From an uncultured Rhodospirillales bacterium (lineage in GTDB: Bacteria; Pseudomonadota; Alphaproteobacteria; RF32; CAG-239), in contig CACWLK010000009.1 of assembly GCA_902761715.1 (NCBI GenBank), forward strand, positions 1-59,298: DNA of 59,298 bases. The letters are read 5' to 3'. The notes under the pieces were generated by a model. It was not told where the DNA came from, searched no databases, and worked only from the letters and a program-made list of their open reading frames with translations. Numbering within the stretch: position 1 is the first letter of the stretch; the number at the start of each line of letters is the position of its first letter. Of this stretch, positions 1-59,298 are shown one piece after another. Both the position numbers and the translations under genes were made by a program.

Positions 1-20
1 AGGATCAAACTCTCAAATTA
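1..20 (-). rRNA. rrs: 16S ribosomal RNA, extreme 5' end (partial)
   Basis: On the minus strand the first 13 bases of the window read AGAGTTTGATCCT, the universal start of bacterial 16S rRNA (E. coli position 8 onward). By comparison with E. coli the mature 5' end would fall near position 20. The rest of the gene lies off the left edge. The call rests on about 20 bases, but the motif is highly specific and a strong promoter sits where an rRNA promoter is expected. Confidence 0.9.
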
Positions 21-199
21 ATTCAATCCTGTCTGTCATTACTTTACTCTAAAGAATTTCCTTAGGTTCCTTAATATACAGACTTTATATATCTATTATT
101 AGAAATATACCGTCCGCATATCCTCTAGTCTTATTTACTATTATCTTATAACCACTCAAGCTTTGCTTGAATAAACCGTCGTTTGCGCGACTGAAGGGG
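21..199 (-). other. 16S rRNA leader (transcribed spacer)
   Basis: This is the AT-rich leader between the rRNA promoter and the 16S 5' end, about 175 nt. It contains a small hairpin with arms TCAAGC and GCTTGA at 156-170. I could not identify a convincing boxA antitermination motif, and no protein is likely to be encoded here. Confidence 0.6.
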
Positions 200-228
200 G
201 TTATATGCCACCCGACCGCCGATGTCAA
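200..228 (-). promoter_or_regulatory. rRNA operon promoter
   Basis: On the minus strand there is a perfect -35 TTGACA (228-223), a 17-nt GC-rich spacer, and a -10 TATAAC (205-200). The sequence upstream (229-300) is strongly A/T-rich, as expected for an UP element. The C-rich start region lies about 175 nt before the 16S 5' end. Geometry and position both fit the main ribosomal RNA promoter. Confidence 0.8.
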
Positions 229-373
229 CAACTTTTTTCAAAAAAATTCAAAATATTTTAATACAAGTGTCAAACGACTGAAAAACATACATTTTTATTT
301 GTGCATTCTTAAAATTATTTATCCACAATACCCTGTTTTTTCGATTCGTTCAAGATAGATTTTATTCCATATA

Positions 374-408
374 AAAAGGTTCAGCTGCAAGATACAGATG
401 AACCTTTG
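374..408 (-). terminator. Intrinsic terminator of the His-rich secreted protein gene
   Basis: An inverted repeat with arms aaaggttca (375-383) and tgaaccttt (399-407) lies about 30 nt past the stop codon of the leftward gene at 437-817. The U-rich tail is short, so this is a moderate call. It also separates that gene from the rRNA promoter region. Confidence 0.55.
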
Positions 409-436
409 ATTATAACCATACTATATATAATATGTA

Positions 437-817
437 TTATCCTCTTTTATGTCCGCCTTTCCCCGGTTTTGCCGGACCATGTTTGGCATGATGACCACCG
501 CCGATTCCTTTTCCATGATGTCCGGGGTTGTGGCGTGGAGCAAAATATTTAGGAGCTTTGTGGTGGTGATGATGAATACTGTCAAACACGATTCCGCCAA
601 TTATTGCTGTGCTCAATCCGGCCACAAAACTCAAACCCGGATTATAACTTTCGTAATAATAGCTTGTCTGCACCGGAGTATATGTCGGCGTATAATAGAT
701 TGGTTCCGATCTGACAATTTGTTGGGTTGTACCGGAGCCGTTAACCACGACGACTGTTTCGGCCATAGCATTACTTGACAATAACAACATAGCTAACAAG
801 CAAAATACTTTTTTCAT
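437..817 (-). CDS. Secreted His/Gly-rich hypothetical protein
   Basis: A 126-residue protein with a clear Sec signal peptide (MKKVFCLLAMLLLSSNAMA). A short hydrophobic, Gly-rich stretch lies around residues 60-80. The C-terminal 45 residues are very rich in His, Gly, Lys and Pro, including a run of five His. After export it would sit in the periplasm or envelope. The His clusters suggest metal binding, but that is inference. The start has a good Shine-Dalgarno (AAGGAG read leftward just upstream). It is monocistronic, ends at a hairpin, and I recognise no family. Confidence 0.75.
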   Translation of the reverse strand: MKKVFCLLAMLLLSSNAMAETVVVVNGSGTTQQIVRSEPIYYTPTYTPVQTSYYYESYNPGLSFVAGLSTAIIGGIVFDSIHHHHHKAPKYFAPRHNPGHHGKGIGGGHHAKHGPAKPGKGGHKRG

Positions 818-930
818 TTCAAAACTCCTTTAATTAAGGTCAAAATTTTTCATTCACACCCTCTATAACGTCGCGACATTTTAAAAGGTTTATTTTTTTT
901 GAAAAAAATTTTTCAAAACTCAAATTTTGC

Positions 931-958
931 TTGAAAATACAGATTAGTTTTGTATGAT
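931..958 (+). promoter_or_regulatory. Probable infC promoter
   Basis: A -35 TTGAAA (931-936), a 16-nt spacer and a -10 TATGAT (953-958) precede infC. Transcription would start near 965, giving a leader of only 15-25 nt before the infC start region. Confidence 0.5.
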
Positions 959-978
959 TAGCGATAGTAAAAATATTT

Positions 979-1530
979 ATGGAGGCTACAATAATAAAAG
1001 AGAATACCAATGCGCCAGTACGAGAAGGTGACGGACCACGCATTAACCAAGAGATCAGAGTAAAAGAAATTCGTTTAATTGATGAAAATGGAGAAAACAA
1101 GGGAGTTGTTAATATTAAAGAAGCACTCCTGCTGGCCGATGAAGCCGGACTTGATTTGATTGAAATTTCTCCGCAGGCTGTTCCCCCTGTTTGCAAAATT
1201 ATGGATTATGGTAAATATAAATATGAGCAACAGAAACGTAAGAACGAAGCCAAGAAAAATCAAAAGGTAGTCAACATAAAAGAACTCAAACTGCGCCCGA
1301 TGATTGATGTTCATGATTATGAAGTCAAAGTCAAACAGGCCAAAAAATTCTTGTCCCAAGGCGACAAGGTAAAATTCACCATTCGTTTTAAAGGGCGTGA
1401 AATGAGTGCCAACGACATGGGACGCAAAGTCCTTGATAATTTGGTTGAAGATTTGGAAAACGTTTGCAAGGTCGAGGCCGAGCCCAAAGTTGAAGGTCGC
1501 CAAATGATGATGATTGTCGCACCATTATAA
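979..1530 (+). CDS. infC: Translation initiation factor IF-3
   Basis: IF-3 binds the 30S subunit, prevents premature 50S joining and proofreads the start codon and initiator tRNA. The 183-residue product has the N-terminal domain (INQEIRVKEIRLID, residues about 22-90), the Lys-rich helical linker (YEQQKRKNEAKKNQK) and the C-terminal domain (ELKLRPMIDVHDYEVKV to the end). The length is normal. The gene stands alone: rpmI and rplT, often downstream of infC, are missing. The ATG at 979 has no Shine-Dalgarno in front of it, while a perfect GGAGG lies just inside it, so translation may really begin at an in-frame ATA at 991 or 994. The ATG is kept here only as the conventional choice. Confidence 0.95.
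   Translation: MEATIIKENTNAPVREGDGPRINQEIRVKEIRLIDENGENKGVVNIKEALLLADEAGLDLIEISPQAVPPVCKIMDYGKYKYEQQKRKNEAKKNQKVVNIKELKLRPMIDVHDYEVKVKQAKKFLSQGDKVKFTIRFKGREMSANDMGRKVLDNLVEDLENVCKVEAEPKVEGRQMMMIVAPL
981..985 (+). promoter_or_regulatory. Shine-Dalgarno that points to a non-AUG infC start
   Basis: GGAGG begins on the last base of the ATG at 979 and so cannot serve it. It lies 5 nt before an in-frame ATA (991) and 8 nt before a second ATA (994). IF-3 genes in many bacteria use AUU, AUC or AUA starts for autoregulation, because IF-3 discriminates against them. Confidence 0.55.
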
Positions 1531-1551
1531 ATCCGACTTTATATTATATAT

Positions 1552-1581
1552 AAAAAAGGCAGTGTAATAGCTGCCTTTTTT
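1552..1581. terminator. Bidirectional intrinsic terminator
   Basis: A6-GGCAG, an 8-nt loop and CTGCC-T6 form a hairpin between the end of infC and the end of the convergent small membrane protein gene. It carries an A-tract on one side and a T-tract on the other, so it can serve both genes. Confidence 0.85.
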
Positions 1582-1582
1582 A

Positions 1583-1900
1583 CTAATGTTTTTTTACTTT
1601 TTTACTAGATGCCAAAATATCATGGTTAAGAGCCCAAATTAATGCCACCAGCCAACCAACGCGTGTCCATCCAGTAAGCAGATTTAACCAGAAAATCCTT
1701 AACATTTTTTTGTGCTCTCTACACAAAGCTATAATATATGGAGTAAAATACCAAACAGCAATAATTAAGCCCCCAAAAATAAAACCTAAACCGTCAATAA
1801 AATCCATACCACTAATCATTGCAATCAGCGCACAAAGAACTGACAATATTACAAAAAATAGCATCGTCCATTCCCTAGCACTATACTTTTTCTCCGCCAT
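1583..1900 (-). CDS. Superinfection-immunity-family small membrane protein
   Basis: A 105-residue inner-membrane protein with three hydrophobic segments (about residues 14-32, 38-58 and 78-92). The motif around residues 50-92, a hydrophobic stretch then a short polar loop (CREHKK) then IFWLNLLTGWTRVGW and a Trp-containing last segment, matches my memory of PF14373, the family named for phage T4 Imm, which blocks DNA injection by a second phage. Bacterial members are widespread and mostly uncharacterised. It is monocistronic with a good Shine-Dalgarno, and lies beside the effector island. Family assignment is fairly confident, function is not. Confidence 0.7.
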   Translation of the reverse strand: MAEKKYSAREWTMLFFVILSVLCALIAMISGMDFIDGLGFIFGGLIIAVWYFTPYIIALCREHKKMLRIFWLNLLTGWTRVGWLVALIWALNHDILASSKKVKKH

Positions 1901-1945
1901 CCCTTATTCCTTTCTTAAGTGTTTTAAAAATTAAATAGAGCTGCA

Positions 1946-1970
1946 ACAAAAAAGTCGCCGATAAGGCGAC
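1946..1970 (-). terminator. Intrinsic terminator ending the candidate RNA
   Basis: On the minus strand GTCGCC, loop TTATC, GGCGAC is followed by TTTTTT. This GC-rich stem is a textbook intrinsic terminator. It closes the structured non-coding stretch to its right. Confidence 0.8.
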
Positions 1971-2135
1971 TGGAAGTTGGTAACTACACAAAGATAGTGC
2001 GACATATTGACTGGAAAAGCTTATTTTGCCGCCTTCCAGTCCTAAAAGACTTTCCGGCGTGCAAAAGTTTCGTCTTTACACAGACGCTTTGTGAGAGGTT
2101 ACCACACCCCAGACAGGAACACCCTATCCAAAGTA
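1948..2135 (-). ncRNA. Candidate free-standing structured RNA
   Basis: No credible protein is encoded here, but the minus strand folds well. GGTAAC and CACAAAG near the 5' side pair with CTTTGTG and GTTACC near the 3' side, giving about 13 closing base pairs. Inside lie a hairpin CGTCT/AGACG and a hairpin AGTC/GACT, plus competing GACTGGAA/TTCCAGTC pairs. The element ends in an intrinsic terminator and begins just after the double terminator of the previous operon. A possible weak promoter is TTTACA with TATAGA 15 nt on. It matches no RNA family I know: it lacks the SRP apical motif and the tmRNA or RNase P cores. Boundaries are approximate. Confidence 0.5.
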
Positions 2136-2166
2136 ACTCTATAAACAAAAACGCCAAATGTAAAGC

Positions 2167-2269
2167 AAAAAAAGGCTGTCATCTGACAGCCCCGCTAAAC
2201 TCAAACATAATGAAATACAAAAAAGTCCTGCCGACACCTCGACAGGACTTCACCTACTTGTTCCATTAT
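2167..2269. repeat. Direct repeat copy 1 (tandem-terminator element)
   Basis: About 103 bp, nearly identical to 5229-5332 with only a few substitutions. It contains two hairpins: GGCTGTC/GACAGCC (2174-2191) and AAGTCCTG/CAGGACTT (2223-2250). Each is preceded on the plus strand by an A-run, so both are terminators for leftward transcription. This copy lies exactly at the end of the leftward gene at 2266-2637. Together the copies bracket the whole effector island. Confidence 0.85.
2172..2250 (-). terminator. Double intrinsic terminator at the end of the effector island
   Basis: Reading leftward, transcripts meet AAGTCCTG/CAGGACTT followed by T6, then GGCTGTC/GACAGCC followed by T7. Two strong intrinsic terminators in series close the leftward operon after the membrane protein gene. 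Confidence 0.8.
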
Positions 2270-2637
2270 ATCATTTCCAAAAAAACAGCCAAAAACCACA
2301 ACGAAGATAAAAAGATTAACTTTGCTAACGCCGGATGATTTTTCATATTACTAGTTCCTATAAAAAACGTTAACAAAAATATAATCATCGTCAACTTCGT
2401 TATTTCTAAATACGATTGTGTATCGTAATTATACCAGACCTTATTTTTCCATATACTATATTGTTTAGGTGATGGTGATAAATAAAACATCAATAAAACT
2501 GCATAAAATAACATATACGGAAATATATACCATTTAAACTTCCACAAAAGTCTGAATGTTTCTACAACATTCTGTTTTAACAATCGCATAATTTGTTCCA
2601 ATTTTTCTTGCAAAATATTATCCCTCCAAAACTGCAT
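2266..2637 (-). CDS. Small membrane protein, candidate immunity partner
   Basis: An unrecognised product of up to 123 residues with three hydrophobic segments (about residues 37-53, 82-96 and 107-122) and a polar, Tyr-rich loop between the first two. It follows the transpeptidase-like effector gene by 64 nt on the same strand and is the last gene before the double terminator. That is the position expected of an immunity gene. A GGAGG lies inside the first codons, 9 nt before an in-frame TTG at 2613, so the true start may be that TTG. Function is inferred from position only. Confidence 0.6.
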   Translation of the reverse strand: MQFWRDNILQEKLEQIMRLLKQNVVETFRLLWKFKWYIFPYMLFYAVLLMFYLSPSPKQYSIWKNKVWYNYDTQSYLEITKLTMIIFLLTFFIGTSNMKNHPALAKLIFLSSLWFLAVFLEMI

Positions 2638-2701
2638 CTATTCAACTTTTAGAACAACGCGCAAGAAAAGGCAAGGAAATACTCCTTGCCTTGCTCAAAA
2701 A

Positions 2702-3025
2702 CTACCAGTTTTTGGGATATTTTACATATAGTGGCACAGAATCTTGACAATCATCAAGATAATTACTTAATCTCGCTGTTTGCCACGGAATATCAATACA
2801 TCCGGCAGAACCTTTATTCCATCCGCCATGAATAGAAAATCCACTACGACCATAGGTATTAGTATTTTTATCCGGTTGCAACCATACTCGTCTGATTCCC
2901 CATGCAACAGGATTTCCGCTCCAATTACTTTTTTGATTAGAAACAATTCTTAACTTTTCACCCAACTTAAGAGCAATATTTCCAAGGGTTAAACACGGAG
3001 ATTTGTATTCTTGATAAAAATTCAT
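2702..3025 (-). CDS. Short effector with L,D-transpeptidase-like (DUF2778/Tlde1-like) module
   Basis: A 107-residue product. Residues 1-10 (MNFYQEYKSP) are identical to the start of the GH108 effector at 4344-5213. After this the sequence switches to a module with GRSGFSIHGG then GSAGCIDI (His66 and Cys76), the catalytic signature of L,D-transpeptidase-like peptidoglycan enzymes such as Tlde1-type T6SS effectors. The domain looks shortened at its N-terminal side, so activity is uncertain. I chose the start at MNFYQ because the upstream codons encode AAGGAAAAGAG, an ideal Shine-Dalgarno. A terminator hairpin sits directly before it and a small membrane gene follows. Confidence 0.65.
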   Translation of the reverse strand: MNFYQEYKSPCLTLGNIALKLGEKLRIVSNQKSNWSGNPVAWGIRRVWLQPDKNTNTYGRSGFSIHGGWNKGSAGCIDIPWQTARLSNYLDDCQDSVPLYVKYPKNW

Positions 3026-3040
3026 CTCTTTTCCTTTCAT

Positions 3041-3069
3041 AAAAAAAGGAGCTGTTTAATAACAGCTCC
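3041..3069 (-). terminator. Intrinsic terminator directly before an effector ribosome-binding site
   Basis: On the minus strand GGAGCTGTT, a 4-nt loop and AACAGCTCC are followed by T7, which runs straight into the Shine-Dalgarno of the transpeptidase-like effector. The gap between the U-tract and the start codon is too small for a promoter, so that gene needs read-through or a promoter inside the upstream gene. Confidence 0.75.
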
Positions 3070-3096
3070 AAAATTAACATTACATAACAACAAAAA

Positions 3097-3336
3097 TTAA
3101 GAAAAAGGTTCCCCTTTTTCTTTTTTTCTCCTATTTTCCTCCGTTATTGGCACGCAACCAATATTGTCATCCCATGTCAGACAATCATTCCGACACTTCT
3201 TTTGTATTGGATCATAAATTTCACCACTATCAAGACAAGTTACCTTCATATCCAGCTCAAAAAAACAGTATATACTCACTAACAAGATAACAAAGCAAAA
3301 CAGGATATATTTTACAATTTTTCTAATATTTTTCAT
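3097..3336 (-). CDS. Membrane-anchored Cys-rich small protein, candidate immunity partner
   Basis: 79 residues: a basic start, one hydrophobic anchor (about residues 9-28), then an outward-facing segment with four Cys (VTCLDSG, KKCRNDC, IGCVP) that could form two disulfides, and a charged tail. Its start overlaps the end of the broken effector at 3323 by 14 nt, implying translational coupling. A short disulfide-bonded periplasmic protein coupled to an effector fits an immunity protein. No family is recognised, so this role is inference. Confidence 0.6.
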   Translation of the reverse strand: MKNIRKIVKYILFCFVILLVSIYCFFELDMKVTCLDSGEIYDPIQKKCRNDCLTWDDNIGCVPITEENRRKKEKGEPFS

Positions 3337-3840
3337 TTATACCTTTTACTCTTTTATAGCTACATGCACCAACAGAACTAGTATATCGTGGATCATCTAC
3401 CAAAGCACGCCCATAACTATTAATATCTTTGTCATGCCAATAATCCGCTAACGCATCAGGAAACTGTATTCCCTTATAATATCTATTTTTAAAATAATCA
3501 AATACTTCTTTTTCATCTCCCATAATTTTTGCTGTTAATTTTCCCCAGTTTCCTCTTTTTGCTGCCTCATAATTAGCTTTACAATGAAAATAATCATCTG
3601 CTCCTACTGTATTATCTCGTTTCATATCAAAATAATTTCGTGTCATATCTTGAACTGCTCCAACAATTTGTTGCAAAGGAGAATATTTAATTTTTGATTG
3701 TTGATTTTGCACCGGTGTCATATTCATTGCCGGATGATTTTGCACATTCTGCCCGATATTTCTAATTCCGAAACCATATCATTCTCTCCAATCCCCTGTC
3801 GTTGCAAATCAGTTGCCAATCGACGTTCTTTCGTGTTTAA
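3323..3840 (-). pseudogene. 5'-truncated, frameshifted effector with a toxin-like C-terminal module
   Basis: The 3' part encodes an intact reading frame from NHPAMNMTPVQNQQS onward, a linker identical to residues 71-84 of the GH108 effector. It continues into a different C-terminal module (DDYFHCKANYEAAKRG ... DINSYGR ... GACSYKRVKG). From memory this resembles a conserved module at the C-terminus of some Rhs or secreted proteins. Upstream, homology to the GH108 gene continues to NTKERRLA but in a shifted frame, and stops abruptly near 3837, so MNFYQEYKSP and its ribosome-binding site are missing. The only long frame would begin at a GTG that is a Val in the intact copy. It is either a pseudogene or a silent orphan cassette. 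Confidence 0.65.
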
Positions 3841-3843
3841 AGT

Positions 3844-3872
3844 TTGACAACACACTCTAAAATGAATAATAT
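3844..3872 (+). promoter_or_regulatory. Near-consensus promoter of the secreted Cys-rich protein
   Basis: TTGACA (3844-3849), a 17-nt spacer and TAATAT (3867-3872) lie 25 nt before the start at 3898. The -35 begins just 4 nt beyond the point where effector homology ends on the other strand. This is one of the best promoters in the window. Confidence 0.7.
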
Positions 3873-3897
3873 ACTACCTATGTGATGGAGATAGCCT

Positions 3898-4347
3898 ATG
3901 AAATATTTTCTAATACTCTCATTCTTCTGCATAATTGTTTGTTCTAACGCTTTTTGCACAGAAACCACAATTGATACACTCGAAAGAGATTTTATTAATT
4001 GCTCTAATGCATTTAAAAAAATGGAACAAAAATGTCCTGAATCGTGGAGCATGAAATGTTACGACCACCTCATGTCTGCTCATAAGACCACTCAACAATG
4101 CTTTCGCAAAACTGCCATAGAATTATTTGAGAAATTTTACGGATTATCAAATAGTGAAGCCCAAAAAAAAATTGATGATTTTAATAAATTTATATATGAC
4201 CAATACCTTTTTATATTTTCTGAAACAGATTTTTGCAAAAAAAACAATTGTGGTATATCCTTATACTTATATAGCGAATATACCACAACTGAGCAATTAC
4301 AATATTATGTAAATAAAATAATTAGATCTATATCTGCTAGAAACTAA
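3898..4347 (+). CDS. Secreted six-Cys protein, candidate immunity to the GH108 effector
   Basis: 149 residues with a Sec signal peptide (about residues 1-20, ending SNAFCTE). The mature part carries six Cys (INC, EQKC, MKC, QQC, DFC, NNC) and is mainly helical and polar. It would fold in the periplasm with disulfides. It is convergent with the GH108 effector and overlaps its last codons by 4 nt, yet has its own near-consensus promoter. Constant expression of a periplasmic antidote against a cell-wall hydrolase would explain that layout. The size and Cys pattern recall lysozyme-inhibitor-like proteins, but I recognise no specific family. Confidence 0.6.
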   Translation: MKYFLILSFFCIIVCSNAFCTETTIDTLERDFINCSNAFKKMEQKCPESWSMKCYDHLMSAHKTTQQCFRKTAIELFEKFYGLSNSEAQKKIDDFNKFIYDQYLFIFSETDFCKKNNCGISLYLYSEYTTTEQLQYYVNKIIRSISARN

Positions 4348-5213
4348 TATTCTCCATATCTTTTTCTATGCCCCTTTTCAAATATTATTTGTGATGGATT
4401 TCTTCTCTGATATTGATCTTCTACCTTATTTACATTGTTTATAAAATCTGTTCTTATATTCTTATAATTTGTATTTTTAGAAGCCGCTAAAGTATCTGAA
4501 CCAATTATACCGTCAGCCTTTACCCCCAGGGCTTTTTGCAAATTCATAATTGCTGTTGACTGTCCCTGCACAACTCCATTATCAAAAACAATATTAGCAA
4601 AATCATCAGGAAGTTGATTTATTTTTGGCTTTAACCAATAATCTCTATAATATATCGCATCGGCTCTTTCTTTTGTCATATTTTTAATGTCCTCACTTGG
4701 ATAAACTCGAGAGCTTATACCATAATTAGTAGCACCTCCCCTATCATTTGGGTGATTAACATAACCACCCTCGTTTTTTCTTGTCCTCATCATTGCTTTT
4801 TGAAAACGAGTATCATTTAGCATTTGATTAATAAATTCATGACTGAACCCTTCTCCATAACGGGCATAATTAACTGGCTGAAAATTTTGTACACCACCTT
4901 CGACCAAACGCATACCATTTTGTTGTAACATAACATTGGTTTCCGCTTGTTGACTTGGTGCTGATTGTTGATTTTGCACCGGTGTCATATTCATTGCCGG
5001 ATGATTTTGCACATTCTGCCCGATATTTCTAATTCCGAAACCATAATTATTTTCGCTGTTATTTGCCAATCGACGTTCTTTCGTGTTTCTTGCTGTTTGA
5101 TACTCCAGCTCATCTCGAGTATCAAAACCTCTATGGTCAACACCATAACTATCTATCCCGTTTGTACCTGTCTGGTACCCAAACGGAGACTTGTATTCTT
5201 GATAAAAATTCAT
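4344..5213 (-). CDS. Modular effector with GH108 muramidase and peptidoglycan-binding domain
   Basis: 289 residues. A disordered N-terminus starts MNFYQEYKSP and includes a Gln/Asn/Pro-rich linker (NHPAMNMTPVQNQQS, about 71-84). A GH108 glycosidase domain follows, with catalytic Glu148 in KNEGGYVNHPNDRGGATNYG (about 146-165), then a C-terminal PG_binding_3-type domain (VFDNGVVQG, LGVKADGIIG). GH108 enzymes cut the glycan of peptidoglycan and usually act as phage endolysins or secretion-system effectors. There is no signal peptide and no holin nearby, and the N-terminal pieces recur on other toxic modules. That argues for a delivered effector rather than a prophage remnant. The start was set by the AAGGAAAAGAG ribosome-binding site. 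Confidence 0.75.
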   Translation of the reverse strand: MNFYQEYKSPFGYQTGTNGIDSYGVDHRGFDTRDELEYQTARNTKERRLANNSENNYGFGIRNIGQNVQNHPAMNMTPVQNQQSAPSQQAETNVMLQQNGMRLVEGGVQNFQPVNYARYGEGFSHEFINQMLNDTRFQKAMMRTRKNEGGYVNHPNDRGGATNYGISSRVYPSEDIKNMTKERADAIYYRDYWLKPKINQLPDDFANIVFDNGVVQGQSTAIMNLQKALGVKADGIIGSDTLAASKNTNYKNIRTDFINNVNKVEDQYQRRNPSQIIFEKGHRKRYGEY

Positions 5214-5228
5214 CTCTTTTCCTTTCAT

Positions 5229-5332
5229 AAAAAAAGGCTGTCATCTGACAGCCCCTGTTAAACTCAAACATAATGAAATACAAAAAAGTCCTGCCGACAC
5301 ATCGACAGGACTTCACCCACTTGTTCCATTAT
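5229..5332. repeat. Direct repeat copy 2 (tandem-terminator element)
   Basis: A near-identical copy of 2167-2269. Here the two leftward terminators (5236-5253 and 5286-5313) are not behind a gene. They stand between a putative leftward promoter and the start of the GH108 effector. Either they are the relic end of a lost upstream cassette, or they act as an attenuator in the effector's leader. Confidence 0.85.
5234..5313 (-). terminator. Double intrinsic terminator in the GH108 effector leader
   Basis: The hairpins AAGTCCTG/CAGGACTT plus T6 and GGCTGTC/GACAGCC plus T7 are in series and read leftward. The U-tract of the second abuts the effector's Shine-Dalgarno. A transcript from the promoter at 5341-5369 would have to pass both. 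Confidence 0.7.
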
Positions 5333-5340
5333 GAAAATTT

Positions 5341-5369
5341 TATATATCACAAAATGACACGAATTACAA
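5341..5369 (-). promoter_or_regulatory. Putative promoter of the effector island
   Basis: On the minus strand TTGTAA (5369-5364), a 17-nt spacer and TATATA (5346-5341) would start transcription near 5334, just at the right edge of repeat copy 2. The elements are imperfect and the region is AT-rich, so this is tentative. Confidence 0.4.
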
Positions 5370-5451
5370 CAATTTTACAACTATTTGTGGATAAAATCCG
5401 GTTTTACAAGCTCTTATGCTTCTCAATTGTGCAAAACAAAAGTTCAAATAG

Positions 5452-7584
<2,133 letters not shown>

Positions 7585-7589
7585 ATCAA

Positions 7590-7853
7590 TCACATAATCA
7601 TAAAAGTCTTGGCAAAAACCGACAACCACTCCTCTATTCCGTCATTAATCATTCGCCGAAATTGTTTGATTAAATTGTCATCATCACTTCCCAAAAAATC
7701 ACCTAAGTCCTCATCGCTCAAGCCATCGACATAGTCCGCAAACGCAAATACTAAATTTGTATTATACGAATATTCACCCTCATTTTTAAATTTGTTCTGC
7801 TCAAAGAAAAACCATAATTCATCGGCCTTTTCTTTCATTTTTTCATATGTCAT
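7590..7853 (-). CDS. Small acidic hypothetical protein
   Basis: 87 residues, no signal peptide or membrane segment, predicted mostly helical and strongly acidic in the middle (DGLSDEDLGDFLGSDDDN). It is convergent with ligA, ending 5 nt from it. The start is ATG with weak upstream purines. Nothing in the sequence suggests a function. The reading frame is well used and there is no competing gene on the other strand, which supports it being real. Confidence 0.55.
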   Translation of the reverse strand: MTYEKMKEKADELWFFFEQNKFKNEGEYSYNTNLVFAFADYVDGLSDEDLGDFLGSDDDNLIKQFRRMINDGIEEWLSVFAKTFMIM

Positions 7854-7985
7854 TGTCGCCCCTAAAAATACATTTTATGTATCTAATATAATTTACACAA
7901 AATGTATTATCAAGACCGAAATAAATTTAATTGATTTTTTACTTCCTTAGCGTAAATTATAATTAGTATTTTAGGGAGAAACACC

Positions 7986-8501
7986 ATGTGGAAAAAATTA
8001 CTTACAACAGTTACCGTAGCAGCTCTTTGCACCTGCAACGCCTACGCCCAATCTTTTGACAGACCTCAAGAGGGCTCAGCCATACAGGCCGATTACGACT
8101 TTGACCAAACCGCATACAACAATTGCATTTCGCAAATTACAAACGGCAGCGGTCCTGCCTATGTCGGTTGTATTAATCAGGAGCTCAAACGCCAGGAAAG
8201 CGCAATGGCATTCTTCTATAACGAACTGCTTAAACAACAACAATATCAAAAATGGAATAATGGGAAAGACCTAAACAGCGGCAACATTAAAGATATGAAT
8301 GATCAATTTATCGGTTATCGCGACCGTTTGTGCTCAATGTTTGCTATCGGTATGATGAACTTTTACCAAAACATTGAATGGGGCAGAAAAGACTGTATGA
8401 TGAAAGTAAACGACGAAATGCTCCGTCGCCTGCAACGCTTCTATGGCGAAAGTCTTGCTGACTTCTCCCACTTTGAAGACTTTGATCCGGGTACAATCTA
8501 A
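7986..8501 (+). CDS. LprI-like periplasmic lysozyme inhibitor family protein
   Basis: 171 residues with a Sec signal peptide (to about NAYA, residue 21). The mature region has the Cys spacing of the LprI/DUF1311 family: YNNCISQ, YVGCINQEL, YRDRLCSMF, RKDCMMKVNDEM, where a helical bundle is held by disulfides. M. tuberculosis LprI inhibits host lysozyme; most members are only inferred to do so. A good GGGAGA ribosome-binding site precedes the ATG. Standing close to the peptidoglycan-hydrolase island it could contribute to wall-hydrolase tolerance, but it has no operon link to it. Confidence 0.65.
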   Translation: MWKKLLTTVTVAALCTCNAYAQSFDRPQEGSAIQADYDFDQTAYNNCISQITNGSGPAYVGCINQELKRQESAMAFFYNELLKQQQYQKWNNGKDLNSGNIKDMNDQFIGYRDRLCSMFAIGMMNFYQNIEWGRKDCMMKVNDEMLRRLQRFYGESLADFSHFEDFDPGTI

Positions 8502-8506
8502 ACTTA

Positions 8507-9304
8507 TTATAGACCAAACAAACGGCTTCCTACCGGTTGAGGCAACTCAAAATACCAACCGTCATAAAGGAAGCCGTTATTTTTTACAAATTCATATGCC
8601 TCAACTGTCGGCATTACACTGGTGTCAAGAGCCACGTTCACCCAATAACTATGATTTCTCGTCAACACCGTAAGCCTTATAATTATACCGTTACGCATTT
8701 CAATCCTGATATTTTTTGATGCCCAATCTTCAAAATCATTTTTTTGCGTAACTTGATAGAAAATCAGATCATCAAAACTGAAATCCTGCGGCTCTATTCC
8801 GCTTATTTCCTCCACATCAGTATCATTCAACTTTATCAACGGCTGTACAAACCATTGATACGGTTGTGCCGGCACGGCAAAATTTCCGTTCAACACTTCG
8901 TTTGGCTCATTATACAAAACCGTAATTCTGTCTGTTTTTCCGGCTTCTTCATCAAAGAACAGACTAATTTTTTCTCTATCGCCTGCTGACAAAACAATCT
9001 TGTCTTTTCCTTCAACATTTGCATTGTTTTTTTCTGCATGCAACGCCGCATTTTGCAGGCTTGCCACAAGCTCATCAACCATCTGATTATTTACCGGATA
9101 ATAGTCGTCATCACGGCTGCACCAAATTCCGTCTTTACGTACAATCATAATCCCGTCATTGACTTTTAGTGATTTTACATCATTCAGCAGCACTGACAAC
9201 TTCATTTCTTCATTATAAAAAGAAGGTATGTTTTTCATAATCAACAATACCATGCCGCTTAGGATCAACAGCCCCGACAGCGTTATCAAAAGCTTTTTAT
9301 TCAT
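8507..9304 (-). CDS. DUF4340-like membrane-anchored protein of a Gld-type ABC operon
   Basis: 265 residues: a single N-terminal membrane anchor (about residues 5-24) and a large periplasmic domain of beta-rich repeats of the DUF4340 type (short VNDGIMIVRKDGIW-like strands). Its start overlaps the stop of the permease-GldG fusion by 4 nt, so the two are translationally coupled. Genes of this type commonly follow gldA/gldFG-like ABC transporters outside Bacteroidetes. The likely role is an accessory subunit on the outer face of that transporter. Substrate unknown. Confidence 0.65.
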   Translation of the reverse strand: MNKKLLITLSGLLILSGMVLLIMKNIPSFYNEEMKLSVLLNDVKSLKVNDGIMIVRKDGIWCSRDDDYYPVNNQMVDELVASLQNAALHAEKNNANVEGKDKIVLSAGDREKISLFFDEEAGKTDRITVLYNEPNEVLNGNFAVPAQPYQWFVQPLIKLNDTDVEEISGIEPQDFSFDDLIFYQVTQKNDFEDWASKNIRIEMRNGIIIRLTVLTRNHSYWVNVALDTSVMPTVEAYEFVKNNGFLYDGWYFELPQPVGSRLFGL

Positions 9305-11802
9305 TTAAGCCCTCGCAAATTTCTCTTTCTTTGCCATTGGAAAAACAACACCAACAACAGCAATATAATCGTCGGATAAACTATCAGATTAAGCCCCAGC
9401 AAATAATTGATTGCTCGCCCGCTTTTATAACCAGTCTCTTTGCGTAACCGAGATATTTCATCACTTTTCTGCTTTGCTGCTTGTTCTAACTCGTTCAGCT
9501 CTTTGCGAAGCATAAGTTGCTTTCCCGTATCTTCAAGATTGACCAAAACCTGTTTGTTGCGTAGTTGTTCTTGCAAAGAATTATATTCGCTTTTCAGTTC
9601 ACTTTGGAGCTTAGCCGTTGCTTCAACATATGGCTCCACAACCTTTTCTGCAATGCTGTGCTCATTTACATACTTCAACTTTGCCGCTTTTGGCTCTCCT
9701 GCCAAATTGCCGATCATTGACAACAAAAATTCGCCATTATCTGCATATGGTACGGTTCCGTAAATCGGATTTTCTACATCATTACGTAAAGCCCAGTTAT
9801 CATCTGCAACAAAATCTGAATCCGCAACAACCACCAAAGTTGCACCATTAACCGATTCCGGCATAAACACTGCCACTTCATCGGCATATTCTGTTCCGTC
9901 ATAGTAACCATGGTCAAAATAAGATGAAAAAATTCCCTGCCCTATCACTGCTAAATTATATGCGGTATTTTCCGACTTTAAGTGTTCTGCCACATTTTTT
10001 CTTGAAGCATAACGTAACAACTCTGCATCTATCATTCCTGAATCTTCTGCCGAGCGTACCAAAACTCTGTAGTCGACATCATTTTGTGAGTTTACATTAA
10101 GGGCACCGGCTGTCCTGAAATGCAACTTTTCATAGCCTTCTCCTTCAGCAAAAAACCACAACGGATAGCGCACTTCATCATCTATTTTTAATGACTTCTC
10201 AAAACTGCCGACCACATTGTTGTAGTCATAATCGACCCCCCAATGGGCAAGCATTTTTTTCAGATTTGTATTTCCGCGCGGCGGGTAACCTTTATAAAAA
10301 TGCGCAATTTCCGAATATGGATCAACAAAAACCATCAATTTTCCGCCGTACATCAAATATTGATCAAGCGCATACATTTGTGATTCAGCTAATTCATTCG
10401 GATTAAGCACAATCAAAACTTTTACGTCTGTCGGTATATAAGTCGCATTTTGAGTAATATGCACCAACTGATAATCAAACCGCAGCTCATCAATCACTGA
10501 CCAAACTTTTTCTTTTCCGCCTTTTTCAAACAACGGTATTCCCGGTGCCATAATTCCGATAACTGTTTTATCTTTTTTCAAAAGGCCTGACAAAATCCGA
10601 TTGATGTCATTTTCAAAATACTTAGCACGTCCTGATACCAGCTCACTCATCACTCTTTGACTGTCAAGGCTTTGCACCTGCAGACCAAAATACATATACT
10701 CATCATTGTATGGAATAGCCTTAATTCCGGCTTCTTCAGCAATTTTTGCCTCCGGACTATATGGTTTTACTCTGACAACCTCAAGCTGAACTTGTTTATG
10801 ATTCAATTTTTGATACTGGCTCAAAACCTCAATTACATATTGAGCATAATTATACTCATCTCTGCTGTACGACGACAAATCCGCGCCGACATAGAGTTTA
10901 AACTTTATCGGCTTATCTATTGCTTTAACTATTGTTTTTGTTGTCTCATCAAGGGTATATTTTTTTGCCGAAGTCATATCCAACCCCCAACCACCGGCAA
11001 TTCTACCCACGCATAAATTAAGCAAAATCCATGCCATAACACCGGCTATAGCAACAGTTGTTTTTTTGTTTAACTTTGTTCTCCAACCAGCCACAATCAA
11101 CCAGTTACACATCAGCAAAACGGCCGTTATGCTGATAAAATAAACCACACTTGCCGGATTAAACTGTCCGTTCAAAAAATTGTGATAATTGGCATCAAAA
11201 TTCAGCACTCCGTCAAAATAGAACGGCGCATTACCCCATATTTTGGTTATTAGTCCGCCAAAATTAAAATTCACCCACAGAATACCGCAAATTACTGCTC
11301 CCAAATAAGCCGCAATCGGCAAACTTGTGCTTGCTGATATTGCACATCCCAAAGCTGTTATCGCCGCACCTGCAAACACAAATCCCAAATATGAGCTGAA
11401 TACACATCCCCAATCCAGCTTGATATATATTGCACTTGTCAACAACAAAGGCAAACTGAACACCAACATCATCAAAACTATAGTCAATGCCGCACCAAAT
11501 TTAGCAAACACCAGCTCTGCGCTTGACAACGGAAAAGTCAAAAGATTTTCAATGGTTCCGTTCTTTTTTTCTTCTGCCCAACAACGCATCGTAATTGCCG
11601 GTACAATCATAACCAATACTTGCGGTTGATAAGCAAAAAACGCTGTCATCGCAGCGTCTGCACTAAAAAAATACTCTCCTAAAAAAATAGCCGACAGCAT
11701 TGACACCAAAACATAAACACCAAGCACCGCATAGGCTGTTCCGCTATAAAAAAAGCTCGTAATTTCACGTTTATACAAACCTGAATGCATTTTAGGCCTC
11801 AT
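9301..11802 (-). CDS. ABC-2 permease fused to a GldG-type domain
   Basis: 833 residues. Residues 1-250 are an ABC-2 permease of about six membrane segments (GldF-like, with the EEKKNGTIENLLTFPLSS signature). A seventh segment (about 240-260) follows, then a large extracytoplasmic GldG/IFT52-like domain (about 285-710, with FGLQVQ and YGGKLMVFVDPYSE). A coiled coil (about 735-800) and a final membrane segment come last. In Flavobacterium GldA, GldF and GldG form a gliding/secretion-linked ABC complex. Fused versions occur in many non-gliding bacteria with unknown cargo. It is coupled to the ATPase upstream (10-nt overlap) and the DUF4340 protein downstream. Confidence 0.8.
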   Translation of the reverse strand: MRPKMHSGLYKREITSFFYSGTAYAVLGVYVLVSMLSAIFLGEYFFSADAAMTAFFAYQPQVLVMIVPAITMRCWAEEKKNGTIENLLTFPLSSAELVFAKFGAALTIVLMMLVFSLPLLLTSAIYIKLDWGCVFSSYLGFVFAGAAITALGCAISASTSLPIAAYLGAVICGILWVNFNFGGLITKIWGNAPFYFDGVLNFDANYHNFLNGQFNPASVVYFISITAVLLMCNWLIVAGWRTKLNKKTTVAIAGVMAWILLNLCVGRIAGGWGLDMTSAKKYTLDETTKTIVKAIDKPIKFKLYVGADLSSYSRDEYNYAQYVIEVLSQYQKLNHKQVQLEVVRVKPYSPEAKIAEEAGIKAIPYNDEYMYFGLQVQSLDSQRVMSELVSGRAKYFENDINRILSGLLKKDKTVIGIMAPGIPLFEKGGKEKVWSVIDELRFDYQLVHITQNATYIPTDVKVLIVLNPNELAESQMYALDQYLMYGGKLMVFVDPYSEIAHFYKGYPPRGNTNLKKMLAHWGVDYDYNNVVGSFEKSLKIDDEVRYPLWFFAEGEGYEKLHFRTAGALNVNSQNDVDYRVLVRSAEDSGMIDAELLRYASRKNVAEHLKSENTAYNLAVIGQGIFSSYFDHGYYDGTEYADEVAVFMPESVNGATLVVVADSDFVADDNWALRNDVENPIYGTVPYADNGEFLLSMIGNLAGEPKAAKLKYVNEHSIAEKVVEPYVEATAKLQSELKSEYNSLQEQLRNKQVLVNLEDTGKQLMLRKELNELEQAAKQKSDEISRLRKETGYKSGRAINYLLGLNLIVYPTIILLLLVLFFQWQRKRNLRGLK

Positions 11803-12511
11803 TATTTGTAAGGTTATAAAACAATTCTGATAAGTTTTTATCCGGAGCTTTACGTTTCATCTCCGTAACTGTTGTGTCAGCAATAAGTTTTCCGTGATTT
11901 AACAACAAAACCCGTGTCGATAACGCTTCTGCCTCTTCCAAAAGATGGGTAGAAATCAACACCATTGCCTCTTTTGCATATTCCGTCAAATATTTTCTTA
12001 AGACAATTTTTTGATTGGGATCCAAGCCCTCCGTGGGCTCGTCCAACACCAAAAAATGAGGCTTATGCAACATCACTGCCGCCACCCCGACACGTCTTGT
12101 AAAACCTTTTGACAAGGTTGCGATTTTTTGTTCGAGCACTGACTTTAGATCAAGCTTTTCAACCACTTCATCAAGATTTTGAGCAAACTTAGTTGCCGAC
12201 AAACCATACACATCAGCAATAAAACGCAGGTACTCAATAACTTTCATTTCCGAATACAAAGGTGTATTTTCCGGCATATATCCAAGCTTAGTCAACACCT
12301 TTGCCTGTTTGCCGTCAACATTGACGCCATCGATTTTAACTCGTCCCGCATCCGGAACATAAAAACCGCAAAGACATCGCATCAAAGTAGATTTGCCGGC
12401 ACCATTCGGTCCCAACAAAGTAATAATCTCGCCTTTTTTGGCCTTAAAATTAATGTTATCAAGGGCTGTAAAATTACCGAACTTTTTACTTAAATTTGTA
12501 ACTTCAATCAT
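11792..12511 (-). CDS. ABC transporter ATPase, GldA-like
   Basis: 239 residues with every ABC hallmark: Walker A GPNGAGKST (residues 34-42), Q-loop replaced in context by GYMPE, signature LSKGF (family LSGGQ variant), Walker B FLVLDEPTEGLDP and the switch His in STHLLEEAE. The LSKG signature and the EGLDPNQ segment fit GldA/CcmA-type ATPases that pair with ABC-2 permeases. It is the first gene of the three-gene transporter operon, 15 nt behind clpX. Confidence 0.88.
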   Translation of the reverse strand: MIEVTNLSKKFGNFTALDNINFKAKKGEIITLLGPNGAGKSTLMRCLCGFYVPDAGRVKIDGVNVDGKQAKVLTKLGYMPENTPLYSEMKVIEYLRFIADVYGLSATKFAQNLDEVVEKLDLKSVLEQKIATLSKGFTRRVGVAAVMLHKPHFLVLDEPTEGLDPNQKIVLRKYLTEYAKEAMVLISTHLLEEAEALSTRVLLLNHGKLIADTTVTEMKRKAPDKNLSELFYNLTNNEA

Positions 12512-12526
12512 CTTACAGCCTTCTCC

Positions 12527-13801
12527 TTATTCTGCGCCTACAGCCTTTGTATCTTGGTCATATACCAGCACCGGCTCTTTTTTGCCGTTGATAACATCTG
12601 CATCAATAACAATTTCTACAACACCTTTTTTATCCGGCACACTGTACATCAATTCCAGCAATTTTTCTTCCATAATTGCTCTCAAACCACGTGCTCCGCT
12701 CTTGCGCTCAATAGCCTTTTGAGCAATTGCAACCAAAGCATCATCGGTAATGGTCAACTTAACGTTTTCCATATTAAAGAGCTCGATATATTGCTTTACC
12801 AGTGCGTTTTTAGGCTCTGTCAAAATCTTTACCAATGCTTTCTCGTCCAAGTCCTCAAGCGTTGCAATAATCGGCAAACGTCCGATAAACTCCGGAATAA
12901 GTCCGTATTTCAACAAGTCCTCGGGTTGAATTTGTTTCATGGTTTCGCCGACGCTCTTGTCTTCTTTGCTTGCCACTTTGGCCCCAAAACCGATAGAAGT
13001 TTTTTGACTGCGTTTATTGATAATTTTTTCAATACCGGCAAAAGCACCGCCGCAAATAAACAAGATGTTTGATGTATCAACATGCAAAAACTCTTGTTGC
13101 GGATGTTTACGCCCTCCCTGAGGCGGAACATTTGCAACCGTGCCTTCTATAATCTTCAACAATGCCTGTTGCACGCCTTCACCCGAAACATCACGAGTAA
13201 TCGAAGGACCATCGCTCTTGCGGTTTATTTTATCAATTTCATCAATATACACAATACCGCGCTGTGCTTTTTCAATATCATAATCAGCCGCTTGTACCAG
13301 CTTTAATATAATATTTTCAACATCCTCACCTACATATCCGGCCTCTGTCAAAGTAGTAGCATCAGATATTGCAAATGGTACATCCAAAATCTTTGCCAGC
13401 GTTTGAGCCAAAAGTGTTTTACCGCTACCGGTCGGTCCCAACAAAATTACATTTGACTTTGAAAGTTCGACCTCATTGTTATGATCTTTGCTGTTCAGGC
13501 GCTTATAGTGGTTATAAACCGCAACTGACAAGACCTTTTTGGCCAACTCTTGTCCGATTACATATTGATCAAGAAAACTCTTTATTTTTGACGGAGTTGG
13601 CAATTCTCCGTGTTCACAACCGTCAATATGTGGTTTTTTTTCTTTTTCAATTTCATTCATTTCATCAGTAACAATACTGATACAAACCTGAATGCACTCA
13701 TCACAGATATAAACTCCGCGACCGGCAACCAATTTTTTTACTTCTGACTGACTTTTGCCGCAAAAAGAGCAGCACAGTTGATCTTTATTTTCTTCGCTCA
13801 T
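12527..13801 (-). CDS. clpX: ATP-dependent Clp protease ATP-binding subunit ClpX
   Basis: Hexameric AAA+ unfoldase that recognises tagged proteins and threads them into ClpP. The 424-residue protein has the N-terminal zinc-binding domain (C11-x2-C14 and C33-x2-C36), Walker A GPTGSGKT, the pore loop GYVGEDVE, Walker [10 protein letters not shown], sensor and IGF-type loop ([10 protein letters not shown]) for ClpP docking. Length and order are canonical. It directly follows clpP with 1 nt between stop and start. lon, often next downstream in alphaproteobacteria, is replaced by the ABC operon. Confidence 0.97.
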
Positions 13802-13802
13802 A

Positions 13803-14420
13803 TTATTTTCCTACTTCTTTGCGATTAGTAACGATTTGGTCAATCAGACCAAATTTCAACGCTTCTTCCGGCGTCATAAAATTATCTCTGTCCATAGCTT
13901 TTTCAATCACCGACAGTTTTTGACCGGTGTTTTCGGCATAGATTTGGTTCAAACGACGACGCATATCCAAAATCAACTTTGCCTGAATTTCAATATCCGA
14001 AGCCTTACCCTGAGCTCCACCCGAAGGTTGGTGAATCATAATTTGAGAGTTTGGCAACGAAAAACGTTTTCCCTTAGTTCCGCCGGCCAACAAGAACGAC
14101 CCCATTGAACAAGCTTGACCGATACATAGCGTATTAATATCGCAGCTAACGTACTTCATTGTATCATAAATAGCCATTCCTGATGTAATCACACCACCGG
14201 GAGAATTGATGTACATATAAATATCTTTTTCCGGATCTTCAGCCTCCAAAAACAGCAATTGAGCACAAACCAATGATGCCATATCGTCTTCGACCTGACC
14301 GGTAACAAATATTATACGTTCCTTCAACAGTCTTGAAAATATATCAAAAGACCTTTCTCCCTGAGGAGTTTGCTCAATAACCATCGGCACTAAACGGTCA
14401 TAAATTTCTGAATTCGCCAT
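13803..14420 (-). CDS. clpP: ATP-dependent Clp protease proteolytic subunit
   Basis: Tetradecameric serine protease chamber that works with ClpX. The 205-residue product contains the catalytic Ser in [11 protein letters not shown], His in IMIHQPSGG and Asp in the [10 protein letters not shown] region. The open frame extends to 14501, but the extension (rich in Asn and hydrophobics) is not family-like. ATG 14420 has AGGGACAG upstream and gives the usual [19 protein letters not shown]-terminus. clpP and clpX are adjacent and surely co-transcribed. Confidence 0.96.
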
Positions 14421-14499
14421 AATTCTGTCCCTTCTAACATAAACAATTACACAATTGTTAGCATAATAACCCAATTTATTCAACAAAATCTTAACAAAC

Positions 14500-14530
14500 A
14501 AAAAACCGACGAAATTAATCGTCGGTTTTT
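14500..14530. terminator. Intrinsic terminator of the cold-shock gene
   Basis: ACCGACGA (14505-14512) and TCGTCGGT (14519-14526) form an 8-bp stem with a 6-nt loop. It has an A6 run on the left and a T7 run on the right, so it can end leftward cold-shock transcripts and insulate clpP. Confidence 0.85.
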
Positions 14531-14551
14531 TTATAAAAGCAACTTTGATGA

Positions 14552-14755
14552 TTACAGCAGCTTAATGTTGCCGGCTACGATTCTATCACGTTCAGTCATT
14601 GTTTCGTAGCTGACTTTGTCGCCTTCGTTCAATGTGCGCAATCCGGCCTCTTTAACTGCCGTAATATGAACGAACACATCTTTTTCACCTTCATCAGGGG
14701 TAATAAAACCATACCCTTTTCTTTTATTAAACCATTTTACTGTTCCTGCTGCCAT
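14552..14755 (-). CDS. Cold-shock domain protein (CspA family)
   Basis: 67 residues, a single OB-fold that binds single-stranded RNA and DNA and acts as an RNA chaperone. RNP-1 (KGYGFITP) and RNP-2 (VFVHITAV) are both present. The frame is open 18 bases further, but [17 protein letters not shown] is the standard N-terminus and AAGGATTAAG precedes ATG 14755. A leader of more than 100 nt separates it from the divergent gene, as is common for cold-regulated csp mRNAs. Confidence 0.95.
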
Positions 14756-14864
14756 AATCTTAATCCTTTTCACAAACAGGTTAATACGATTGCCGTCATC
14801 AAATCCGACAGCTTTTAAACTCTATTCTCTTTTTTAAAATTGTTCAAGCAATTTTTGACAAACC

Positions 14865-14892
14865 TTGACTTCAAAGACATACACTTTATATT
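14865..14892 (+). promoter_or_regulatory. Promoter of the small periplasmic coiled-coil protein
   Basis: TTGACT (14865-14870), a 16-nt spacer and TATATT (14887-14892) lie 33 nt before the ATG. A second TTGACA at 14855 is too far from this -10 to be used with it. Confidence 0.5.
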
Positions 14893-14925
14893 TAAACCGT
14901 TACATTAATTTTTTAGGAGCGAAAA

Positions 14926-15273
14926 ATGAAAAAATTTGCTTACTCGATAGTTGTTGCGGCACTTCTTGTTGCCCCGACTTTTGCTAACGCTGGCGACCAT
15001 ATGAAAAAAAATTGGCTCGAAAAAGAAATGGCAGATATTCAGGAAGACTATGACGAAGCTATTTCTAAAATTAACCGTTCATCCTTTACCGAAGAACAAA
15101 AATCTGTCCTAAAAGCTCAGGCCGAAGCCAACAAGGCTCTTGCCGAAAATCAGGCCAAAGCGACCAACGCCCAAATTCAAAAAAATCGAGAAGCCCGCAA
15201 AGTTTTTTTGAGCGAAGGCAAATCGGCTCATAAAGAAAGAAAAGTATTCGAGGAAATTGACGACATTTTATAG
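14926..15273 (+). CDS. Small periplasmic coiled-coil hypothetical protein
   Basis: 115 residues with a clear signal peptide (cleavage after ANA, about residue 22). The rest is charged, Lys/Glu/Ala-rich and almost all helix, with heptad-like runs. TTTAGGAGCG before the ATG is a strong ribosome-binding site. A periplasmic helical chaperone- or Spy-like role is conceivable from the composition, but no motif proves it. It is monocistronic, upstream of proS. Confidence 0.65.
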   Translation: MKKFAYSIVVAALLVAPTFANAGDHMKKNWLEKEMADIQEDYDEAISKINRSSFTEEQKSVLKAQAEANKALAENQAKATNAQIQKNREARKVFLSEGKSAHKERKVFEEIDDIL

Positions 15274-15367
15274 TAGACTTATTTTTAAGATAATGCTAAC
15301 TTAAAGTCCGCGTCTGCAATATTGGGATTGCGGACTTTTCGTTACGTTATGAAAAAAGGAATAAACT

Positions 15368-16885
15368 ATGACACTAAAAAATTTAAGAAAAGACAATTAT
15401 CCTGAGTGGTACCAAAATGTGGTTGCTGAATCCGAAATGGCTGAAAACTCCGCCTCCCCCGGCTGCATGGTCATAAAATCTTGGGGTTATGGAATGTGGG
15501 AACGCATTCGCGACATATTTGATGAAAAATTTAAGGAAACTGACCACGAGAACTTTTATTTTCCAATGTTTATTCCTCTTTCATTCTTTCAAAAAGAGGC
15601 TGACCACGTTGAAGGTTTTGCCAAAGAAATGGCCGTTGTTACCCACTCCAGACTTGAAAACAAAAACGGCAAACTCTCTCCCGCTTCTCCATTGGAAGAG
15701 CCTTTGATTGTCCGTCCTACTTCTGAAACAATTATCGCTGACAGCTTTTCGAAGTGGATTAAATCTTATCGTGATTTGCCGGTCTTGGTCAATCAATGGG
15801 CCAATGTAGTCCGTTGGGAAATGCGTCCGCGCTTATTCCTCCGCACCCGTGAATTTCTGTGGCAAGAGGGGCATACCGCTCACTCAACCGCCCAAGAAGC
15901 TGAAGAAGAAACCCTCAAAATGCTCGAAGTATATCGTCAGGTAACCGAAAAATATTTGGCTATGCCGGTTTTGGTCGGTCGCAAACCTGAGCACGAAAAA
16001 TTCCCCGGTGCCGTTGACACCTATTGTATTGAAGCCATGATGCAGGATGGAAAAGCCTTGCAAGCCGGAACATCCCACTTTTTGGGACAAAACTTTGCAA
16101 AATCTGCCAATATCAGTTTTGTTAACAAAAACAATCAACAGGAATATGCCTATACAACTTCTTGGGGCGTATCGACCCGTCTTATCGGCGGTCTGATTAT
16201 GAATCACGCTGATGACGAGGGAATGATTGTACCTCCTGCCATTGCCCCTTATCAGGTAGTAATTGTGCCGCTAATCAAAAACGAAACCGACACCGAAACC
16301 ATTATGGCATATGTCAATGAGCTTCGTGATATGCTCAAAGGCAGGATGCCGCTTGGCGACAAAATTCGTATTAAAGTTGACAAGCGAGACAAGAAACCTG
16401 TCGATAAATTCTGGGATTGGACCAAGAAAGGTGCGCCGATTATTGTTGAAGTCGGACTTCGTGACATTGAAGGCGAAAATCTCATGGTTCGCGAGCGTCT
16501 CAAAATTAATACTCCTGAGGGTAAAGAAGTCGTCAAACGCAGCGATTTTGTTGCCAATATTGAAGAACGCCTGCAAAACATTCAAAATCAAATGTTTGCG
16601 CGTGCAAAATCACGTATGGAACAAAATATCCGCACCGATATAACCACCAAAGAACAGTTCGCCGCCTACTTTGCCAACAGCAACGAATGGATTGAAGACG
16701 GCAAACAAGGTAAAGTTGCTTTTGTTCGTGGCAAATGGTGTGCTGATCCTGCAACGGAAGAAATCTTAAAATCAATGAAGATTACCATCCGCTGCATTCC
16801 GTTTGATCAAAGCAACACTACCGGTGAATGCCTGTTGACCGGCAAACCTGCAACCATGGACGTCATCTACGCTCGCAGCTACTAA
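15368..16885 (+). CDS. proS: Prolyl-tRNA synthetase, archaeal/eukaryotic type
   Basis: Charges tRNA-Pro with proline. The 505-residue protein is the short form without the bacterial editing insertion. It opens with NYPEWYQNVVAESEMAENS and GCMVIKSWGYGMWE, then the class II motif 2/3 regions (RPTSETIIADSFSKWI, VRWEMRPRLFLRTREFLWQEGHTAH) and a C-terminal zinc-domain-like tail ending IYARSY. These are hallmarks of the ProS type 3 (archaeal/eukaryal) lineage. Most alphaproteobacteria carry the bacterial type. It stands alone, with a terminator after it. Confidence 0.95.
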   Translation: MTLKNLRKDNYPEWYQNVVAESEMAENSASPGCMVIKSWGYGMWERIRDIFDEKFKETDHENFYFPMFIPLSFFQKEADHVEGFAKEMAVVTHSRLENKNGKLSPASPLEEPLIVRPTSETIIADSFSKWIKSYRDLPVLVNQWANVVRWEMRPRLFLRTREFLWQEGHTAHSTAQEAEEETLKMLEVYRQVTEKYLAMPVLVGRKPEHEKFPGAVDTYCIEAMMQDGKALQAGTSHFLGQNFAKSANISFVNKNNQQEYAYTTSWGVSTRLIGGLIMNHADDEGMIVPPAIAPYQVVIVPLIKNETDTETIMAYVNELRDMLKGRMPLGDKIRIKVDKRDKKPVDKFWDWTKKGAPIIVEVGLRDIEGENLMVRERLKINTPEGKEVVKRSDFVANIEERLQNIQNQMFARAKSRMEQNIRTDITTKEQFAAYFANSNEWIEDGKQGKVAFVRGKWCADPATEEILKSMKITIRCIPFDQSNTTGECLLTGKPATMDVIYARSY

Positions 16886-16887
16886 CA

Positions 16888-16920
16888 AACAAAAAAGAGC
16901 GGTTAAACCGCTCTTTTTTT
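16888..16920. terminator. Bidirectional terminator between proS and gatB
   Basis: AAAAAAGAGCGGTT, AACCGCTC and T8 form a stem with A- and T-tracts on both sides. The convergent genes proS and gatB both end here. Confidence 0.88.
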
Positions 16921-16938
16921 TATTTTAAACTCAATCGC

Positions 16939-18384
16939 TTATAGCTTCTTGTTCAACAATTCGTTTACAATCTGCGGATTAGCTTTTCCTTTAGATTCTT
17001 TCAAAACTTGTCCGACAAACCAACCGCGCAGATTTACTTTCCCATTGCGATAAGCCGCAACATTTTCCGGATTGTTGGCAATAACCGCATCAACAATTGC
17101 CTCAATGGCTGCAGTATCCGTAACCTGTTTCAGACCTTTCTCTTCCACAATCTTTTCCGGATTGTCGCCCGTCTCTGACATAATTTCGAACACGTCTTTT
17201 GCCACCTTGCCCGAAATCACGTTAGTTTCAATCAGCTCAACCAGTTTACCGAGATTTTCGGCAGAAATCGGAGAGTTTTCAATAGTCAGGTTTTTGCGGT
17301 TTAGCATTGCAAAAAAGTCACCCATCAACCAATTGGCTACTTTTTTACCATCATGCACTTTTGCCGCTTGTTCAAAAAATTCTGCTACCTCTTTATTTTC
17401 ACAAATAATCGTAGCATCGTACTTTGTCAGCCCCATTGTTTCCATAAAACGAGCCTTTTTAGCATCCGGTAACTCCGGCAGATTCTGTTTTATCTCATTG
17501 ATAAACTCATCGCTCAACACCAGCGGAGGTAAATCTGGCTCCGGAAAATAGCGATAGTCATGAGCAAACTCTTTCTTACGCATAACCTTAGTCTGACCGC
17601 TGACCGGATCAAACTGTCTGGTTTCCTGCTCGATTGTTCCGCCGTTTTCATAAACTTCTATATGTCGGCGTGCCTCGTTTTCAATTGCCTGCATTACAAA
17701 TTTTACCGAGTTAACGTTCTTCATTTCGCAACGGGTACGATATTCCGTGCTCCCTTCCGGGCGAACCGAAACATTGACATCGCAACGCATTGAGCCCTCG
17801 TTCATATTACCATCACATGTACCGAGATAACGCAAAATCGAACGCAATTTTTTCAAGAAAGCACCTGCTTCTTCCGGCGCACTGAAATCCGGCTTGGTAA
17901 CAATTTCCATCAACCCGACACCGGCACGATTAAGATCAATAAAACTTTTTACCGGCGACATATCGTGTATCGATTTTCCGGCATCTTGTTCTATATGCAT
18001 ACGTTCGATTCTTATATCTTTTGTGCTACCGTCATCAAGGTCGATTGTAACTACGCCCTCACCCACAATCGGATATCTGAACTGTGTAATCTGATAGCCT
18101 TGTGGTAAATCTGCATAAAAATAGTTCTTGCGTGAAAACTCCGAATATTTATTGATTTTCGCACGCAATCCCAGTCCGGTTTTTACCGCCTGTCGCACAC
18201 ATTCCTCATTCAGCGTCGGCAACATACCCGGCATTCCGGCATCTACGAAAGAAACGTTCTGATTTGTATCCGAGCCGAAATGAGTTGAAGCGGAACTAAA
18301 AATCTTTGACTTTGAAATTATCTGGCAGTGAATTTCCAAACCGCAGACAATTTCCCATTTTCCTGTTTTGCCTTCCAATAACAT
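16939..18384 (-). CDS. gatB: Asp/Glu-tRNA amidotransferase subunit B
   Basis: The tRNA-binding kinase-like subunit of GatCAB, which converts mischarged Glu-tRNA-Gln and Asp-tRNA-Asn to the Gln and Asn forms. The 481-residue sequence has GLEIHCQI, the [10 protein letters not shown] and [12 protein letters not shown] motifs and a C-terminal YqeY-like tail ([11 protein letters not shown]). Its start overlaps the gatA stop by one base. Presence of the complex implies indirect amidation for Gln and/or Asn. Confidence 0.97.
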
Positions 18385-19841
18385 TATTTCAGCCTCTCAA
18401 ATTTTGCTTCTTGTTCCAATACGTTTGCCGCCTTAAAAATTGTCTCCTCATCAAAGACCTTACCAATCAACTGCAACCCCAAAGGCAATCCATCTTTTGA
18501 CAACCCAATTGGCAAACTCATTGCCGGCAACCCTGCCAGACTTACCGACACGGTAAACACGTCGTTCAGCCACATATTAATCGGATTTTCCTGCATTGAC
18601 TTGTCTCCAATCGGAAAAGCCGCCGTCGGTGATGTCGGGGTCAAAATCACATCACATTGCTTAAACGCATTAATAAAGTCGTTTTGAATCAATCTGCGAA
18701 CTTTTTGTGCTTTGAGATAATAAGCATCATAATATCCGGCAGACAACACATAGGTTCCAATCATAATACGGCGTTTTACCTCTTTGCCGAAACCTTCCGT
18801 ACGACTGTTGATATACATATTATCCAGATGGTCGCCGTTAATCCTCAAGCCATAGCGCAATCCATCATAGCGAGCCAAATTTGATGACGCCTCTGCCGGA
18901 GCAATAATGTAATATGTCGGCAAAGCATATTTGGTATGTGGCAAAGAAATATTAATTATCTCCGCACCTGCTTGTCGTAAAATTTCGATTCCTTTGTCCC
19001 AATAGCTTGCAATCTCATTACTCAAACCCTCAGGGCGATATTCAGCAGGCACGCCAACCTTAAGCCCTCTGACACTCTGTCCCAAAGCCGCAACAAAATC
19101 CGGTACTTCTTTATTAACCGAAGTGGAATCTTTGGCATCATAACCGGCCATTGACTTCAACAGAATTGCACAATCTCTGACATCTTTGGCAATCGGGCCT
19201 GCCTGATCAAGCGATGAAGCAAAAGCCATTATTCCGTATCGAGAACAACGCCCATAAGTCGGTTTAATGCCTGTAACCCCGCAAAAGGCGGCCGGTTGAC
19301 GAATGGAACCGCCGGTGTCTGTACCTGTAGCTGCCACACAAATATTAGCTGCTACTGCTGCCGCCGAACCTCCTGAAGAACCACCAGGGACCAAACGACG
19401 TTCTCTCTGCCATGGATTAACTACCGGACCATAAAAACTTGTTTCATTACTGCCGCCCATAGCAAATTCGTCCATATTTAATTTGCCCAGACAAACAGCC
19501 CCGTCATTAAACAAGTGTGAAGTAACCGTTGATTCGTACTGCGGGACAAAACCATCCAAAATATGTGAGCAGGCTGTCGAGCGAATATCTTTGGTGCAGA
19601 ACAAATCTTTAATTCCGAGCGGAATACCTTCCAAATCCCGATTGGTACCATCAGCATAATGCTTATCAGAATTTTCAGCCTGTTTTAGAGCATAATCGGG
19701 AGTTTCTAACACATAAGCATTTAAATCTCGATTTGCTTCCATCGATTCTATATATGCCTTAGTCAACTCTGTTGCACTAAACTGCTTATTTTTCAGACCG
19801 TTTAAGGTTTCTGCAAGTGTAAGTTTTGTAATATCTGTCAT
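18384..19841 (-). CDS. gatA: Asp/Glu-tRNA amidotransferase subunit A
   Basis: The glutaminase subunit of GatCAB, an amidase-signature enzyme. In 485 residues it shows the catalytic Lys in GIKDLFCT and the Gly/Ser motif [13 protein letters not shown], with the nucleophilic Ser in [12 protein letters not shown]. The second gene of gatC-gatA-gatB, it starts 5 nt after gatC and is coupled to gatB. Confidence 0.97.
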
Positions 19842-19846
19842 TCGCT

Positions 19847-20134
19847 TTACTCCACAACCTTAGGCACAACAAAATAATCATATTCTGACATTGGCGCATT
19901 TTTCAAAACTTTATCAGCCTGGTTGCCTTCAATTACTTCATCTTTTCTGCAAACCAATTTAGTATCATTAACGGCGATTAATGGTTCAACATCATCGGTA
20001 TTCACTTCATTGAGTTGCTCAACCCAATTAATGATTTTATTAAATTCTTCTTTAGTTGCTTCAACCTTATCATCATCAACTCTCAGACGCGACAAAAAAG
20101 CCACTCTTTTAACGGTTTGTGTATCTATCGCCAT
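19847..20134 (-). CDS. gatC: Asp/Glu-tRNA amidotransferase subunit C
   Basis: A 95-residue helical subunit that wraps and stabilises GatA. It has the usual [11 protein letters not shown]-terminus, the [11 protein letters not shown] helix and the acidic NTDDVEPL segment. It is the first gene of gatCAB; AGAGGATT lies upstream of its ATG. Confidence 0.95.
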
Positions 20135-20152
20135 TATAAAATCCTCTTTTCA

Positions 20153-20182
20153 AAAAACAGAGCCATTGAAATTCAATGGCTC
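20153..20182 (-). terminator. Intrinsic terminator of fabI
   Basis: GAGCCATTGAA and TTCAATGGCTC form an 11-bp stem that is followed on the minus strand by GTTTTTT. It lies between the fabI stop and gatC, so the two leftward units are separate. Confidence 0.85.
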
Positions 20183-20218
20183 ATAATAAGATATTTGTTC
20201 AAAAACTCAAGCCTGTTT

Positions 20219-21049
20219 TTAACCCTCAACGAGCATTTTTCCACATTCTTGAGCATTATCCAAATTTATCATACCGACAATATGGTAACCGCAGTCAACA
20301 TGCAAAACCTCGCCGCTGACGGCAGAGCCAAGGTCAGACAACAGAGCCAAAGCCATATTTCCGACTTCATCTTGGCTTACATTGCGGCGCAATGGGGAGT
20401 TCAACTCATTCCAATGCAAAATTTTACGAAAATCACCGATACCTGATGCTGCCAAGGTCTTAATCGGGCCGGCCGAAATAGCATTGACCCTAACCCCTTG
20501 TACACCCATATCAACGGCAGCTGCACGAACTGAAGCTTCCAATGCAGCCTTGGCAACCCCCATAATGTTATAGTTTGGCAAAACTCTTTCTGATCCCATA
20601 TATGTCAAAGTCAGAATAGACCCGTTTTCATTCATAATCGGGGCTGCACAACGACAAGCCTCCAAAAACGAATAGCAAGAAATATGCATTGTATTCGTAA
20701 AGTTGGCCAACGACGTATCAATAGTACGACCTTTCAACTCATTTTTATCGGAAAAAGCAATGGCATGAACCACAAAATCAATTTTGCCCCACTTTTCTCC
20801 CAATTCCTTAAAACAAGCCTCAACACTTGCAGAATCAGAAACATCACATTTTATCAACAAAGGCTCATTATCCAACTGAGCAGCCAATGGCTCAACACGT
20901 TTTTGCAAGACTTCATTTTGGTAAGATATTGCCAACTGCGCTCCCTGAGCATTCAATGCCTGAACAATTCCCCAAGCAATTGACTTATCATTAGCCAATC
21001 CCATAACAATACCTTTTTTGCCACTCATTAACAACTGGTTATTAGTCAT
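20219..21049 (-). CDS. fabI: Enoyl-[acyl-carrier-protein] reductase (NADH)
   Basis: Reduces the enoyl-ACP double bond, the last step of each round of fatty-acid elongation, and is the triclosan target. The 276-residue SDR-type protein has the divergent glycine motif GLANDKSIAWGI and catalytic Tyr150, Tyr160 and Lys167 (TYMGSERVLPNYNIMGVAK), matching the FabI Y-x6-K spacing. Length is normal. It is monocistronic, with its own terminator. Confidence 0.96.
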   Translation of the reverse strand: MTNNQLLMSGKKGIVMGLANDKSIAWGIVQALNAQGAQLAISYQNEVLQKRVEPLAAQLDNEPLLIKCDVSDSASVEACFKELGEKWGKIDFVVHAIAFSDKNELKGRTIDTSLANFTNTMHISCYSFLEACRCAAPIMNENGSILTLTYMGSERVLPNYNIMGVAKAALEASVRAAAVDMGVQGVRVNAISAGPIKTLAASGIGDFRKILHWNELNSPLRRNVSQDEVGNMALALLSDLGSAVSGEVLHVDCGYHIVGMINLDNAQECGKMLVEG

Positions 21050-21095
21050 TTATTTTTCCTTTGCTTTTATTCTAAATTTAAGATACTAAATAAAC

Positions 21096-21123
21096 TTGAC
21101 TGCATATTTATAAGATTTATACA
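21096..21123 (+). promoter_or_regulatory. Promoter of the YihY-family gene
   Basis: TTGACT (21096-21101), a 16-nt spacer and TATACA (21118-21123) lie 34 nt before ATG 21158, in the divergent region between fabI and this gene. Confidence 0.45.
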
Positions 21124-21157
21124 TTTTTGTAAACTGTTTTTTTATTTGGGGTTAATT

Positions 21158-22057
21158 ATGAGTACCTATACTGCTGTTACCAACAAACTTAAGGCTTTTA
21201 ACGCTTTTTTGTTTTTTTTGACCAAACGTGCAAAAGCCGACGCTGTATTTAGAGTTGCTTCCTCCTTGGCTTATACTTCACTAATTGCCCTGGTTCCGCT
21301 TATTGCTATCGGCATTGCCATCTTCTCCGCTTTCCCCGTATTTGACAACATTCGCGGGCAACTCGCCGACTTTTTGTTTCAAAATTTAACTCCGTCATTT
21401 GAAGAAGAGATTCGCCAATATTTAGGAGATATCGTCAGCAAATCAGGTCAACTCGGTGCGGTCGGTGTTACCGGTATTGCTATCACTGCAATTTTGCTGC
21501 TTTCCACCATAGAAGACAGTTTTAACTACATTTTCAAAGTCACTCAACCTCGTCGCATTGCCACCAAAATCACTTTGTACTGGACTGTCATTACCCTTGG
21601 TCCCTTACTTTTGGGCACAGCGTTTTCAATGCGTGGCTACCTTTATACCCTGCAAAAATTTGTTGATGACGGCGGAGAAACATCACGACTTTTCTTCAGC
21701 TACATGATTCCACCGCTCATGACCATTATTACGCTTATGCTGGTTTACATTCTTGTACCTAACAAGAAAGTATCAATCTGCAATGCTTTTATCGGTGCTA
21801 TAGTTGCCGTTATTCTGTTTTGGTTCCTGCGTTTGGGATTCGGGTCATTTGTAATGTCAAACACCACCTACTCCACCTTGTATGGGGCTTTGGCTATTAT
21901 TCCGATTTTCTTAATCTGGATGTACTTGTCCTGGGCGGTCGTTTTATTTGGCGCCGTGGTTACTGCCGCAATGGATGAATACAAATCTCTTAATAAAACC
22001 GAAATCAAAAAAGTCATCATCGCCGGCAAAAACGGTAAGCGCCTGATAAAAAAATAA
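21158..22057 (+). CDS. YihY/BrkB-family inner-membrane protein
   Basis: 299 residues with about six membrane segments and the YihY/BrkB (formerly RNase BN) motifs: SSLAYTSLIALVPL near the start, GVTGIAITAILLLSTIEDSFN in the middle, and YGALAIIPIFLIWMYLSWAVVLFGA near the end. The family is now thought to be a membrane transport or virulence-related protein, not a nuclease. The frame is open from a TTG 12 nt earlier, but ATG 21158 is the better start. It has its own promoter and terminator. Confidence 0.88.
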   Translation: MSTYTAVTNKLKAFNAFLFFLTKRAKADAVFRVASSLAYTSLIALVPLIAIGIAIFSAFPVFDNIRGQLADFLFQNLTPSFEEEIRQYLGDIVSKSGQLGAVGVTGIAITAILLLSTIEDSFNYIFKVTQPRRIATKITLYWTVITLGPLLLGTAFSMRGYLYTLQKFVDDGGETSRLFFSYMIPPLMTIITLMLVYILVPNKKVSICNAFIGAIVAVILFWFLRLGFGSFVMSNTTYSTLYGALAIIPIFLIWMYLSWAVVLFGAVVTAAMDEYKSLNKTEIKKVIIAGKNGKRLIKK

Positions 22058-22074
22058 ATTTAACCGTCTAATTA

Positions 22075-22107
22075 AATCCCTTACCCTAACCCGGTAAGGG
22101 ATTTTTC
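22075..22107 (+). terminator. Intrinsic terminator of the YihY gene
   Basis: AATCCCTTACC and GGTAAGGGATT form an 11-bp stem with a 7-nt loop, followed by TTTT. It lies 17 nt after the stop codon. Confidence 0.88.
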
Positions 22108-22109
22108 TA

Positions 22110-22380
22110 TTGCAAAATACCGTAGGTTGTTATAGCTTGAAAACAGATATGTTTACACATATTCAGAACCTGTAAACGGTTCGGAGCCTTCACAAGCTCA
22201 TTACCATATTCGGCGCTCGGAATAACGTCGTCAAACAATCGTTTTGATTGTTGAATATTCCCAGACTGCGGTCTGGGAGCTTTCAGCGTATGTCCAATAA
22301 CTTTTGTTTAAAGGCTGAAAGATCATTTGATATGGTATGATTTGTGAACTCCCAGACCACTTTTCAGGTGGTCTTTTTTT
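22110..22380 (+). promoter_or_regulatory. Attenuator-like leader upstream of the XRE regulator
   Basis: This non-coding stretch carries a chain of hairpins: GAACC/GGTTC, AACAATC/GATTGTT, CCCAGAC/GTCTGGG (22260-22277) and CTTTCAGC/GCTGAAAG (22280-22321). It ends in a terminator at 22354-22380. GGTCTGGGAG (22270-22279) is perfectly complementary to CTCCCAGACC (22349-22358), which holds the 5' arm of the terminator. So the RNA can form either the local hairpin plus terminator, or a long-range antiterminator. The gene after it starts 26 nt past the U-tract. The same hairpins could instead belong to a small RNA; I cannot identify a ligand or known riboswitch core. Confidence 0.5.
22354..22380 (+). 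terminator. Terminator just before the XRE gene
   Basis: AGACCAC, loop and GTGGTCT followed by T7. It lies in the leader rather than after a gene, and its 5' arm overlaps a competing 10-nt pairing. Confidence 0.8.
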
Positions 22381-22405
22381 ATTGAACAACAAAGGAAACT
22401 GCACA

Positions 22406-22711
22406 ATGACCATATCAATCACTCAAAGACAGCGAGGAAGACACCCTGACGGCACACCGAACAAAATTGATGTTTTTGTAGGCAACCGTATCAAACAAAA
22501 ACGTCGTGAGCTCAATCTCTCACAGCAACAACTTGCTCAAAAACTGCATATCTCATTCCAACAACTGCAAAAATATGAGAGCGGACAAAACCGCATTTCT
22601 GCCAGCCGCCTTTGGGATATATCGCAAACCCTCGACGAGCCGATCAGCTATTTTTTTGAAAACATCGATGAAAAACTGGCCCGACAAAGTCCACGCCTTT
22701 TACAGGAATAA
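22406..22711 (+). CDS. XRE-family helix-turn-helix regulator
   Basis: 101 residues with a SinR/Cro-type HTH (about residues 24-80: VGNRIKQKRRELNLSQQQLAQKLHISFQQLQKYESGQNRISASRLWDI, described here in parts). The FQQLQKYESGQNRIS recognition region is typical of a compact regulator conserved across alphaproteobacteria, often linked to cell-cycle or developmental control. AAAGGAAAC sits 8 nt before ATG 22406. A longer frame begins inside the leader terminator and is not credible. Targets are unknown. Expression is likely controlled by the leader upstream. Confidence 0.85.
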   Translation: MTISITQRQRGRHPDGTPNKIDVFVGNRIKQKRRELNLSQQQLAQKLHISFQQLQKYESGQNRISASRLWDISQTLDEPISYFFENIDEKLARQSPRLLQE

Positions 22712-22716
22712 TTTTT

Positions 22717-24180
22717 TTAATTACCACCGTACTTTTTCAAAAGTTTTTTAGCCTCTTCAATATCGTTCATCGGAATAACTTTATCTCCGATTTTTTGCCC
22801 TGTCTCATGCCCCTTTCCGGCCAAAACCAGCATATCTCCTTTTTCCAAATGAGAAATTGCATATTCAATAGCCTCAATACGATCACCTATTTCAACCGCA
22901 TCCGGACATTTAGCAATAATTTCGCTTCTGATTTGCGCCGCCTGCTCCGTACGTGGGTTATCATCCGTAACCACAATTTTATCTGCCAGTTTTTCAGCAA
23001 TTTCACCCATAATCGGGCGTTTGAGTTTATCCCGATCACCACCGCAACCGAAAACCACCCAAAGATTATTAGCGGTATGCGCTCTCATTGTCTTAAGCAC
23101 GTTTTCCAAAGCATCAGGCGTATGAGCATAATCAACATATACAGCCGCTCCGTTAGGCAACACCCCAACTCTGTCCAAACGACCGCATGCTCCTTTGATA
23201 TGCGGCAGATATCCAATTATTTTCTCATTCATACCGCCATTCAATGCAATAACCATTCCGACTGCACACAACACATTCATCGCCTGAAATTCACCAATAA
23301 GCGGTAACTCTACCGTATATCGTTGACCTAAAATTTCCACCACCAGCTTTTGCCCGTCGGCATGCGGAATATGTTCAATCAGTCTTAAATCTTTTCCGTT
23401 TCTGCCATATGCCAAAACTTTAATTCCGCGTTTATCACAAATCTCCTTAAGTTCCTCGAACTCTTTAATATCAGCATTCAAAACCGCTGTTCCTCCGGCT
23501 TCTGCCACACGAGAAAACAGTTGCTTTTTAGCTTCCAAATAGTTTTCCATGGTCAGGTGATAGTCCAGATGATCTTGTGTAAAATTAGTAAACCCGACAA
23601 CCTTAATCGGCAAATTATCCATACGATATTGCTCAATCCCGACTGATGAAGCTTCCATCGACACATAATCCACTCCCGCCTTGGCAAGATTTGTCAGGAT
23701 TTTATGCAAAGTAATACTGTCCGGAGTAGTCAGGGTTTCTATATTTTCAAATCCGTCCGCCACAACACCGACCGTACCGATGCTGGCTGCTGTATGGCCT
23801 AAATTCTTCATCATCTGACGAGTAAAATCCGCAATCGAGGTTTTTCCGTTCGTACCTGTAATGGCTGACATTAGTGTCGGAATTTGAAGATAGAAATTGG
23901 CCGCCATTTGAGCAATATTTTTACGCATATCGCCTTGTAACTGAACAAACACAGCGCCATCTTTTGCACCTTTATACTCTCCGTCATATACTATCACTCT
24001 TGCACCTTTTTCCAGTGCGCTCGGAATATATTTTTTCCCGTCCTGAGTTTTTCCGCTTAATGCTATGAACATAGCTCCGTTACTGACCTGACGTGAGTCA
24101 AGTTCCAAATCCGTAACCTCTGTATCGGGCAAACGATCATCAACAGTTTCCACACCGCACAAAATTTCGCTCAGTTTCAT
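22717..24180 (-). CDS. murE: UDP-N-acetylmuramoyl-L-alanyl-D-glutamate--2,6-diaminopimelate ligase
   Basis: Adds the third residue of the peptidoglycan stem peptide. The 487-residue Mur ligase has the N-terminal UDP-binding domain (LDSRQVSNGAMFIAL), the P-loop ITGTNGKTS (107-115), the central domain and the C-terminal domain with DDNPRTE. The DNPR motif is diagnostic for meso-diaminopimelate, so the organism makes DAP-type peptidoglycan. The gene stands apart from the usual mur/fts cluster and is convergent with the XRE gene. Confidence 0.96.
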   Translation of the reverse strand: MKLSEILCGVETVDDRLPDTEVTDLELDSRQVSNGAMFIALSGKTQDGKKYIPSALEKGARVIVYDGEYKGAKDGAVFVQLQGDMRKNIAQMAANFYLQIPTLMSAITGTNGKTSIADFTRQMMKNLGHTAASIGTVGVVADGFENIETLTTPDSITLHKILTNLAKAGVDYVSMEASSVGIEQYRMDNLPIKVVGFTNFTQDHLDYHLTMENYLEAKKQLFSRVAEAGGTAVLNADIKEFEELKEICDKRGIKVLAYGRNGKDLRLIEHIPHADGQKLVVEILGQRYTVELPLIGEFQAMNVLCAVGMVIALNGGMNEKIIGYLPHIKGACGRLDRVGVLPNGAAVYVDYAHTPDALENVLKTMRAHTANNLWVVFGCGGDRDKLKRPIMGEIAEKLADKIVVTDDNPRTEQAAQIRSEIIAKCPDAVEIGDRIEAIEYAISHLEKGDMLVLAGKGHETGQKIGDKVIPMNDIEEAKKLLKKYGGN

Positions 24181-24332
24181 CTTTTCCTCTTTTCATTTGT
24201 TTGCCCTGATTATAGCCGGTTATTTTTATTTTTCTACAACCTTGAGCAGTTTCTCGACAGAAACTATTGCACCTAAAAGTGCCTACTTTACAAACATCGG
24301 TAATATGCTAAAGCTAAATTTGGAGTAAAAAA

Positions 24333-24974
24333 ATGCAAAAAAACTACACTACAAAAGAAGAAATTTGGAGCAGCACCGTTCACGGATTCGGCATCCTGTT
24401 CGGTATTGCCGCTTTGACTGTACTGACAGCCATGTCATCTCGTTTTGGCAACGCTTGGAGTATCGTTTCATCAGCAATATTCGGAGCATCAATGATAATG
24501 CTCTACTCTGCCTCTACACTATATCATGCCATTACCAACCAATATGCCAAAAAGGTTTTGAAAAAATTCGACCACATTTCTATTTATTATTTGATTGCCG
24601 GCACATATACCCCGTTTTTGCTTGTAAATCTCCGTGGTCCTGTCGGATGGACGATATTCGGCATCATTTGGGGATTAGCCTTGATCGGAACCGTTCTAAA
24701 ACTTTGCACCCCGACCAACGGCACCAAAATTTGGTCAATCGGTCTCTACCTTTTAATGGGATGGATGATTGTATTTGCCTCCAAAACCCTGCTTTCAAAC
24801 ATTAATACCTCCGGTTTGGTATTTTTAATTTTAGGCGGATTGTTTTATACACTTGGAATTGCCTTTTATGTTTGGAAAAGCAAAAAATATACCCACGCAA
24901 TCTGGCATTTCTTTGTGCTTTGCGGCACCATCATGCACTTTTTTGCCATTCTGTTCGGCTGCGTTTTACTTTAG
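24333..24974 (+). CDS. Hemolysin III / PAQR-family membrane protein
   Basis: 213 residues with seven membrane segments. Conserved family features are STVHGFGILFG at the first helix, ASTLYHA, FDHISIYYLIAGTYTPF and HAIWHFFVLCGTIMHFFAI, in which the conserved His and Asp residues form a buried zinc site in PAQR proteins. The bacterial members were named hemolysin III, but the physiological role is unclear; possibly lipid hydrolysis. A TTGGAG ribosome-binding site precedes the ATG. Confidence 0.9.
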   Translation: MQKNYTTKEEIWSSTVHGFGILFGIAALTVLTAMSSRFGNAWSIVSSAIFGASMIMLYSASTLYHAITNQYAKKVLKKFDHISIYYLIAGTYTPFLLVNLRGPVGWTIFGIIWGLALIGTVLKLCTPTNGTKIWSIGLYLLMGWMIVFASKTLLSNINTSGLVFLILGGLFYTLGIAFYVWKSKKYTHAIWHFFVLCGTIMHFFAILFGCVLL

Positions 24975-25348
24975 TTGTCCGGCAAAATATCTGCCACGCA
25001 ATTATCCCCGTTAAAATTATACGAGGCAATTATCCCATTGTTTATAATAAAAGACACCTGGCAATAATACACCGGATTGGCATTTGGATTCGAGCCAAGA
25101 TTTTCACCATCAATTGCCGAATACGCTACTTGGGTCGGGTACGGATCAGATGTTCCGTTGTCTGACTGCAACATATAAGTATAAATTTGAGTATTTTCAT
25201 CAACAACCGACTGCGTATTCGGATTTCCCCACTCCTCAATCAGCACCGACGGAGTATTACCTACCCAATCGTTCAAATTTGACGCAAAATCAGCATTACT
25301 GCCATGACTGCATCCCGCCAACAAGAACAACATCATCAATATCCGCAT
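24971..25348 (-). CDS. Small lipoprotein
   Basis: 125 residues with a short type II signal peptide and lipobox LLAGC (Cys13). The mature part is Asn/Asp-rich, with strands and two further Cys (YYCQVSF and GDNCVAD) that probably pair. The layout (WVGNTPSVLIEEWGNPN early on) resembles small SmpA/BamE-like lipoproteins, but the match is only impressionistic. It overlaps the end of the convergent hemolysin III gene by 4 nt. Confidence 0.65.
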   Translation of the reverse strand: MRILMMLFLLAGCSHGSNADFASNLNDWVGNTPSVLIEEWGNPNTQSVVDENTQIYTYMLQSDNGTSDPYPTQVAYSAIDGENLGSNPNANPVYYCQVSFIINNGIIASYNFNGDNCVADILPDN

Positions 25349-25402
25349 TTTGTTTTCTCCTCATTTTAATTTAATGCAGATATATAAACCAATGTTGTTT
25401 TT

Positions 25403-26674
25403 TCAACATCCTTTCAAAATTTTTTGCAATTTTCCGATATCTTCTTCTTTTATCCGAAAACGCACATGCAGCCTGTCGTTATTCAGCCTGCTTTCCAAAA
25501 TTTCGGTATTTTTATGCAACCAAGCAATCACCTTTCCGTCAGCCGCATCAATATCAACCTCGGTTGTTCGGTACTCTTTTCGCAAGATGTCATCGATTCG
25601 CTGCAACAACTCATTGCATCCGTTTCCATTTAATGCCGAAACGAGCACCGTATTGCTTGCCCATTTTATATTTTTAATTTGATTATCGTTTAACAAATCA
25701 ATCTTGTTATATACTTCAATATAGTTGCTCTGATGTTCAATTTGTTCCAACCCTAAATTGTGCAAAACTTCCAACACATCTTGTCTTTGTTTTTTATTAT
25801 CGGCATTTGCCGCATCTAACACCTGCACTACAATATCTGCCTCCAACACTTCTTCCAAAGTGGCACGAAAAGCCATAATCAACTCATGTGGCAAGTCTGA
25901 TATAAAACCAACCGTATCTGATAATATAACTTCACTTCCCGAAGGCAGACGAAGTTTACGCATAGTGGTATCAAGCGTTGCAAACAACAAGTCTTGCGCA
26001 AAAACATTTGCTCTCGTCAAATAATTGAACAGGGTTGACTTTCCAGTGTTGGTATAACCGACCAATGCCACAATCGGGTACGGAACTTTTTGTCTTGCTC
26101 TGCGTTGCAACCCGCGTGTCTGTTTAATTTTTTCAAGCGCTTTTTTTATTTTAACAATCTTGTCATCAATAATTCTGCGATCCAACTCAATCTGTGTTTC
26201 ACCCGGTCCGCCCAAAAAACCGGCACCGCCTCTTTGACGTTCCAAGTGTGTCCAACTTCTTACCAATCGGCTCCGTTGATACGTCAAGTGAGCCAACTCT
26301 ACTTGCAACGATCCTTCTTTGGTCTGGGCTCTCTCACCGAATATTTCAAGAATAAGCGCCGTACGATCAATAATTTTTATATTAAGGCTTTTTTCTAAAT
26401 TTCTTTGTTGTATCGGACTCAAATCACCATCGACAATCAATAAATCTGCCTCATACTCATTGATGATTGTAGCAATTTTATCAATATTTCCTTTGCCGAA
26501 AAAAGTGCCTGCCCTAATTTCCCGAAGTTTAAGCACTCCTGACCATACAACGTCCAAACTGATTGCCGCCGCAAGCCTAATCGTTTCTGACAAACGAGCA
26601 TCAGCACCTGTTTCCGTATTGTTAACAAACGGATATATGACAGCAACACGTGTTATATGTTTTGCAGATGACAA
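25403..26674 (-). CDS. hflX: Ribosome-associated GTPase HflX
   Basis: A GTPase that binds the 50S subunit and rescues stalled or heat-damaged ribosomes. The 423-residue protein has the N-terminal HflX domain, the Gly-rich GGPGETQIELDRR linker motif, and G1 GYTNTGKST, G3 DTVGF and G4 NKID. Length is standard. It starts 2 nt after hfq, the classic hfq-hflX pair. Confidence 0.96.
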   Translation of the reverse strand: MSSAKHITRVAVIYPFVNNTETGADARLSETIRLAAAISLDVVWSGVLKLREIRAGTFFGKGNIDKIATIINEYEADLLIVDGDLSPIQQRNLEKSLNIKIIDRTALILEIFGERAQTKEGSLQVELAHLTYQRSRLVRSWTHLERQRGGAGFLGGPGETQIELDRRIIDDKIVKIKKALEKIKQTRGLQRRARQKVPYPIVALVGYTNTGKSTLFNYLTRANVFAQDLLFATLDTTMRKLRLPSGSEVILSDTVGFISDLPHELIMAFRATLEEVLEADIVVQVLDAANADNKKQRQDVLEVLHNLGLEQIEHQSNYIEVYNKIDLLNDNQIKNIKWASNTVLVSALNGNGCNELLQRIDDILRKEYRTTEVDIDAADGKVIAWLHKNTEILESRLNNDRLHVRFRIKEEDIGKLQKILKGC

Positions 26675-26676
26675 AA

Positions 26677-26901
26677 TTACTCTTCGCTTGCGATATCAAT
26701 TGCCGCACTGGGCATAATTGTAGACACTGCGTGTTTATATACCAATTGAGTATGTCCGTCGCGGCGCAACAAAATAGCCTGATCATCAAACCAAGTAATT
26801 ACACCTTGTAATTTTACGCCATTAATCAAAAATACCGTAACTGCAATCTCATTTTTACGGATATCGCCTAAAAAATCTTCCTGTACTTTAGTCGTAGACA
26901 T
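26677..26901 (-). CDS. hfq: RNA chaperone Hfq
   Basis: A 74-residue Sm-like protein forming a hexamer that pairs small RNAs with mRNAs. The Sm1 motif ([23 protein letters not shown]) and Sm2 motif ([10 protein letters not shown]) are complete. The short C-terminal tail is usual for alphaproteobacteria. It sits between trkA and hflX. Its presence makes trans-acting small RNAs, such as the candidates in this window, plausible. Confidence 0.97.
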
Positions 26902-26974
26902 AATTTTTGCCCTTATTAATTATCGTTATATCTTAAATAGCATCTTTTCACTAATAGTAAAGAAGTTTTTGATT

Positions 26975-28333
26975 TTATGCAAAAATTTTCTCTGCTTTAC
27001 GAATTGCCGATGGTGCGCAGAAGAAAATTAAGTGGTCTTCCTGCTCAATTTTTATCCCATCCAGCTCAAACAAAATTTCACCTTTTCTGACAACAGCACA
27101 AACTTTGCTTTCTGTAGGTAGCGGCAGATGAGAAATCTCGGTTCCGATCAAATCAGAATCAGATTGGATTACAATTTCCCAAATTTCTCCCAAAGTTGCA
27201 CCTAAAGAATACGCATGCGACATATTAACTTTTCTCAGTTCTTTAAGAATTGAAGAAATTGTCAGTGCGGTTCTGTCTACCAAAATATTTTCACCTATAT
27301 TAATAATCTGTGTGTTAGCAGTACGCTCGGTTACTAAAGCTATTGTATTTTCGACACCATTCTTTCGTGCAACCATCGCTGCCACCAGATTGTCCTTGTC
27401 CTCAAACCCGAGTGCTACGGCAGCATCTGCGTTTTGTATGCCCACATCATTCAATATGCTCTCACTCATGATAGAACCGCTGAACACTGCTGTTTTATTC
27501 AATTTTTCTGCTAAATCTTCGGCTGTACGGGTATTGTCGTCAATAATTTTACAACTTATTATATTGTCATCTGCTTCCAGTTTTTCGGCCAAATAAAGTG
27601 CAGACTTGTTTCCTCCGACAATAATTACACGCTCATTCGCCTTATGTTCCAGCCCGAACGCCGTAACCAACTCATCTACCTTTCCGCTCTCCACCAAAAC
27701 GTTTACCTCATCTCCGCCATGCAGCATATCTTCGCCTTTCGGCAAAATCACCTTACCTCCGCGAACAATGCTTACAATCATGGTTTTCAGCCCTTGTGCA
27801 TCATTGCCCAAATCTCGCAAAGGTAAATTTACCAACGGACATTTTTTGGTAATACGAAAAGACAAAAGTTGCATTTTACGATCCGCCAAAGGATACACGG
27901 CGGACATTCCCGGCACTTTAATAATATTCATCAGCGCTTTGGCAATCTCATATTCCGGAGAGACCACTAAATCAATCGGTAAACTTTCATCATTAAACAA
28001 TCCGCCCCATGCGGCCTTAAAATATACTCGTGAGTCAATACAGGCCACTCTCCGCGGAATATCAAACAATGTATACGCAGCTTGGCATGCTACCATATTA
28101 ACCTCATCACTGTTGGTTGCCGCAATCAGCAAATCAGCATTGGCCGCATCAGCCTTTTTCAACAAATCAGGGTGCGACACCGGCCCCAAAATCGGCAATA
28201 CATCCCACTCCTGCGCTATTGAATCAAGGGCTTGCTCATCATCATCAATTACCACGATATCATTGTTACCATGACTCAGATACCCCACAATACTGCGGCT
28301 GATACTGTTTGCTCCTCCGACAATTATTCGCAT
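26975..28333 (-). CDS. trkA: Trk potassium uptake regulatory protein TrkA
   Basis: Cytoplasmic NAD(H)-binding gating subunit of the Trk potassium channel. 452 residues in two repeats, each with a Rossmann RCK-N domain (MRIIVGGANSISRSIVGYL; RVIIVGGNKSALYLAEKL) and an RCK-C domain. The start at 28333 is chosen because AGGAGA lies about 12 nt upstream and MRIIVGG is the family N-terminus. The gene begins inside the last codons of dusB, so the two are coupled. Confidence 0.94.
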   Translation of the reverse strand: MRIIVGGANSISRSIVGYLSHGNNDIVVIDDDEQALDSIAQEWDVLPILGPVSHPDLLKKADAANADLLIAATNSDEVNMVACQAAYTLFDIPRRVACIDSRVYFKAAWGGLFNDESLPIDLVVSPEYEIAKALMNIIKVPGMSAVYPLADRKMQLLSFRITKKCPLVNLPLRDLGNDAQGLKTMIVSIVRGGKVILPKGEDMLHGGDEVNVLVESGKVDELVTAFGLEHKANERVIIVGGNKSALYLAEKLEADDNIISCKIIDDNTRTAEDLAEKLNKTAVFSGSIMSESILNDVGIQNADAAVALGFEDKDNLVAAMVARKNGVENTIALVTERTANTQIINIGENILVDRTALTISSILKELRKVNMSHAYSLGATLGEIWEIVIQSDSDLIGTEISHLPLPTESKVCAVVRKGEILFELDGIKIEQEDHLIFFCAPSAIRKAEKIFA

Positions 28334-29295
28334 GTGCCACATTCTCCTGCAAAAAAACTATCAATAACTTTATAAGCGCTCTCAAAATCTCCGGTTCTTA
28401 CATATTGCTCTCTGAACTTTTTGGCATCATGTAAGCCTTTGCAGTACCAACAAACATATTTACGAGAAAGCGCCAAAGCTGTCCTGTCTCCATAATATTC
28501 TCTTAATCCTTTAATATGAGTTAACAGTACCTGTTCGATTTCTGTCACGCTCGGTTGTCCAAGTTCTGTGCCGTTTTTAAGATAATTGTCAATTTGTGCA
28601 ATCAACCATGGAGCTCCCAAAGTTGCACGCCCGACCATAACTCCGTCAACTCCGGTTTCATCCAACATTGCTTTTGCCGAAACTCCATCTACCACATCAC
28701 CGTTGCCGATTACTGGAATTTTTATGGCATTTTTAACTTTGGCAATCATATTCCAGTCAGCCTTTCCGGCATAAAAATCACTCCGTGTCCGTCCGTGAAC
28801 CGTAATATATGCCGCACCGCTATCCTCACACATTTTTGCAAAATCAACCGCATTAATATGTTCGTGATCCCACCCCAAACGAAACTTGACACTCACCTTC
28901 AAAGGCGTGGCTTTAACTACCGCTTTGATGATTTTTTCTGCTAACTTCAAATCTTTACTCAGCGCTGCACCTGAATTATTACCAACAATCTTTTTAACCG
29001 GACAGCCCATATTTATATCAATACTGTGCGCACCGAGTTCTTCCGTAAGTTTTGCCGCCTCAACAAACAAATCGGCATCACCTCCGACCAGTTGTACCAC
29101 TACCGGATACGGCTCATCACGAACATCGGCAATTCTGCATGTTTTGGGATTTTTGCGCTCTAAAGCATTTATTGCCACCATTTCCGAAACAATATTTCCA
29201 CCGCCGAAAGAATGAACCAGACGGCGCAACGGCTTGTCCGTAATGCCGGCCATCGGAGCCAAAAATACTTTACTGTCAAAATCCAAAATCTGCAT
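28324..29295 (-). CDS. dusB: tRNA-dihydrouridine synthase B
   Basis: An FMN enzyme that reduces uridines in the D-loop of tRNA. The 323-residue TIM barrel has APMAGITDKPLRRL, the catalytic Cys in NMGCPVKKI, the ITVHGRTRSDFY motif and IPVIGNGDVV. In alphaproteobacteria this is the nifR3 gene, which normally begins the nifR3-ntrBC-ntrYX-trkA-hfq-hflX locus. Here trkA follows at once. Confidence 0.95.
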   Translation of the reverse strand: MQILDFDSKVFLAPMAGITDKPLRRLVHSFGGGNIVSEMVAINALERKNPKTCRIADVRDEPYPVVVQLVGGDADLFVEAAKLTEELGAHSIDINMGCPVKKIVGNNSGAALSKDLKLAEKIIKAVVKATPLKVSVKFRLGWDHEHINAVDFAKMCEDSGAAYITVHGRTRSDFYAGKADWNMIAKVKNAIKIPVIGNGDVVDGVSAKAMLDETGVDGVMVGRATLGAPWLIAQIDNYLKNGTELGQPSVTEIEQVLLTHIKGLREYYGDRTALALSRKYVCWYCKGLHDAKKFREQYVRTGDFESAYKVIDSFFAGECGTCE

Positions 29296-29297
29296 TA

Positions 29298-32200
29298 TTA
29301 ATTAAGTTTATCCAACGCACGAGCCATTACGTAATATACTTTTCCGATATCGGCACCGGAAATAACCGACAGCAACAAACTTGATTTTTCGCAACTGCGT
29401 GCTTTGCTGATTAGTTTTTCAAACTCTGCCATATACGCATTTACCACTCTTCTGAAGTCAGAATTTTTCTCATATTCGGTTTTAATGGCAACCACTTGCT
29501 TGCGAGAAATATTTTTAGCCAACGATCTCACGAATGCTTCGCTGTCCCCGTCGTAATATTTCGCCCACAATTTTTCCTGTGCTTCACCATTAAACACGGC
29601 ATTTATGTCAACTGCCAAATTCTCAAGAGTTTCAATAATACCGGTTGCATTTTTCAAGAAATTATCCACTTTTACATCTTGATATTTTTTCTCAATATCA
29701 ACCAACTCTTTATTTGCCTTTTTGGCTTCTCCGTTTAGTAGCTCAAGTTGTCTTTGCAAGACATTATTGAATGTCCCCGTATTGGCAACAACTTCACCGC
29801 CTTTAACATTAAACTCGTTAATACTGCTTTGTACACATAACATTGCATTATTAACCTTATTTACCGTATCATTGGCGGCAGTAGAAAGAGAGTTTGACTG
29901 CTCCATAAACATCTCGCCCGAATTTTTAATATCGTTAGCAATTCGCTCGGCATTTGCCGTAATTTCCATAATTGTCGAACGCAGCTTATCGCCCGAATTT
30001 TCAAAATACTTTGCACTCATATTTGCTGCATCTTCAAGTTTCAAACTCAAATTGTTCAGTTCTTTACCTAACCCCTGAACTTTTTTATGTGCAAAATCTG
30101 CTTTTTCGTTGAGTTTATCTGAAGCCTCTTGCAACACTTGGTTAAAATACTCAACCAAGGCTTTTGTATCTTTTGAAATGCCCACCATCTTATTATTTTG
30201 AGCCGCAATCAAGTCATTAACCTCAACTACACCGGTGCTAACCTCTGCCGTGATTGTATTAAAGCCGGACAAATATTTTTCATAATCATTCATTACCTGT
30301 CCCATTTTAGCCGTTGTCATATCTGCCGTATTTACTAACGCAGTTGAGCATTCTCCCATCGAGTTATGAGCTTTTTCAATACTCTCAAGTGAACTTTTTA
30401 TTGACTGATTAACCTCATCTCCGACTTTGCTCAACCGTTCACCTAAAGCATTAACCTCAAAAGACAACTTACCTGCTTTTTCATACAACCCGTCAATATC
30501 CCCGTTCAGAGCCTTGCTGATTTCCTTCATGCGGCTTTCAACTTCAGCCGCCAAATCTTGCATATACTTATATTGTTGGGCCATGGAAGACTCACCCAAT
30601 CTGGTCTGTGTTGAAACTTTGTTGGCAACATCAGCCAAAATATCTTTATGGTGTACAAAACTCTTTTCCAGGTTAACTGCCTGCTCTTTCAGTCGGTTTG
30701 ACACATCATCAAAGCTCTTAAGCTGTTCGCCCATCTGTTCGGCAATACCCTTCATGTCTTGTGAAAAAGTATTATTTACATTCTTAAGTTTATCAGCATT
30801 GGCAACAATGCCCGTTGTAGCCGCATCGGCACCGACTTTAATGTCCTTTACCACATCTGAAAATCCGTCAAGGCTGGTTGCAAAATCATTTGCCACTTTT
30901 GATACTTTGCCGAATATGGCATCAATGCTTTCCTCAAGTTTTTTACTTCTGCCGGCAATTGCTGTATCAACATCGCCCAAACGTTCTATTGAGCGAGACG
31001 AAACTTCTGCAACATTCAAAACGCGCTTGTTAATATTGTCTTCCATGTCCGTCATTTTTGCAAACACTTTATCGGAACTCTCTTCAATAGAAGCCATTTG
31101 CGCTTTTAATGAAGCCCCCAGCTTGTCCGTATAATCTGAAATTTTATTGAACACATCCAAAAACTCACCCTGTTGGTGCTTAAACAACAGATTAATGTTT
31201 TCAGCTTTTTCATCTAACGCATGTACCACATCCGAAACATATCCAACCGTATTTTCGGCAACTGAGTTAAGAACTGTCGACTGGCTTTCGAACGCTGACA
31301 AAATATCATTAAACGCATTGGTAGATTTTGCTGTTGTTTTTTCAACTAACGAAGCATGATTTGACAACGATTTTGCTACCTGATCCGATGTCTGTCCAAC
31401 CTGTGTAATCAAATATCCGAACTTGTCATTTTGTTCAGAAAGCATATTTTCAAAACCGGATGCTTTCTCCAACGTTTGTTCTGTCATTGAAACAAAGCGA
31501 TCCGATTCTCTTGCCAAATTAGCATTAATTTCATTTGTCTGATTAACTACATCTGTTGACATTTGAACCGAAGCCGCCAGCTGTTCCTTAAGTCTAACAA
31601 CCGCATCATTTGCTTCTCCGGCGATAACGTCAGCCGCATGAGCCAACTCATCAATTTCGCGTTTCAGCTCAGCCTTGGTTTCCTCAATTTTGCTGATAGA
31701 GTTATTAATATGGCGATTCTGCTGTTGCAATGAAGTTTCCGCCACCTTACTTTGTGTAACGGCAAAATTGCTGACCTCTGACAATTTATCGGCCTGACTG
31801 GTCAGAGCCTCGTTCATAGAGCCGATAAGCCCCATCACACTGTCTGTTGTTGTTTTGGCATTAGTAACATTATTGTTCAACTCCGCCGAAATATTATTGA
31901 AACTGCTGTATATATCACCTGACAGTCGTTCCATCTTGTCGCGTTCGTTTTCAACTATATTTCCGCAAGTTTTGGCCTGATCCACAATATCATTTGTTAA
32001 ATCACGCATTTTATCTGTATTTTTCTCAAAAGTATTTATTACAGTTTGAATATTGGTAATAGCCCCGTTACTACTGCTGTTCAATGTATCAATTTGGTCT
32101 TTCAGAACCTTGCCTACTCCATTCAACTGTGTAGTAATATCGTCGGCAACACTTTTCAGTTCATTAACCTGAATAGACACGCCTTCTTCTATAACATTGG

Positions 32201-33251
32201 CGCGAGCAATAATTTTATCAACTTCGCTACCCAAAGATGTGCCATGCTCGGCAAACTTTTCATAAATACCCTTAATGTTGCTGTCTAACGATTTTGCATA
32301 ATCCTCGACATGAACAGTCTGTGCCTTAATCAGCTCATTAACGTCTTCGGCAATTTCTTTTAATTTTTCGCCCAACTCCTGACTACCGCTTACTGCCCGC
32401 TCGGAAATTGCTTCCAAATATTCACCCTGACTTTGCAAATTGCCGACCACACGATTAACGCTTTCCTCAGACATCATGCTGAAATTTTTCATGTTCTCGT
32501 TTGCTTCCGACACACGTTGAGAGGCGTTTTCGGTAACATTTTGGATTGTATATGCAGAATCCTTCATTTCTTCGATTCCGGGCATAAGCTTCTTGACTAT
32601 ACCGTCAATCTCTTCTTGTAAATGGTTTGCTACATCTGCAAACTGTTCCATACAGGCACTCAAATCCTTGGTGGTCTGAAAAGCCTTGTCCGTAACTCCG
32701 TCAAAACTTGAAGTCAGCGTTTTAACTCCGCTGTTCAACTCTACAATACTTTTGGTCGAATAATTATCCAAGACTTGTACCAAGTTAGCAAAATCATCGA
32801 CACGGCTGCCCAGCTCGGTTTTTATGGTCTCTGTTTGTTTCATCGCCAACTGTGTAACTTCCTGCAATTCAGAAACCTGTGAGCGAATTGCATCAGCCAT
32901 AGCCTTCGCTGTTTCGGCACTTCCTTCTTCAGGATATACCAGCTGGTTCATATAAGCTCGCAAAAACTTGGCTTCCTGCTTAAAACTGCGTTCTCTGTCA
33001 ATAAAAGAAATCACCAACCATATCAGCGGCAATGGCAAAGAAATACCCGCCAAAAACAAACCAAACTCATCAGGCATCATCAAAAACAAATTTGACCACC
33101 CGAAAAACTGAGTAATATAAATCAGGATAATCGCAAACCAAAAAATGCTAATCCCGATCATCAGCTTATGCATGTTGTTCCCCAACCACGAAGTTTCTTC
33201 TTCCTGGAGCATTGGCATACTGTTTTGTTTTTTGCGATTCTCTTTAACCAT
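29298..33251 (-). CDS. Giant coiled-coil inner-membrane protein
   Basis: 1317 residues. Two membrane segments (about 30-50 and 62-84) are followed by roughly 1100 residues of nearly continuous helix made of degenerate Val/Ala/Asn/Ser heptads. These resemble methyl-accepting chemotaxis or apolipoprotein-like repeats. A distinct compact C-terminal domain (about 1225-1317, from EKLWAKYYDGD to the end) closes it. Large two-TM, long-coil proteins with such a C-terminal block occur in alphaproteobacteria without an assigned role; a structural or spacer role at the envelope or cell pole is inference. It is the first gene of the dusB-trkA-hfq-hflX operon (2-nt gap to dusB). Confidence 0.75.
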   Translation of the reverse strand: MVKENRKKQNSMPMLQEEETSWLGNNMHKLMIGISIFWFAIILIYITQFFGWSNLFLMMPDEFGLFLAGISLPLPLIWLVISFIDRERSFKQEAKFLRAYMNQLVYPEEGSAETAKAMADAIRSQVSELQEVTQLAMKQTETIKTELGSRVDDFANLVQVLDNYSTKSIVELNSGVKTLTSSFDGVTDKAFQTTKDLSACMEQFADVANHLQEEIDGIVKKLMPGIEEMKDSAYTIQNVTENASQRVSEANENMKNFSMMSEESVNRVVGNLQSQGEYLEAISERAVSGSQELGEKLKEIAEDVNELIKAQTVHVEDYAKSLDSNIKGIYEKFAEHGTSLGSEVDKIIARANVIEEGVSIQVNELKSVADDITTQLNGVGKVLKDQIDTLNSSSNGAITNIQTVINTFEKNTDKMRDLTNDIVDQAKTCGNIVENERDKMERLSGDIYSSFNNISAELNNNVTNAKTTTDSVMGLIGSMNEALTSQADKLSEVSNFAVTQSKVAETSLQQQNRHINNSISKIEETKAELKREIDELAHAADVIAGEANDAVVRLKEQLAASVQMSTDVVNQTNEINANLARESDRFVSMTEQTLEKASGFENMLSEQNDKFGYLITQVGQTSDQVAKSLSNHASLVEKTTAKSTNAFNDILSAFESQSTVLNSVAENTVGYVSDVVHALDEKAENINLLFKHQQGEFLDVFNKISDYTDKLGASLKAQMASIEESSDKVFAKMTDMEDNINKRVLNVAEVSSRSIERLGDVDTAIAGRSKKLEESIDAIFGKVSKVANDFATSLDGFSDVVKDIKVGADAATTGIVANADKLKNVNNTFSQDMKGIAEQMGEQLKSFDDVSNRLKEQAVNLEKSFVHHKDILADVANKVSTQTRLGESSMAQQYKYMQDLAAEVESRMKEISKALNGDIDGLYEKAGKLSFEVNALGERLSKVGDEVNQSIKSSLESIEKAHNSMGECSTALVNTADMTTAKMGQVMNDYEKYLSGFNTITAEVSTGVVEVNDLIAAQNNKMVGISKDTKALVEYFNQVLQEASDKLNEKADFAHKKVQGLGKELNNLSLKLEDAANMSAKYFENSGDKLRSTIMEITANAERIANDIKNSGEMFMEQSNSLSTAANDTVNKVNNAMLCVQSSINEFNVKGGEVVANTGTFNNVLQRQLELLNGEAKKANKELVDIEKKYQDVKVDNFLKNATGIIETLENLAVDINAVFNGEAQEKLWAKYYDGDSEAFVRSLAKNISRKQVVAIKTEYEKNSDFRRVVNAYMAEFEKLISKARSCEKSSLLLSVISGADIGKVYYVMARALDKLN

Positions 33252-33311
33252 CGGGTTTTCCTCACATTTCTGGGTTTTTGCCTAGCATATCTTATTAAAT
33301 TTATTTTTCAA

Positions 33312-33348
33312 TAAAAAATCCCGATATGTTAGAGATTACATATCGGGA
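33312..33348 (-). terminator. Intrinsic terminator after the PhoU-sized hypothetical gene
   Basis: TCCCGATATGT and ACATATCGGGA form an 11-bp stem. Reading leftward it is followed by TTTTTT. It separates the pair at 33369-34517 from the giant-coil operon. Confidence 0.85.
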
Positions 33349-33368
33349 TAAGCTACTTATGCACAGAC

Positions 33369-33950
33369 TTATTCAATGCAACAGTCAACAGCCTTTCGAA
33401 CAAAACTTTTGATTTTGGCAAAAGTGCCGCCGGAAACAGCGTTTTCCTCGGCTTTTTTCTCAGGCACCGAGTGTTCAGCCAAATCCTTAGTCAGTTTTTT
33501 AACATCATCAAAACTGTCCTCAATCCATTTAACATCGTCAAGGTTGAGCAACTTCATATTCAGCCCCCAGAATAAGCAATACAACTCATAAGACTGATCA
33601 AAAAGTTTGTATGCATCTGCCTTATGTCCCAAGCTTTGTTGCTTTGTTCCGACTTCCATCAAACGCATTGATGCAGACAATAAATGCTTTGAAATACACC
33701 AAACCTCGCCTTCATATTCAGGAATAACCTTCTGCATCAAACTTTTGCGTACTTCACGCACTTGTTCAATCAAGTCATAATACGATGTTTTACCGGTTTT
33801 GGCTCCCGAAAACATCAAATGTTCTTCAATCGAAATCAAATTCATAATTCCGATTGTCAAATCCTGATCTGACGACAAATCTTTAGGATTGACTTTTTTA
33901 GTTGCATCAATTTTTTCAACAAACTCTTTTATTTTCTTTTCTTTATCCAT
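33369..33950 (-). CDS. Conserved helical hypothetical protein
   Basis: 193 residues, soluble and almost wholly helical. The central part (ISIEEHLMFSGAKTG ... CISKHLLSASMRLMEVG ... YELYCLFWGLNMKLL) looks well conserved, with many aromatic and Glu/His residues. The C-terminal 40 residues are low-complexity and end in a basic helix with two Cys. It follows the membrane protein at 33960 by 9 nt, probably in one operon. I know no family name for it and assign no function. Confidence 0.6.
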   Translation of the reverse strand: MDKEKKIKEFVEKIDATKKVNPKDLSSDQDLTIGIMNLISIEEHLMFSGAKTGKTSYYDLIEQVREVRKSLMQKVIPEYEGEVWCISKHLLSASMRLMEVGTKQQSLGHKADAYKLFDQSYELYCLFWGLNMKLLNLDDVKWIEDSFDDVKKLTKDLAEHSVPEKKAEENAVSGGTFAKIKSFVRKAVDCCIE

Positions 33951-33959
33951 ATTCAGCTC

Positions 33960-34517
33960 CTAAAAATTATACAGTTCATTGGCCTTCTGGCACAACGGAT
34001 AAAAGTAAAAATACAAACTTGCCAAAGCCAAAGCCACGACCGGTACGGCAACTTTTTCAAACGGAAAATGAGCATGTCCGCCGTTTTTCGCCTTCATCCA
34101 CTGATAAAAGCGATTAGCCCAAATCAGCACCAACGCTCCCACAATCACGCTGAACAAAAACGGATCTATGAAAAACACCAAAATCGGCTGCGGATTATAC
34201 TCCAGCTTACTGATATACATAAAACCGATCATTGCCACACTCAAAAAAATCAGCAAAAAATCGCGTCCCCAAAAATTCCACTTTTTCTTCTCAAACCATA
34301 CAATCATCCAATATCCGAGCAACGCCAAAAACGCACCTGCCCACACACCGACAACGCTGTCATCTACTCCCAAACGACGAGCAATCTCCAATGAGGCCGC
34401 AACTGCAACAGTACATACCGCACAAGCCGGATTAGCCCAGACCGGAGCAGACCATATCAACAACAAAGCCAAAGCAAACATCAATATCATAACAATTCCT
34501 TTCTGTTCAGAACTCAC
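33960..34517 (-). CDS. Polytopic membrane protein with CxxC motif
   Basis: 185 residues with about five membrane segments. The first mature part reads NPACAVCTVAVAASLEIARRLGVDD, with a CxxC close to the membrane surface, then a Trp-rich segment and further helices. The N-terminal WANPACAVC pattern recurs in uncharacterised bacterial membrane proteins, I believe; a redox or metal role for the CxxC is possible but unproven. It lies upstream of and is probably co-transcribed with the helical protein at 33369. Confidence 0.6.
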   Translation of the reverse strand: MSSEQKGIVMILMFALALLLIWSAPVWANPACAVCTVAVAASLEIARRLGVDDSVVGVWAGAFLALLGYWMIVWFEKKKWNFWGRDFLLIFLSVAMIGFMYISKLEYNPQPILVFFIDPFLFSVIVGALVLIWANRFYQWMKAKNGGHAHFPFEKVAVPVVALALASLYFYFYPLCQKANELYNF

Positions 34518-34577
34518 CTTTATATAGCCTATTTATCTTCAAGTTTCAATCACTTTATTAGCCTGTGTATTTTAAAC

Positions 34578-34607
34578 TTGACTTAATCTTCAATACCCAG
34601 TTATATA
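34578..34607 (+). promoter_or_regulatory. Rubrerythrin promoter
   Basis: TTGACT (34578-34583), an 18-nt spacer and TATATA (34602-34607) lie 31 nt before the rubrerythrin ATG. No clear PerR- or OxyR-like operator was recognised next to it. Confidence 0.5.
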
Positions 34608-34637
34608 AAATCACATTTCAACTAAGGAGCTTATACA

Positions 34638-35177
34638 ATGGAACTTAAAGGATCTAAAACCGAAAAAAATCTTATGGAAGCATTTGCCGGTGAATCACAG
34701 GCTCGTAACAAATATACCTACTATGCTTCAAAAGCCAAAAAAGAAGGCTATAACATTATTGCTGCCAAATTTGAAGAAACTGCCAACAACGAAAAAGAGC
34801 ATGCTAAAATTTGGTTCAAACTCTTGCACGATGGCGCTGTTCCTTCAACAATCGACAACTTAAAAGATGCCGCCTCCGGCGAAAACTTTGAATGGACCAA
34901 CATGTATGAGCGTATGGCTAAAGAAGCTGATGAAGAAGGCTTTACCAAAATCGCCAACCTTTTCAGACTGGTCGGCAAAATTGAAAAAGGTCATGAAGAA
35001 AGATACAACGCCCTGCTTAAATCTCTCTGCGAGGGCTCAATCTTTTCTCGCCCGACCAAAGTTATTTGGGAGTGTGCTAACTGCGGTCATCGTGTAGAAA
35101 GCCCGATGGCTCCGGAAAAATGTCCGGTATGTGATCACCCGCAAGCATATTTCTTTGAATTGCAGGAAGAATTTTAG
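34638..35177 (+). CDS. rbr: Rubrerythrin
   Basis: A non-haem di-iron peroxidase that reduces hydrogen peroxide in the cytoplasm of anaerobes and microaerophiles. The 179-residue protein has the ferritin-like four-helix domain ([36 protein letters not shown] with ExxH) and a C-terminal rubredoxin-type iron site (WECANCGHR ... KCPVCDH). AAGGAG precedes the ATG. Its presence suggests an oxygen-poor habitat. Confidence 0.96.
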
Positions 35178-35195
35178 TTTCTGTTTTACACAACA

Positions 35196-35228
35196 AAAAA
35201 CGCCGCTCCCAAGAGTGGCGTTTTTTTG
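35196..35228 (+). terminator. Intrinsic terminator of rubrerythrin
   Basis: AACGCCGCTC, loop CCAA and GAGTGGCGTT with T7 (one G-T pair). It lies 20 nt after the stop codon and is A-rich on its other flank, so it may also serve the convergent gene. Confidence 0.88.
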
Positions 35229-35248
35229 TGTTTGTGAATCGGCTGAGT

Positions 35249-35851
35249 TCAATAAGGCTCGTCATCGTCATCGTCGAAATCGGCGTCCTGATCATTCTGA
35301 AACGGGCTTTCCAGCATTTCCATCTCATCATGCACGGTACGAATAATCAAAACCGCACCGTTCTGAACCAGCATTGCCTCGATTTTATCGTCTGTCTCCG
35401 GAACCAATCGGAAAAACTCGATAAAAACCATCGGATACTGATAAATGCTTATGATAAACGGACCAGCCTCATCATAGAGCCCCATTTTCATTCCGGCCAA
35501 AATACCTGAATTTGACACCGCATCAAAACCTTCTTGTACGGTATGACAGAATTCTTCAAAATCGGCTCCTGCCTCATTTTTTGCAAAGAAACTGACATAC
35601 TTGTACAAAAAGTTCTTCTGCTCATTGCTCACCCCATGACCTGCAGTTCTCTTCAACAGCGGGTAAAGCATTGTCGCATCAACATTTGGTCTCCTATCGT
35701 AAACAGCATACATAATATCACAAAAATGCAGATTATCAGCGTCCTCTTTTTGCAACTCCGTACCGAAGTTTTTATCAAAGGCCGCCATAAGCTTGTTTTT
35801 CAGGATATAGCTGTCACGATCAATTTGTTTTAGAAATTCTTTCTTCTCCAT
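35249..35851 (-). CDS. Hypothetical protein with acidic tail
   Basis: 200 residues, soluble, mixed helix and strand, ending in a run of Asp (DADFDDDDDEPY). There is no signal peptide and no motif I recognise. A segment with IISIYQYPMVFIEFFRLVPETDDKI looks like buried strands. The ATG is preceded by a weak ribosome-binding site. It is convergent with rubrerythrin and upstream of nothing on its strand. Function unknown. Confidence 0.6.
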   Translation of the reverse strand: MEKKEFLKQIDRDSYILKNKLMAAFDKNFGTELQKEDADNLHFCDIMYAVYDRRPNVDATMLYPLLKRTAGHGVSNEQKNFLYKYVSFFAKNEAGADFEEFCHTVQEGFDAVSNSGILAGMKMGLYDEAGPFIISIYQYPMVFIEFFRLVPETDDKIEAMLVQNGAVLIIRTVHDEMEMLESPFQNDQDADFDDDDDEPY

Positions 35852-35920
35852 AATTATAGATTAATAGTTTTGTATTTCCCATCAATCTATCACCATTATG
35901 GACAAAAATCAACAAAAAAA

Positions 35921-36406
35921 TCACATTCCTAAATTTCTTGCGCCGCGATAATTAAAATGCGCTATCGCCATTGCCAAAGCATCAGATGAATCATTATTTT
36001 TCGGCTTACACCCCGGCAACAATATTTTCACCATTGTTTCAACCTGCTCTTTAGCTGCTTTTCCAACTCCCACAACCGCTTTTTTTATTTTGTTCGGCTC
36101 GTATTCACATACCGGAATACCGTACAAAGCCGGAGCCAAAATAACCACGCCCCGTGCCATACCCAGTTTTATGGTAGAAGTCGGATTATCATTTAAAAAC
36201 ACCTGTTCAATAGCTGCTTCATCAGGATGATATGTTTCAATAACCTCATTAAGCGCACGATGAATGATTGCCAGACGATCGGCAATCGGCATTTTGGGAT
36301 CAGTTTTAATAAAACCGTCAGCAACATATTTCATTTTGTTGCTTTCTACCTCAATCACGCCCCAACCGGTAGAAGACAAGCTCGGATCCAATCCCAAAAT
36401 TCGCAT
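35921..36406 (-). CDS. ruvC: Holliday junction endonuclease RuvC
   Basis: Cuts four-way recombination junctions symmetrically. The 161-residue RNase-H-fold protein has the four acidic catalytic residues in place: Asp7 (GLDPSLSSTGWG), Glu67 (AAIEQVF) and the two Asp of DSSDALAMAIAH. Length is normal. ruvA and ruvB, usually adjacent, are not here. Confidence 0.95.
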   Translation of the reverse strand: MRILGLDPSLSSTGWGVIEVESNKMKYVADGFIKTDPKMPIADRLAIIHRALNEVIETYHPDEAAIEQVFLNDNPTSTIKLGMARGVVILAPALYGIPVCEYEPNKIKKAVVGVGKAAKEQVETMVKILLPGCKPKNNDSSDALAMAIAHFNYRGARNLGM

Positions 36407-36530
36407 TTATTTCTCCCTCTTTTACAAAACTTTATACCAATCTTCCACAATTGCAATCAATAAAAAACATCTCACGAAATAAAACTTTACAATTGTGAAA
36501 ATACGTTTTCTCTGAAATTCTCACATACTA

Positions 36531-36566
36531 ACAAAAGCGATTATCCCTTAAGACAATCGCTTTTGT
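36531..36566 (-). terminator. Possible terminator of the RND pump operon
   Basis: ACAAAAGCGATT and AATCGCTTTTGT form a long stem with a 12-nt loop just past the pump gene stop. The U-tract is part of the stem and short, so the call is moderate. Confidence 0.55.
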
Positions 36567-36570
36567 TATT

Positions 36571-39500
36571 TTAAGCATCTATTTTGCTGTCTTGCTTGCC
36601 TCTTTCCAAAAACCTCTCGGTAATAGTCTGAAACAAAACGTACAACATCGGAATAATAATCAATCCGGCGCCTGTACCAATCAACATTCCGTAGAACACC
36701 GGCACCCCGATTGCAATACGGCTGTTTGCACCGGCTCCGCTTGCTACCACCATCGGTAGTACGCCTAAAATAAAAGTAAATGCAGTCATTAACACAGCAC
36801 GAAATCTTTCTTTTAATCCTACCAATGCTGAACGTTCAATCGATGTACCGCGTAAACGTTCTTCTTTTGCAAACTCAACAATCAAAATCGCATTCTTAGC
36901 CGCCAAACCGACCAACAGCACCAAACCGAGTTGAGCATAAATCGACAATGGCAGACCGTGTATAAACAAGCCGATAAGCGCTCCCACCATCGCCACCGAA
37001 ACCGAAGCCAAAACCGGAACCGGCGTTGACCAGCTCTCATATTGTGCTACCAAGAACAAATATGCGAATGTAATCGCCAACAAAATCAGGCTTCCTATTG
37101 TACCCTGATTGGCGCGCTCCTGAAAACTCATGCCTGACCAATCATAACCATAACCTTGCGGCAAAGTCTCCTGTGCAATTTTTTCCAATCCGGCCATAGC
37201 TTCACCACTGCTTACTCCCGGACGTGCAATCGCCGTAATTGCCGCTGTCGGATACTGATTATAACGGCTTACGGCTCGTGGTCCCAAAACTTTGCGCAAA
37301 CTTATCATACCGCCCAACGGCACCATTTTGCCCTCATTGTTTTGGACATACAAATTATTAATACTGTTAATATCTTTGCGGAATTTCCAATCCGACTGCA
37401 ACACCACCTTATTAACTTGTGTACCGAAGTTTACGTCGTTGATGTATGACGATCCTAGATATTGCCCTAATGTGCTGTATATATTACCGACCGAGGTTTT
37501 GCTGGCCTCTGCTTTTTCGCGGTTTACATCAACAAAAATCTGCGGTGTTTCAGCATTATAAGTCGAGAAAGCATACATCAAAAGCGGAGATGTATTCATC
37601 TTAGCTAACAGCATTTTTAAGGCGCCGTCCAAGGCTTGCGGATCACTGCTATCCAGCTCTTGCAGACGAAAATCCATACCGTTGGTATTACCCAACCCCA
37701 TAATTGCCGGCATTTCAAACATATTGATTTTTGCTTCCGGAGTAGTTGCGGCAATCTCTGCGTTTACCTTATTTAAAATATTGGTAGACAGCAATGCCTT
37801 GCTCGTACGCTTGCTCCAAGGATCCAATATAACCGCCATAAATGCAACGTTTTCGCCATCACCGCCAATCATACTTACACCGGCAATATCCATTACGTGA
37901 TTTACACCTTTGGTGTTTTTAATATGCTTGGCCACACGTTCAACCACCTTTTCGGTACGCTCTCGTGAAGCACCTTCCGGCAATTGAATATCGACCATAA
38001 AAATACCTTGGTCTTCATTCGGAATAAAACTTGTTTGGCTGATTTTCATAATTCCGCAAATCAGCAAAATAATCAGACCGAATATTACGGCAATCGCACT
38101 AATACTGCGCCCCCCGATTGATGCAATACTCAAATATCTGTTGCGCATTTTCTCCAAAATTTTACTGAACATAAACAACGGTCCGCTCGTTTTGGGCTGT
38201 AATGGGCGCAAAATCGTTGAGCATAGCGCCGGAGATAACGTCAGCGCATTTAATGACGAAAAAGATACCGAAGCCGAAATTGCAACCGCAAATTGCTGAT
38301 AAATACGACCGGTAATACCGCCCATAAAACCAATCGGCACAAAAATTGCCAACAATACCAACGTTGTTGCAATAACCGCACCTGATACCTGCTCCATTGC
38401 CTTAATAGTTGCTTCTTTCGGAGACAATTTTTCCGATTCCATCAAGAACAATACACGTTCAACTACCACAATCGCATCATCAACCACCAATCCGATTGCC
38501 AACACCAGACCGAACAATGTTAAAATGTTCAAACTGAAGCCCATTGCCAATAATACGGCAAAAGTAGCAAAAATCGAAACCGGAATTGTAACCGACGGCA
38601 CCAAAGTTGAGCGCCAGTCCTGTAAAAAGATATAGCAAACAAAAACCACCAACAAAAAGGTTAAGACCAAAGTCATAACCACTTCTTCAATAGAAGTCTT
38701 TATGTACTCTGTTGCGTCATAGGCAATATTAAGTTCAAAATCTTTAGGATACATTACTTTAAGACGATTCATCTCAGCTTTGAGGTTATTCATCGCCTCA
38801 ATGGCGTTTGCTCCCGACAGCAGGTTTACCGCAATCGCTACAGACGGGGCACCGTCAAACTCTGCTCTTGCCCGATAATGCTCTTCACCGACAGTTACTT
38901 TTGCCACGTCTTTCAAACGTACCAAACCGCCTTCTTCATTGGTGCGGACAATAATGTTCTCAAAGTCCTTAACATCGTTCAAGCGACCGGTAGTTTGCAA
39001 AGTATAAACTGTCTGTTGGCTTCCGTCTCCCGGCATCGCCCCGACCTTACCCAACGATGGCTGAACATTCTGCCCTCTGATTGCCTCCGCAATGGACGAA
39101 ATCGGCAAATTAAGTGCGGTAATCTTATCTGCATCCAACCAAACACGCATACTCAAAGGCGGCGCATAAACATTTACCTCGCCTACACCATTAACCTTAA
39201 TCAGGTTTTTCTTAATATTGTTCTGCACATAGTCGCTTAATTGCAAAGCATTCATGCTGCCATTGGGAGAACGTGCAACCAAAAATCCCAAAATATCGGT
39301 AGAACGTCTAAACACCGTAACACCTTGCTGTTGCACGTCTGAAGGCAACTTTGACAAGGCCTGTTGTACGCGGTTTTGAGTTTTTACTTGCGCCAGGTCA
39401 GGATCTACGCCAACCTTAAATGTTACTGTCAGACGGTATGTTCCTGAAGAGTCTGATGTTGAATCCATATATAACATATCCTCAACACCATTAATTGCTT

Positions 39501-39702
39501 CTTCCAACGGAATACCGACCGTATTTGCCACCACTTCAGCGCTGGCTCCGGGATATGTCGCTGCCACCATAATTGTCGGCGGTGTAACCTCAGGATATAA
39601 TGAAATCGGCAACGAGAAAAGCGAGATAACACCGGCCAACGTCAACACAATTGAAATAACTATCGCAAAACGCGGACGTTCAATAAAAATTCTTGAAAAC
39701 AT
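36571..39702 (-). CDS. RND multidrug efflux pump, inner-membrane subunit (AcrB/HAE1 type)
   Basis: A 1043-residue proton-driven exporter that works as a trimer with a membrane-fusion protein and an outer-membrane channel. It has the twelve-helix RND layout: [15 protein letters not shown] at the N-terminus, the paired Asp of TM4 in [14 protein letters not shown], porter-domain motifs, [16 protein letters not shown] in TM10-11 and the usual ending. The length matches HAE1 pumps for drugs and bile salts. The third gene of the TetR-MFP-RND operon, it starts 6 nt after the MFP stop. No TolC-type gene is in the window. Confidence 0.95.
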
Positions 39703-39708
39703 TGGCTG

Positions 39709-40860
39709 CTATTCCTCCACCTTAATATTTTCGGCTCTTACTTTTTTGCCGTCTGCCGCTTTTTGCAAACCCTGTACAATTACTTTATCACCGGCTTTTA
39801 TACCGCTCGTAATCACTTGGCGTGAACCGATTGCTTCTCCTAGAGCCACTCTGTGTTGCGCAACGATACCTTCATCATTTACTGTCATTACATAGTTACC
39901 ATGTTCATCTTGTCCGATTGCCGACTGCAGAACCGTAATAGCCTTTTTGGCTGCGCCGGAATCAATTTTCATATTTACATAACTTCCCGGTATCAGGAGT
40001 TCATCGTCATTCTTAAACTCGGCATATACGGCTATTGTTGCAGTATTGGTATCTATTGAGTTATCCATAAATTCATTTATCGAACTTGTTTTTACAACTT
40101 TACCGTTCGGCAACTCGATTCTTGCACTTACATGCTCATTGCGCATACCGCTTTGCAAAATATTGCTGATTTCTTTGTCCGTCATTGAAAAAGTAATGCG
40201 CACCGGATTCATTTGTACAATAGAAGCCAAAACACCTGTTGCACTGCTTACAAAGTTGCCTTCCGTAACTTTTGCTTTACCGATTTTTCCCGAAAACGGA
40301 GCCTTAATTTCAGCATGTTCCAAATCAATTTTTGCTAAATTAAAATTTGCTTCTGCCTGTTTTACGGCAGCCTGAGCCTGCAACAAACTTGAATAAGCCT
40401 CGTCAAGTCTTGCTTCTGAGGCAAATTTTTGCTGGTTAAGAGATTTTTGGCGACGATAATCTTTTTCAATTTTGGTCAAACTAGCCTTTGCCGAATCAAG
40501 CTCGGCCTTGCGCAAATCTGCAGTAGACTGATAGCGTTGTTTTTCAATCACAAACAACACATCGCCTTCTTTAACAACTGACCCTTCATCAAATTTTACT
40601 TCTTCCAAATAGCCGCTGACCTGAGGCTGTAGATTGACCGAATTAATGGCTTCCACATGTCCGATAACACTGCTGTACGGAGTAACATCTTCTTCTGCAA
40701 CCGTTTCCACCAACACATACGGATCGCCGGCAGCTCCGGCCATCATAGCCATCATATTCGGTGTCAAACGAGATTTCAAAAACCAACCGATTCCGATGCA
40801 AAGGCAAACACCCAAAACGCGCCATATAATCGTGTTGCTATCCATTTTTCCCATTACCAT
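39709..40860 (-). CDS. RND efflux membrane-fusion protein (AcrA type)
   Basis: 383 residues: an N-terminal membrane anchor or signal (about 10-28), the lipoyl-like half motif (VNLQPQVSGYLEEVKFDEGSVVKEGDVLF), a helical hairpin (about 110-175), the second lipoyl half (APFSGKIGKAKVTEGNFV), the beta-barrel domain and the membrane-proximal domain. It bridges the RND pump to the outer-membrane channel. GAAGGAATG lies before the ATG, which begins 1 nt after the tetR stop. Confidence 0.93.
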   Translation of the reverse strand: MVMGKMDSNTIIWRVLGVCLCIGIGWFLKSRLTPNMMAMMAGAAGDPYVLVETVAEEDVTPYSSVIGHVEAINSVNLQPQVSGYLEEVKFDEGSVVKEGDVLFVIEKQRYQSTADLRKAELDSAKASLTKIEKDYRRQKSLNQQKFASEARLDEAYSSLLQAQAAVKQAEANFNLAKIDLEHAEIKAPFSGKIGKAKVTEGNFVSSATGVLASIVQMNPVRITFSMTDKEISNILQSGMRNEHVSARIELPNGKVVKTSSINEFMDNSIDTNTATIAVYAEFKNDDELLIPGSYVNMKIDSGAAKKAITVLQSAIGQDEHGNYVMTVNDEGIVAQHRVALGEAIGSRQVITSGIKAGDKVIVQGLQKAADGKKVRAENIKVEE

Positions 40861-40861
40861 T

Positions 40862-41485
40862 TTAACATTCCTTCCTCAGTTGATTTATCATCATATCCAG
40901 TCCATACAAAAAACTCTCGCCCAAATTCACCATTGGTGAATTCAGGTTTGATACATAATAATGCAATGATCCGCGCCACAAATTCATAATTGCTAAAGCC
41001 GCATCATCAACTTTTACATCGGGCTTTAATTGTCCATTTTTTTGTGCTGAGGTCAAGGCTTTTTGCACGATATCCAACCCAAATATTCTGATATCTCCAA
41101 GTTTTTCCATAACTTTGTTAAAAACCTCATCTGACCACTCAACTTGTGCCATCACAAAAAACAAAAATTTTTGCAAATCAGAATTGCGAACTATATAGTC
41201 AATTTCGCGCGCGAAAAGCTTGCGCAAGTCTTCCAAACACTTAGGAACACCACCCTCAGCTTTTACCGGCTCAAACCTGTCTTTAATATGATACTGCATC
41301 AACGCCGCCAAAAGTTCGCCCTTTTCCTTAAAATGCCAATACACGGCACCTTTGGTCATATTTATTCGTTTTGCAATATCGTCAAAAGAAGTCCTTGAAA
41401 ATCCTCTTTCATAAAAACAATCAAGTGCCGCATCCAATATGCGCGCCCTTGTATTTTCTGTTTCTTCTTTGGTCTTCCGAACCAT
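40862..41485 (-). CDS. TetR/AcrR-family repressor of the efflux operon
   Basis: 207 residues with the N-terminal TetR HTH (ARILDAALDCFYERGF, TSFDDIAKRINMTKGAVYWHF) and an AcrR-like C-terminal ligand-binding domain. The frame is open to 41551, but MVRKTKEETENTRARIL is the standard AcrR N-terminus and AGAGGG lies before ATG 41485. The upstream palindrome is a near match to the E. coli AcrR operator, so autorepression of the whole operon is likely. Confidence 0.92.
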   Translation of the reverse strand: MVRKTKEETENTRARILDAALDCFYERGFSRTSFDDIAKRINMTKGAVYWHFKEKGELLAALMQYHIKDRFEPVKAEGGVPKCLEDLRKLFAREIDYIVRNSDLQKFLFFVMAQVEWSDEVFNKVMEKLGDIRIFGLDIVQKALTSAQKNGQLKPDVKVDDAALAIMNLWRGSLHYYVSNLNSPMVNLGESFLYGLDMMINQLRKEC

Positions 41486-41500
41486 AATTGCCCTCTTTAG

Positions 41501-41524
41501 AACATACATTCCGGTAGGTATGTA
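41501..41524. promoter_or_regulatory. AcrR-type operator palindrome
   Basis: ACATAC (41502-41507) and GTATGT (41518-41523) are separated by 10 nt. The E. coli acrAB operator has the same arms with the same 10-nt spacing. It immediately adjoins the -10 of a leftward promoter (TTGCTT at 41551-41546, 17-nt spacer, GATATA at 41528-41523), so bound repressor would sit over the transcription start. Confidence 0.8.
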
Positions 41525-41551
41525 TATCTTTTTTAAAAAATATACAAGCAA
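41523..41551 (-). promoter_or_regulatory. Promoter of the tetR-MFP-RND operon
   Basis: Minus-strand TTGCTT, 17-nt AT-rich spacer, GATATA. The start site would fall near 41516, in the middle of the operator palindrome, about 30 nt before the tetR ATG. Confidence 0.5.
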
Positions 41552-41637
41552 AAAATGTGCAGAACCCCCATTTTTTATTTATTAAATTCATAATCCTTAT
41601 ATAATCGAACTGTTATAACAACTTGGAGGACTAGTCT

Positions 41638-42315
41638 ATGAAGAAATATATTGCTGAATTATTCGGCACATTTGTACTTGTTTTCATCGGTTGCGGAACT
41701 GTTGTATTTTCGGGTCCGACCGTTGGAAACGTTGGTATTGCTCTTGCCTTTGGTCTGGCCGTTATGGCTATGGCTTATGCCATCGGACCGGTTTCGGGTG
41801 CTCACGTCAACCCTGCCGTAACCCTCGGCGTATACAGTGCCGGTCGTATGTCTGCTAAAGACGCACTCGGCTACATCATTTTTCAATTTATCGGTGCCAC
41901 ACTTGCTGCCGCTGTTTTAATTATCATGCTCAATGGTCGTGCATCAGGTTTTGATATTGCAATCGATGGTCTCGGCCAGAACGGTTGGGGCGCAGGCTAT
42001 GCTGATGAATATAACATGGTATCCGCATTAATTTTTGAGTTTATTGCTACATTTATCTTTGTAAAAGTAATTTTACATACCACTGCAGCTGAGCTCAAAA
42101 TTGCCGGCGTTGTAATCGGTTTGACTTTAGTCGTACTGCACATCTTAGGCTTGCAAATTACCGGCGTTTCCGTCAACCCTGCCCGCAGCTTTGGTCCTGC
42201 CGTCTTTGTCGGCGGAATTGCCTTAAAGCAATTATGGCTGTTCTTGGTTACACCTGCTGTTGCCGGAATTATTGCCGGTCTCGGTTGCCGTTTTTGCCCT
42301 TGCTGCAAAAAATAA
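41638..42315 (+). CDS. aqpZ: Aquaporin Z-type water channel
   Basis: 225 residues, six membrane helices and both half-helices with NPA boxes (HVNPAVTLG at residues 57-65 and VSVNPARSFGPA). Selectivity-filter residues appear to be those of a water channel rather than a glycerol facilitator, as the D of GlpF (NPARD) is absent. TTGGAGG precedes the ATG, and TATAAT at 41600 is a likely -10. A Cys-rich C-terminal end (RFCPCCKK) is unusual but short. Confidence 0.94.
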   Translation: MKKYIAELFGTFVLVFIGCGTVVFSGPTVGNVGIALAFGLAVMAMAYAIGPVSGAHVNPAVTLGVYSAGRMSAKDALGYIIFQFIGATLAAAVLIIMLNGRASGFDIAIDGLGQNGWGAGYADEYNMVSALIFEFIATFIFVKVILHTTAAELKIAGVVIGLTLVVLHILGLQITGVSVNPARSFGPAVFVGGIALKQLWLFLVTPAVAGIIAGLGCRFCPCCKK

Positions 42316-42328
42316 CCGCTTATAGCTG

Positions 42329-42358
42329 AAAAAGCCTCGCAAACCGCGGGGCTTTTTT
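42329..42358 (+). terminator. Intrinsic terminator of the aquaporin gene
   Basis: AAAGCCTCGC and GCGGGGCTTT (with one G-T pair) plus a T6 tract, 14 nt past the stop. Confidence 0.85.
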
Positions 42359-42430
42359 GGTATATAAAATTTATTTTGAATTTATTTTTTACTATGTTAT
42401 ACTACTCTCCAAATTACGGGAGTATACGCA

Positions 42431-43162
42431 ATGAAAAACGAAGAATTAAAAAAGAAGCTTGAAAAACTGTCTATGTTATACCAGCAGTTAAAAGCACTTC
42501 GTGACCAACAGGGAGAAGAATTCAGCCCTGAAGACGAAGACCTTTTGTCACATGCCGAACTCCTTGAAGAGGCTCTCAAAAACTATATGTACCAATTTGG
42601 GCTGTCAATTTATCGCAACAAAAAAGGCAAGCGCTTCTTCAAAAAATTTATTCACGACGAAGATGAGGTTCGGGGTTTCGATGAGCTTGAACCACAATGT
42701 TTTGAGTTTGTTGAAAACCGTCCTAACTTTTTGCAGCGCTTACTTGAATATAAGCCGGCTGACCGCTTGCTCATGAACTACAGCATTGAAGATACCGTCG
42801 ACAACTTGTACACCAAAGATCCCGCTATGGTTGAAGTCTTTGACGAACTGGTTAATGAAGAATCTCAACACTATATGTCAGCCATTTACAATTCTAAGCT
42901 TGATGCACAAATCGAAAAGACTTTTGATATCAAAAACGAAATTAATACTCCTCAAATTGATATCAAACTCAATGCCCCCGATATTGCCGTCAGCGATATT
43001 GAAAAAGAATTTGCTCCGGCAAAACAAGCTTCGCCCCAAAAACGTGCTAAAGTAGCCAAAAAATCACGAGGTGGTTATGGTTGTGGCAAAGACAATGTCA
43101 AGAAAAAGTCTCCGACCAAAGCTCGAACCACACTATCCAAAGACAACACCAACGAACGTTAA
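42431..43162 (+). CDS. Hypothetical protein with coiled-coil N-terminus and basic tail
   Basis: 243 residues. An N-terminal charged coiled coil (about 1-55) leads into a central mixed domain (about 55-150, with NKKGKRFFKKFIHDED and ECF-like aromatic residues). The C-terminal 45 residues are very Lys/Arg/Ser-rich and probably disordered, suited to binding nucleic acid. There is no signal peptide. It is monocistronic between two terminators. The family is unknown to me. Confidence 0.65.
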   Translation: MKNEELKKKLEKLSMLYQQLKALRDQQGEEFSPEDEDLLSHAELLEEALKNYMYQFGLSIYRNKKGKRFFKKFIHDEDEVRGFDELEPQCFEFVENRPNFLQRLLEYKPADRLLMNYSIEDTVDNLYTKDPAMVEVFDELVNEESQHYMSAIYNSKLDAQIEKTFDIKNEINTPQIDIKLNAPDIAVSDIEKEFAPAKQASPQKRAKVAKKSRGGYGCGKDNVKKKSPTKARTTLSKDNTNER

Positions 43163-43196
43163 AAAAAAGCACCGAGTTTCGGTGCCTTTTTTTTAT
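43161..43196. terminator. Bidirectional intrinsic terminator
   Basis: A8-GCACCGA, TTTC-type loop and GGTGCC-T8 form a stem shared by the convergent genes at 42431 and 43193. Confidence 0.88.
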
Positions 43197-44140
43197 TTTG
43201 CATATGATGCCCGTCTGATACGATCATTGATTGCCAACCCCAACCCCTCTTCCGGTATCGGCGCTATTGCAATCCCTTTTTCTCCGGCCATATTATCAGC
43301 CAACCTCATATATGCAAACAAATTGGCCGCAGCCTCGTGCAGATCGGCGGTTACGCTCAAATTGAGATCTGCCCTCTGACTATAACCGAAACCTATATAA
43401 AACTCTCCGTCTTCCGGCTCTTCAACATTTATGCGGAAACGGTGCTCCGGCGCATAATGTCGCAACATCTGCCCCGGAGAACTCGGCTTGTTTGGGTCTC
43501 CGTGCGAAATAAAAACTTTTTCATGCAAAAAGTCTTCAATATCTTCCTTTGCAATACCGCCGGCTCTCAACAAAAACACTTCTTTTCCGGTAACATCAAC
43601 AATTGTTGATTCCACCCCGACGGCACATTTTCCACCGTCTAAAATCATATCAACCTTATCCCCAAGACTTTCCGCCACATGCTCTGCAGTTGTCGGGCTT
43701 ATTGTCTGTGAACGATTGGCAGAAGGAGCAACAATTGGCACGCCGCTCAATCTTATCAACTCTAGCGCCACCGGATGGTTAGGCATACGCACTGTAGCCG
43801 TCGGCAATCCTGCGCACGCCAAATCAATAGCCGTGTTATGCTCTTTTCTTTTCAACACCATCGTAAAAGGTCCTGGCCAAAATTTATGAGCCAACGCCAA
43901 CGCTCTTTCATCTACCTCGACATAGTTCTTCAAAAAATCAATATCAGCAATATGTGAAATCAGCGGGTTAAAAGTCGGTCTGCCCTTTGCCGCAAAAATA
44001 CTCGCCACTGCCTTGGCATCATAAGCATTAGCCCCCAAACCATAAACCGTCTCGGTCGGAAAAGCCACCAACCCTCCGTCTTTTATGATTTGTGCCGCTT
44101 TTTGCATATTTTGCGGATTAATGCTGTAAATGTTAGACAT
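43193..44140 (-). CDS. tsaC: L-threonylcarbamoyladenylate synthase (TsaC/Sua5)
   Basis: Makes threonylcarbamoyl-AMP for the t6A37 modification of ANN-decoding tRNAs. The 315-residue protein is the long Sua5 form: the YrdC domain (GGLVAFPTETVYGLGANAYD, KGRPTFNPLISHI, APSANRSQTISPTTAEHV) plus the C-terminal Sua5 domain joined by a linker (SSPGQMLRHYAPEH). The frame is open to 44200, but AAGGATTGCAAG precedes ATG 44140 and gives the expected start. It follows the HNH-like gene by 10 nt. Confidence 0.94.
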   Translation of the reverse strand: MSNIYSINPQNMQKAAQIIKDGGLVAFPTETVYGLGANAYDAKAVASIFAAKGRPTFNPLISHIADIDFLKNYVEVDERALALAHKFWPGPFTMVLKRKEHNTAIDLACAGLPTATVRMPNHPVALELIRLSGVPIVAPSANRSQTISPTTAEHVAESLGDKVDMILDGGKCAVGVESTIVDVTGKEVFLLRAGGIAKEDIEDFLHEKVFISHGDPNKPSSPGQMLRHYAPEHRFRINVEEPEDGEFYIGFGYSQRADLNLSVTADLHEAAANLFAYMRLADNMAGEKGIAIAPIPEEGLGLAINDRIRRASYAK

Positions 44141-44150
44141 CTTGCAATCC

Positions 44151-45254
44151 TTATTTTCTGCCGCCATTTTTATTAATATACGTTGCAGCGGTCTTACCAC
44201 GCTGAGAGCTATTTTGCAAGTCCAGATTATTTATAAAAGTTTCAATTTTATTCAAATGCACCAAATTATTTCCATGTGCCGGTGATGGTATAATTTTCCG
44301 ATTCGGTTGATTAAAATCATGCACCACATAGTGCTCAAAATCTAACATTGCCGCACAATATTGAGGCAACAAAATCTTTTCATAACCGATAATTCCGTCT
44401 TCCATCTCAACTCTGCGCTCCAACTTATGTTTCAAACGATGAATATTATTTTCCACCATTGCCAACGAGTTAGGATCATTCACTTCCGGATACGATGCAA
44501 TATTGTTTGGACAATATACCGGATTTTTATGATCAATACTAAACCCCGGACCGGTAATAATCTGTCCTTTATACTCAAACTCAAAGCTATCGGCACAACC
44601 TTTGGTATGCATGTTTTCTATCAACCGATCAACATATGCCGGATGCACACCATTATCACGCAACAGAGTATAAAAATCCTGTTCGTTTTCACGAATAAAT
44701 ACTTTTACAAAACCTTCTTTTTCACGATATTTTACAAACTCATCATAACAAAAATCTTTAACAAACGACCTAAAATCTGAGATATTCATTTTTGCAATTA
44801 CGTCTGGAGAAATTCCATTTGACATAAGGTTGACTAGCAATGGATACTCTATTGCCGCATAACTTTTGTATCCGAACATCTCTTGCCTATATATAGAATC
44901 ATTCAAAGCTTGACGATACATTGCCGTACCGTACATTTTATCACGTTTTGTTTTTTTCCTTTTCAGCGCCGCAAGATATTCCGGTGATAAATATTCACCA
45001 ACTATATTTGATATATTTCCGTTACAGTCATCTCTAATCAAAAGCTTATGTTCAGGCGAAATTGGATTTTCCGGTGTAACAATCAATGAGCAATTATTAT
45101 TAATAACATATCGCCTGAGCAGACTTACCAAGCGCTTTTTTTCATCACCGTTTGGGAGACTCACAAGCGCCTTCATTGCCAACTCCAAAACATGCTGTGC
45201 ATTTTCACGGCAACGCCTTGCTTCAACCATATCTTTTCTTGATTTTCCGCTCAC
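44151..45254 (-). CDS. Putative HNH-fold protein of unknown role
   Basis: 367 residues. A helical N-terminal half is followed near residues 236-280 by GFSIDHKNPVYCPN, then NSLAMVENNIHRLKHKLE. Asp241-His242, Asn270 and His272/His276 are placed like the H-N-H catalytic triad of beta-beta-alpha-metal nucleases; no zinc-knuckle Cys pairs are present. The tail after 280 looks conserved but unfamiliar. It sits 10 nt upstream of tsaC on the same strand and probably shares its mRNA. The HNH assignment is a motif-level inference. Confidence 0.5.
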   Translation of the reverse strand: MSGKSRKDMVEARRCRENAQHVLELAMKALVSLPNGDEKKRLVSLLRRYVINNNCSLIVTPENPISPEHKLLIRDDCNGNISNIVGEYLSPEYLAALKRKKTKRDKMYGTAMYRQALNDSIYRQEMFGYKSYAAIEYPLLVNLMSNGISPDVIAKMNISDFRSFVKDFCYDEFVKYREKEGFVKVFIRENEQDFYTLLRDNGVHPAYVDRLIENMHTKGCADSFEFEYKGQIITGPGFSIDHKNPVYCPNNIASYPEVNDPNSLAMVENNIHRLKHKLERRVEMEDGIIGYEKILLPQYCAAMLDFEHYVVHDFNQPNRKIIPSPAHGNNLVHLNKIETFINNLDLQNSSQRGKTAATYINKNGGRK

Positions 45255-45368
45255 GATTATGTCCTTTCGTTAATTTTGTCCAGATTATACCTGATTTTTT
45301 TACAAATGTCTAAACTTTTATTTAAGCATTTTGTATTTACAATAACTCAATTACAAAAGGAGTAAAAC

Positions 45369-46832
45369 ATGGTAGAATTTATATTTAATAGTGCAAAATC
45401 AGCGCCTAAAAACGCAGTAAAAGTAATTTTGTCTGCTTCATCATCTTTCAAATGCGAAAATTTTTGCAATGACGAAACCGCTCGTGCCTTAAAATCTGCC
45501 GCCAAAAACTCAAAATTTGACGGCTCACTTGGTGCCAACGTCTCAATTTACGACGGCAAAGACCACACATTTCTGTTCGGCATCGGTCAATCTCCTACCG
45601 AACTGGATCTCCAAACCGCCGGCGCCAAAATCTACAAACAAATTTCAGACTTTGAACACGTTGCAATCTGCGTTGACACCACAACCAAAAACAAACTTTC
45701 AGCATCGCAAATTGCCTGCCACGTTGCTTTTGGTATTGAGCTTGCCTCTTACCGCTTTGATAAATATTTTACCACCAAAAAAGCCGAAGATTTTCCCAAA
45801 CTCGACACCGTTGAGCTGATATCTTCAACCGAAAAACTTTCGGCCAAAGACTATAACAACCTGCGCTCTGTTGCCAATGCCGTGCGTTATGCCCGTGATC
45901 TTTGCAACGAGCCTGCCAACTATCTGACACCCGAGGTTTTTGCCGCAGACATCAAGCGTCTTGAATACCTTGGTCTAAAAGTCAAGATTTTGGAAGAAAA
46001 AGAAATCCGCGCTCAAGGCATGAATATGTTGCTCTCTGTTTCACAAGGTTCGCACAATTCGCCTCGGGTTGCCATCATCCGTTGGGAAGGCGCTCCCAAA
46101 TCTACCAAGCCTGAACTCGGACTTATCGGCAAGGGTGTAACTTTTGACTCCGGCGGAATTTCGCTTAAACCCGCATCGGGCATGGGCGATATGAAAGGAG
46201 ACATGACCGGCGCCGCTGTTGTTGTTGCCACCTTAAAGGCAGCTGCTCTTTGCAAAGTCAAACAGAACATAACCGGCATTGTCGGCTTGGTTGAAAATAT
46301 GCCATCAGGACACGCTTCTCGCCCCGGCGACATTGTATCTTCAATGTCAGGTCAAACGGTTGAGATTATCAACACCGATGCCGAGGGACGTTTGGTTTTG
46401 GGCGATTGCCTCTGGTATCTGCAACAAAAATATAAATCCCAAATTTTGATAGACGTTGCCACCTTGACCGGCTCGACCATGCGCACATTTGGCTTTGAAT
46501 ATGCCGGACTGTTCAGCAACACCGACGGACTTGCCAACGACCTTTATGCCAAAGGTTTAGAAAGCGGTGAAAAGCTTTGGCGACTTCCGGTAACTAAGGA
46601 ATATGACAAACTGATTGACTCCGACATTGCCGACATGAAAAACTGCGGTCCTGCCAACGGCGGCGGCATTACTGCGGCGTGTTTTCTGCAACGTTTTGTA
46701 AAGCCGGAGAACTGTTGGGCTCACTTGGACATTGCCGGTGTTGACCGTGACGACAAAGGTCATCCCCTTACCCCTAAAGGCGCAACCGGTTGGGGTGTAC
46801 GCTTGCTGACCAAGTTCATCAACTGCTATTAA
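45369..46832 (+). CDS. pepA: Leucyl aminopeptidase (cytosol aminopeptidase)
   Basis: A di-metal M17 exopeptidase that trims N-terminal residues. The 487-residue protein has a variable N-terminal domain, then the catalytic half with the metal and base residues in KGVTFDSGGISLKPASGMGDMKGDM and NTDAEGRLVLGD, plus the ATLTGS motif. The ending (DDKGHPLTPKGATGWGVRLL) is typical. AAAAGGAG precedes the ATG. PepA also binds DNA in enterobacteria; there is no evidence for that here. Confidence 0.96.
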   Translation: MVEFIFNSAKSAPKNAVKVILSASSSFKCENFCNDETARALKSAAKNSKFDGSLGANVSIYDGKDHTFLFGIGQSPTELDLQTAGAKIYKQISDFEHVAICVDTTTKNKLSASQIACHVAFGIELASYRFDKYFTTKKAEDFPKLDTVELISSTEKLSAKDYNNLRSVANAVRYARDLCNEPANYLTPEVFAADIKRLEYLGLKVKILEEKEIRAQGMNMLLSVSQGSHNSPRVAIIRWEGAPKSTKPELGLIGKGVTFDSGGISLKPASGMGDMKGDMTGAAVVVATLKAAALCKVKQNITGIVGLVENMPSGHASRPGDIVSSMSGQTVEIINTDAEGRLVLGDCLWYLQQKYKSQILIDVATLTGSTMRTFGFEYAGLFSNTDGLANDLYAKGLESGEKLWRLPVTKEYDKLIDSDIADMKNCGPANGGGITAACFLQRFVKPENCWAHLDIAGVDRDDKGHPLTPKGATGWGVRLLTKFINCY

Positions 46833-46854
46833 AAAAATCTTACTCCAAAAAACA

Positions 46855-46893
46855 AAAAGCTTGTTTCCGCATCTGCAGAGACAAGCTTTTTAT
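46855..46893 (+). terminator. Intrinsic terminator of pepA
   Basis: AAAAAGCTTGT and ACAAGCTTTTT pair across a 16-nt loop. It lies 20 nt after the stop codon. Confidence 0.8.
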
Positions 46894-46911
46894 TAATAGC
46901 GTAAAATAATT

Positions 46912-47043
46912 TTACATTCCGGCGAGCTTTTTTTTGAGATGTTTTTCAAACTGATTAACACCTGTTGCCAAGCCAGCCAAAATCACCGTCAGTACAGCAA
47001 TGCACCATGCTACTGCAAGTACGGGCTTGATCTTCTTGTTCAT
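46912..47043 (-). CDS. 43-residue single-span membrane protein
   Basis: A short frame on the minus strand reads MNKKIKPVLAVAWCIAVL, continues as one hydrophobic segment to about residue 29, and ends in an amphipathic Lys-rich tail (FEKHLKKKLAGM). Basic start, single span and basic tail are typical of real small membrane proteins. The ribosome-binding site is poor, which lowers confidence. It faces the pepA terminator. Function unknown. Confidence 0.45.
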   Translation of the reverse strand: MNKKIKPVLAVAWCIAVLTVILAGLATGVNQFEKHLKKKLAGM

Positions 47044-47156
47044 ATAGTTAGAAATTTAATAATTTTATTTTAAGCCCAATATAAACCTCACCAGTTTTTT
47101 GTCAATCTTATTGTTTTTTTCAAAACCATGTTTATATCTCCGCTTAAGGAGAAAAA

Positions 47157-47837
47157 ATGCGCAAACGTCATCATAAAAAATTCAAAAATTCCCATTGTTC
47201 GCCCACATTCATCAACCGTCTTTGGAGTTTTTTAATCAGCAGCAGCATGGAATTTATGCTCGCCATTTTGGCATTGATAATCGGCTATTATCAATTTTAT
47301 ATTTCGCGCCCTATACTTGAATATTCCTCATCGACCGACAAAATCATCTCAAGTTCTCCGGACATGCCGTTGCACATTCACATTAACGGCATAGACTACC
47401 ACAATATTTACAAATCAACGGTAACGTTGAGCAACAACGGCGAGGCGGCACTCTCCGGAGACGATGTCTCCCCCAAAGGACACGACCCGATTCGGATTCC
47501 TTTCCCGCCGCAAGTAAAAGTCCTTCATTACGAAATTGATACTCACCAAACCTCGCCTGACGTTGACGCCAAACTTGAGCCCGGCGACAATTCGGCTATC
47601 ATCAAATTTAGTTTTTTAAACCCCGGAGACACCATCGCTGTCAACCTTTTCAGCGAGCACGAATATGATCAATACAAGATTGTCGGCTCAGCGGTCGGCG
47701 TCAACAAAATCACCCATACGCTGAACAACCGCCAAACCCACAAAATCCTACTGATTTGCGGAATCTTTCTGCTGATTTTTTACATTTTCCTAACTTATCG
47801 CTACTTCCACCACCACAAACGCTTGCCAAGGATATAG
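47157..47837 (+). CDS. Two-span membrane protein with an extracytoplasmic beta domain
   Basis: 226 residues: a basic His/Lys-rich start, a membrane segment (about residues 31-50), a 140-residue beta-rich domain (YKSTVTLSNNGEAALSGDDV, and LEPGDNSAIIKFSFLNPGDTIAVNLFSEHE), a second span (about 195-213) and a basic His-rich end. The central domain resembles predicted immunoglobulin-like or CARDB-like folds in layout only. AAGGAG precedes the ATG. Function unknown. Confidence 0.65.
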   Translation: MRKRHHKKFKNSHCSPTFINRLWSFLISSSMEFMLAILALIIGYYQFYISRPILEYSSSTDKIISSSPDMPLHIHINGIDYHNIYKSTVTLSNNGEAALSGDDVSPKGHDPIRIPFPPQVKVLHYEIDTHQTSPDVDAKLEPGDNSAIIKFSFLNPGDTIAVNLFSEHEYDQYKIVGSAVGVNKITHTLNNRQTHKILLICGIFLLIFYIFLTYRYFHHHKRLPRI

Positions 47838-47894
47838 GAGAAAGATATAGGTAATTATGTGGCCAAACCACTGTCAAATTTTGTGCATAAAAAT

Positions 47895-48473
47895 CTAATA
47901 GTTATGAGAATAAAAATCCAGTATGGGTACACCTTTGCTTATCAGATAATTTCCAATACCTCTTTCAATGTCGCCCCTTTCTAATCCTTGTGGAATATTA
48001 ATCAAAGGAAATATCAGCACAAAAGTGTCATTCCATTTCTTATTCAGATGGTGAATAATAATCCCAGATGTATTGTATGCCCATTTCCCATGTTTTTTTA
48101 TGTTATATTGTTCTTTTTTATCCGGCATATTGAAATTCACATCATTACTTGTCGCAACAACACCTAAGTAACCATCTTGTGTAAACTTCATCCAAACAAT
48201 GTCTCTTTCGTCTTTAACACCACTATTAATTTGTATTTCTTTGTAGTCAATCTTATAATTAGCCGTATCCATCCGCAAACAATAGCTCGGTCTCATACCA
48301 AGCATTGATAAAAATTCAATTGTAAACCTGATTATATTTTCTATTTTAGCTGGCAACATTACAGCCTGCTCTTCCGCTTTAATAAAACGAGCAGGACTAA
48401 AGTGTACCGAACTATTCTTTCCTTTGGGCAAATCGGGAATTTCCTGAAGAAACTTTTTAAATGAATGTTCCAT
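47895..48473 (-). CDS. Hypothetical protein (third gene of a small cluster)
   Basis: 192 residues, soluble, mixed strands and helices, no signal peptide. KWAYNTSGIIIHHLNKKWNDTFVLIFPLIN near the C-terminus and a conserved-looking PQGLERGDIERGIGNYLI segment suggest a compact domain. It lies last in a leftward run behind two tiny membrane proteins. No family is recognised. Such lone soluble proteins next to small membrane proteins are sometimes accessory defence or toxin-immunity genes; nothing here proves that. Confidence 0.55.
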   Translation of the reverse strand: MEHSFKKFLQEIPDLPKGKNSSVHFSPARFIKAEEQAVMLPAKIENIIRFTIEFLSMLGMRPSYCLRMDTANYKIDYKEIQINSGVKDERDIVWMKFTQDGYLGVVATSNDVNFNMPDKKEQYNIKKHGKWAYNTSGIIIHHLNKKWNDTFVLIFPLINIPQGLERGDIERGIGNYLISKGVPILDFYSHNY

Positions 48474-48503
48474 TACAATCTCATCATTCAGTTCAATGAG
48501 TTT

Positions 48504-48686
48504 CTAATCAAAATCGCAGTCGTAACTTTGCAGACCAGACCTCAAACATTGAGCATATTCATATTTATCTTTTATGAACAATCCAACAAGTACGACAAAA
48601 ACGGTCAATACTATAACTACAACTCCCCAGGTAGTCACCTTATATAAAGCCTCTACAACTTTTCTTGCTTTCTTAGTTTTAGTCAT
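48504..48686 (-). CDS. 60-residue single-span membrane protein
   Basis: A basic start (MTKTKKARKVVEALYKV), one strongly hydrophobic span (about residues 20-37) and an acidic, two-Cys tail facing the periplasm. It is co-directional with the 69-residue membrane protein at 48702 (15-nt gap) and the soluble protein at 47895 (30-nt gap), likely one transcript. Confidence 0.55.
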   Translation of the reverse strand: MTKTKKARKVVEALYKVTTWGVVVIVLTVFVVLVGLFIKDKYEYAQCLRSGLQSYDCDFD

Positions 48687-48701
48687 TTTCCGACAACCAC
48701 A

Positions 48702-48911
48702 TCATTTATCATCATCTACCTTAGTCACAACCTTTATCTGACCGCATAAAATCAGGATTATCTCCAAGCAAAAATTAAATACCTTCATAATTCCGGTAAT
48801 AAACCACATTATAACCGTTGCCACACCGCACCCCACGCTGACAAACCTGTGCCATACCTTTTTCCAGCTTATACTTTTATTATTTGTATCTGGTGTTTTG
48901 CTTTCTGTCAT
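48702..48911 (-). CDS. 69-residue membrane protein
   Basis: A polar N-terminus followed by one or two hydrophobic stretches (about residues 20-36 and 40-55) and a charged tail (VVTKVDDDK). The start was moved to ATG 48911 because GAGGAG lies 7 nt before it. It heads the three-gene leftward cluster. Function unknown. Confidence 0.55.
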   Translation of the reverse strand: MTESKTPDTNNKSISWKKVWHRFVSVGCGVATVIMWFITGIMKVFNFCLEIILILCGQIKVVTKVDDDK

Positions 48912-49038
48912 CCTGATTCTCCTCGCAACACTATACACATATCATAAAATACGTATATGAAAAATCAATTAAAAATCTAATCCTCACACGCCGGCAACCA
49001 CTCATCTCCCCCCATCAATGCCATTTTCTGACACCACA

Positions 49039-49070
49039 CAAAAAAAGCCCGATTTTCATCGGGCTTTTTT
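49039..49070. terminator. Intrinsic terminator of the cyclophilin operon
   Basis: A7-GCCCGAT, loop TTTC and ATCGGGC-T6. It ends the leftward protease/ligase/cyclophilin operon and is symmetric enough to work both ways. Confidence 0.88.
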
Positions 49071-49088
49071 CTCTTAAAATCATCAACC

Positions 49089-49694
49089 TTACAAATCGGC
49101 AATCACGGATAATGATACAATCTCGTCCGGCTCACGCACCATACCATTGGCACCTGCCCCACGTTTAATCATATCCACAAACTCCATGCCCGAGGTAACC
49201 TCGCCCCACACCGTATATTGACCATTCAGCCATGGCGCATCAGCAAAACAAATAAAAAATTGGCTGTCTCCAGAATCCGGATCCATCGCTCTCGCCATAG
49301 AAACCGTACCTCTGACATGAGGACGTTTATTAAACTCGGCTTTCAGCTTTTTGCCGCTTCCGCCGGTGCCGGTGCCGTATGGACAACCAGTTTGCGCCAT
49401 AAAACCGTCAATCACACGGTGGAACTTCAATCCGTTATAAAAACCTTGACGCACCAGTTCTTTAATTCTTGCCACATGTTTCGGAGCATCATCCTCAAAC
49501 ATCTCAATCACCACATCGCCGTCTTTCAACTTCAGCAACAGCGAATTTTCGGCATTTTTGACATTATATTTGGCTTTTTCTTTCTTGGAACGGGTTGCAC
49601 TTTGTGTCAGTTTTTTGGTTTCATTACCGCCCAATTTTTTGGTATCTGCATTGCCAAGCTTTACAGTTTCGGCATTTTTTAATAACTCAGCCAT
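49089..49694 (-). CDS. Cyclophilin-type peptidyl-prolyl isomerase with an N-terminal repeat extension
   Basis: 201 residues. The cyclophilin domain (about 50-201) has LKFHRVIDGFMAQTGCP, GSGDSQFFICF and YTVWGEVTSGMEFVD, including the Arg of FHRVI that is needed for activity. It catalyses proline isomerisation. There is no signal peptide, so it is cytoplasmic. The first 45 residues are a Lys/Asn/Thr-rich extension with near repeats (ETVKLGNAD, TKKLGGNE, TKKLTQSA) not found in standard PpiB. It is last in the operon, 49 nt after the ATP-grasp gene. Confidence 0.92.
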   Translation of the reverse strand: MAELLKNAETVKLGNADTKKLGGNETKKLTQSATRSKKEKAKYNVKNAENSLLLKLKDGDVVIEMFEDDAPKHVARIKELVRQGFYNGLKFHRVIDGFMAQTGCPYGTGTGGSGKKLKAEFNKRPHVRGTVSMARAMDPDSGDSQFFICFADAPWLNGQYTVWGEVTSGMEFVDMIKRGAGANGMVREPDEIVSLSVIADL

Positions 49695-49743
49695 TTTAAT
49701 CTCCTTCAGCTAATCTTTTCCTACAGTATATATAGGTATTATT

Positions 49744-50703
49744 TCAGGCTTTCGCAACTCCAAGCACATAATCAAGCCGTTGCTCAAAATTCAGACCTTT
49801 GGGATAGTTATTCTTAATGTTTTCTAACACGTCGCGCATTCCTCTTCCGTTGGCAATTTGAATAGCCAACCCCGGACGGGCATTAAGTTCAAGCATCATC
49901 GGACCTCTGAACTTGTCGAGCACAATATCTGCACCCAAATATCCCAAACCGGTCATATCATAACCTTTGACCGCAATTTCCAAATGCTCTCTCCAGAACG
50001 GCACCTGCAAGTTCATCAAATCGGCTTTTGTATCAGGGTGAAACCTCAGCGGGAGATTGTGTTGTACGGCGGCAATTGCCTTGCCGGTTTTAACATCAAT
50101 GCCTACACCGACCGCTCCTTGGTGCAAATTGGCTCTTCCGCCCGATTCTCTGGTTGCCAGACGCATCATCGCCATTGCCGGAAAACCTTGATAAACAATC
50201 ACTCTGACATCAGGAATCCCCTGAAAGCTGTAATCTTGGAACTGGTTAGAAAAATGCACCATCTCTTCCAAAACTGCCACATCATAACGACCGCCCAAAC
50301 TGTACAAACCGCTCAAGATATTTGATATATGCTGATAAACCTCGTTATAGCTCAACACTCTTTCCGAGGCGGTAACAAACTCTTTGTCTGTATACTTTTT
50401 GATGACTAACACACCTTTTCCGCCGGAGCCATGTGCCGGCTTAATTACAAACTCATCAAAACCTTTTACCAACTCCAAAAAGCTGTCAACCTTGTTTTGC
50501 ATTTCAATCACCCCGATTAAGCGCGGTGTATTAATGCCTATTTTATTGGCTAACGCTTTGGTCTGCACTTTATCATCAACCAGCGGATATAACTCTCGCT
50601 TATTGTTTTTGGCAATAATGTCATAGTTACGAGCATTCATACCCAACACGCCGGCGGCACGGAGTGTTGATGGACTTACCATATTTTTCAAACGCTCAAA
50701 CAT
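49744..50703 (-). CDS. Alpha-L-glutamate ligase-like ATP-grasp protein (RimK-related)
   Basis: 319 residues with the RimK-related ATP-grasp fold: PLVDDKVQTKALANKIG at the N-terminus, the Gly-rich nucleotide loop KPAHGSGGKGVLVI (about 88-101), DVRVIVYQGFPAMAMMR, and the metal-binding LGADIVLDK ... MLELNARPGLAIQIAN. This subgroup nearly always travels with an inactive-transglutaminase membrane protein and a RimB-like protease, as here. It probably adds Glu or another amino acid to a peptide or protein end; the substrate is unknown. It starts on the last base of the upstream stop (TAATG). Confidence 0.88.
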   Translation of the reverse strand: MFERLKNMVSPSTLRAAGVLGMNARNYDIIAKNNKRELYPLVDDKVQTKALANKIGINTPRLIGVIEMQNKVDSFLELVKGFDEFVIKPAHGSGGKGVLVIKKYTDKEFVTASERVLSYNEVYQHISNILSGLYSLGGRYDVAVLEEMVHFSNQFQDYSFQGIPDVRVIVYQGFPAMAMMRLATRESGGRANLHQGAVGVGIDVKTGKAIAAVQHNLPLRFHPDTKADLMNLQVPFWREHLEIAVKGYDMTGLGYLGADIVLDKFRGPMMLELNARPGLAIQIANGRGMRDVLENIKNNYPKGLNFEQRLDYVLGVAKA

Positions 50704-52235
50704 TATTTTTCCTTCTTTGCCAAAGGTGCAAAACGCATCAACTCGGTAACACGATATCCGGTATAAGTACCCAACAACATTACAATAAACAGAATAACCA
50801 AATTCAGCTCATCAAATGCAAACATAATGTGGCGAATATATTCGTTTACAATAACAAAATAAGTAATAATCGCCACCAAAACGCTGTAAACAATCTGCTT
50901 CATGGCGTTTTTGGCTCCTTCTTCTTCCCACGTAATCGAGGCTCGCTCAATAATCCATGCCGTAATAATAATCGGGAAGAACAAGGCCGAAGACGCAATC
51001 GACAAATTCCAGTTATAGCCTATGATTGCCAAGAACTGCATAATCAAAATTACAAAAATGACCACCGCCGAAATTCTCGGTACCAGCAACAAATTGAGCT
51101 TTGACAGACCGGCACGGATTGCTACCCCCATACCGATAATCAGCGCAAAGCACACCAAACCGGCCCAAAAACCGGTCTCGACCAACGACATTGCAATCAA
51201 CATCGGTGTAAAAGTTCCCATGGTCGAAATACCGATAACGTTTCTCATCAAAACTACCACCAAAATCGCTAACGGGAAAATCATTAGCCACTTCAGCGCA
51301 TTTTGCTGGTTGACCGGCAGATTATAAATTGAATATCCGAAATTTGTCTGCTGATTGGCCAATTTTGCACGATGTCCGGCCATCTTGTACGATGAACGCA
51401 GAGATTTCATAACCGAATATTTAATGCTCGAGTTTTCACCGCCTGTTACGTCAAACATTGAATCCGCGCCGCGTTGGAACACTACAAAACTGCTCGGCAA
51501 ACCTTTTTTACCCGTCTTGATGTCATAAATCTTCCACATCTTATCCATATAGGCCTCAATCATAACATCAGGCACAAAGGTTTTCTTTTCTTCCTGCAGT
51601 TTAATACCCCTGACCATACGAGCCGAAATATTTTTTAAAGCCAACAAATCAATTATCGCCTGAGCAGTCTCTTTATCTGTGCTTCTTTCCGGCATAAAAG
51701 CCTGAACTGTTTGATCAGGCGGTGTTTGATTAAGCAAGGTAATAACTTGTTGAACAGCATCTCCTTCCAACTTTGATGCTGTATCCAAAACTTCCTTTGC
51801 AACATTCATATCTTGTTCGGACAACACCGGTTTTACAATCTTATCCGCCTTGGCAGCCGGAGTTTTACCATTACTGTCAACATTGTCATACATCAAAACA
51901 CGATAATAAATGTCCTGATGTTTTGTCTTAGGTTTTGTTGTCAAAATGACCTTATCTTTGGTCATTTCTCTCTTATATTTTGGAGCCACCGTATCCTCAT
52001 CCAAAACCTTAAAATCAGTCGAAGGTGTCGGGCGTGTAATAACCACTTTTATTGGGTCTCCTGTAGGCTCAAAAGCGACATGGGCTTCAACCGTCCATAC
52101 GGCAGTTTTTTTCTTCGGCGCAAAACTAAAGCCCCAATATTTAATTTTATAATAAGCGCTAAAGCCGGCAAACAATATCGATAGTACAAGCCCTATGGAC
52201 AATACATATCTGACTGATTTTAGTTTTTGTAACAT
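50703..52235 (-). CDS. Inactive-transglutaminase / 7TM membrane protein
   Basis: 510 residues: one N-terminal span, a large extracytoplasmic domain with a degenerate transglutaminase core (about 170-270: AQAIIDLLALKNISARMVRGI, lacking an evident catalytic Cys-His pair), then seven membrane segments (about 315-490). This is the architecture of the transglut_i_TM plus 7TM_transglut_fuse families. It is coupled to the ATP-grasp ligase. Family members are thought to work with RimK-like ligases and RimB proteases in envelope or osmotic adaptation, mechanism unsettled. Confidence 0.88.
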   Translation of the reverse strand: MLQKLKSVRYVLSIGLVLSILFAGFSAYYKIKYWGFSFAPKKKTAVWTVEAHVAFEPTGDPIKVVITRPTPSTDFKVLDEDTVAPKYKREMTKDKVILTTKPKTKHQDIYYRVLMYDNVDSNGKTPAAKADKIVKPVLSEQDMNVAKEVLDTASKLEGDAVQQVITLLNQTPPDQTVQAFMPERSTDKETAQAIIDLLALKNISARMVRGIKLQEEKKTFVPDVMIEAYMDKMWKIYDIKTGKKGLPSSFVVFQRGADSMFDVTGGENSSIKYSVMKSLRSSYKMAGHRAKLANQQTNFGYSIYNLPVNQQNALKWLMIFPLAILVVVLMRNVIGISTMGTFTPMLIAMSLVETGFWAGLVCFALIIGMGVAIRAGLSKLNLLLVPRISAVVIFVILIMQFLAIIGYNWNLSIASSALFFPIIITAWIIERASITWEEEGAKNAMKQIVYSVLVAIITYFVIVNEYIRHIMFAFDELNLVILFIVMLLGTYTGYRVTELMRFAPLAKKEK

Positions 52236-52245
52236 AATAACCTCG

Positions 52246-52803
52246 TTATTTCAAAGTATTGCTAAGAGAAGTATCAATCACGGCACGACCATTCAAAATA
52301 TTGCGACCAATCAACCCCTGATACGAAAACTTATCTCTTTCCGCTAACGAAAATTGAGTTCTGATAATTTCTCCGCCAAAACGAACACTCATCATTACTA
52401 CAGTACGTTTTTCACGACCTTCAATCCTTTTAACTTTTTGCCGACGCTCAACTTTCTTTTCAAAATGGTGGGTCTCCCCATATTCTCTGTTCACCAGGTC
52501 AAAAGCAACCCATTGTTCACCGTCTCTTTCAAAAATTGTACGATTCGCAACATCGATTGACGAGGTCTCCGCACCGGTATCAATACGTGCCATAAATGGC
52601 TTTTTCATCGGCAAAAAATAGATTGGTTCTACTGCGCCGATAATCCCCAGGCTGTGTTTATTCATTGTATCTTTTGCAACATCAGACTCAGGTGTTTTTA
52701 CTTCCACACCCGGAACAATAGCCGGGCGAACCTCACTGCGACAAGCGCTGACAGCTGTAATTACAGCCATTAATAACATAATTTTAATTGGTAATATCTT
52801 CAT
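52246..52803 (-). CDS. RimB-like retropepsin-type aspartic protease lipoprotein
   Basis: 185 residues. A type II signal peptide ends in the lipobox VSAC (Cys21). The domain from about 60 on has the pepsin-like motif ARIDTGAETSS (Asp75) and the flap/second-strand motif YQGLIGRNILNGRAVIDTS. It was annotated historically as an ATP-dependent zinc protease, but its fold is retropepsin-like. It is the first gene of the protease - transglutaminase - ligase - cyclophilin operon, 10 nt before the next start. Likely anchored in the periplasm. Confidence 0.86.
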   Translation of the reverse strand: MKILPIKIMLLMAVITAVSACRSEVRPAIVPGVEVKTPESDVAKDTMNKHSLGIIGAVEPIYFLPMKKPFMARIDTGAETSSIDVANRTIFERDGEQWVAFDLVNREYGETHHFEKKVERRQKVKRIEGREKRTVVMMSVRFGGEIIRTQFSLAERDKFSYQGLIGRNILNGRAVIDTSLSNTLK

Positions 52804-52946
52804 TTTAGGCTCTCAAAATTTTTCTTTACTGGCTATTTAGCGACAAAGCCGAAAAATTGTAAAGCAAAAAAAATGAGTTAGCCAATATTTTTAATGACAA
52901 ACATCATAAAACAATGTATTATTCGAAAAAATTTTAGAGGAAAAAA

Positions 52947-53984
52947 ATGCACAGCCGCAAAAAAGCCCTATTGGCTCGTTACAACAAACTTAAATACTAC
53001 ATTCGTCGTTTTGGTATCATCAAAACGGCCAAAAAGGTTATTTTGCCGACCATAACGATAGCCGCTCTCAATGTTTCTAACCTTAGTGCTCAACCGCAAT
53101 CAGACACCAAATCGGACAAAACCCAACCTCTTACCGAAAACATTGATAAAAACCTTCTGGCCTATAACCGCAAAGTTGTGCTTGATCTCAGCAGCGAAAT
53201 TGACAGTCGTGCTGATTGGTTCATCAACAATTTTCTTATTGCCGCTCAAAACCACCTTGATGCCATTCAAAAAACACGCAACAAAAAGGCTTATGTCAAA
53301 CAACAATTTTTTGATGTTGTATCTCCTTCCCGCAACCTTTCCGGCAACACCGCTTACTGCATAACCGCACTCAATCGAGCCCTCATTGATGCCAACAAAC
53401 TCGGCGGCGACCTTGACAATGTTCTTCCCAACCCCAACACGACAGAGTGTTGTGCTGCCAATGAATGCAATGCCTTTGCCAAGTTTTTACGTAAAAAAGG
53501 TTTTAGCGACTGCATCGACGAAGGGCGTATCAAATATGACAAACTCCAACCCGGAGACATTATCCTGACTGTACGTAACCGTAGCGGAGATCGCCATGCC
53601 CAACAATATATCGGCAAAAAAAACAATATCCATTATTGCCTCAGCTTTAACAATGACGGCATTCGTGAGCTAAAAAGTGCCAATGGTATTGTCATTCATA
53701 TGCACAAACTCACTCGCAAAGCCATTATCAAAAACATGAAAAAGCAAAAACTGATCAGTAACGATCGTGAGCTTGATAATGTTGTCGTATCTTTAGAACA
53801 TGCCCGCCGTATTCAGGACTATTTACAACATGGACGTGAACAATATTACAGAACTTATCAGCCTCTCATTGCCGACACAAAGGCGGAAACGCTTGGGGCA
53901 CCATCTTCTGATGTAGCACTGTCAGCGTCTCCGACACCGCAAGACATATTGACAACTTATCGCAGGTCTTCTTCCCGCAGTTAG
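52947..53984 (+). CDS. Exported protein with an NlpC/CHAP-like Cys-His core
   Basis: 345 residues: a long basic N-terminus and hydrophobic export signal (about 28-48, ending LSAQPQ), then a helical spacer and a papain-like region. Cys138 in GNTAYCITALNRAL and His217 in RSGDRHAQQYIG, with QPGDIIL between, have the order and spacing of NlpC/P60 or CHAP amidohydrolases. Five further Cys lie between them. A disordered tail closes it. It may cut peptidoglycan peptides or proteins in the envelope. It overlaps the convergent porin gene by 4 nt. The family call is tentative. Confidence 0.55.
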   Translation: MHSRKKALLARYNKLKYYIRRFGIIKTAKKVILPTITIAALNVSNLSAQPQSDTKSDKTQPLTENIDKNLLAYNRKVVLDLSSEIDSRADWFINNFLIAAQNHLDAIQKTRNKKAYVKQQFFDVVSPSRNLSGNTAYCITALNRALIDANKLGGDLDNVLPNPNTTECCAANECNAFAKFLRKKGFSDCIDEGRIKYDKLQPGDIILTVRNRSGDRHAQQYIGKKNNIHYCLSFNNDGIRELKSANGIVIHMHKLTRKAIIKNMKKQKLISNDRELDNVVVSLEHARRIQDYLQHGREQYYRTYQPLIADTKAETLGAPSSDVALSASPTPQDILTTYRRSSSRS

Positions 53985-55177
53985 AAGAACAATGTAGCTC
54001 TCAGAGAAACTACCGTACCATAATCTGATTTGGTATTTTGCGCCGGATCAATATAAAATTGTACATCCGGCGTAATTGTTGCCCATTTTGATATTCCCCA
54101 TGCCCAATAGGCTTCAAAAACTTTTTCGCTCTTGTGTTCTGTCTCGGAACCGACCGCTTTTTTGTCAATCCTGTTATAAGCAAACGCTAACCCGATTTGG
54201 TCTAAGGGGTTACGATTTAGCGGGTTGTTGTAAACTCCGCCCAAAACCCAAGATTGTTTTATACTTGCCACATTTCCCGATACTCCGTTAACTCTGCCGA
54301 ACAGCGACAATTTCTCGCCGATATTTTGACTCAAATTCAAGGACCAACCATTGGTCGTTTCCGGCTGTGCTTTAACTCCCGGCTGATTATATAGCAACAC
54401 CGCTATCTCACTTTGCCCGACCTTGTTTATTGTCGGAGTATATGCCGCATATGCAAAAGTCGTAAAATGCTTATCGCTCAATGTATTCAGCTTTACGCTT
54501 GTTGCAGCAACATTGCTGGCATCTTGTGTGCCCAATGCAAAACTCCATTCCTGATTGAGTGTTGCTTGCACAAATGCTCCCAATCCTGCTGTTGCATAGG
54601 TTGAACTCGCATTTTGCGACAAAGCATAATTAATAAAATTTACCTGTTGATTGGCATCATAGTTTGTACCATCAAAATTATATATCGGGAACTGTCCTAC
54701 AGCCGCCGTCAGCCATTTTGCACCATGTGGTGTATAGCTATAGTATAGTTCAGGAAATTCATTTGAACTGTCCCCATAATCATTAATACCGGTCACCACC
54801 CCGATATTGCTACCCAGCCTGTTTCCTGAAACACCGCCGTACCTGACTACATTATATGCAAAATTCAAAACACCTGTTCCGTATTCATTATCAAATGTAG
54901 TCCAGCTGAAACTCGGGTATATTATAGTTTGAGCCGAGGTTTTTCGTCCTGATGGTGCACCTCTTTGCGGCATATAAGAAACATCAACTGCATAACTGAA
55001 ACCATATTTTTCATTAAGCATATTTTTAAAATCTGCATATTCATTACCTAATTCACTAAAAGTAAAATTATGTCTTTCGCTAGCAGCTGCCGCTCTTTTT
55101 ACTGCGCTTCTGGCAGCTTCGGCATTATTTGCGAGAGCTGTTGCAAACAATACCAACAACAATCCTGATTTCTTCAT
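53981..55177 (-). CDS. aaxA: OprB-like porin, probable AaxA
   Basis: 398 residues: signal peptide (to about NAEA, residue 21), then alternating beta strands with aromatic girdles and a final Phe (RATLFF), the outer-membrane barrel signature. Segments such as GVLNFAYNVVRYGG, LYYSYTP, QVNFINYALSQNASSTY and GLAFAYNRID fit the OprB family. In Chlamydia the OprB-like porin AaxA admits arginine for AaxB/AaxC. Here the porin gene is divergent from and adjacent to aaxB-aaxC, so AaxA is the best reading; a sugar porin is the alternative. Confidence 0.65.
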   Translation of the reverse strand: MKKSGLLLVLFATALANNAEAARSAVKRAAAASERHNFTFSELGNEYADFKNMLNEKYGFSYAVDVSYMPQRGAPSGRKTSAQTIIYPSFSWTTFDNEYGTGVLNFAYNVVRYGGVSGNRLGSNIGVVTGINDYGDSSNEFPELYYSYTPHGAKWLTAAVGQFPIYNFDGTNYDANQQVNFINYALSQNASSTYATAGLGAFVQATLNQEWSFALGTQDASNVAATSVKLNTLSDKHFTTFAYAAYTPTINKVGQSEIAVLLYNQPGVKAQPETTNGWSLNLSQNIGEKLSLFGRVNGVSGNVASIKQSWVLGGVYNNPLNRNPLDQIGLAFAYNRIDKKAVGSETEHKSEKVFEAYWAWGISKWATITPDVQFYIDPAQNTKSDYGTVVSLRATLFF

Positions 55178-55325
55178 ATTTGCCTCATCTTAAATTAACA
55201 ACTCGCTATATAAATGCTCACTCATGTCTCAAAAACAAACACAACTTTAGTATATAACCGCTTGAAATGGGGGTTCTGATACATACTTTTCGGGCAGAAA
55301 CAAAAATTTTATAAGGAGATAAAAT

Positions 55326-55910
55326 ATGACCGAAGGTGTACGTTATCCTACTCTTGCTTTCCAAACCGGTGGTGCAGGACAATCCGACGTAGGCATTCCA
55401 CCGCAACCGTTTGAAACTTTTTGCTATGATTCAGCCCTTCTTCAAGCAAAAATCGAAAATTTTAACGTCATCCCATACACTTCTGTATTGCCGAAAGAAT
55501 TGTTCGGCAACATTGTCCCCGTCGATAAAGTAGTTGGTCAATTTAAGCATGGTGCCGTATTAGAGGTTATTATGGCCGGCAATGGTGCCAACCGTGATGA
55601 CCACAAAGCCATTGCCACCGGTGTCGGCATTTGCTGGGGCAAAGACACAAACGGCAAACTCATCGGTGGTTGGGCTGCCGAATATGTAGAATATTTTGAC
55701 ACTTATATTGATGACGACATTGCCAAAACTCACTGTGAAATGTGGCTCAATAAATCGCTTAATCACGAATTGGAAATCCGCGGCGTCGAAAAGCACTCCG
55801 AATTCCAGCTGTTTCATAACTACCTCAATATCACACAACAGTTCGGATACTGCTTAACCTGCCTTGGTTTTCTAAATTTTGAGCACGCAGAACCTGCTCA
55901 TGTAGCTTAA
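55326..55910 (+). CDS. aaxB: Pyruvoyl-dependent arginine decarboxylase AaxB
   Basis: Converts arginine to agmatine plus CO2, consuming a proton. The 194-residue proenzyme self-cleaves between Thr52 and Ser53 (IPYTSVLP) and the new Ser becomes the pyruvoyl cofactor. [52 protein letters not shown] and [10 protein letters not shown] agree almost residue for residue with my memory of the chlamydial AaxB, including length. AAGGAG precedes the ATG. Two hairpins separate it from the antiporter gene. Confidence 0.92.
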
Positions 55911-55961
55911 TTGGTTTCGATAATGATTTTTGATTTGCTCAAAAATTTTGAGAAACCAATT
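55909..55961 (+). repeat. Inverted repeat between aaxB and aaxC (first hairpin)
   Basis: AATTGGTTTC at the aaxB stop pairs with GAAACCAATT 33 nt on. A 10-bp stem at a stop codon could stabilise or partly terminate the message, but there is no U-tract. Confidence 0.55.
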
Positions 55962-55969
55962 CCGAACGC

Positions 55970-56004
55970 GAGGCGAAACAATCCTTAACCGATTGCTTCG
56001 CCTC
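55970..56004 (+). repeat. Inverted repeat between aaxB and aaxC (second hairpin)
   Basis: GAGGCGAA(A)CAATC pairs with GATTG(C)TTCGCCTC, a 13-bp stem with one mismatch and a 7-nt loop, followed by CTTTCG. It may be a partial terminator or mRNA processing hairpin that lowers aaxC relative to aaxB. Confidence 0.6.
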
Positions 56005-56035
56005 CTTTCGTTATCAATCAACAAAGGATATTACA

Positions 56036-57502
56036 ATGACACAAACACATACAAACGACAATTCTGCCGATAACACAAAAGGACTGGGGGTAATGGCCTT
56101 AGCTGCCATTGTCGTCAGTTCCATGATTGGAGGCGGAATTTACTCTTTGCCTCAAAACATGGCTGCCGGCGCATCCGTCGGAGCCGTAATTTTGTCCTGG
56201 CTTATTACCGGTTTTGGAGTATTTTTCATTGCCAACACCTTTCGCATTTTATCCATAACCAAACCTGACCTGACATCAGGCATTTACATGTACAGCCGTG
56301 AAGGTTTTGGTCCCTATGTCGGCTTTACCATCGGGTGGTCATACTGGCTTTGTCAAATCTGCGGCAATGTAGGATATGCCGTCATAACCATGGATGCACT
56401 CAACTACTTTTTTCCGCCACATTTTGCCGGTGGCAACAACTTGCCTTCAATTATCGGCGGCTCAATCTTAATCTGGGGCTTTAACTTTTTGGTGTTACGC
56501 GGCATGAAACAAGCCTCACTTATCAACACTATCGGCACAATCGCCAAAATTTTACCGCTGATTTTGTTTATTATCATTACTATCTTTGCTTTTCATCTCG
56601 ACCGATTTGATTTCAACTTTTGGGGAGAAAACACCAAGTCTTTGGGCGGTCTCAGTACCCAAATCAAAAGCACCATGCTGGTAACATTGTGGTCTTTTAT
56701 CGGAATTGAAGGCGCTGTTGTTCTTTCCAAACACGCTAAAAACCCTAATAGTGTCGGACGAGCCACTTGCCTCGGCTTTTTAGGTTGTTTGATTATTTAC
56801 ATTCTGCTCTCGGTCGTACCCTATGGTTATATGTCGCAAGAAGAGTTAGCCGCTATCCCCACCCCATCTACCGGCGGCATTTTAGAAAAAATTATCGGAC
56901 CATGGGGCGCTTGGCTTATGAATATTGGGCTTGTAATCTCCGTTTTGACCAGCTGGTTAGCATGGACCATGATTACCGCCCAAGTTCCGCAAGCCGCGGC
57001 CGAAAACGGTACATTTCCCAAACAGTTTGCCATTGAGAACAAATATGGTGCTCCGTCCGTATCTCTGTGGATTACCAGCCTCCTGATGCAATTGTTTATC
57101 CTCATGGTATATTTTTCCAACAATGCCTGGAATACCATGCTCAGTATCACCGGCGTAATGGTACTGCCGGCGTATTTTTCAAGCTGTGCCTACCTATGGA
57201 AAATATGTGAAGACGGAGAATACCCGCTCCATACCGGCATAAAGCGCTCTGTTGCCTTAATTTCGGCCATTATCGGCTCAATCTATGCCTTATGGCTTAT
57301 TTACGCCGCCGGGTTAAAATACCTGCTTATGGCCGTAATTTTCATGGCATTGGGGATTCCTGTATTTATTTGGGCACGACATCAGTCAGCTCCCCAACAA
57401 AAAGCCTTTGGAATTGGCGAAGCAGCAATTGCACTTTTTCTGATTGTCATATCTTTGTGGGCGATTTATGCTTTTTGCCGACACCTGATAGCCCTAAACT
57501 AA
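56036..57502 (+). CDS. aaxC: Arginine/agmatine antiporter AaxC
   Basis: An APC-superfamily exchanger that imports arginine and exports agmatine. 488 residues, about twelve membrane helices. The TM1 substrate motif SSMIGGGIYSLPQNMAAG is complete, and SFIGIEGAVVLSKHAKN in TM6 carries the aromatic and acidic features of the family. An extra hydrophilic Asn/Thr-rich start precedes TM1. AAAGGA lies before the ATG. Its place directly behind aaxB gives the specificity. Confidence 0.9.
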   Translation: MTQTHTNDNSADNTKGLGVMALAAIVVSSMIGGGIYSLPQNMAAGASVGAVILSWLITGFGVFFIANTFRILSITKPDLTSGIYMYSREGFGPYVGFTIGWSYWLCQICGNVGYAVITMDALNYFFPPHFAGGNNLPSIIGGSILIWGFNFLVLRGMKQASLINTIGTIAKILPLILFIIITIFAFHLDRFDFNFWGENTKSLGGLSTQIKSTMLVTLWSFIGIEGAVVLSKHAKNPNSVGRATCLGFLGCLIIYILLSVVPYGYMSQEELAAIPTPSTGGILEKIIGPWGAWLMNIGLVISVLTSWLAWTMITAQVPQAAAENGTFPKQFAIENKYGAPSVSLWITSLLMQLFILMVYFSNNAWNTMLSITGVMVLPAYFSSCAYLWKICEDGEYPLHTGIKRSVALISAIIGSIYALWLIYAAGLKYLLMAVIFMALGIPVFIWARHQSAPQQKAFGIGEAAIALFLIVISLWAIYAFCRHLIALN

Positions 57503-57513
57503 TCATTTAAAAA

Positions 57514-57550
57514 CTCAAAAGGAGAAAACCGCCTGGTTTTCTCCTTTTGT
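57514..57550. terminator. Intrinsic terminator after aaxC
   Basis: CAAAAGGAGAAAACC, loop GCCT and GGTTTTCTCCTTTTG form a 15-bp stem, serving aaxC and probably the convergent gene. Confidence 0.8.
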
Positions 57551-57568
57551 GCATCCATTTCTTGCCTA

Positions 57569-58003
57569 TCAAGCAAGCAATTCCAGTTCCCTCTTCAGGT
57601 CATTAGGCGTTCCCCATCCGTTCTCGCAATAAAACGTTGTTGCCAAAAACGTCATCTCTTGCAATGTAATCATTAAGCGAATTTTCTGCATGGAGACCCA
57701 TGTCTCGTGCATTCGCTTTTGGTTAAACATTGCACTCAAAAGAGAACGGCTGTAGTAACGAAACGACGCCTCATAACGATGATACGACGCTAAATCGTCC
57801 GTCATACGCCTGAACAGCGGAACATTGACTTCCCAACGCAACATTTGCAACAGCAGACAAAAATCCAACTGTGTGCTTGCATTTGCATGCATTTTCATTC
57901 CCTGCATAAGACATCCTTTGAATGCCTTAAGGAAATCGGTGTGTTCTTTCATTTGTATAACCGGCTCAAACGTACGCAGGCTATACAGTTGGTGCTCATT
58001 CAT
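57569..58003 (-). CDS. Hypothetical helical protein
   Basis: 144 residues, nearly all helix and rich in Met, Leu, Phe and His (QMLRWEVNVPLFRRM, YRYEASFRYYSRS-like stretches). There is no signal peptide or clear membrane span. The amphipathic helices with many Met are unusual. It lies between the aaxC terminator and another intrinsic terminator, so it may be its own unit. No family is known to me. Confidence 0.5.
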   Translation of the reverse strand: MNEHQLYSLRTFEPVIQMKEHTDFLKAFKGCLMQGMKMHANASTQLDFCLLLQMLRWEVNVPLFRRMTDDLASYHRYEASFRYYSRSLLSAMFNQKRMHETWVSMQKIRLMITLQEMTFLATTFYCENGWGTPNDLKRELELLA

Positions 58004-58063
58004 AATACATTAAAAATAAAAACGATAAGAGCTATATAACATATTGACAAAAATTTGTCAAAT

Positions 58064-58102
58064 AAAAAGGGTGAAACAGCCTACCTCTGCTTCACCCTTT
58101 TC
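58064..58102 (-). terminator. Intrinsic terminator after the hypothetical gene at 58104
   Basis: AAAAGGGTGAA and TTCACCCTTTT form an 11-bp stem. Reading leftward it is followed by a T-run. It lies directly past the stop of the gene at 58104 and separates it from 57569-58003. Confidence 0.8.
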
Positions 58103-58103
58103 A

Positions 58104-58688
58104 TTAACCATGTACCTTTGTCAGTTGCAGCATTCTTGCGGCAAAAACCTCAGGTGTACCCAAGTTTCTTCGTACAAACAGAGAAATTGCGGCAGAACAC
58201 AGGTTCTGCATACACAAAAACTTGTCGCGACGATTCTTAACTCTTCTCAACAAAGCCCGCTTCGGCCAGTTCTTGAGCCAGCGCACAACTCCGCCGGTTC
58301 GGTAGCTGTTTATGCGCTCATCACATCTGTCCCAGAACTCAAAGGTATCTTCAATTTCCTGAAGCATACTGTCATCGGGGACATAATCAACTCCCATACA
58401 TTGAGCTACAAAACCTTTTTCCAGCATAGATTCAACCAAATAATTGTGGTTTTCACTCAAGGTTGAAAATCCGTCTGTTGAGGTTGTTATAGGCAATAAA
58501 CCGATATTTTCCAGAAAATACAGTTCCTTTGCCTCTTCAACAAAAACTCTCACATACTCGCCGGCAGTTTTAGCGCAATAGAGCTTTTCGAATCCGCGGT
58601 CTCGCATTTGACTGATCAACGTAAAAAATTCCATAGGCAGTAATTTATTAATAATACATTTCGTTTTGAGCATATACTTTGCATTCAT
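58104..58688 (-). CDS. Hypothetical protein
   Basis: About 194 residues. A basic start leads to a soluble mixed domain with GFEKLYCAKTAGEYVRVFVEEAKELYF and a C-terminal basic helix-rich part (LKNWPKRALLRRVKNRRDKFL). The start is uncertain: ATG 58688 is used here, but ATG 58634 (MEFFTLISQMRDRGF) looks as plausible; neither has a strong ribosome-binding site. It is in the same orientation as the gene at 57569. Function unknown. Confidence 0.5.
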   Translation of the reverse strand: MNAKYMLKTKCIINKLLPMEFFTLISQMRDRGFEKLYCAKTAGEYVRVFVEEAKELYFLENIGLLPITTSTDGFSTLSENHNYLVESMLEKGFVAQCMGVDYVPDDSMLQEIEDTFEFWDRCDERINSYRTGGVVRWLKNWPKRALLRRVKNRRDKFLCMQNLCSAAISLFVRRNLGTPEVFAARMLQLTKVHG

Positions 58689-58756
58689 AACAGTCAATCA
58701 ATTGTTTTATTTTTATATTGACTATTACAAAAAAAATCCTTATTAAATTAGCAGTT

Positions 58757-58844
58757 GCCCTGATGGCGGAATTGGTAGACGCGCAAGTTTCAGGTACTTG
58801 TGACCGTTTTGGTCGTGGAAGTTCGAGTCTTCTTCAGGGCACCA
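58757..58844 (+). tRNA. tRNA-Leu (anticodon CAG)
   Basis: GCCCTGA (acceptor) pairs with TCAGGGC, followed by A and encoded CCA. TGGCGGAATTGGTAGACGC forms the D arm. The anticodon arm CAAGT-TTCAGGT-ACTTG has CAG at 58791-58793. A long class II variable arm (GACCGTTTTGGTC) and the T arm GTTCGAGTC follow. All leucine tRNA features are present. It reads CUG codons. Confidence 0.96.
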
Positions 58845-58845
58845 C

Positions 58846-58877
58846 AAAAAAATCCCCTCTCATAAGGGGATTTTTTA
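58846..58877 (+). terminator. Intrinsic terminator of tRNA-Leu
   Basis: AAAAAATCCCCT, loop and AGGGGATTTTTT, 2 nt after the CCA end. Confidence 0.85.
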
Positions 58878-58961
58878 TTAGTGCTTCACACAACCATATA
58901 TTCCCAGTTAGTTTAGAGAATGAATCAACAGCAAGGTTGGAGAGCGTGCGTGGATAATAAG

Positions 58962-59025
58962 AAATCAGGGAGAAATTTTTCGCAGTGTACAAATGACGTA
59001 CATGAGAAAAATTTATCCCTGATTT
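58962..59025. repeat. 64-nt nested palindrome
   Basis: Three nested pairs of arms: AAATCAGGGA with TCCCTGATTT, AAATTTTTC with GAAAAATTT, and TGTAC with GTACA. It lies between the tRNA-Leu terminator and the end of the leftward autotransporter gene. It lacks a U-tract beyond the stem. It could be that gene's 3' mRNA hairpin or a dispersed REP-like element. Confidence 0.65.
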
Positions 59026-59057
59026 ATGTATTAGACACCAGCTATACGACCTTGACC

Positions 59058-59298
59058 TTACCAAGCGTAGTTTAAGCCAGCACCGAGGGCATACGCATCA
59101 TAGCTTGAGCCAAAGGTGTAGTTAGCCCAAGCATAAGCCGACAGAGCATCAGTAAAGCCGTAACGTCCGCCAATCTCAATACGTCCCAAAGTTTGGTCAT
59201 GGTAAGTATCTGCCTTTGATAAGCCGGTAATGATTACGCTGTCATCATCAGTCAAGGTTTGGATTACACTCGGTTTGACATATACTTTGGCATTGTCA
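59058..59298 (-). CDS. Autotransporter outer-membrane barrel, C-terminal fragment (partial)
   Basis: The frame is open to the right window edge; about 80 residues are visible. They read as alternating amphipathic strands (VYVKPSVIQTL, LGRIEIGGRYGFTDALSAYAWANYTFGSSYDAYALGAGLNYAW) and end in an aromatic residue. This is the pattern of the last strands of an autotransporter translocation barrel, where the terminal Trp is the BAM recognition signal. The passenger domain lies outside the window. Confidence 0.75.
   Translation of the reverse strand, partial: DNAKVYVKPSVIQTLTDDDSVIITGLSKADTYHDQTLGRIEIGGRYGFTDALSAYAWANYTFGSSYDAYALGAGLNYAW

Follow-up and report, generated by a model that had tools for sequence, protein, structure and literature searches.

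In phage P1, the a' and b' segments of the processed C4 RNA bind a1 and b1 and also a second target, a2/b2, that lies over the ribosome-binding site. The annotation of the P1 record gives the order promoter, a1, b1, C4, a2, b2 and icd, and Rfam places the P1/P7 C4 RNA (RF01695) and c4-a1b1 (RF03163) in clan CL00128, of which c4-2 RNA (RF02944) is a further member. C4 RNA is made by RNase P, according to work cited in PMC5320573, and the Group 1 C4-like sRNAs of Acinetobacter baumannii, which match the Rfam C4 motif and are treated as phage-origin sRNAs, are present in many copies per genome and are apparently processed from longer transcripts (PMC5320573). In the literature sRNA-Xcc1 (RF02221) is a trans-acting sRNA; it was detected as an 88-nt RNA (PMC2996969), lies upstream of symE in Xanthomonas integrons (PMC12444791) and occurs as five copies, ~381–386 nt apart, at 1,313,466–1,315,082 of Xylella fastidiosa Temecula1, in a genomic island, where they are reported as vesicle sRNAs (PMC12189769).

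The RNA element described here was found in a 59,298-nt stretch (the window) of contig CACWLK010000009.1 from an uncultured Rhodospirillales bacterium of the family CAG-239. Unlike the A. baumannii RNAs and unlike sRNA-Xcc1 as it is described, it is a leader with a terminator: a previously undescribed, multi-copy, putative on/off leader that stands before surface and accessory genes of gut alphaproteobacteria.

A structured leader RNA and its gene

The initial annotation described the minus strand at 1946–2135 as a structured small RNA that begins after a double terminator, is closed by a 13-bp helix, ends in a terminator and belongs to no standard family, and these traits were borne out. The predicted fold (−65.8 kcal/mol) lies well below those of shuffled sequences (−47.9 ± 4.0 kcal/mol; z = −4.46), none of 200 being as good. 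The closing helix is present as 6 bp (GGUAAC/GUUACC) and 7 bp (CACAAAG/CUUUGUG), and a terminator scan returned one terminator at the 3' end (1971–1953, minus strand) and two upstream of the element (2251–2222 and 2193–2172, both minus strand). No Rfam family reached its cut-off; the best sub-threshold score, from RF02221, was 33.8 bits against a cut-off of 53, and RF02221 membership is not claimed. The annotation also noted that Hfq is encoded in the window; an Hfq-like ORF lies near 26.8 kb (minus strand), and nothing in our analysis implicates Hfq in the element.

Table 1. The leader element, its promoter, parts and gene, and the second copy, in window coordinates
Feature	Position	Strand	Basis
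Whole leader RNA element, model positions 1–190	1948–2132	−	R1 match, 177.4 bits
Promoter: −35 TTTACA (2164–2159), −10 TAGAGT (2141–2136), spacer 17	2136–2164	−	Consensus scan
P1 hairpin, 7 bp; counterpart of first hairpin of c4-a1b1	2111–2129	−	Pair counts, Rfam RF03163 layout
P2 hairpin, 4 bp, 8-nt loop carrying a1 (2103–2099, GGUAA)	2095–2110	−	P2 100% paired
b1 (CACAAAG), complementary to b'	2087–2093	−	Sequence and within-copy complementarity tests
P3 hairpin; loop in pseudoknot (GUGUA/UGCAC)	2059–2086	−	Pair counts, also in independent sequences
P4 hairpin (AGUC/GACU), excludes P5	2038–2051	−	99.3% paired
C4-like domain: P5 (2041–2033 with 1976–1968) enclosing P6 (2032–1999) and P7 (1998–1983)	1968–2041	−	sRNA-Xcc1 homologue
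b' (CUUUGUG), in P7 loop	1987–1993	−	Sequence and within-copy complementarity tests
a' (UUACC), between P7 and P5 closing strand	1979–1983	−	a1–a' pair counts
Terminator hairpin (1970–1965 with 1959–1954) and T tail	1948–1970	−	Scan; 99.6% paired
Shine-Dalgarno AGGAA of controlled gene	1907–1911	−	Sequence
Controlled gene, 105 aa, PF14373 superinfection immunity protein family	1583–1900	−	Pfam E = 2.1e-15
Second, divergent element copy	22162–22379	+	R1 34.2 bits, E = 1.6e-8 in window
Gene behind second copy: Cro/C1-type HTH regulator, 101 aa	22406–22711	+	PF01381 E = 6e-16

The annotation took the element for a free small RNA; it is instead a 5' leader that most genomes of the family carry in several copies before genes unrelated to one another. 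The ATG downstream of the terminator, the further copies in the genome and the weaker second copy in the window had gone unnoticed. As in a cis-regulatory 5' leader, the element has its own promoter and a same-strand start codon directly downstream, with 47 nt, Shine-Dalgarno sequence included, from the terminator to the ATG of the superinfection-immunity-family gene. This arrangement is general: a Shine-Dalgarno sequence and an ATG lie within 120 nt downstream in 125 of the 149 copies with enough downstream sequence, compared with 6 of 137 on the divergent side, the median gap to the ORF is 27 nt (140 copies with an ORF there), and the −10 box ends 3–4 nt upstream of the element in 99 of 150 copies. 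Such placement is too regular for an independent sRNA. A free-standing trans-acting sRNA, the view taken at first and that of the sRNA-Xcc1 literature, would account for the element's own promoter and terminator, for one tandem pair (locus L082) without a long ORF between and for the detected 88-nt RNA (PMC2996969); a terminated leader would likewise appear as a short RNA, however, and with the regular position before start codons this makes the trans-acting reading very improbable. A housekeeping RNA of the 6S, RNase P, SRP or tmRNA type, to which only size and position point, is already contradicted by the zero Rfam and ARAGORN matches, by a variable copy number and by the element's absence from some near-complete relatives.

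Two other roles for the leader region were considered. A leader peptide was rejected, as the alignment shows no conserved start codon. The 3' strand of P5 could serve as an anti-Shine-Dalgarno sequence, and 41 of 123 controlled genes have GGAAGT in their start region, versus 40 of 422 Shine-Dalgarno-bearing ORFs from the same loci; this is suggestive, but we do not claim it because related genes share start regions, the sequence windows compared differ in length and some controlled genes are also among the controls.

The element lies beside an island in which the genes at 2702–3040, 3323–3745 and 4344–5228 (all minus strand) have common N-terminal segments from near-identical repeats (98–100%) and different C-terminal domains: a Tlde1-like domain (below cut-off), serum amyloid A (PF00277, E = 2.8e-20) and a GH108 lysozyme. 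These genes look like an effector set with a common N-terminal tag. The suggestion that the RNA is a resident regulator of this island was not supported, as its gene is a different one, the island repeats lack the element and no tie to the neighbouring effector-like genes was found. Separately, an 80-nt repeat that includes the terminator hairpin upstream of the element (2190–2269) recurs at the other end of the island (5253–5332, 95% identity), possibly as the footprint of a duplication or exchange.

Copies in related genomes and the genes behind them

The same DNA recurs in the same genome at 75% identity, and of 57 genomes from relatives or from the same class, 22 contained it. A covariance model, R1, built from an alignment of 39 copies matched 141 of 152 genomes of the family, often with many copies (up to at least 17 per genome, 17 being the largest number of candidates scored in any one). 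In the class, 34 of 289 genomes from many families matched, nearly all of them 0.9–2.4 Mb in size, and in a phylum sample only 2 of 349 did so, both from the class. Many surveyed genomes are metagenome assemblies, and copies that are related do not count as separate events. When named genomes were scanned with a DNA pattern, the matches were mostly gut alphaproteobacterial metagenome assemblies, many ruminant-derived; one Kiritimatiellaeota-labelled and one Gastranaerophilales-labelled record (L145 and L130) also matched, by binning error or transfer. Cargo of phages or plasmids was rejected as an explanation, the phage, plasmid and IMG/VR viral-contig collections searched giving no match.

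The proteins encoded behind the copies fall into 62 clusters, which include prepilin-like proteins, beta-barrel outer membrane proteins, lipoproteins, glycosyltransferases, HTH regulators and small unknown proteins. Within the present genome, further copies lie before the genes of two glycosyltransferases, of an EcoRI-type methylase and of the Cro/C1-type regulator; one of them, at C8:49644, lies 169 nt before its glycosyltransferase gene, with the Shine-Dalgarno sequence and ATG of a shorter reading frame in between. The leader at 1948–2132 (−) is 86% identical to that at L004:655–850 (−), and the genes behind them, of the superinfection-immunity family and for a secreted protein, are unrelated; promoter and leader may therefore be exchanged between genes. 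At L082:1216–1675 (−) and at L131:2394–2834 (+) two copies stand in tandem; their a/b words differ, and the ~65–115 nt that separate them contain no long ORF.

Covariation and the two folds

The initial annotation had named a covariance search of homologues as its check, and compensatory changes proved strong. In the 39-copy alignment 94.7% of cells are paired and 29 pairs show double changes; none of 500 shuffles scored as high, and versions with slid partners pair at 36–45%. Nine helices were supported against both shuffled and slid partners, as were a1–a', P4 and the full terminator. The a1–a' helix, which is not part of model R1, is 99% paired in the alignment. In 79 sequences that had not been used to build R1 it is 98.7% paired and shows 128 double changes, where shuffles reached 46 at most. 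In the same 79 independent sequences P5 is 99.7%, the terminator 97.8% and P4 86.7% paired.

The a1–a' helix comprises the most variable paired positions of the element, its pairing being kept while the word itself differs from copy to copy, even within a genome. The b1–b' helix aligns poorly because the length of its loop varies, and its pairing was tested by complementarity within copies. The a' and b' segments pair best with the a1 and b1 of their own copy (none of 2000 permutations was as good), within single genomes the copy's own a1b1 was best in 36 of 39 comparisons, and the arms of the second copy in the window also pair best with their own a1b1. Such a test would favour any covarying long-range helix; it is evidence of pairing and not, in itself, of antisense action.

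The 5' strand of P5 is common to P4 and its 3' strand is common to the terminator, whose first three bases it contains, and all three helices stay paired across copies. Since P4 and P5, and P5 and the terminator, share columns, the two folds exclude each other; shared strands with pairing kept are what marks a two-state RNA. The terminator is present in the minimum-energy fold of all 39 copies and the a1–a' helix in that of 38, and the C4 fold lies on average 13 kcal/mol above, a gap whose size is not literal as the calculation leaves out pseudoknots. A T-rich tail follows the terminator in 135 of 156 copies, about one in seven being without.

The alignment shows near-invariant blocks and a conserved, A-rich P6 loop. 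This loop is strongly conserved in RF02221 members too, which suggests an unrecognised binding site. An RNA-binding protein that shifts the fold from this loop would make the leader a protein-responsive attenuator and would explain the conservation in both R1 and RF02221 members; with no candidate protein, and with the covarying private words left unexplained, we regard this as improbable.

Relationship to sRNA-Xcc1 and C4 and a proposed model of attenuation

The 87-nt RF02221 model spans the same P5[P6,P7] domain as the element. One locus, L086, passes RF02221 (56.2 bits; cut-off 53) and R1 (73.5 bits) at the same place, and on this basis the 3' half of the element is homologous to sRNA-Xcc1; the RF02221 locus L212 in turn matches R1 (E = 3.6e-10). 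In a phylum search RF02221 matched 46 of 249 genomes. Most of the 20 loci inspected (L209–L228) have a Shine-Dalgarno-bearing coding start shortly downstream; a1b1 lies 5' of the RNA, and in most of them an a or b word is repeated close to the start codon. In these leaders the arms fit both the a1b1 and the start region of the locus to which they belong (none of 5000 permutations as good in each case). Judged by these sequences, sRNA-Xcc1 homologues across proteobacteria look mostly like C4-type leaders with a1b1 and a2b2 and not like free trans-acting sRNAs. The ~381–386 nt spacing of the X. fastidiosa copies would fit an array of leader plus small gene.

The element and the C4 RNAs share the order promoter, hairpin, hairpin with a1 in its loop, b1, C4 domain and gene. 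In both, a long stem encloses two hairpins, b' lies in the second loop and a' before the closing strand, and a1, in a hairpin loop behind a first hairpin, is followed by b1, the two being complementary to a'b'. The Rfam structures of C4 and c4-a1b1 correspond to P5[P6,P7] and to P1 plus P2, respectively. The 88-nt sRNA-Xcc1 transcript and likewise the 77-nt C4 RNA have about the length of the P5 domain. In sequence, the stem is preceded by a U-G step and followed by GCC, much as at known RNase P sites. The element differs from P1/P7 C4 in having no antirepressor gene, a conserved P6 internal loop and a terminator that overlaps the closing stem. The a2b2 target over the ribosome-binding site, a core part of the C4 mechanism, is essentially absent from the copies in alphaproteobacteria (14 of 123 rank in the top 5%, where about 6 would be expected); where most inspected RF02221-type leaders have a2b2-like repeats at the start region, these copies have the terminator instead. 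A classical C4 in the family was rejected, RF01695 giving no match in 82 family genomes in a search in which the controls were silent too. C4 matches were also lacking in the window and at 16 class-level loci, R1 and P1 c4 gave no sensible alignment of the C4 domain, and RF02944 did not match the element, its one sub-threshold match being elsewhere in L214. We therefore describe the element as C4-like in layout and as related by descent to sRNA-Xcc1, and C4 family membership is not claimed.

These data bear on whether the leader is a new riboswitch, in which the pseudoknotted domain with the P6 internal loop would bind a small molecule and the exchange between P5, P4 and the terminator would be the expression platform. 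The conserved loop, the mutually exclusive helices with a terminator and the many copies, some in tandem, before unrelated genes with a surface theme, as for second-messenger riboswitches, are all consistent with this possibility. We nonetheless find it rather unlikely: the a1–a' words vary yet pair, also within one genome, as specificity words would rather than an aptamer, the RF02221-type relatives target their own start regions, and no Rfam riboswitch matched.

We favour, with a probability of roughly 0.6, a locus-specific C4-type attenuator, a promoter-plus-leader module that would decide whether transcription enters the next gene. The model draws on the cis-leader position, both helix sets, the locus-specific pairing, the homology of the 3' domain to sRNA-Xcc1 and the P1 c4 layout. 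In the terminated (off) fold, a1 and b1 would pair with a' and b', P4 would hold the starting strand of P5 and the terminator would form. In the open (on) fold, the C4-like domain, with P5 around P6 and P7, would form instead, and P5 would take three bases of the 5' arm of the terminator, which would thereby be lost. Each copy would do so with a different pairing code. We infer that the terminator stops polymerase, that P5 antiterminates and that RNase P processes the domain. With no second target left, the arms seem to act inside the leader itself or, less likely, on sister transcripts. A pseudoknot between a1b1 and a folded C4 domain is possible, so that the pairing of a1b1 may not be exclusive to the off state. 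The balance between the attenuator's two folds may be shifted by a sister RNA that comes from the same locus and binds a1b1, by a ligand or a protein acting on the P6 loop, or by the kinetics of folding.

An unlikely variant would have the C4-like domain released as a processed short RNA, a copy-private antisense that would pair with a1b1 on sister transcripts of its own locus and hold the gene in the on (or the off) state; covarying long-range pairs alone do not show antisense action. If this were true, each surface gene would have a separate self-reinforcing RNA switch, a scheme familiar from phage immunity, here used for cell-surface variation.

The locus-specific attenuator would join the C4 immunity RNA of phage P1, the sRNA-Xcc1 of Xanthomonas and chromosomal gene leaders, which have so far been kept apart. 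It suggests that sRNA-Xcc1, which has been regarded as a virulence sRNA acting in trans, forms at many loci the central part of a leader that controls the gene downstream of it. The class is missing from Rfam, and in a widespread group of gut bacteria many genes for pilin-like proteins, outer-membrane proteins, lipoproteins and glycosyltransferases appear to be under its control. Its members would offer a natural collection of RNA attenuators that are apparently orthogonal, a short pairing code being private to each.

What the first reader, a model, noticed from the sequence alone, without database searches (positions are those of the whole stretch)
2167..5332. Modular effector/immunity-like island with exchangeable peptidoglycan-attacking C-termini
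Three leftward genes combine shared N-terminal pieces with unrelated C-terminal modules. MNFYQEYKSP heads both a GH108 muramidase (Glu148) and an L,D-transpeptidase/Tlde1-like module (His66, Cys76). The linker NHPAMNMTPVQNQQS joins the GH108 module and a third module (YFHCKANYEAAKRG). Each is paired with a small membrane or secreted Cys-rich gene. The island is bracketed by 103-bp repeats. Recombination of toxic modules onto a constant leader, each with an antidote, is the logic of polymorphic toxins, but this leader is not one I know. The shared pieces are visible directly; the toxin/immunity roles are inference.
Basis: partly seen in the sequence, partly recalled or inferred. Interest (0 to 1): 0.85.

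Follow-up and report, generated by a model that had tools for sequence, protein, structure and literature searches.

The report
Phage-linked polymorphic toxin island
A small island in an uncultured gut alphaproteobacterium carries one complete and two spare toxin-plus-antidote modules of a toxin family that I found no name for, and relatives suggest that these toxins travel with a virus-derived particle that the bacteria may have made their own.

Summary
Window 2167-5332 carries a complete leader+GH108 muramidase gene plus orphan cassettes: a 5'-truncated serum-amyloid-A-like (Lipocone) module and a truncated Tlde1 module, each with a small membrane or secreted neighbour, inside a 96%-identical 103-bp repeat. 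It is a polymorphic-toxin locus: the roughly 90-aa leader is in 64 of 153 genomes of the order (up to 17 matches) on 16 C-terminal clusters; 61 of 69 leader genes have a membrane/secreted neighbour against 130 of 353 controls. New: the leader tracks a podovirus-like element (60 of 64 leader-positive genomes carry it, 31 of 89 leader-negative; not kinship-corrected). The same toxin and antidote families lie inside its virion operon in some genomes, and a second leader also heads a MuF minor-capsid protein. A close relative lacks element and leaders together. No T6SS sheath gene was found in the genus; VirB4 shows no association. Best reading: polymorphic antibacterial toxins deployed with, probably inside, a virus-derived particle. 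Packaging and toxicity are inferred. SAA toxin tips and MuF phage toxins are known; this leader family and vehicle did not appear in my literature searches.

The parts
4344..5228 (-). Complete polymorphic toxin: leader (match 5049-5213) + linker + GH108 muramidase module
   Evidence: PF05838 E 9e-24; phrog_315 endolysin E 4e-41; leader match 5049-5213
3898..4347 (+). Predicted immunity gene of the GH108 toxin: secreted, Cys-containing, convergent
   Evidence: homologues convergent to GH108 leader genes in L118, L126, L132 (53-62% identity; a fourth, in L100, is not next to a GH108 ORF that I saw); GH108 toxins have a convergent neighbour in 8 of 9 cases
3323..3745 (-). Orphan serum-amyloid-A-like (prok-SAA/Lipocone) toxin module behind a 5'-truncated, frame-broken leader
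   Evidence: PF00277 E 3e-20; AlphaFold model pLDDT 86 matches SAA structures, TM 0.81-0.89 by target; D50 H54 E80 D105 G112 invariant
3097..3336 (-). Predicted immunity protein of the SAA module: one TM segment and four-Cys motif
   Evidence: homologues beside SAA-type modules in C41 (67%), L128, L098, L101, L230, L153-L156; one in L213 without an SAA neighbour
2702..3040 (-). Truncated Tlde1 (L,D-transpeptidase-like) module on 10 leader residues; His/Cys kept, N-terminal part of the domain missing
   Evidence: PF10908 positions 51-97 of 120, E 4e-4, below cut-off; compared with full-length L059/L064
2266..2637 (-). Predicted immunity protein of the Tlde1 module, membrane protein
   Evidence: tandem homologues downstream of Tlde1 leader toxins in L059 and L064 (35-65%); further homologues in L068, L071, L095, L218 and others whose pairing I did not check
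4962..5045 (.). 84-bp linker/leader repeat, copy in the GH108 gene
   Evidence: 100% identical to 3695-3778
3695..3778 (.). 84-bp linker/leader repeat, copy at the SAA orphan
5063..5088 (.). 26-bp leader repeat, copy in the GH108 gene
   Evidence: 100% identical to 3813-3838
3813..3838 (.). 26-bp leader repeat, copy at the SAA orphan
5183..5237 (.). 55-nt repeat: start region, copy at the GH108 gene
   Evidence: 98% to 2995-3049
2995..3049 (.). 55-nt start-region repeat at the Tlde1 module
5229..5332 (.). Bracketing repeat, right copy (two hairpins with T-run, terminator-like by eye)
2167..2269 (.). Bracketing repeat, left copy
   Evidence: no third full copy in the genome

Best explanation
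The island is one site (between infC and ligA, genes named by eye) of a lineage-wide polymorphic antibacterial toxin system. A conserved leader of about 90 aa without a Sec-like signal (by eye) is joined to exchangeable modules that cut peptidoglycan, attack lipid head groups (SAA/Lipocone) or look membrane-inserting; each has a putative antidote in the membrane or periplasm. Spare cassettes lie behind the complete gene and carry stretches identical to its linker, so recombination can swap them in, as in CDI/Rhs orphan cassettes (recalled). The leader serves as a tag for deployment with a podovirus-like, possibly domesticated (GTA-like) element: toxins encoded in cis or in trans are made with the virion proteins, ride in or on the particle, and are released by lysis onto kin lacking the antidote. 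Shown: leader family, module exchange, paired neighbours, orphan structure, association and co-location with the element, leader-2 on a MuF protein. Inferred: toxicity, immunity, packaging, injection, kin killing.
For: Leader in 64/153 order genomes, 249 matches, 16 C-terminal clusters. Representatives carry known antibacterial or wall-cutting domains: Pesticin PF16754, SLT, VgrG3-like PF21277, Tlde1, GH108, SAA. 61/69 leader genes have a TM/secreted neighbour vs 130/353 controls. Element: portal in 87/153 (one match in 84 of the 87), stopper in 89/153; the tol side of its site is shared by G000, G001, G002, G006, G008, and both sides by G000, G001, G002 (flank genes named by eye). PHROG families for repressor, terminase, portal, capsid, tail, spanin (G000) and endolysin (G134), none for integrase. 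Leader with element: 60 both, 4 leader only, 31 element only, 58 neither; Fisher p 2e-14, not corrected for kinship. In 7 genomes the nearest leader gene lies 1-10 kb downstream of the stopper on the same strand (tables; a minimum, the table was cut; some of these genes are truncated); about 1 leader gene expected in a 12-kb span. Inside the virion operon: SAA toxin + four-Cys antidote (G002; and G063/64/65/74, alike among themselves), Lipocone + TM genes and GH108 + convergent lipoprotein-like gene (G096). A leader-2 HMM built without it hits a MuF/gp7-type protein between terL and groES at E 3e-8 of 6413 ORFs. Membrane modules CL5/CL8 share a domain with large proteins of the element loci. 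G012, a close relative, lacks element and leaders 1 and 2, and both sites are empty of them.
Against: The window's leader genes are on other contigs than the element, and only 7 of 60 genomes showed linkage in the listed matches. 31 element-positive genomes have no leader 1; G060 (100% complete) has leaders but no element match; G071, G083, G141 (59-88% complete) likewise. Shared ancestry could produce part of the association; no phylogenetic correction was run. Portal-LigA identity correlation is moderate across the order (rho 0.44, n 77) though 0.90 within the genus (n 8). G010 and G053/G054 hold the element at other sites, G143 has three portals, and its nearest phage-collection relative is filed as a phage (MT835830, 58%), so it may be an active prophage. 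The repressor has a weak match to an integration/excision-class PHROG (phrog_296, E 0.0085). Leader 1 has no match to other ORFs of the element loci searched and no structural match. The leader-2/MuF match is short (34 aa, 38%). No expression, particle or killing data exist.
Confidence: 0.5

Rival explanations
1. Colicin-like bacteriocins: the leader is not a packaging tag but a disordered receptor-binding/translocation region for entry into kin; the element matters only because its lysis genes release the proteins.
For: Module set resembles periplasm-acting bacteriocins (Pesticin domain in L049; membrane-type modules by eye); Asn/Gly-rich linkers; the element carries an endolysin in G134 and a spanin in G000; leader genes follow the endolysin gene in G134 (in G053 too, endolysin by eye).
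Against: Leader-2 shared with a MuF-type protein; toxin modules placed among terL, groES, portal and capsid genes. A leader shared over six genera is broad for one receptor.
Confidence: 0.22
2. A polymorphic toxin system with an unrecognised secretion route, unrelated to the element; both were inherited or lost together by shared ancestry.
For: Kinship was not corrected; in the listed matches most leader genes are unlinked to the element.
Against: Toxin-antidote pairs inside the virion operon in g1, g7 and g12 genomes; G012 and G003 within the genus lack both; seven genomes with leader genes downstream of the stopper, same strand, against about one gene expected.
Confidence: 0.13
3. Substrates of the widespread hybrid type IV secretion system of these bacteria (VirB4/VirB2 with a TcpQ/PilO/secretin cluster, G000:C3).
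For: VirB4 in 127 of 153 genomes including G000; T4SS toxins against bacteria exist in Xanthomonas (recalled).
Against: No association: VirB4 in 50 of 64 leader-positive and 77 of 89 leader-negative genomes, p 0.19; G006 (12 leader matches) and G061 (17) show no VirB4 match; the tag is N-terminal.
Confidence: 0.07
4. Decayed prophage lysis enzymes or superinfection-exclusion morons, not weapons against bacteria.
For: The GH108 protein scores as a phage endolysin and weakly as a holin-associated muramidase (far below cut-off); a superinfection-immunity family gene lies at 1583-1900.
Against: SAA, Tlde1 and VgrG3-type modules with specific neighbours are not endolysin sets; the leader is conserved across dissimilar modules; in G134 the element has a separate endolysin.
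Confidence: 0.08

Closest known systems
MuF polymorphic toxins of temperate phages (Jamet et al. 2017, PMC5576092, passages)
   Same: Phage-linked N-terminal domain with variable toxic C-termini and a small gene behind; the MuF protein gp7 of SPP1 binds the portal and sits in the capsid; here leader-2 heads a MuF-type protein in G096.
   Different: Leader 1 has no MuF match; modules recognised here act outside the cytoplasm; toxins are often encoded away from the element, which is syntenic in part of the genus.
prok-SAA / Lipocone toxins (Burroughs et al. 2025, PMC12419801, sections 7, 29, 31 and passages)
   Same: SAA domain as toxin tip with conserved His/Glu/Asp; a four-Cys antidote coupled to prok-SAA is described there and fits window 3097-3336.
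   Different: The parts that I read do not describe this leader or a link to a podovirus-like element.
Gene transfer agents / viriforms (PMC9662315, search listing and start of abstract only; RcGTA and BaGTA recalled)
   Same: Phage-derived head-tail cluster in Alphaproteobacteria, single-copy and syntenic in part of the genus, no integrase family detected.
   Different: Podovirus-like gene set with toxin-antidote inserts; DNA packaging and transfer not shown; vertical descent not proved.
CDI/Rhs orphan toxin-immunity cassettes (recalled; PMC3482391 seen in a listing only)
   Same: Spare C-terminal modules with short homology to the complete gene and their own antidotes.
   Different: A short leader instead of a giant exoprotein; no Rhs or CdiA family matched in the proteins scanned.
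Tlde1 and VgrG3-type T6SS effectors (names from Pfam; function recalled)
   Same: Same catalytic modules.
   Different: No VipB match in 13 of 13 genus genomes.

Membership tests
Polymorphic toxin system | One conserved N-terminal region on many unrelated C-terminal toxin modules | tested here: met
   76 proteins in 16 C-terminal clusters; leader alignment A3
Polymorphic toxin system | Adjacent cognate immunity gene | tested here: met
   Presence only: 61/69 vs 130/353 controls by hydrophobicity; homologous neighbours with the same module. Function not tested
Polymorphic toxin system | Orphan cassettes sharing homology with the complete gene | tested here: met
   84-bp and 26-bp identical stretches; frame-broken leader
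Polymorphic toxin system | Toxicity neutralised by the immunity protein | not testable with these tools
   needs expression experiments
prok-SAA (Lipocone) toxin | SAA domain and fold | tested here: met
   PF00277 E 3e-20; PDB SAA chains E 9e-13; Foldseek TM by target 0.81-0.89
prok-SAA (Lipocone) toxin | Active-site His, Glu, Asp on helices 2-4 | tested here: met
   H54, E80, D105 invariant in 20 sequences; they lie on the model's 2nd, 3rd and 4th helix
MuF polymorphic toxins | MuF domain N-terminal to the toxin | tested here: not met
   Window toxins show no MuF match; a leader-2-headed protein in G096 does
T6SS effectors | T6SS in the genome | tested here: not met
   VipB PF05943 in 0 of 13 genus genomes; the control search rings in E. 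coli, 1 of 14. Other T6SS genes not searched
Gene transfer agent (element) | Fixed chromosomal site, vertical descent | tested here: inconclusive
   Shared tol-side site in five genus genomes, other sites in G010 and G053/G054; rho 0.90 within genus (n 8), 0.44 overall (n 77)
Gene transfer agent (element) | No integrase or replication genes | tested here: inconclusive
   No integrase or replication family among 28 element or flank ORFs scanned with PHROGs (10 each) apart from a weak repressor match to phrog_296; not every ORF was scanned
Gene transfer agent (element) | Packages host DNA | not tested
   Only a hint: two human faecal 'Bacteriophage sp.' scaffolds, one with the element, one chromosomal-looking
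Colicin-like bacteriocin | Receptor/translocation domain | not testable with these tools
   leader fold unmatched

The most novel reading that the evidence does not exclude
A podovirus-like particle, kept in the chromosome of a gut alphaproteobacterial family, has become a reusable weapon: short leader tags, some shared with its own capsid proteins, load it with polymorphic toxins encoded all over the genome, and the particle injects them into the periplasm of kin. Its wall- and lipid-cutting set, including relatives of serum amyloid A, would then be cargo of a virus-derived delivery system that accepts trans-encoded effectors.
Probability: 0.35. Interest if true: 0.92.

Novelty: new variant of a known kind. 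Interest (0 to 1): 0.8.

Why it matters
If right, it adds a vehicle to bacterial warfare: not a contractile tail or secretion machine but a short-tailed phage-like particle that takes polymorphic toxins through leader tags, in uncultured gut and rumen bacteria for which I know of no described antagonism system. It would make testable whether chromosomally kept phage particles carry protein cargo as well as DNA, and it places SAA-type toxins with their four-Cys antidotes in a defined delivery setting, relevant to the proposed bacterial origin of animal serum amyloid A.

Tried and rejected
Leader in IMG/VR viral contigs: no relative in two scans. Element capsid in IMG/VR: one remote relative, 30% identity (a single-protein query that finds close relatives only). 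T6SS as vehicle: rejected on one marker, VipB. T4SS as vehicle: kept only as a weak rival. Leader against other ORFs of the element loci: only leader ORFs matched. Leader structure: pLDDT 79 but no match at E 0.001 in BFVD and none in PDB. First C-terminal clustering merged 70 of 82 proteins through low-complexity linkers and was replaced by one on the last 130 residues; single linkage may still join subfamilies (CL0 holds several Lipocone-like types). The idea that VLP sequencing proves particles was not adopted: the two records say only 'human fecal samples, Mexico'; a Mexican virome study made DNase-treated VLPs (PMC8361208, listing and passages), but 'MT83' does not occur in its text. Novelty searches (lists of titles and abstract starts); none showed this leader or vehicle. 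Papers: PMC12419801 sections 7, 29, 31, outline and passages; PMC5576092 and PMC8361208 passages; others search listings only. Gene names infC, ligA, tolQRA, U32 peptidase, ABC transporter, and the labels 'membrane-type' and 'lipoprotein-like', are by eye.
Full report
WHAT IS THERE. The window is contig C9 of a 1.43-Mb, 26-contig genome. Between infC and ligA (named by eye) lie, on the minus strand, a complete 294-aa gene (leader + GH108), an SAA module and a truncated Tlde1 module, each with a small neighbour; the GH108 neighbour is on the plus strand. Catalytic residues are as stated.

ORPHANS. The SAA module is preceded by a leader fragment in another frame and lacks the leader's start; the Tlde1 module joins ten leader residues to the later part of the domain. 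So the island is one complete toxin plus two spare or decayed cassettes, each with its neighbour gene kept. Homologues of the three small genes sit beside the same module types elsewhere: the Tlde1 neighbour in L059 and L064 (tandem copies, 35-65%), the four-Cys protein with SAA modules in several loci, and the secreted GH108 neighbour in L118, L126 and L132. Exceptions: a four-Cys gene in L213 without an SAA neighbour, and a homologue of the secreted gene in L100 not beside a GH108 ORF that I saw.

THE LEADER FAMILY. The leader is in 8 of 13 genus genomes and 64 of 153 order genomes, 6 of 17 genera. A scan of one genome for each of 84,980 species gave 111 relatives; the 80 best (78 loci) were kept, and those are titled uncultured Alphaproteobacteria, proteobacterium or Azospirillum MAGs, several from rumen or faeces. 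Of 122 distinct leader-bearing ORFs in 98 sequences, 99 begin at the leader's start; 84 of these were at least 130 aa, 82 after removal of near-identical ones; 76 of at least 170 aa fell into 16 clusters, six of them single proteins: 27 SAA-like/Lipocone, 10 GH108, 9 Tlde1, 8 lysozyme-like (Pesticin PF16754 in the one member scanned), three that look membrane-inserting, SLT, VgrG3-type, and some without any Pfam match (L070, L078). The activities recognised are extracytoplasmic. Of 69 leader genes with room to judge, 61 have a TM or secreted neighbour, against 130 of 353 control ORFs (Fisher p 8e-16; a hydrophobicity rule only). Lipocone-like toxins: 25 of 25 with a same-strand membrane neighbour; GH108 8 of 9 and lysozyme-like 7 of 8 with a convergent neighbour, of which 5 of 8 lysozyme-like ones pass the hydrophobicity rule.

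THE SAA MODULE. It matches PF00277 (E 3e-20) and PDB serum amyloid A chains (E 9e-13); the model (pLDDT 86) matches only SAA structures above noise. Asp50, His54, Glu80, Asp105 and Gly112 are invariant in 20 relatives, in line with the His/Glu/Asp set of Lipocones in PMC12419801, which also reports SAA toxin tips and a four-Cys antidote. That part is therefore not new.

THE ELEMENT. In G006, leader genes flank a podovirus-like cluster (terminase, portal, scaffold-like, capsid, tail, S74 protein, fibre, cI-type repressor) beside tolQRA (named by eye). Its portal is in 87 and its stopper in 89 of 153 genomes, 7 of 17 genera; 84 of the 87 show one portal match. G000 has it on C8. In G000, G001, G002, G006 and G008 the repressor end abuts the tol genes, and the other end abuts a similar ABC transporter and U32-type peptidase in G000, G001 and G002. 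PHROGs gave a spanin in G000 and an endolysin in G134 and no integrase or replication family among the ORFs scanned, apart from a weak match of the repressor to phrog_296. In other genomes (G010, G053/G054) it sits elsewhere, G143 has three portals, and a human faecal record filed as phage carries it, so domestication is not proved.

ASSOCIATION. Leader and element: 60 both, 4 leader only (G060, G071, G083, G141), 31 element only, 58 neither (p 2e-14, uncorrected). VirB4 shows none (50/64 vs 77/89, p 0.19), and VipB is in 0 of 13 genus genomes. From the tables, seven genomes (G002, G006, G053, G054, G107, G111, G134) have a leader gene 1-10 kb downstream of the stopper on the same strand; the match table was cut, so this is a minimum, and some of these genes are broken or short. 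About one gene was expected for a 12-kb span. G012, a close relative (LigA 93%; TolA 96%; G001 with LigA 96% and TolA 95% is about as close and has the element), runs from tolA to the ABC transporter without the element and from infC to ligA without toxin modules, and has no leader 1 or 2 match. G003 likewise lacks both.

TOXINS INSIDE THE VIRION OPERON. G002 has an SAA toxin with four-Cys neighbour between groES and terL. G063, G064, G065 and G074, alike among themselves, have such a pair behind the portal gene. G096 has a Lipocone-like protein (own HMM; no Pfam match) with TM genes behind f194, and a GH108 protein with a convergent lipoprotein-like gene just before the S74 gene, whose first 11 residues it shares. 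A second leader (27 of 153 genomes; 25 of these carry the element by comparison) heads Tlde1, Lipocone-like and membrane-type proteins about 5 kb from the element in G000. An HMM of leader 2 built without it finds a MuF/gp7-type protein between terL and groES in G096 (E 3e-8 among 6413 ORFs). SPP1 gp7 binds the portal and is in the capsid (PMC5576092, passages). Membrane-type modules of leader proteins (clusters 5 and 8) share a domain with large proteins coded within or beside the element in G143, G002 and a human faecal scaffold.

READING. The simplest account is a polymorphic antibacterial system whose leaders couple toxins to a phage-derived particle. Packaging is best supported for leader 2; for leader 1, the window's, it rests on association only. 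A colicin-like role with release by the element's lysis genes remains a serious rival. Nothing here shows toxicity, particles or injection.

Noticed in passing
window 1583-1900 (-): Superinfection-immunity family protein (PF14373 E 2e-15; phrog_1039) just outside the island.
   Followed up: partly
L139 (G000:C3:40000-58000): Hybrid secretion cluster: VirB4, VirB2-like pilin with TcpQ, PilO and a secretin; VirB4 in 127 of 153 genomes of the order.
   Followed up: partly
L203/L204 (G000:C8, about 6152-8877): Second leader (MPDTTYEYLQG...) on three proteins with TM neighbours, on the same contig as the element.
   Followed up: yes
L228 (MT838567) 1788-2708 and 3541-4347: Third leader shared by two proteins, one scanned as VgrG3/GH46-like, with secreted convergent neighbours; seen only in this record among held loci.
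   Followed up: partly
L229:3409-4092 and homologues: Membrane protein between tolA and the element that resembles a leader-2 Tlde1 toxin by BLAST; kept in G012, which lacks the element.
   Followed up: partly
L214 (G143:C11): G143 shows three portal matches, with large 677-aa and 327-aa proteins next to the S74 gene.
   Followed up: no
L261 (G003:C43) 1581-3191: 536-aa protein that looks like a serine recombinase (by eye) upstream of ligA, the site of the window island.
   Followed up: no
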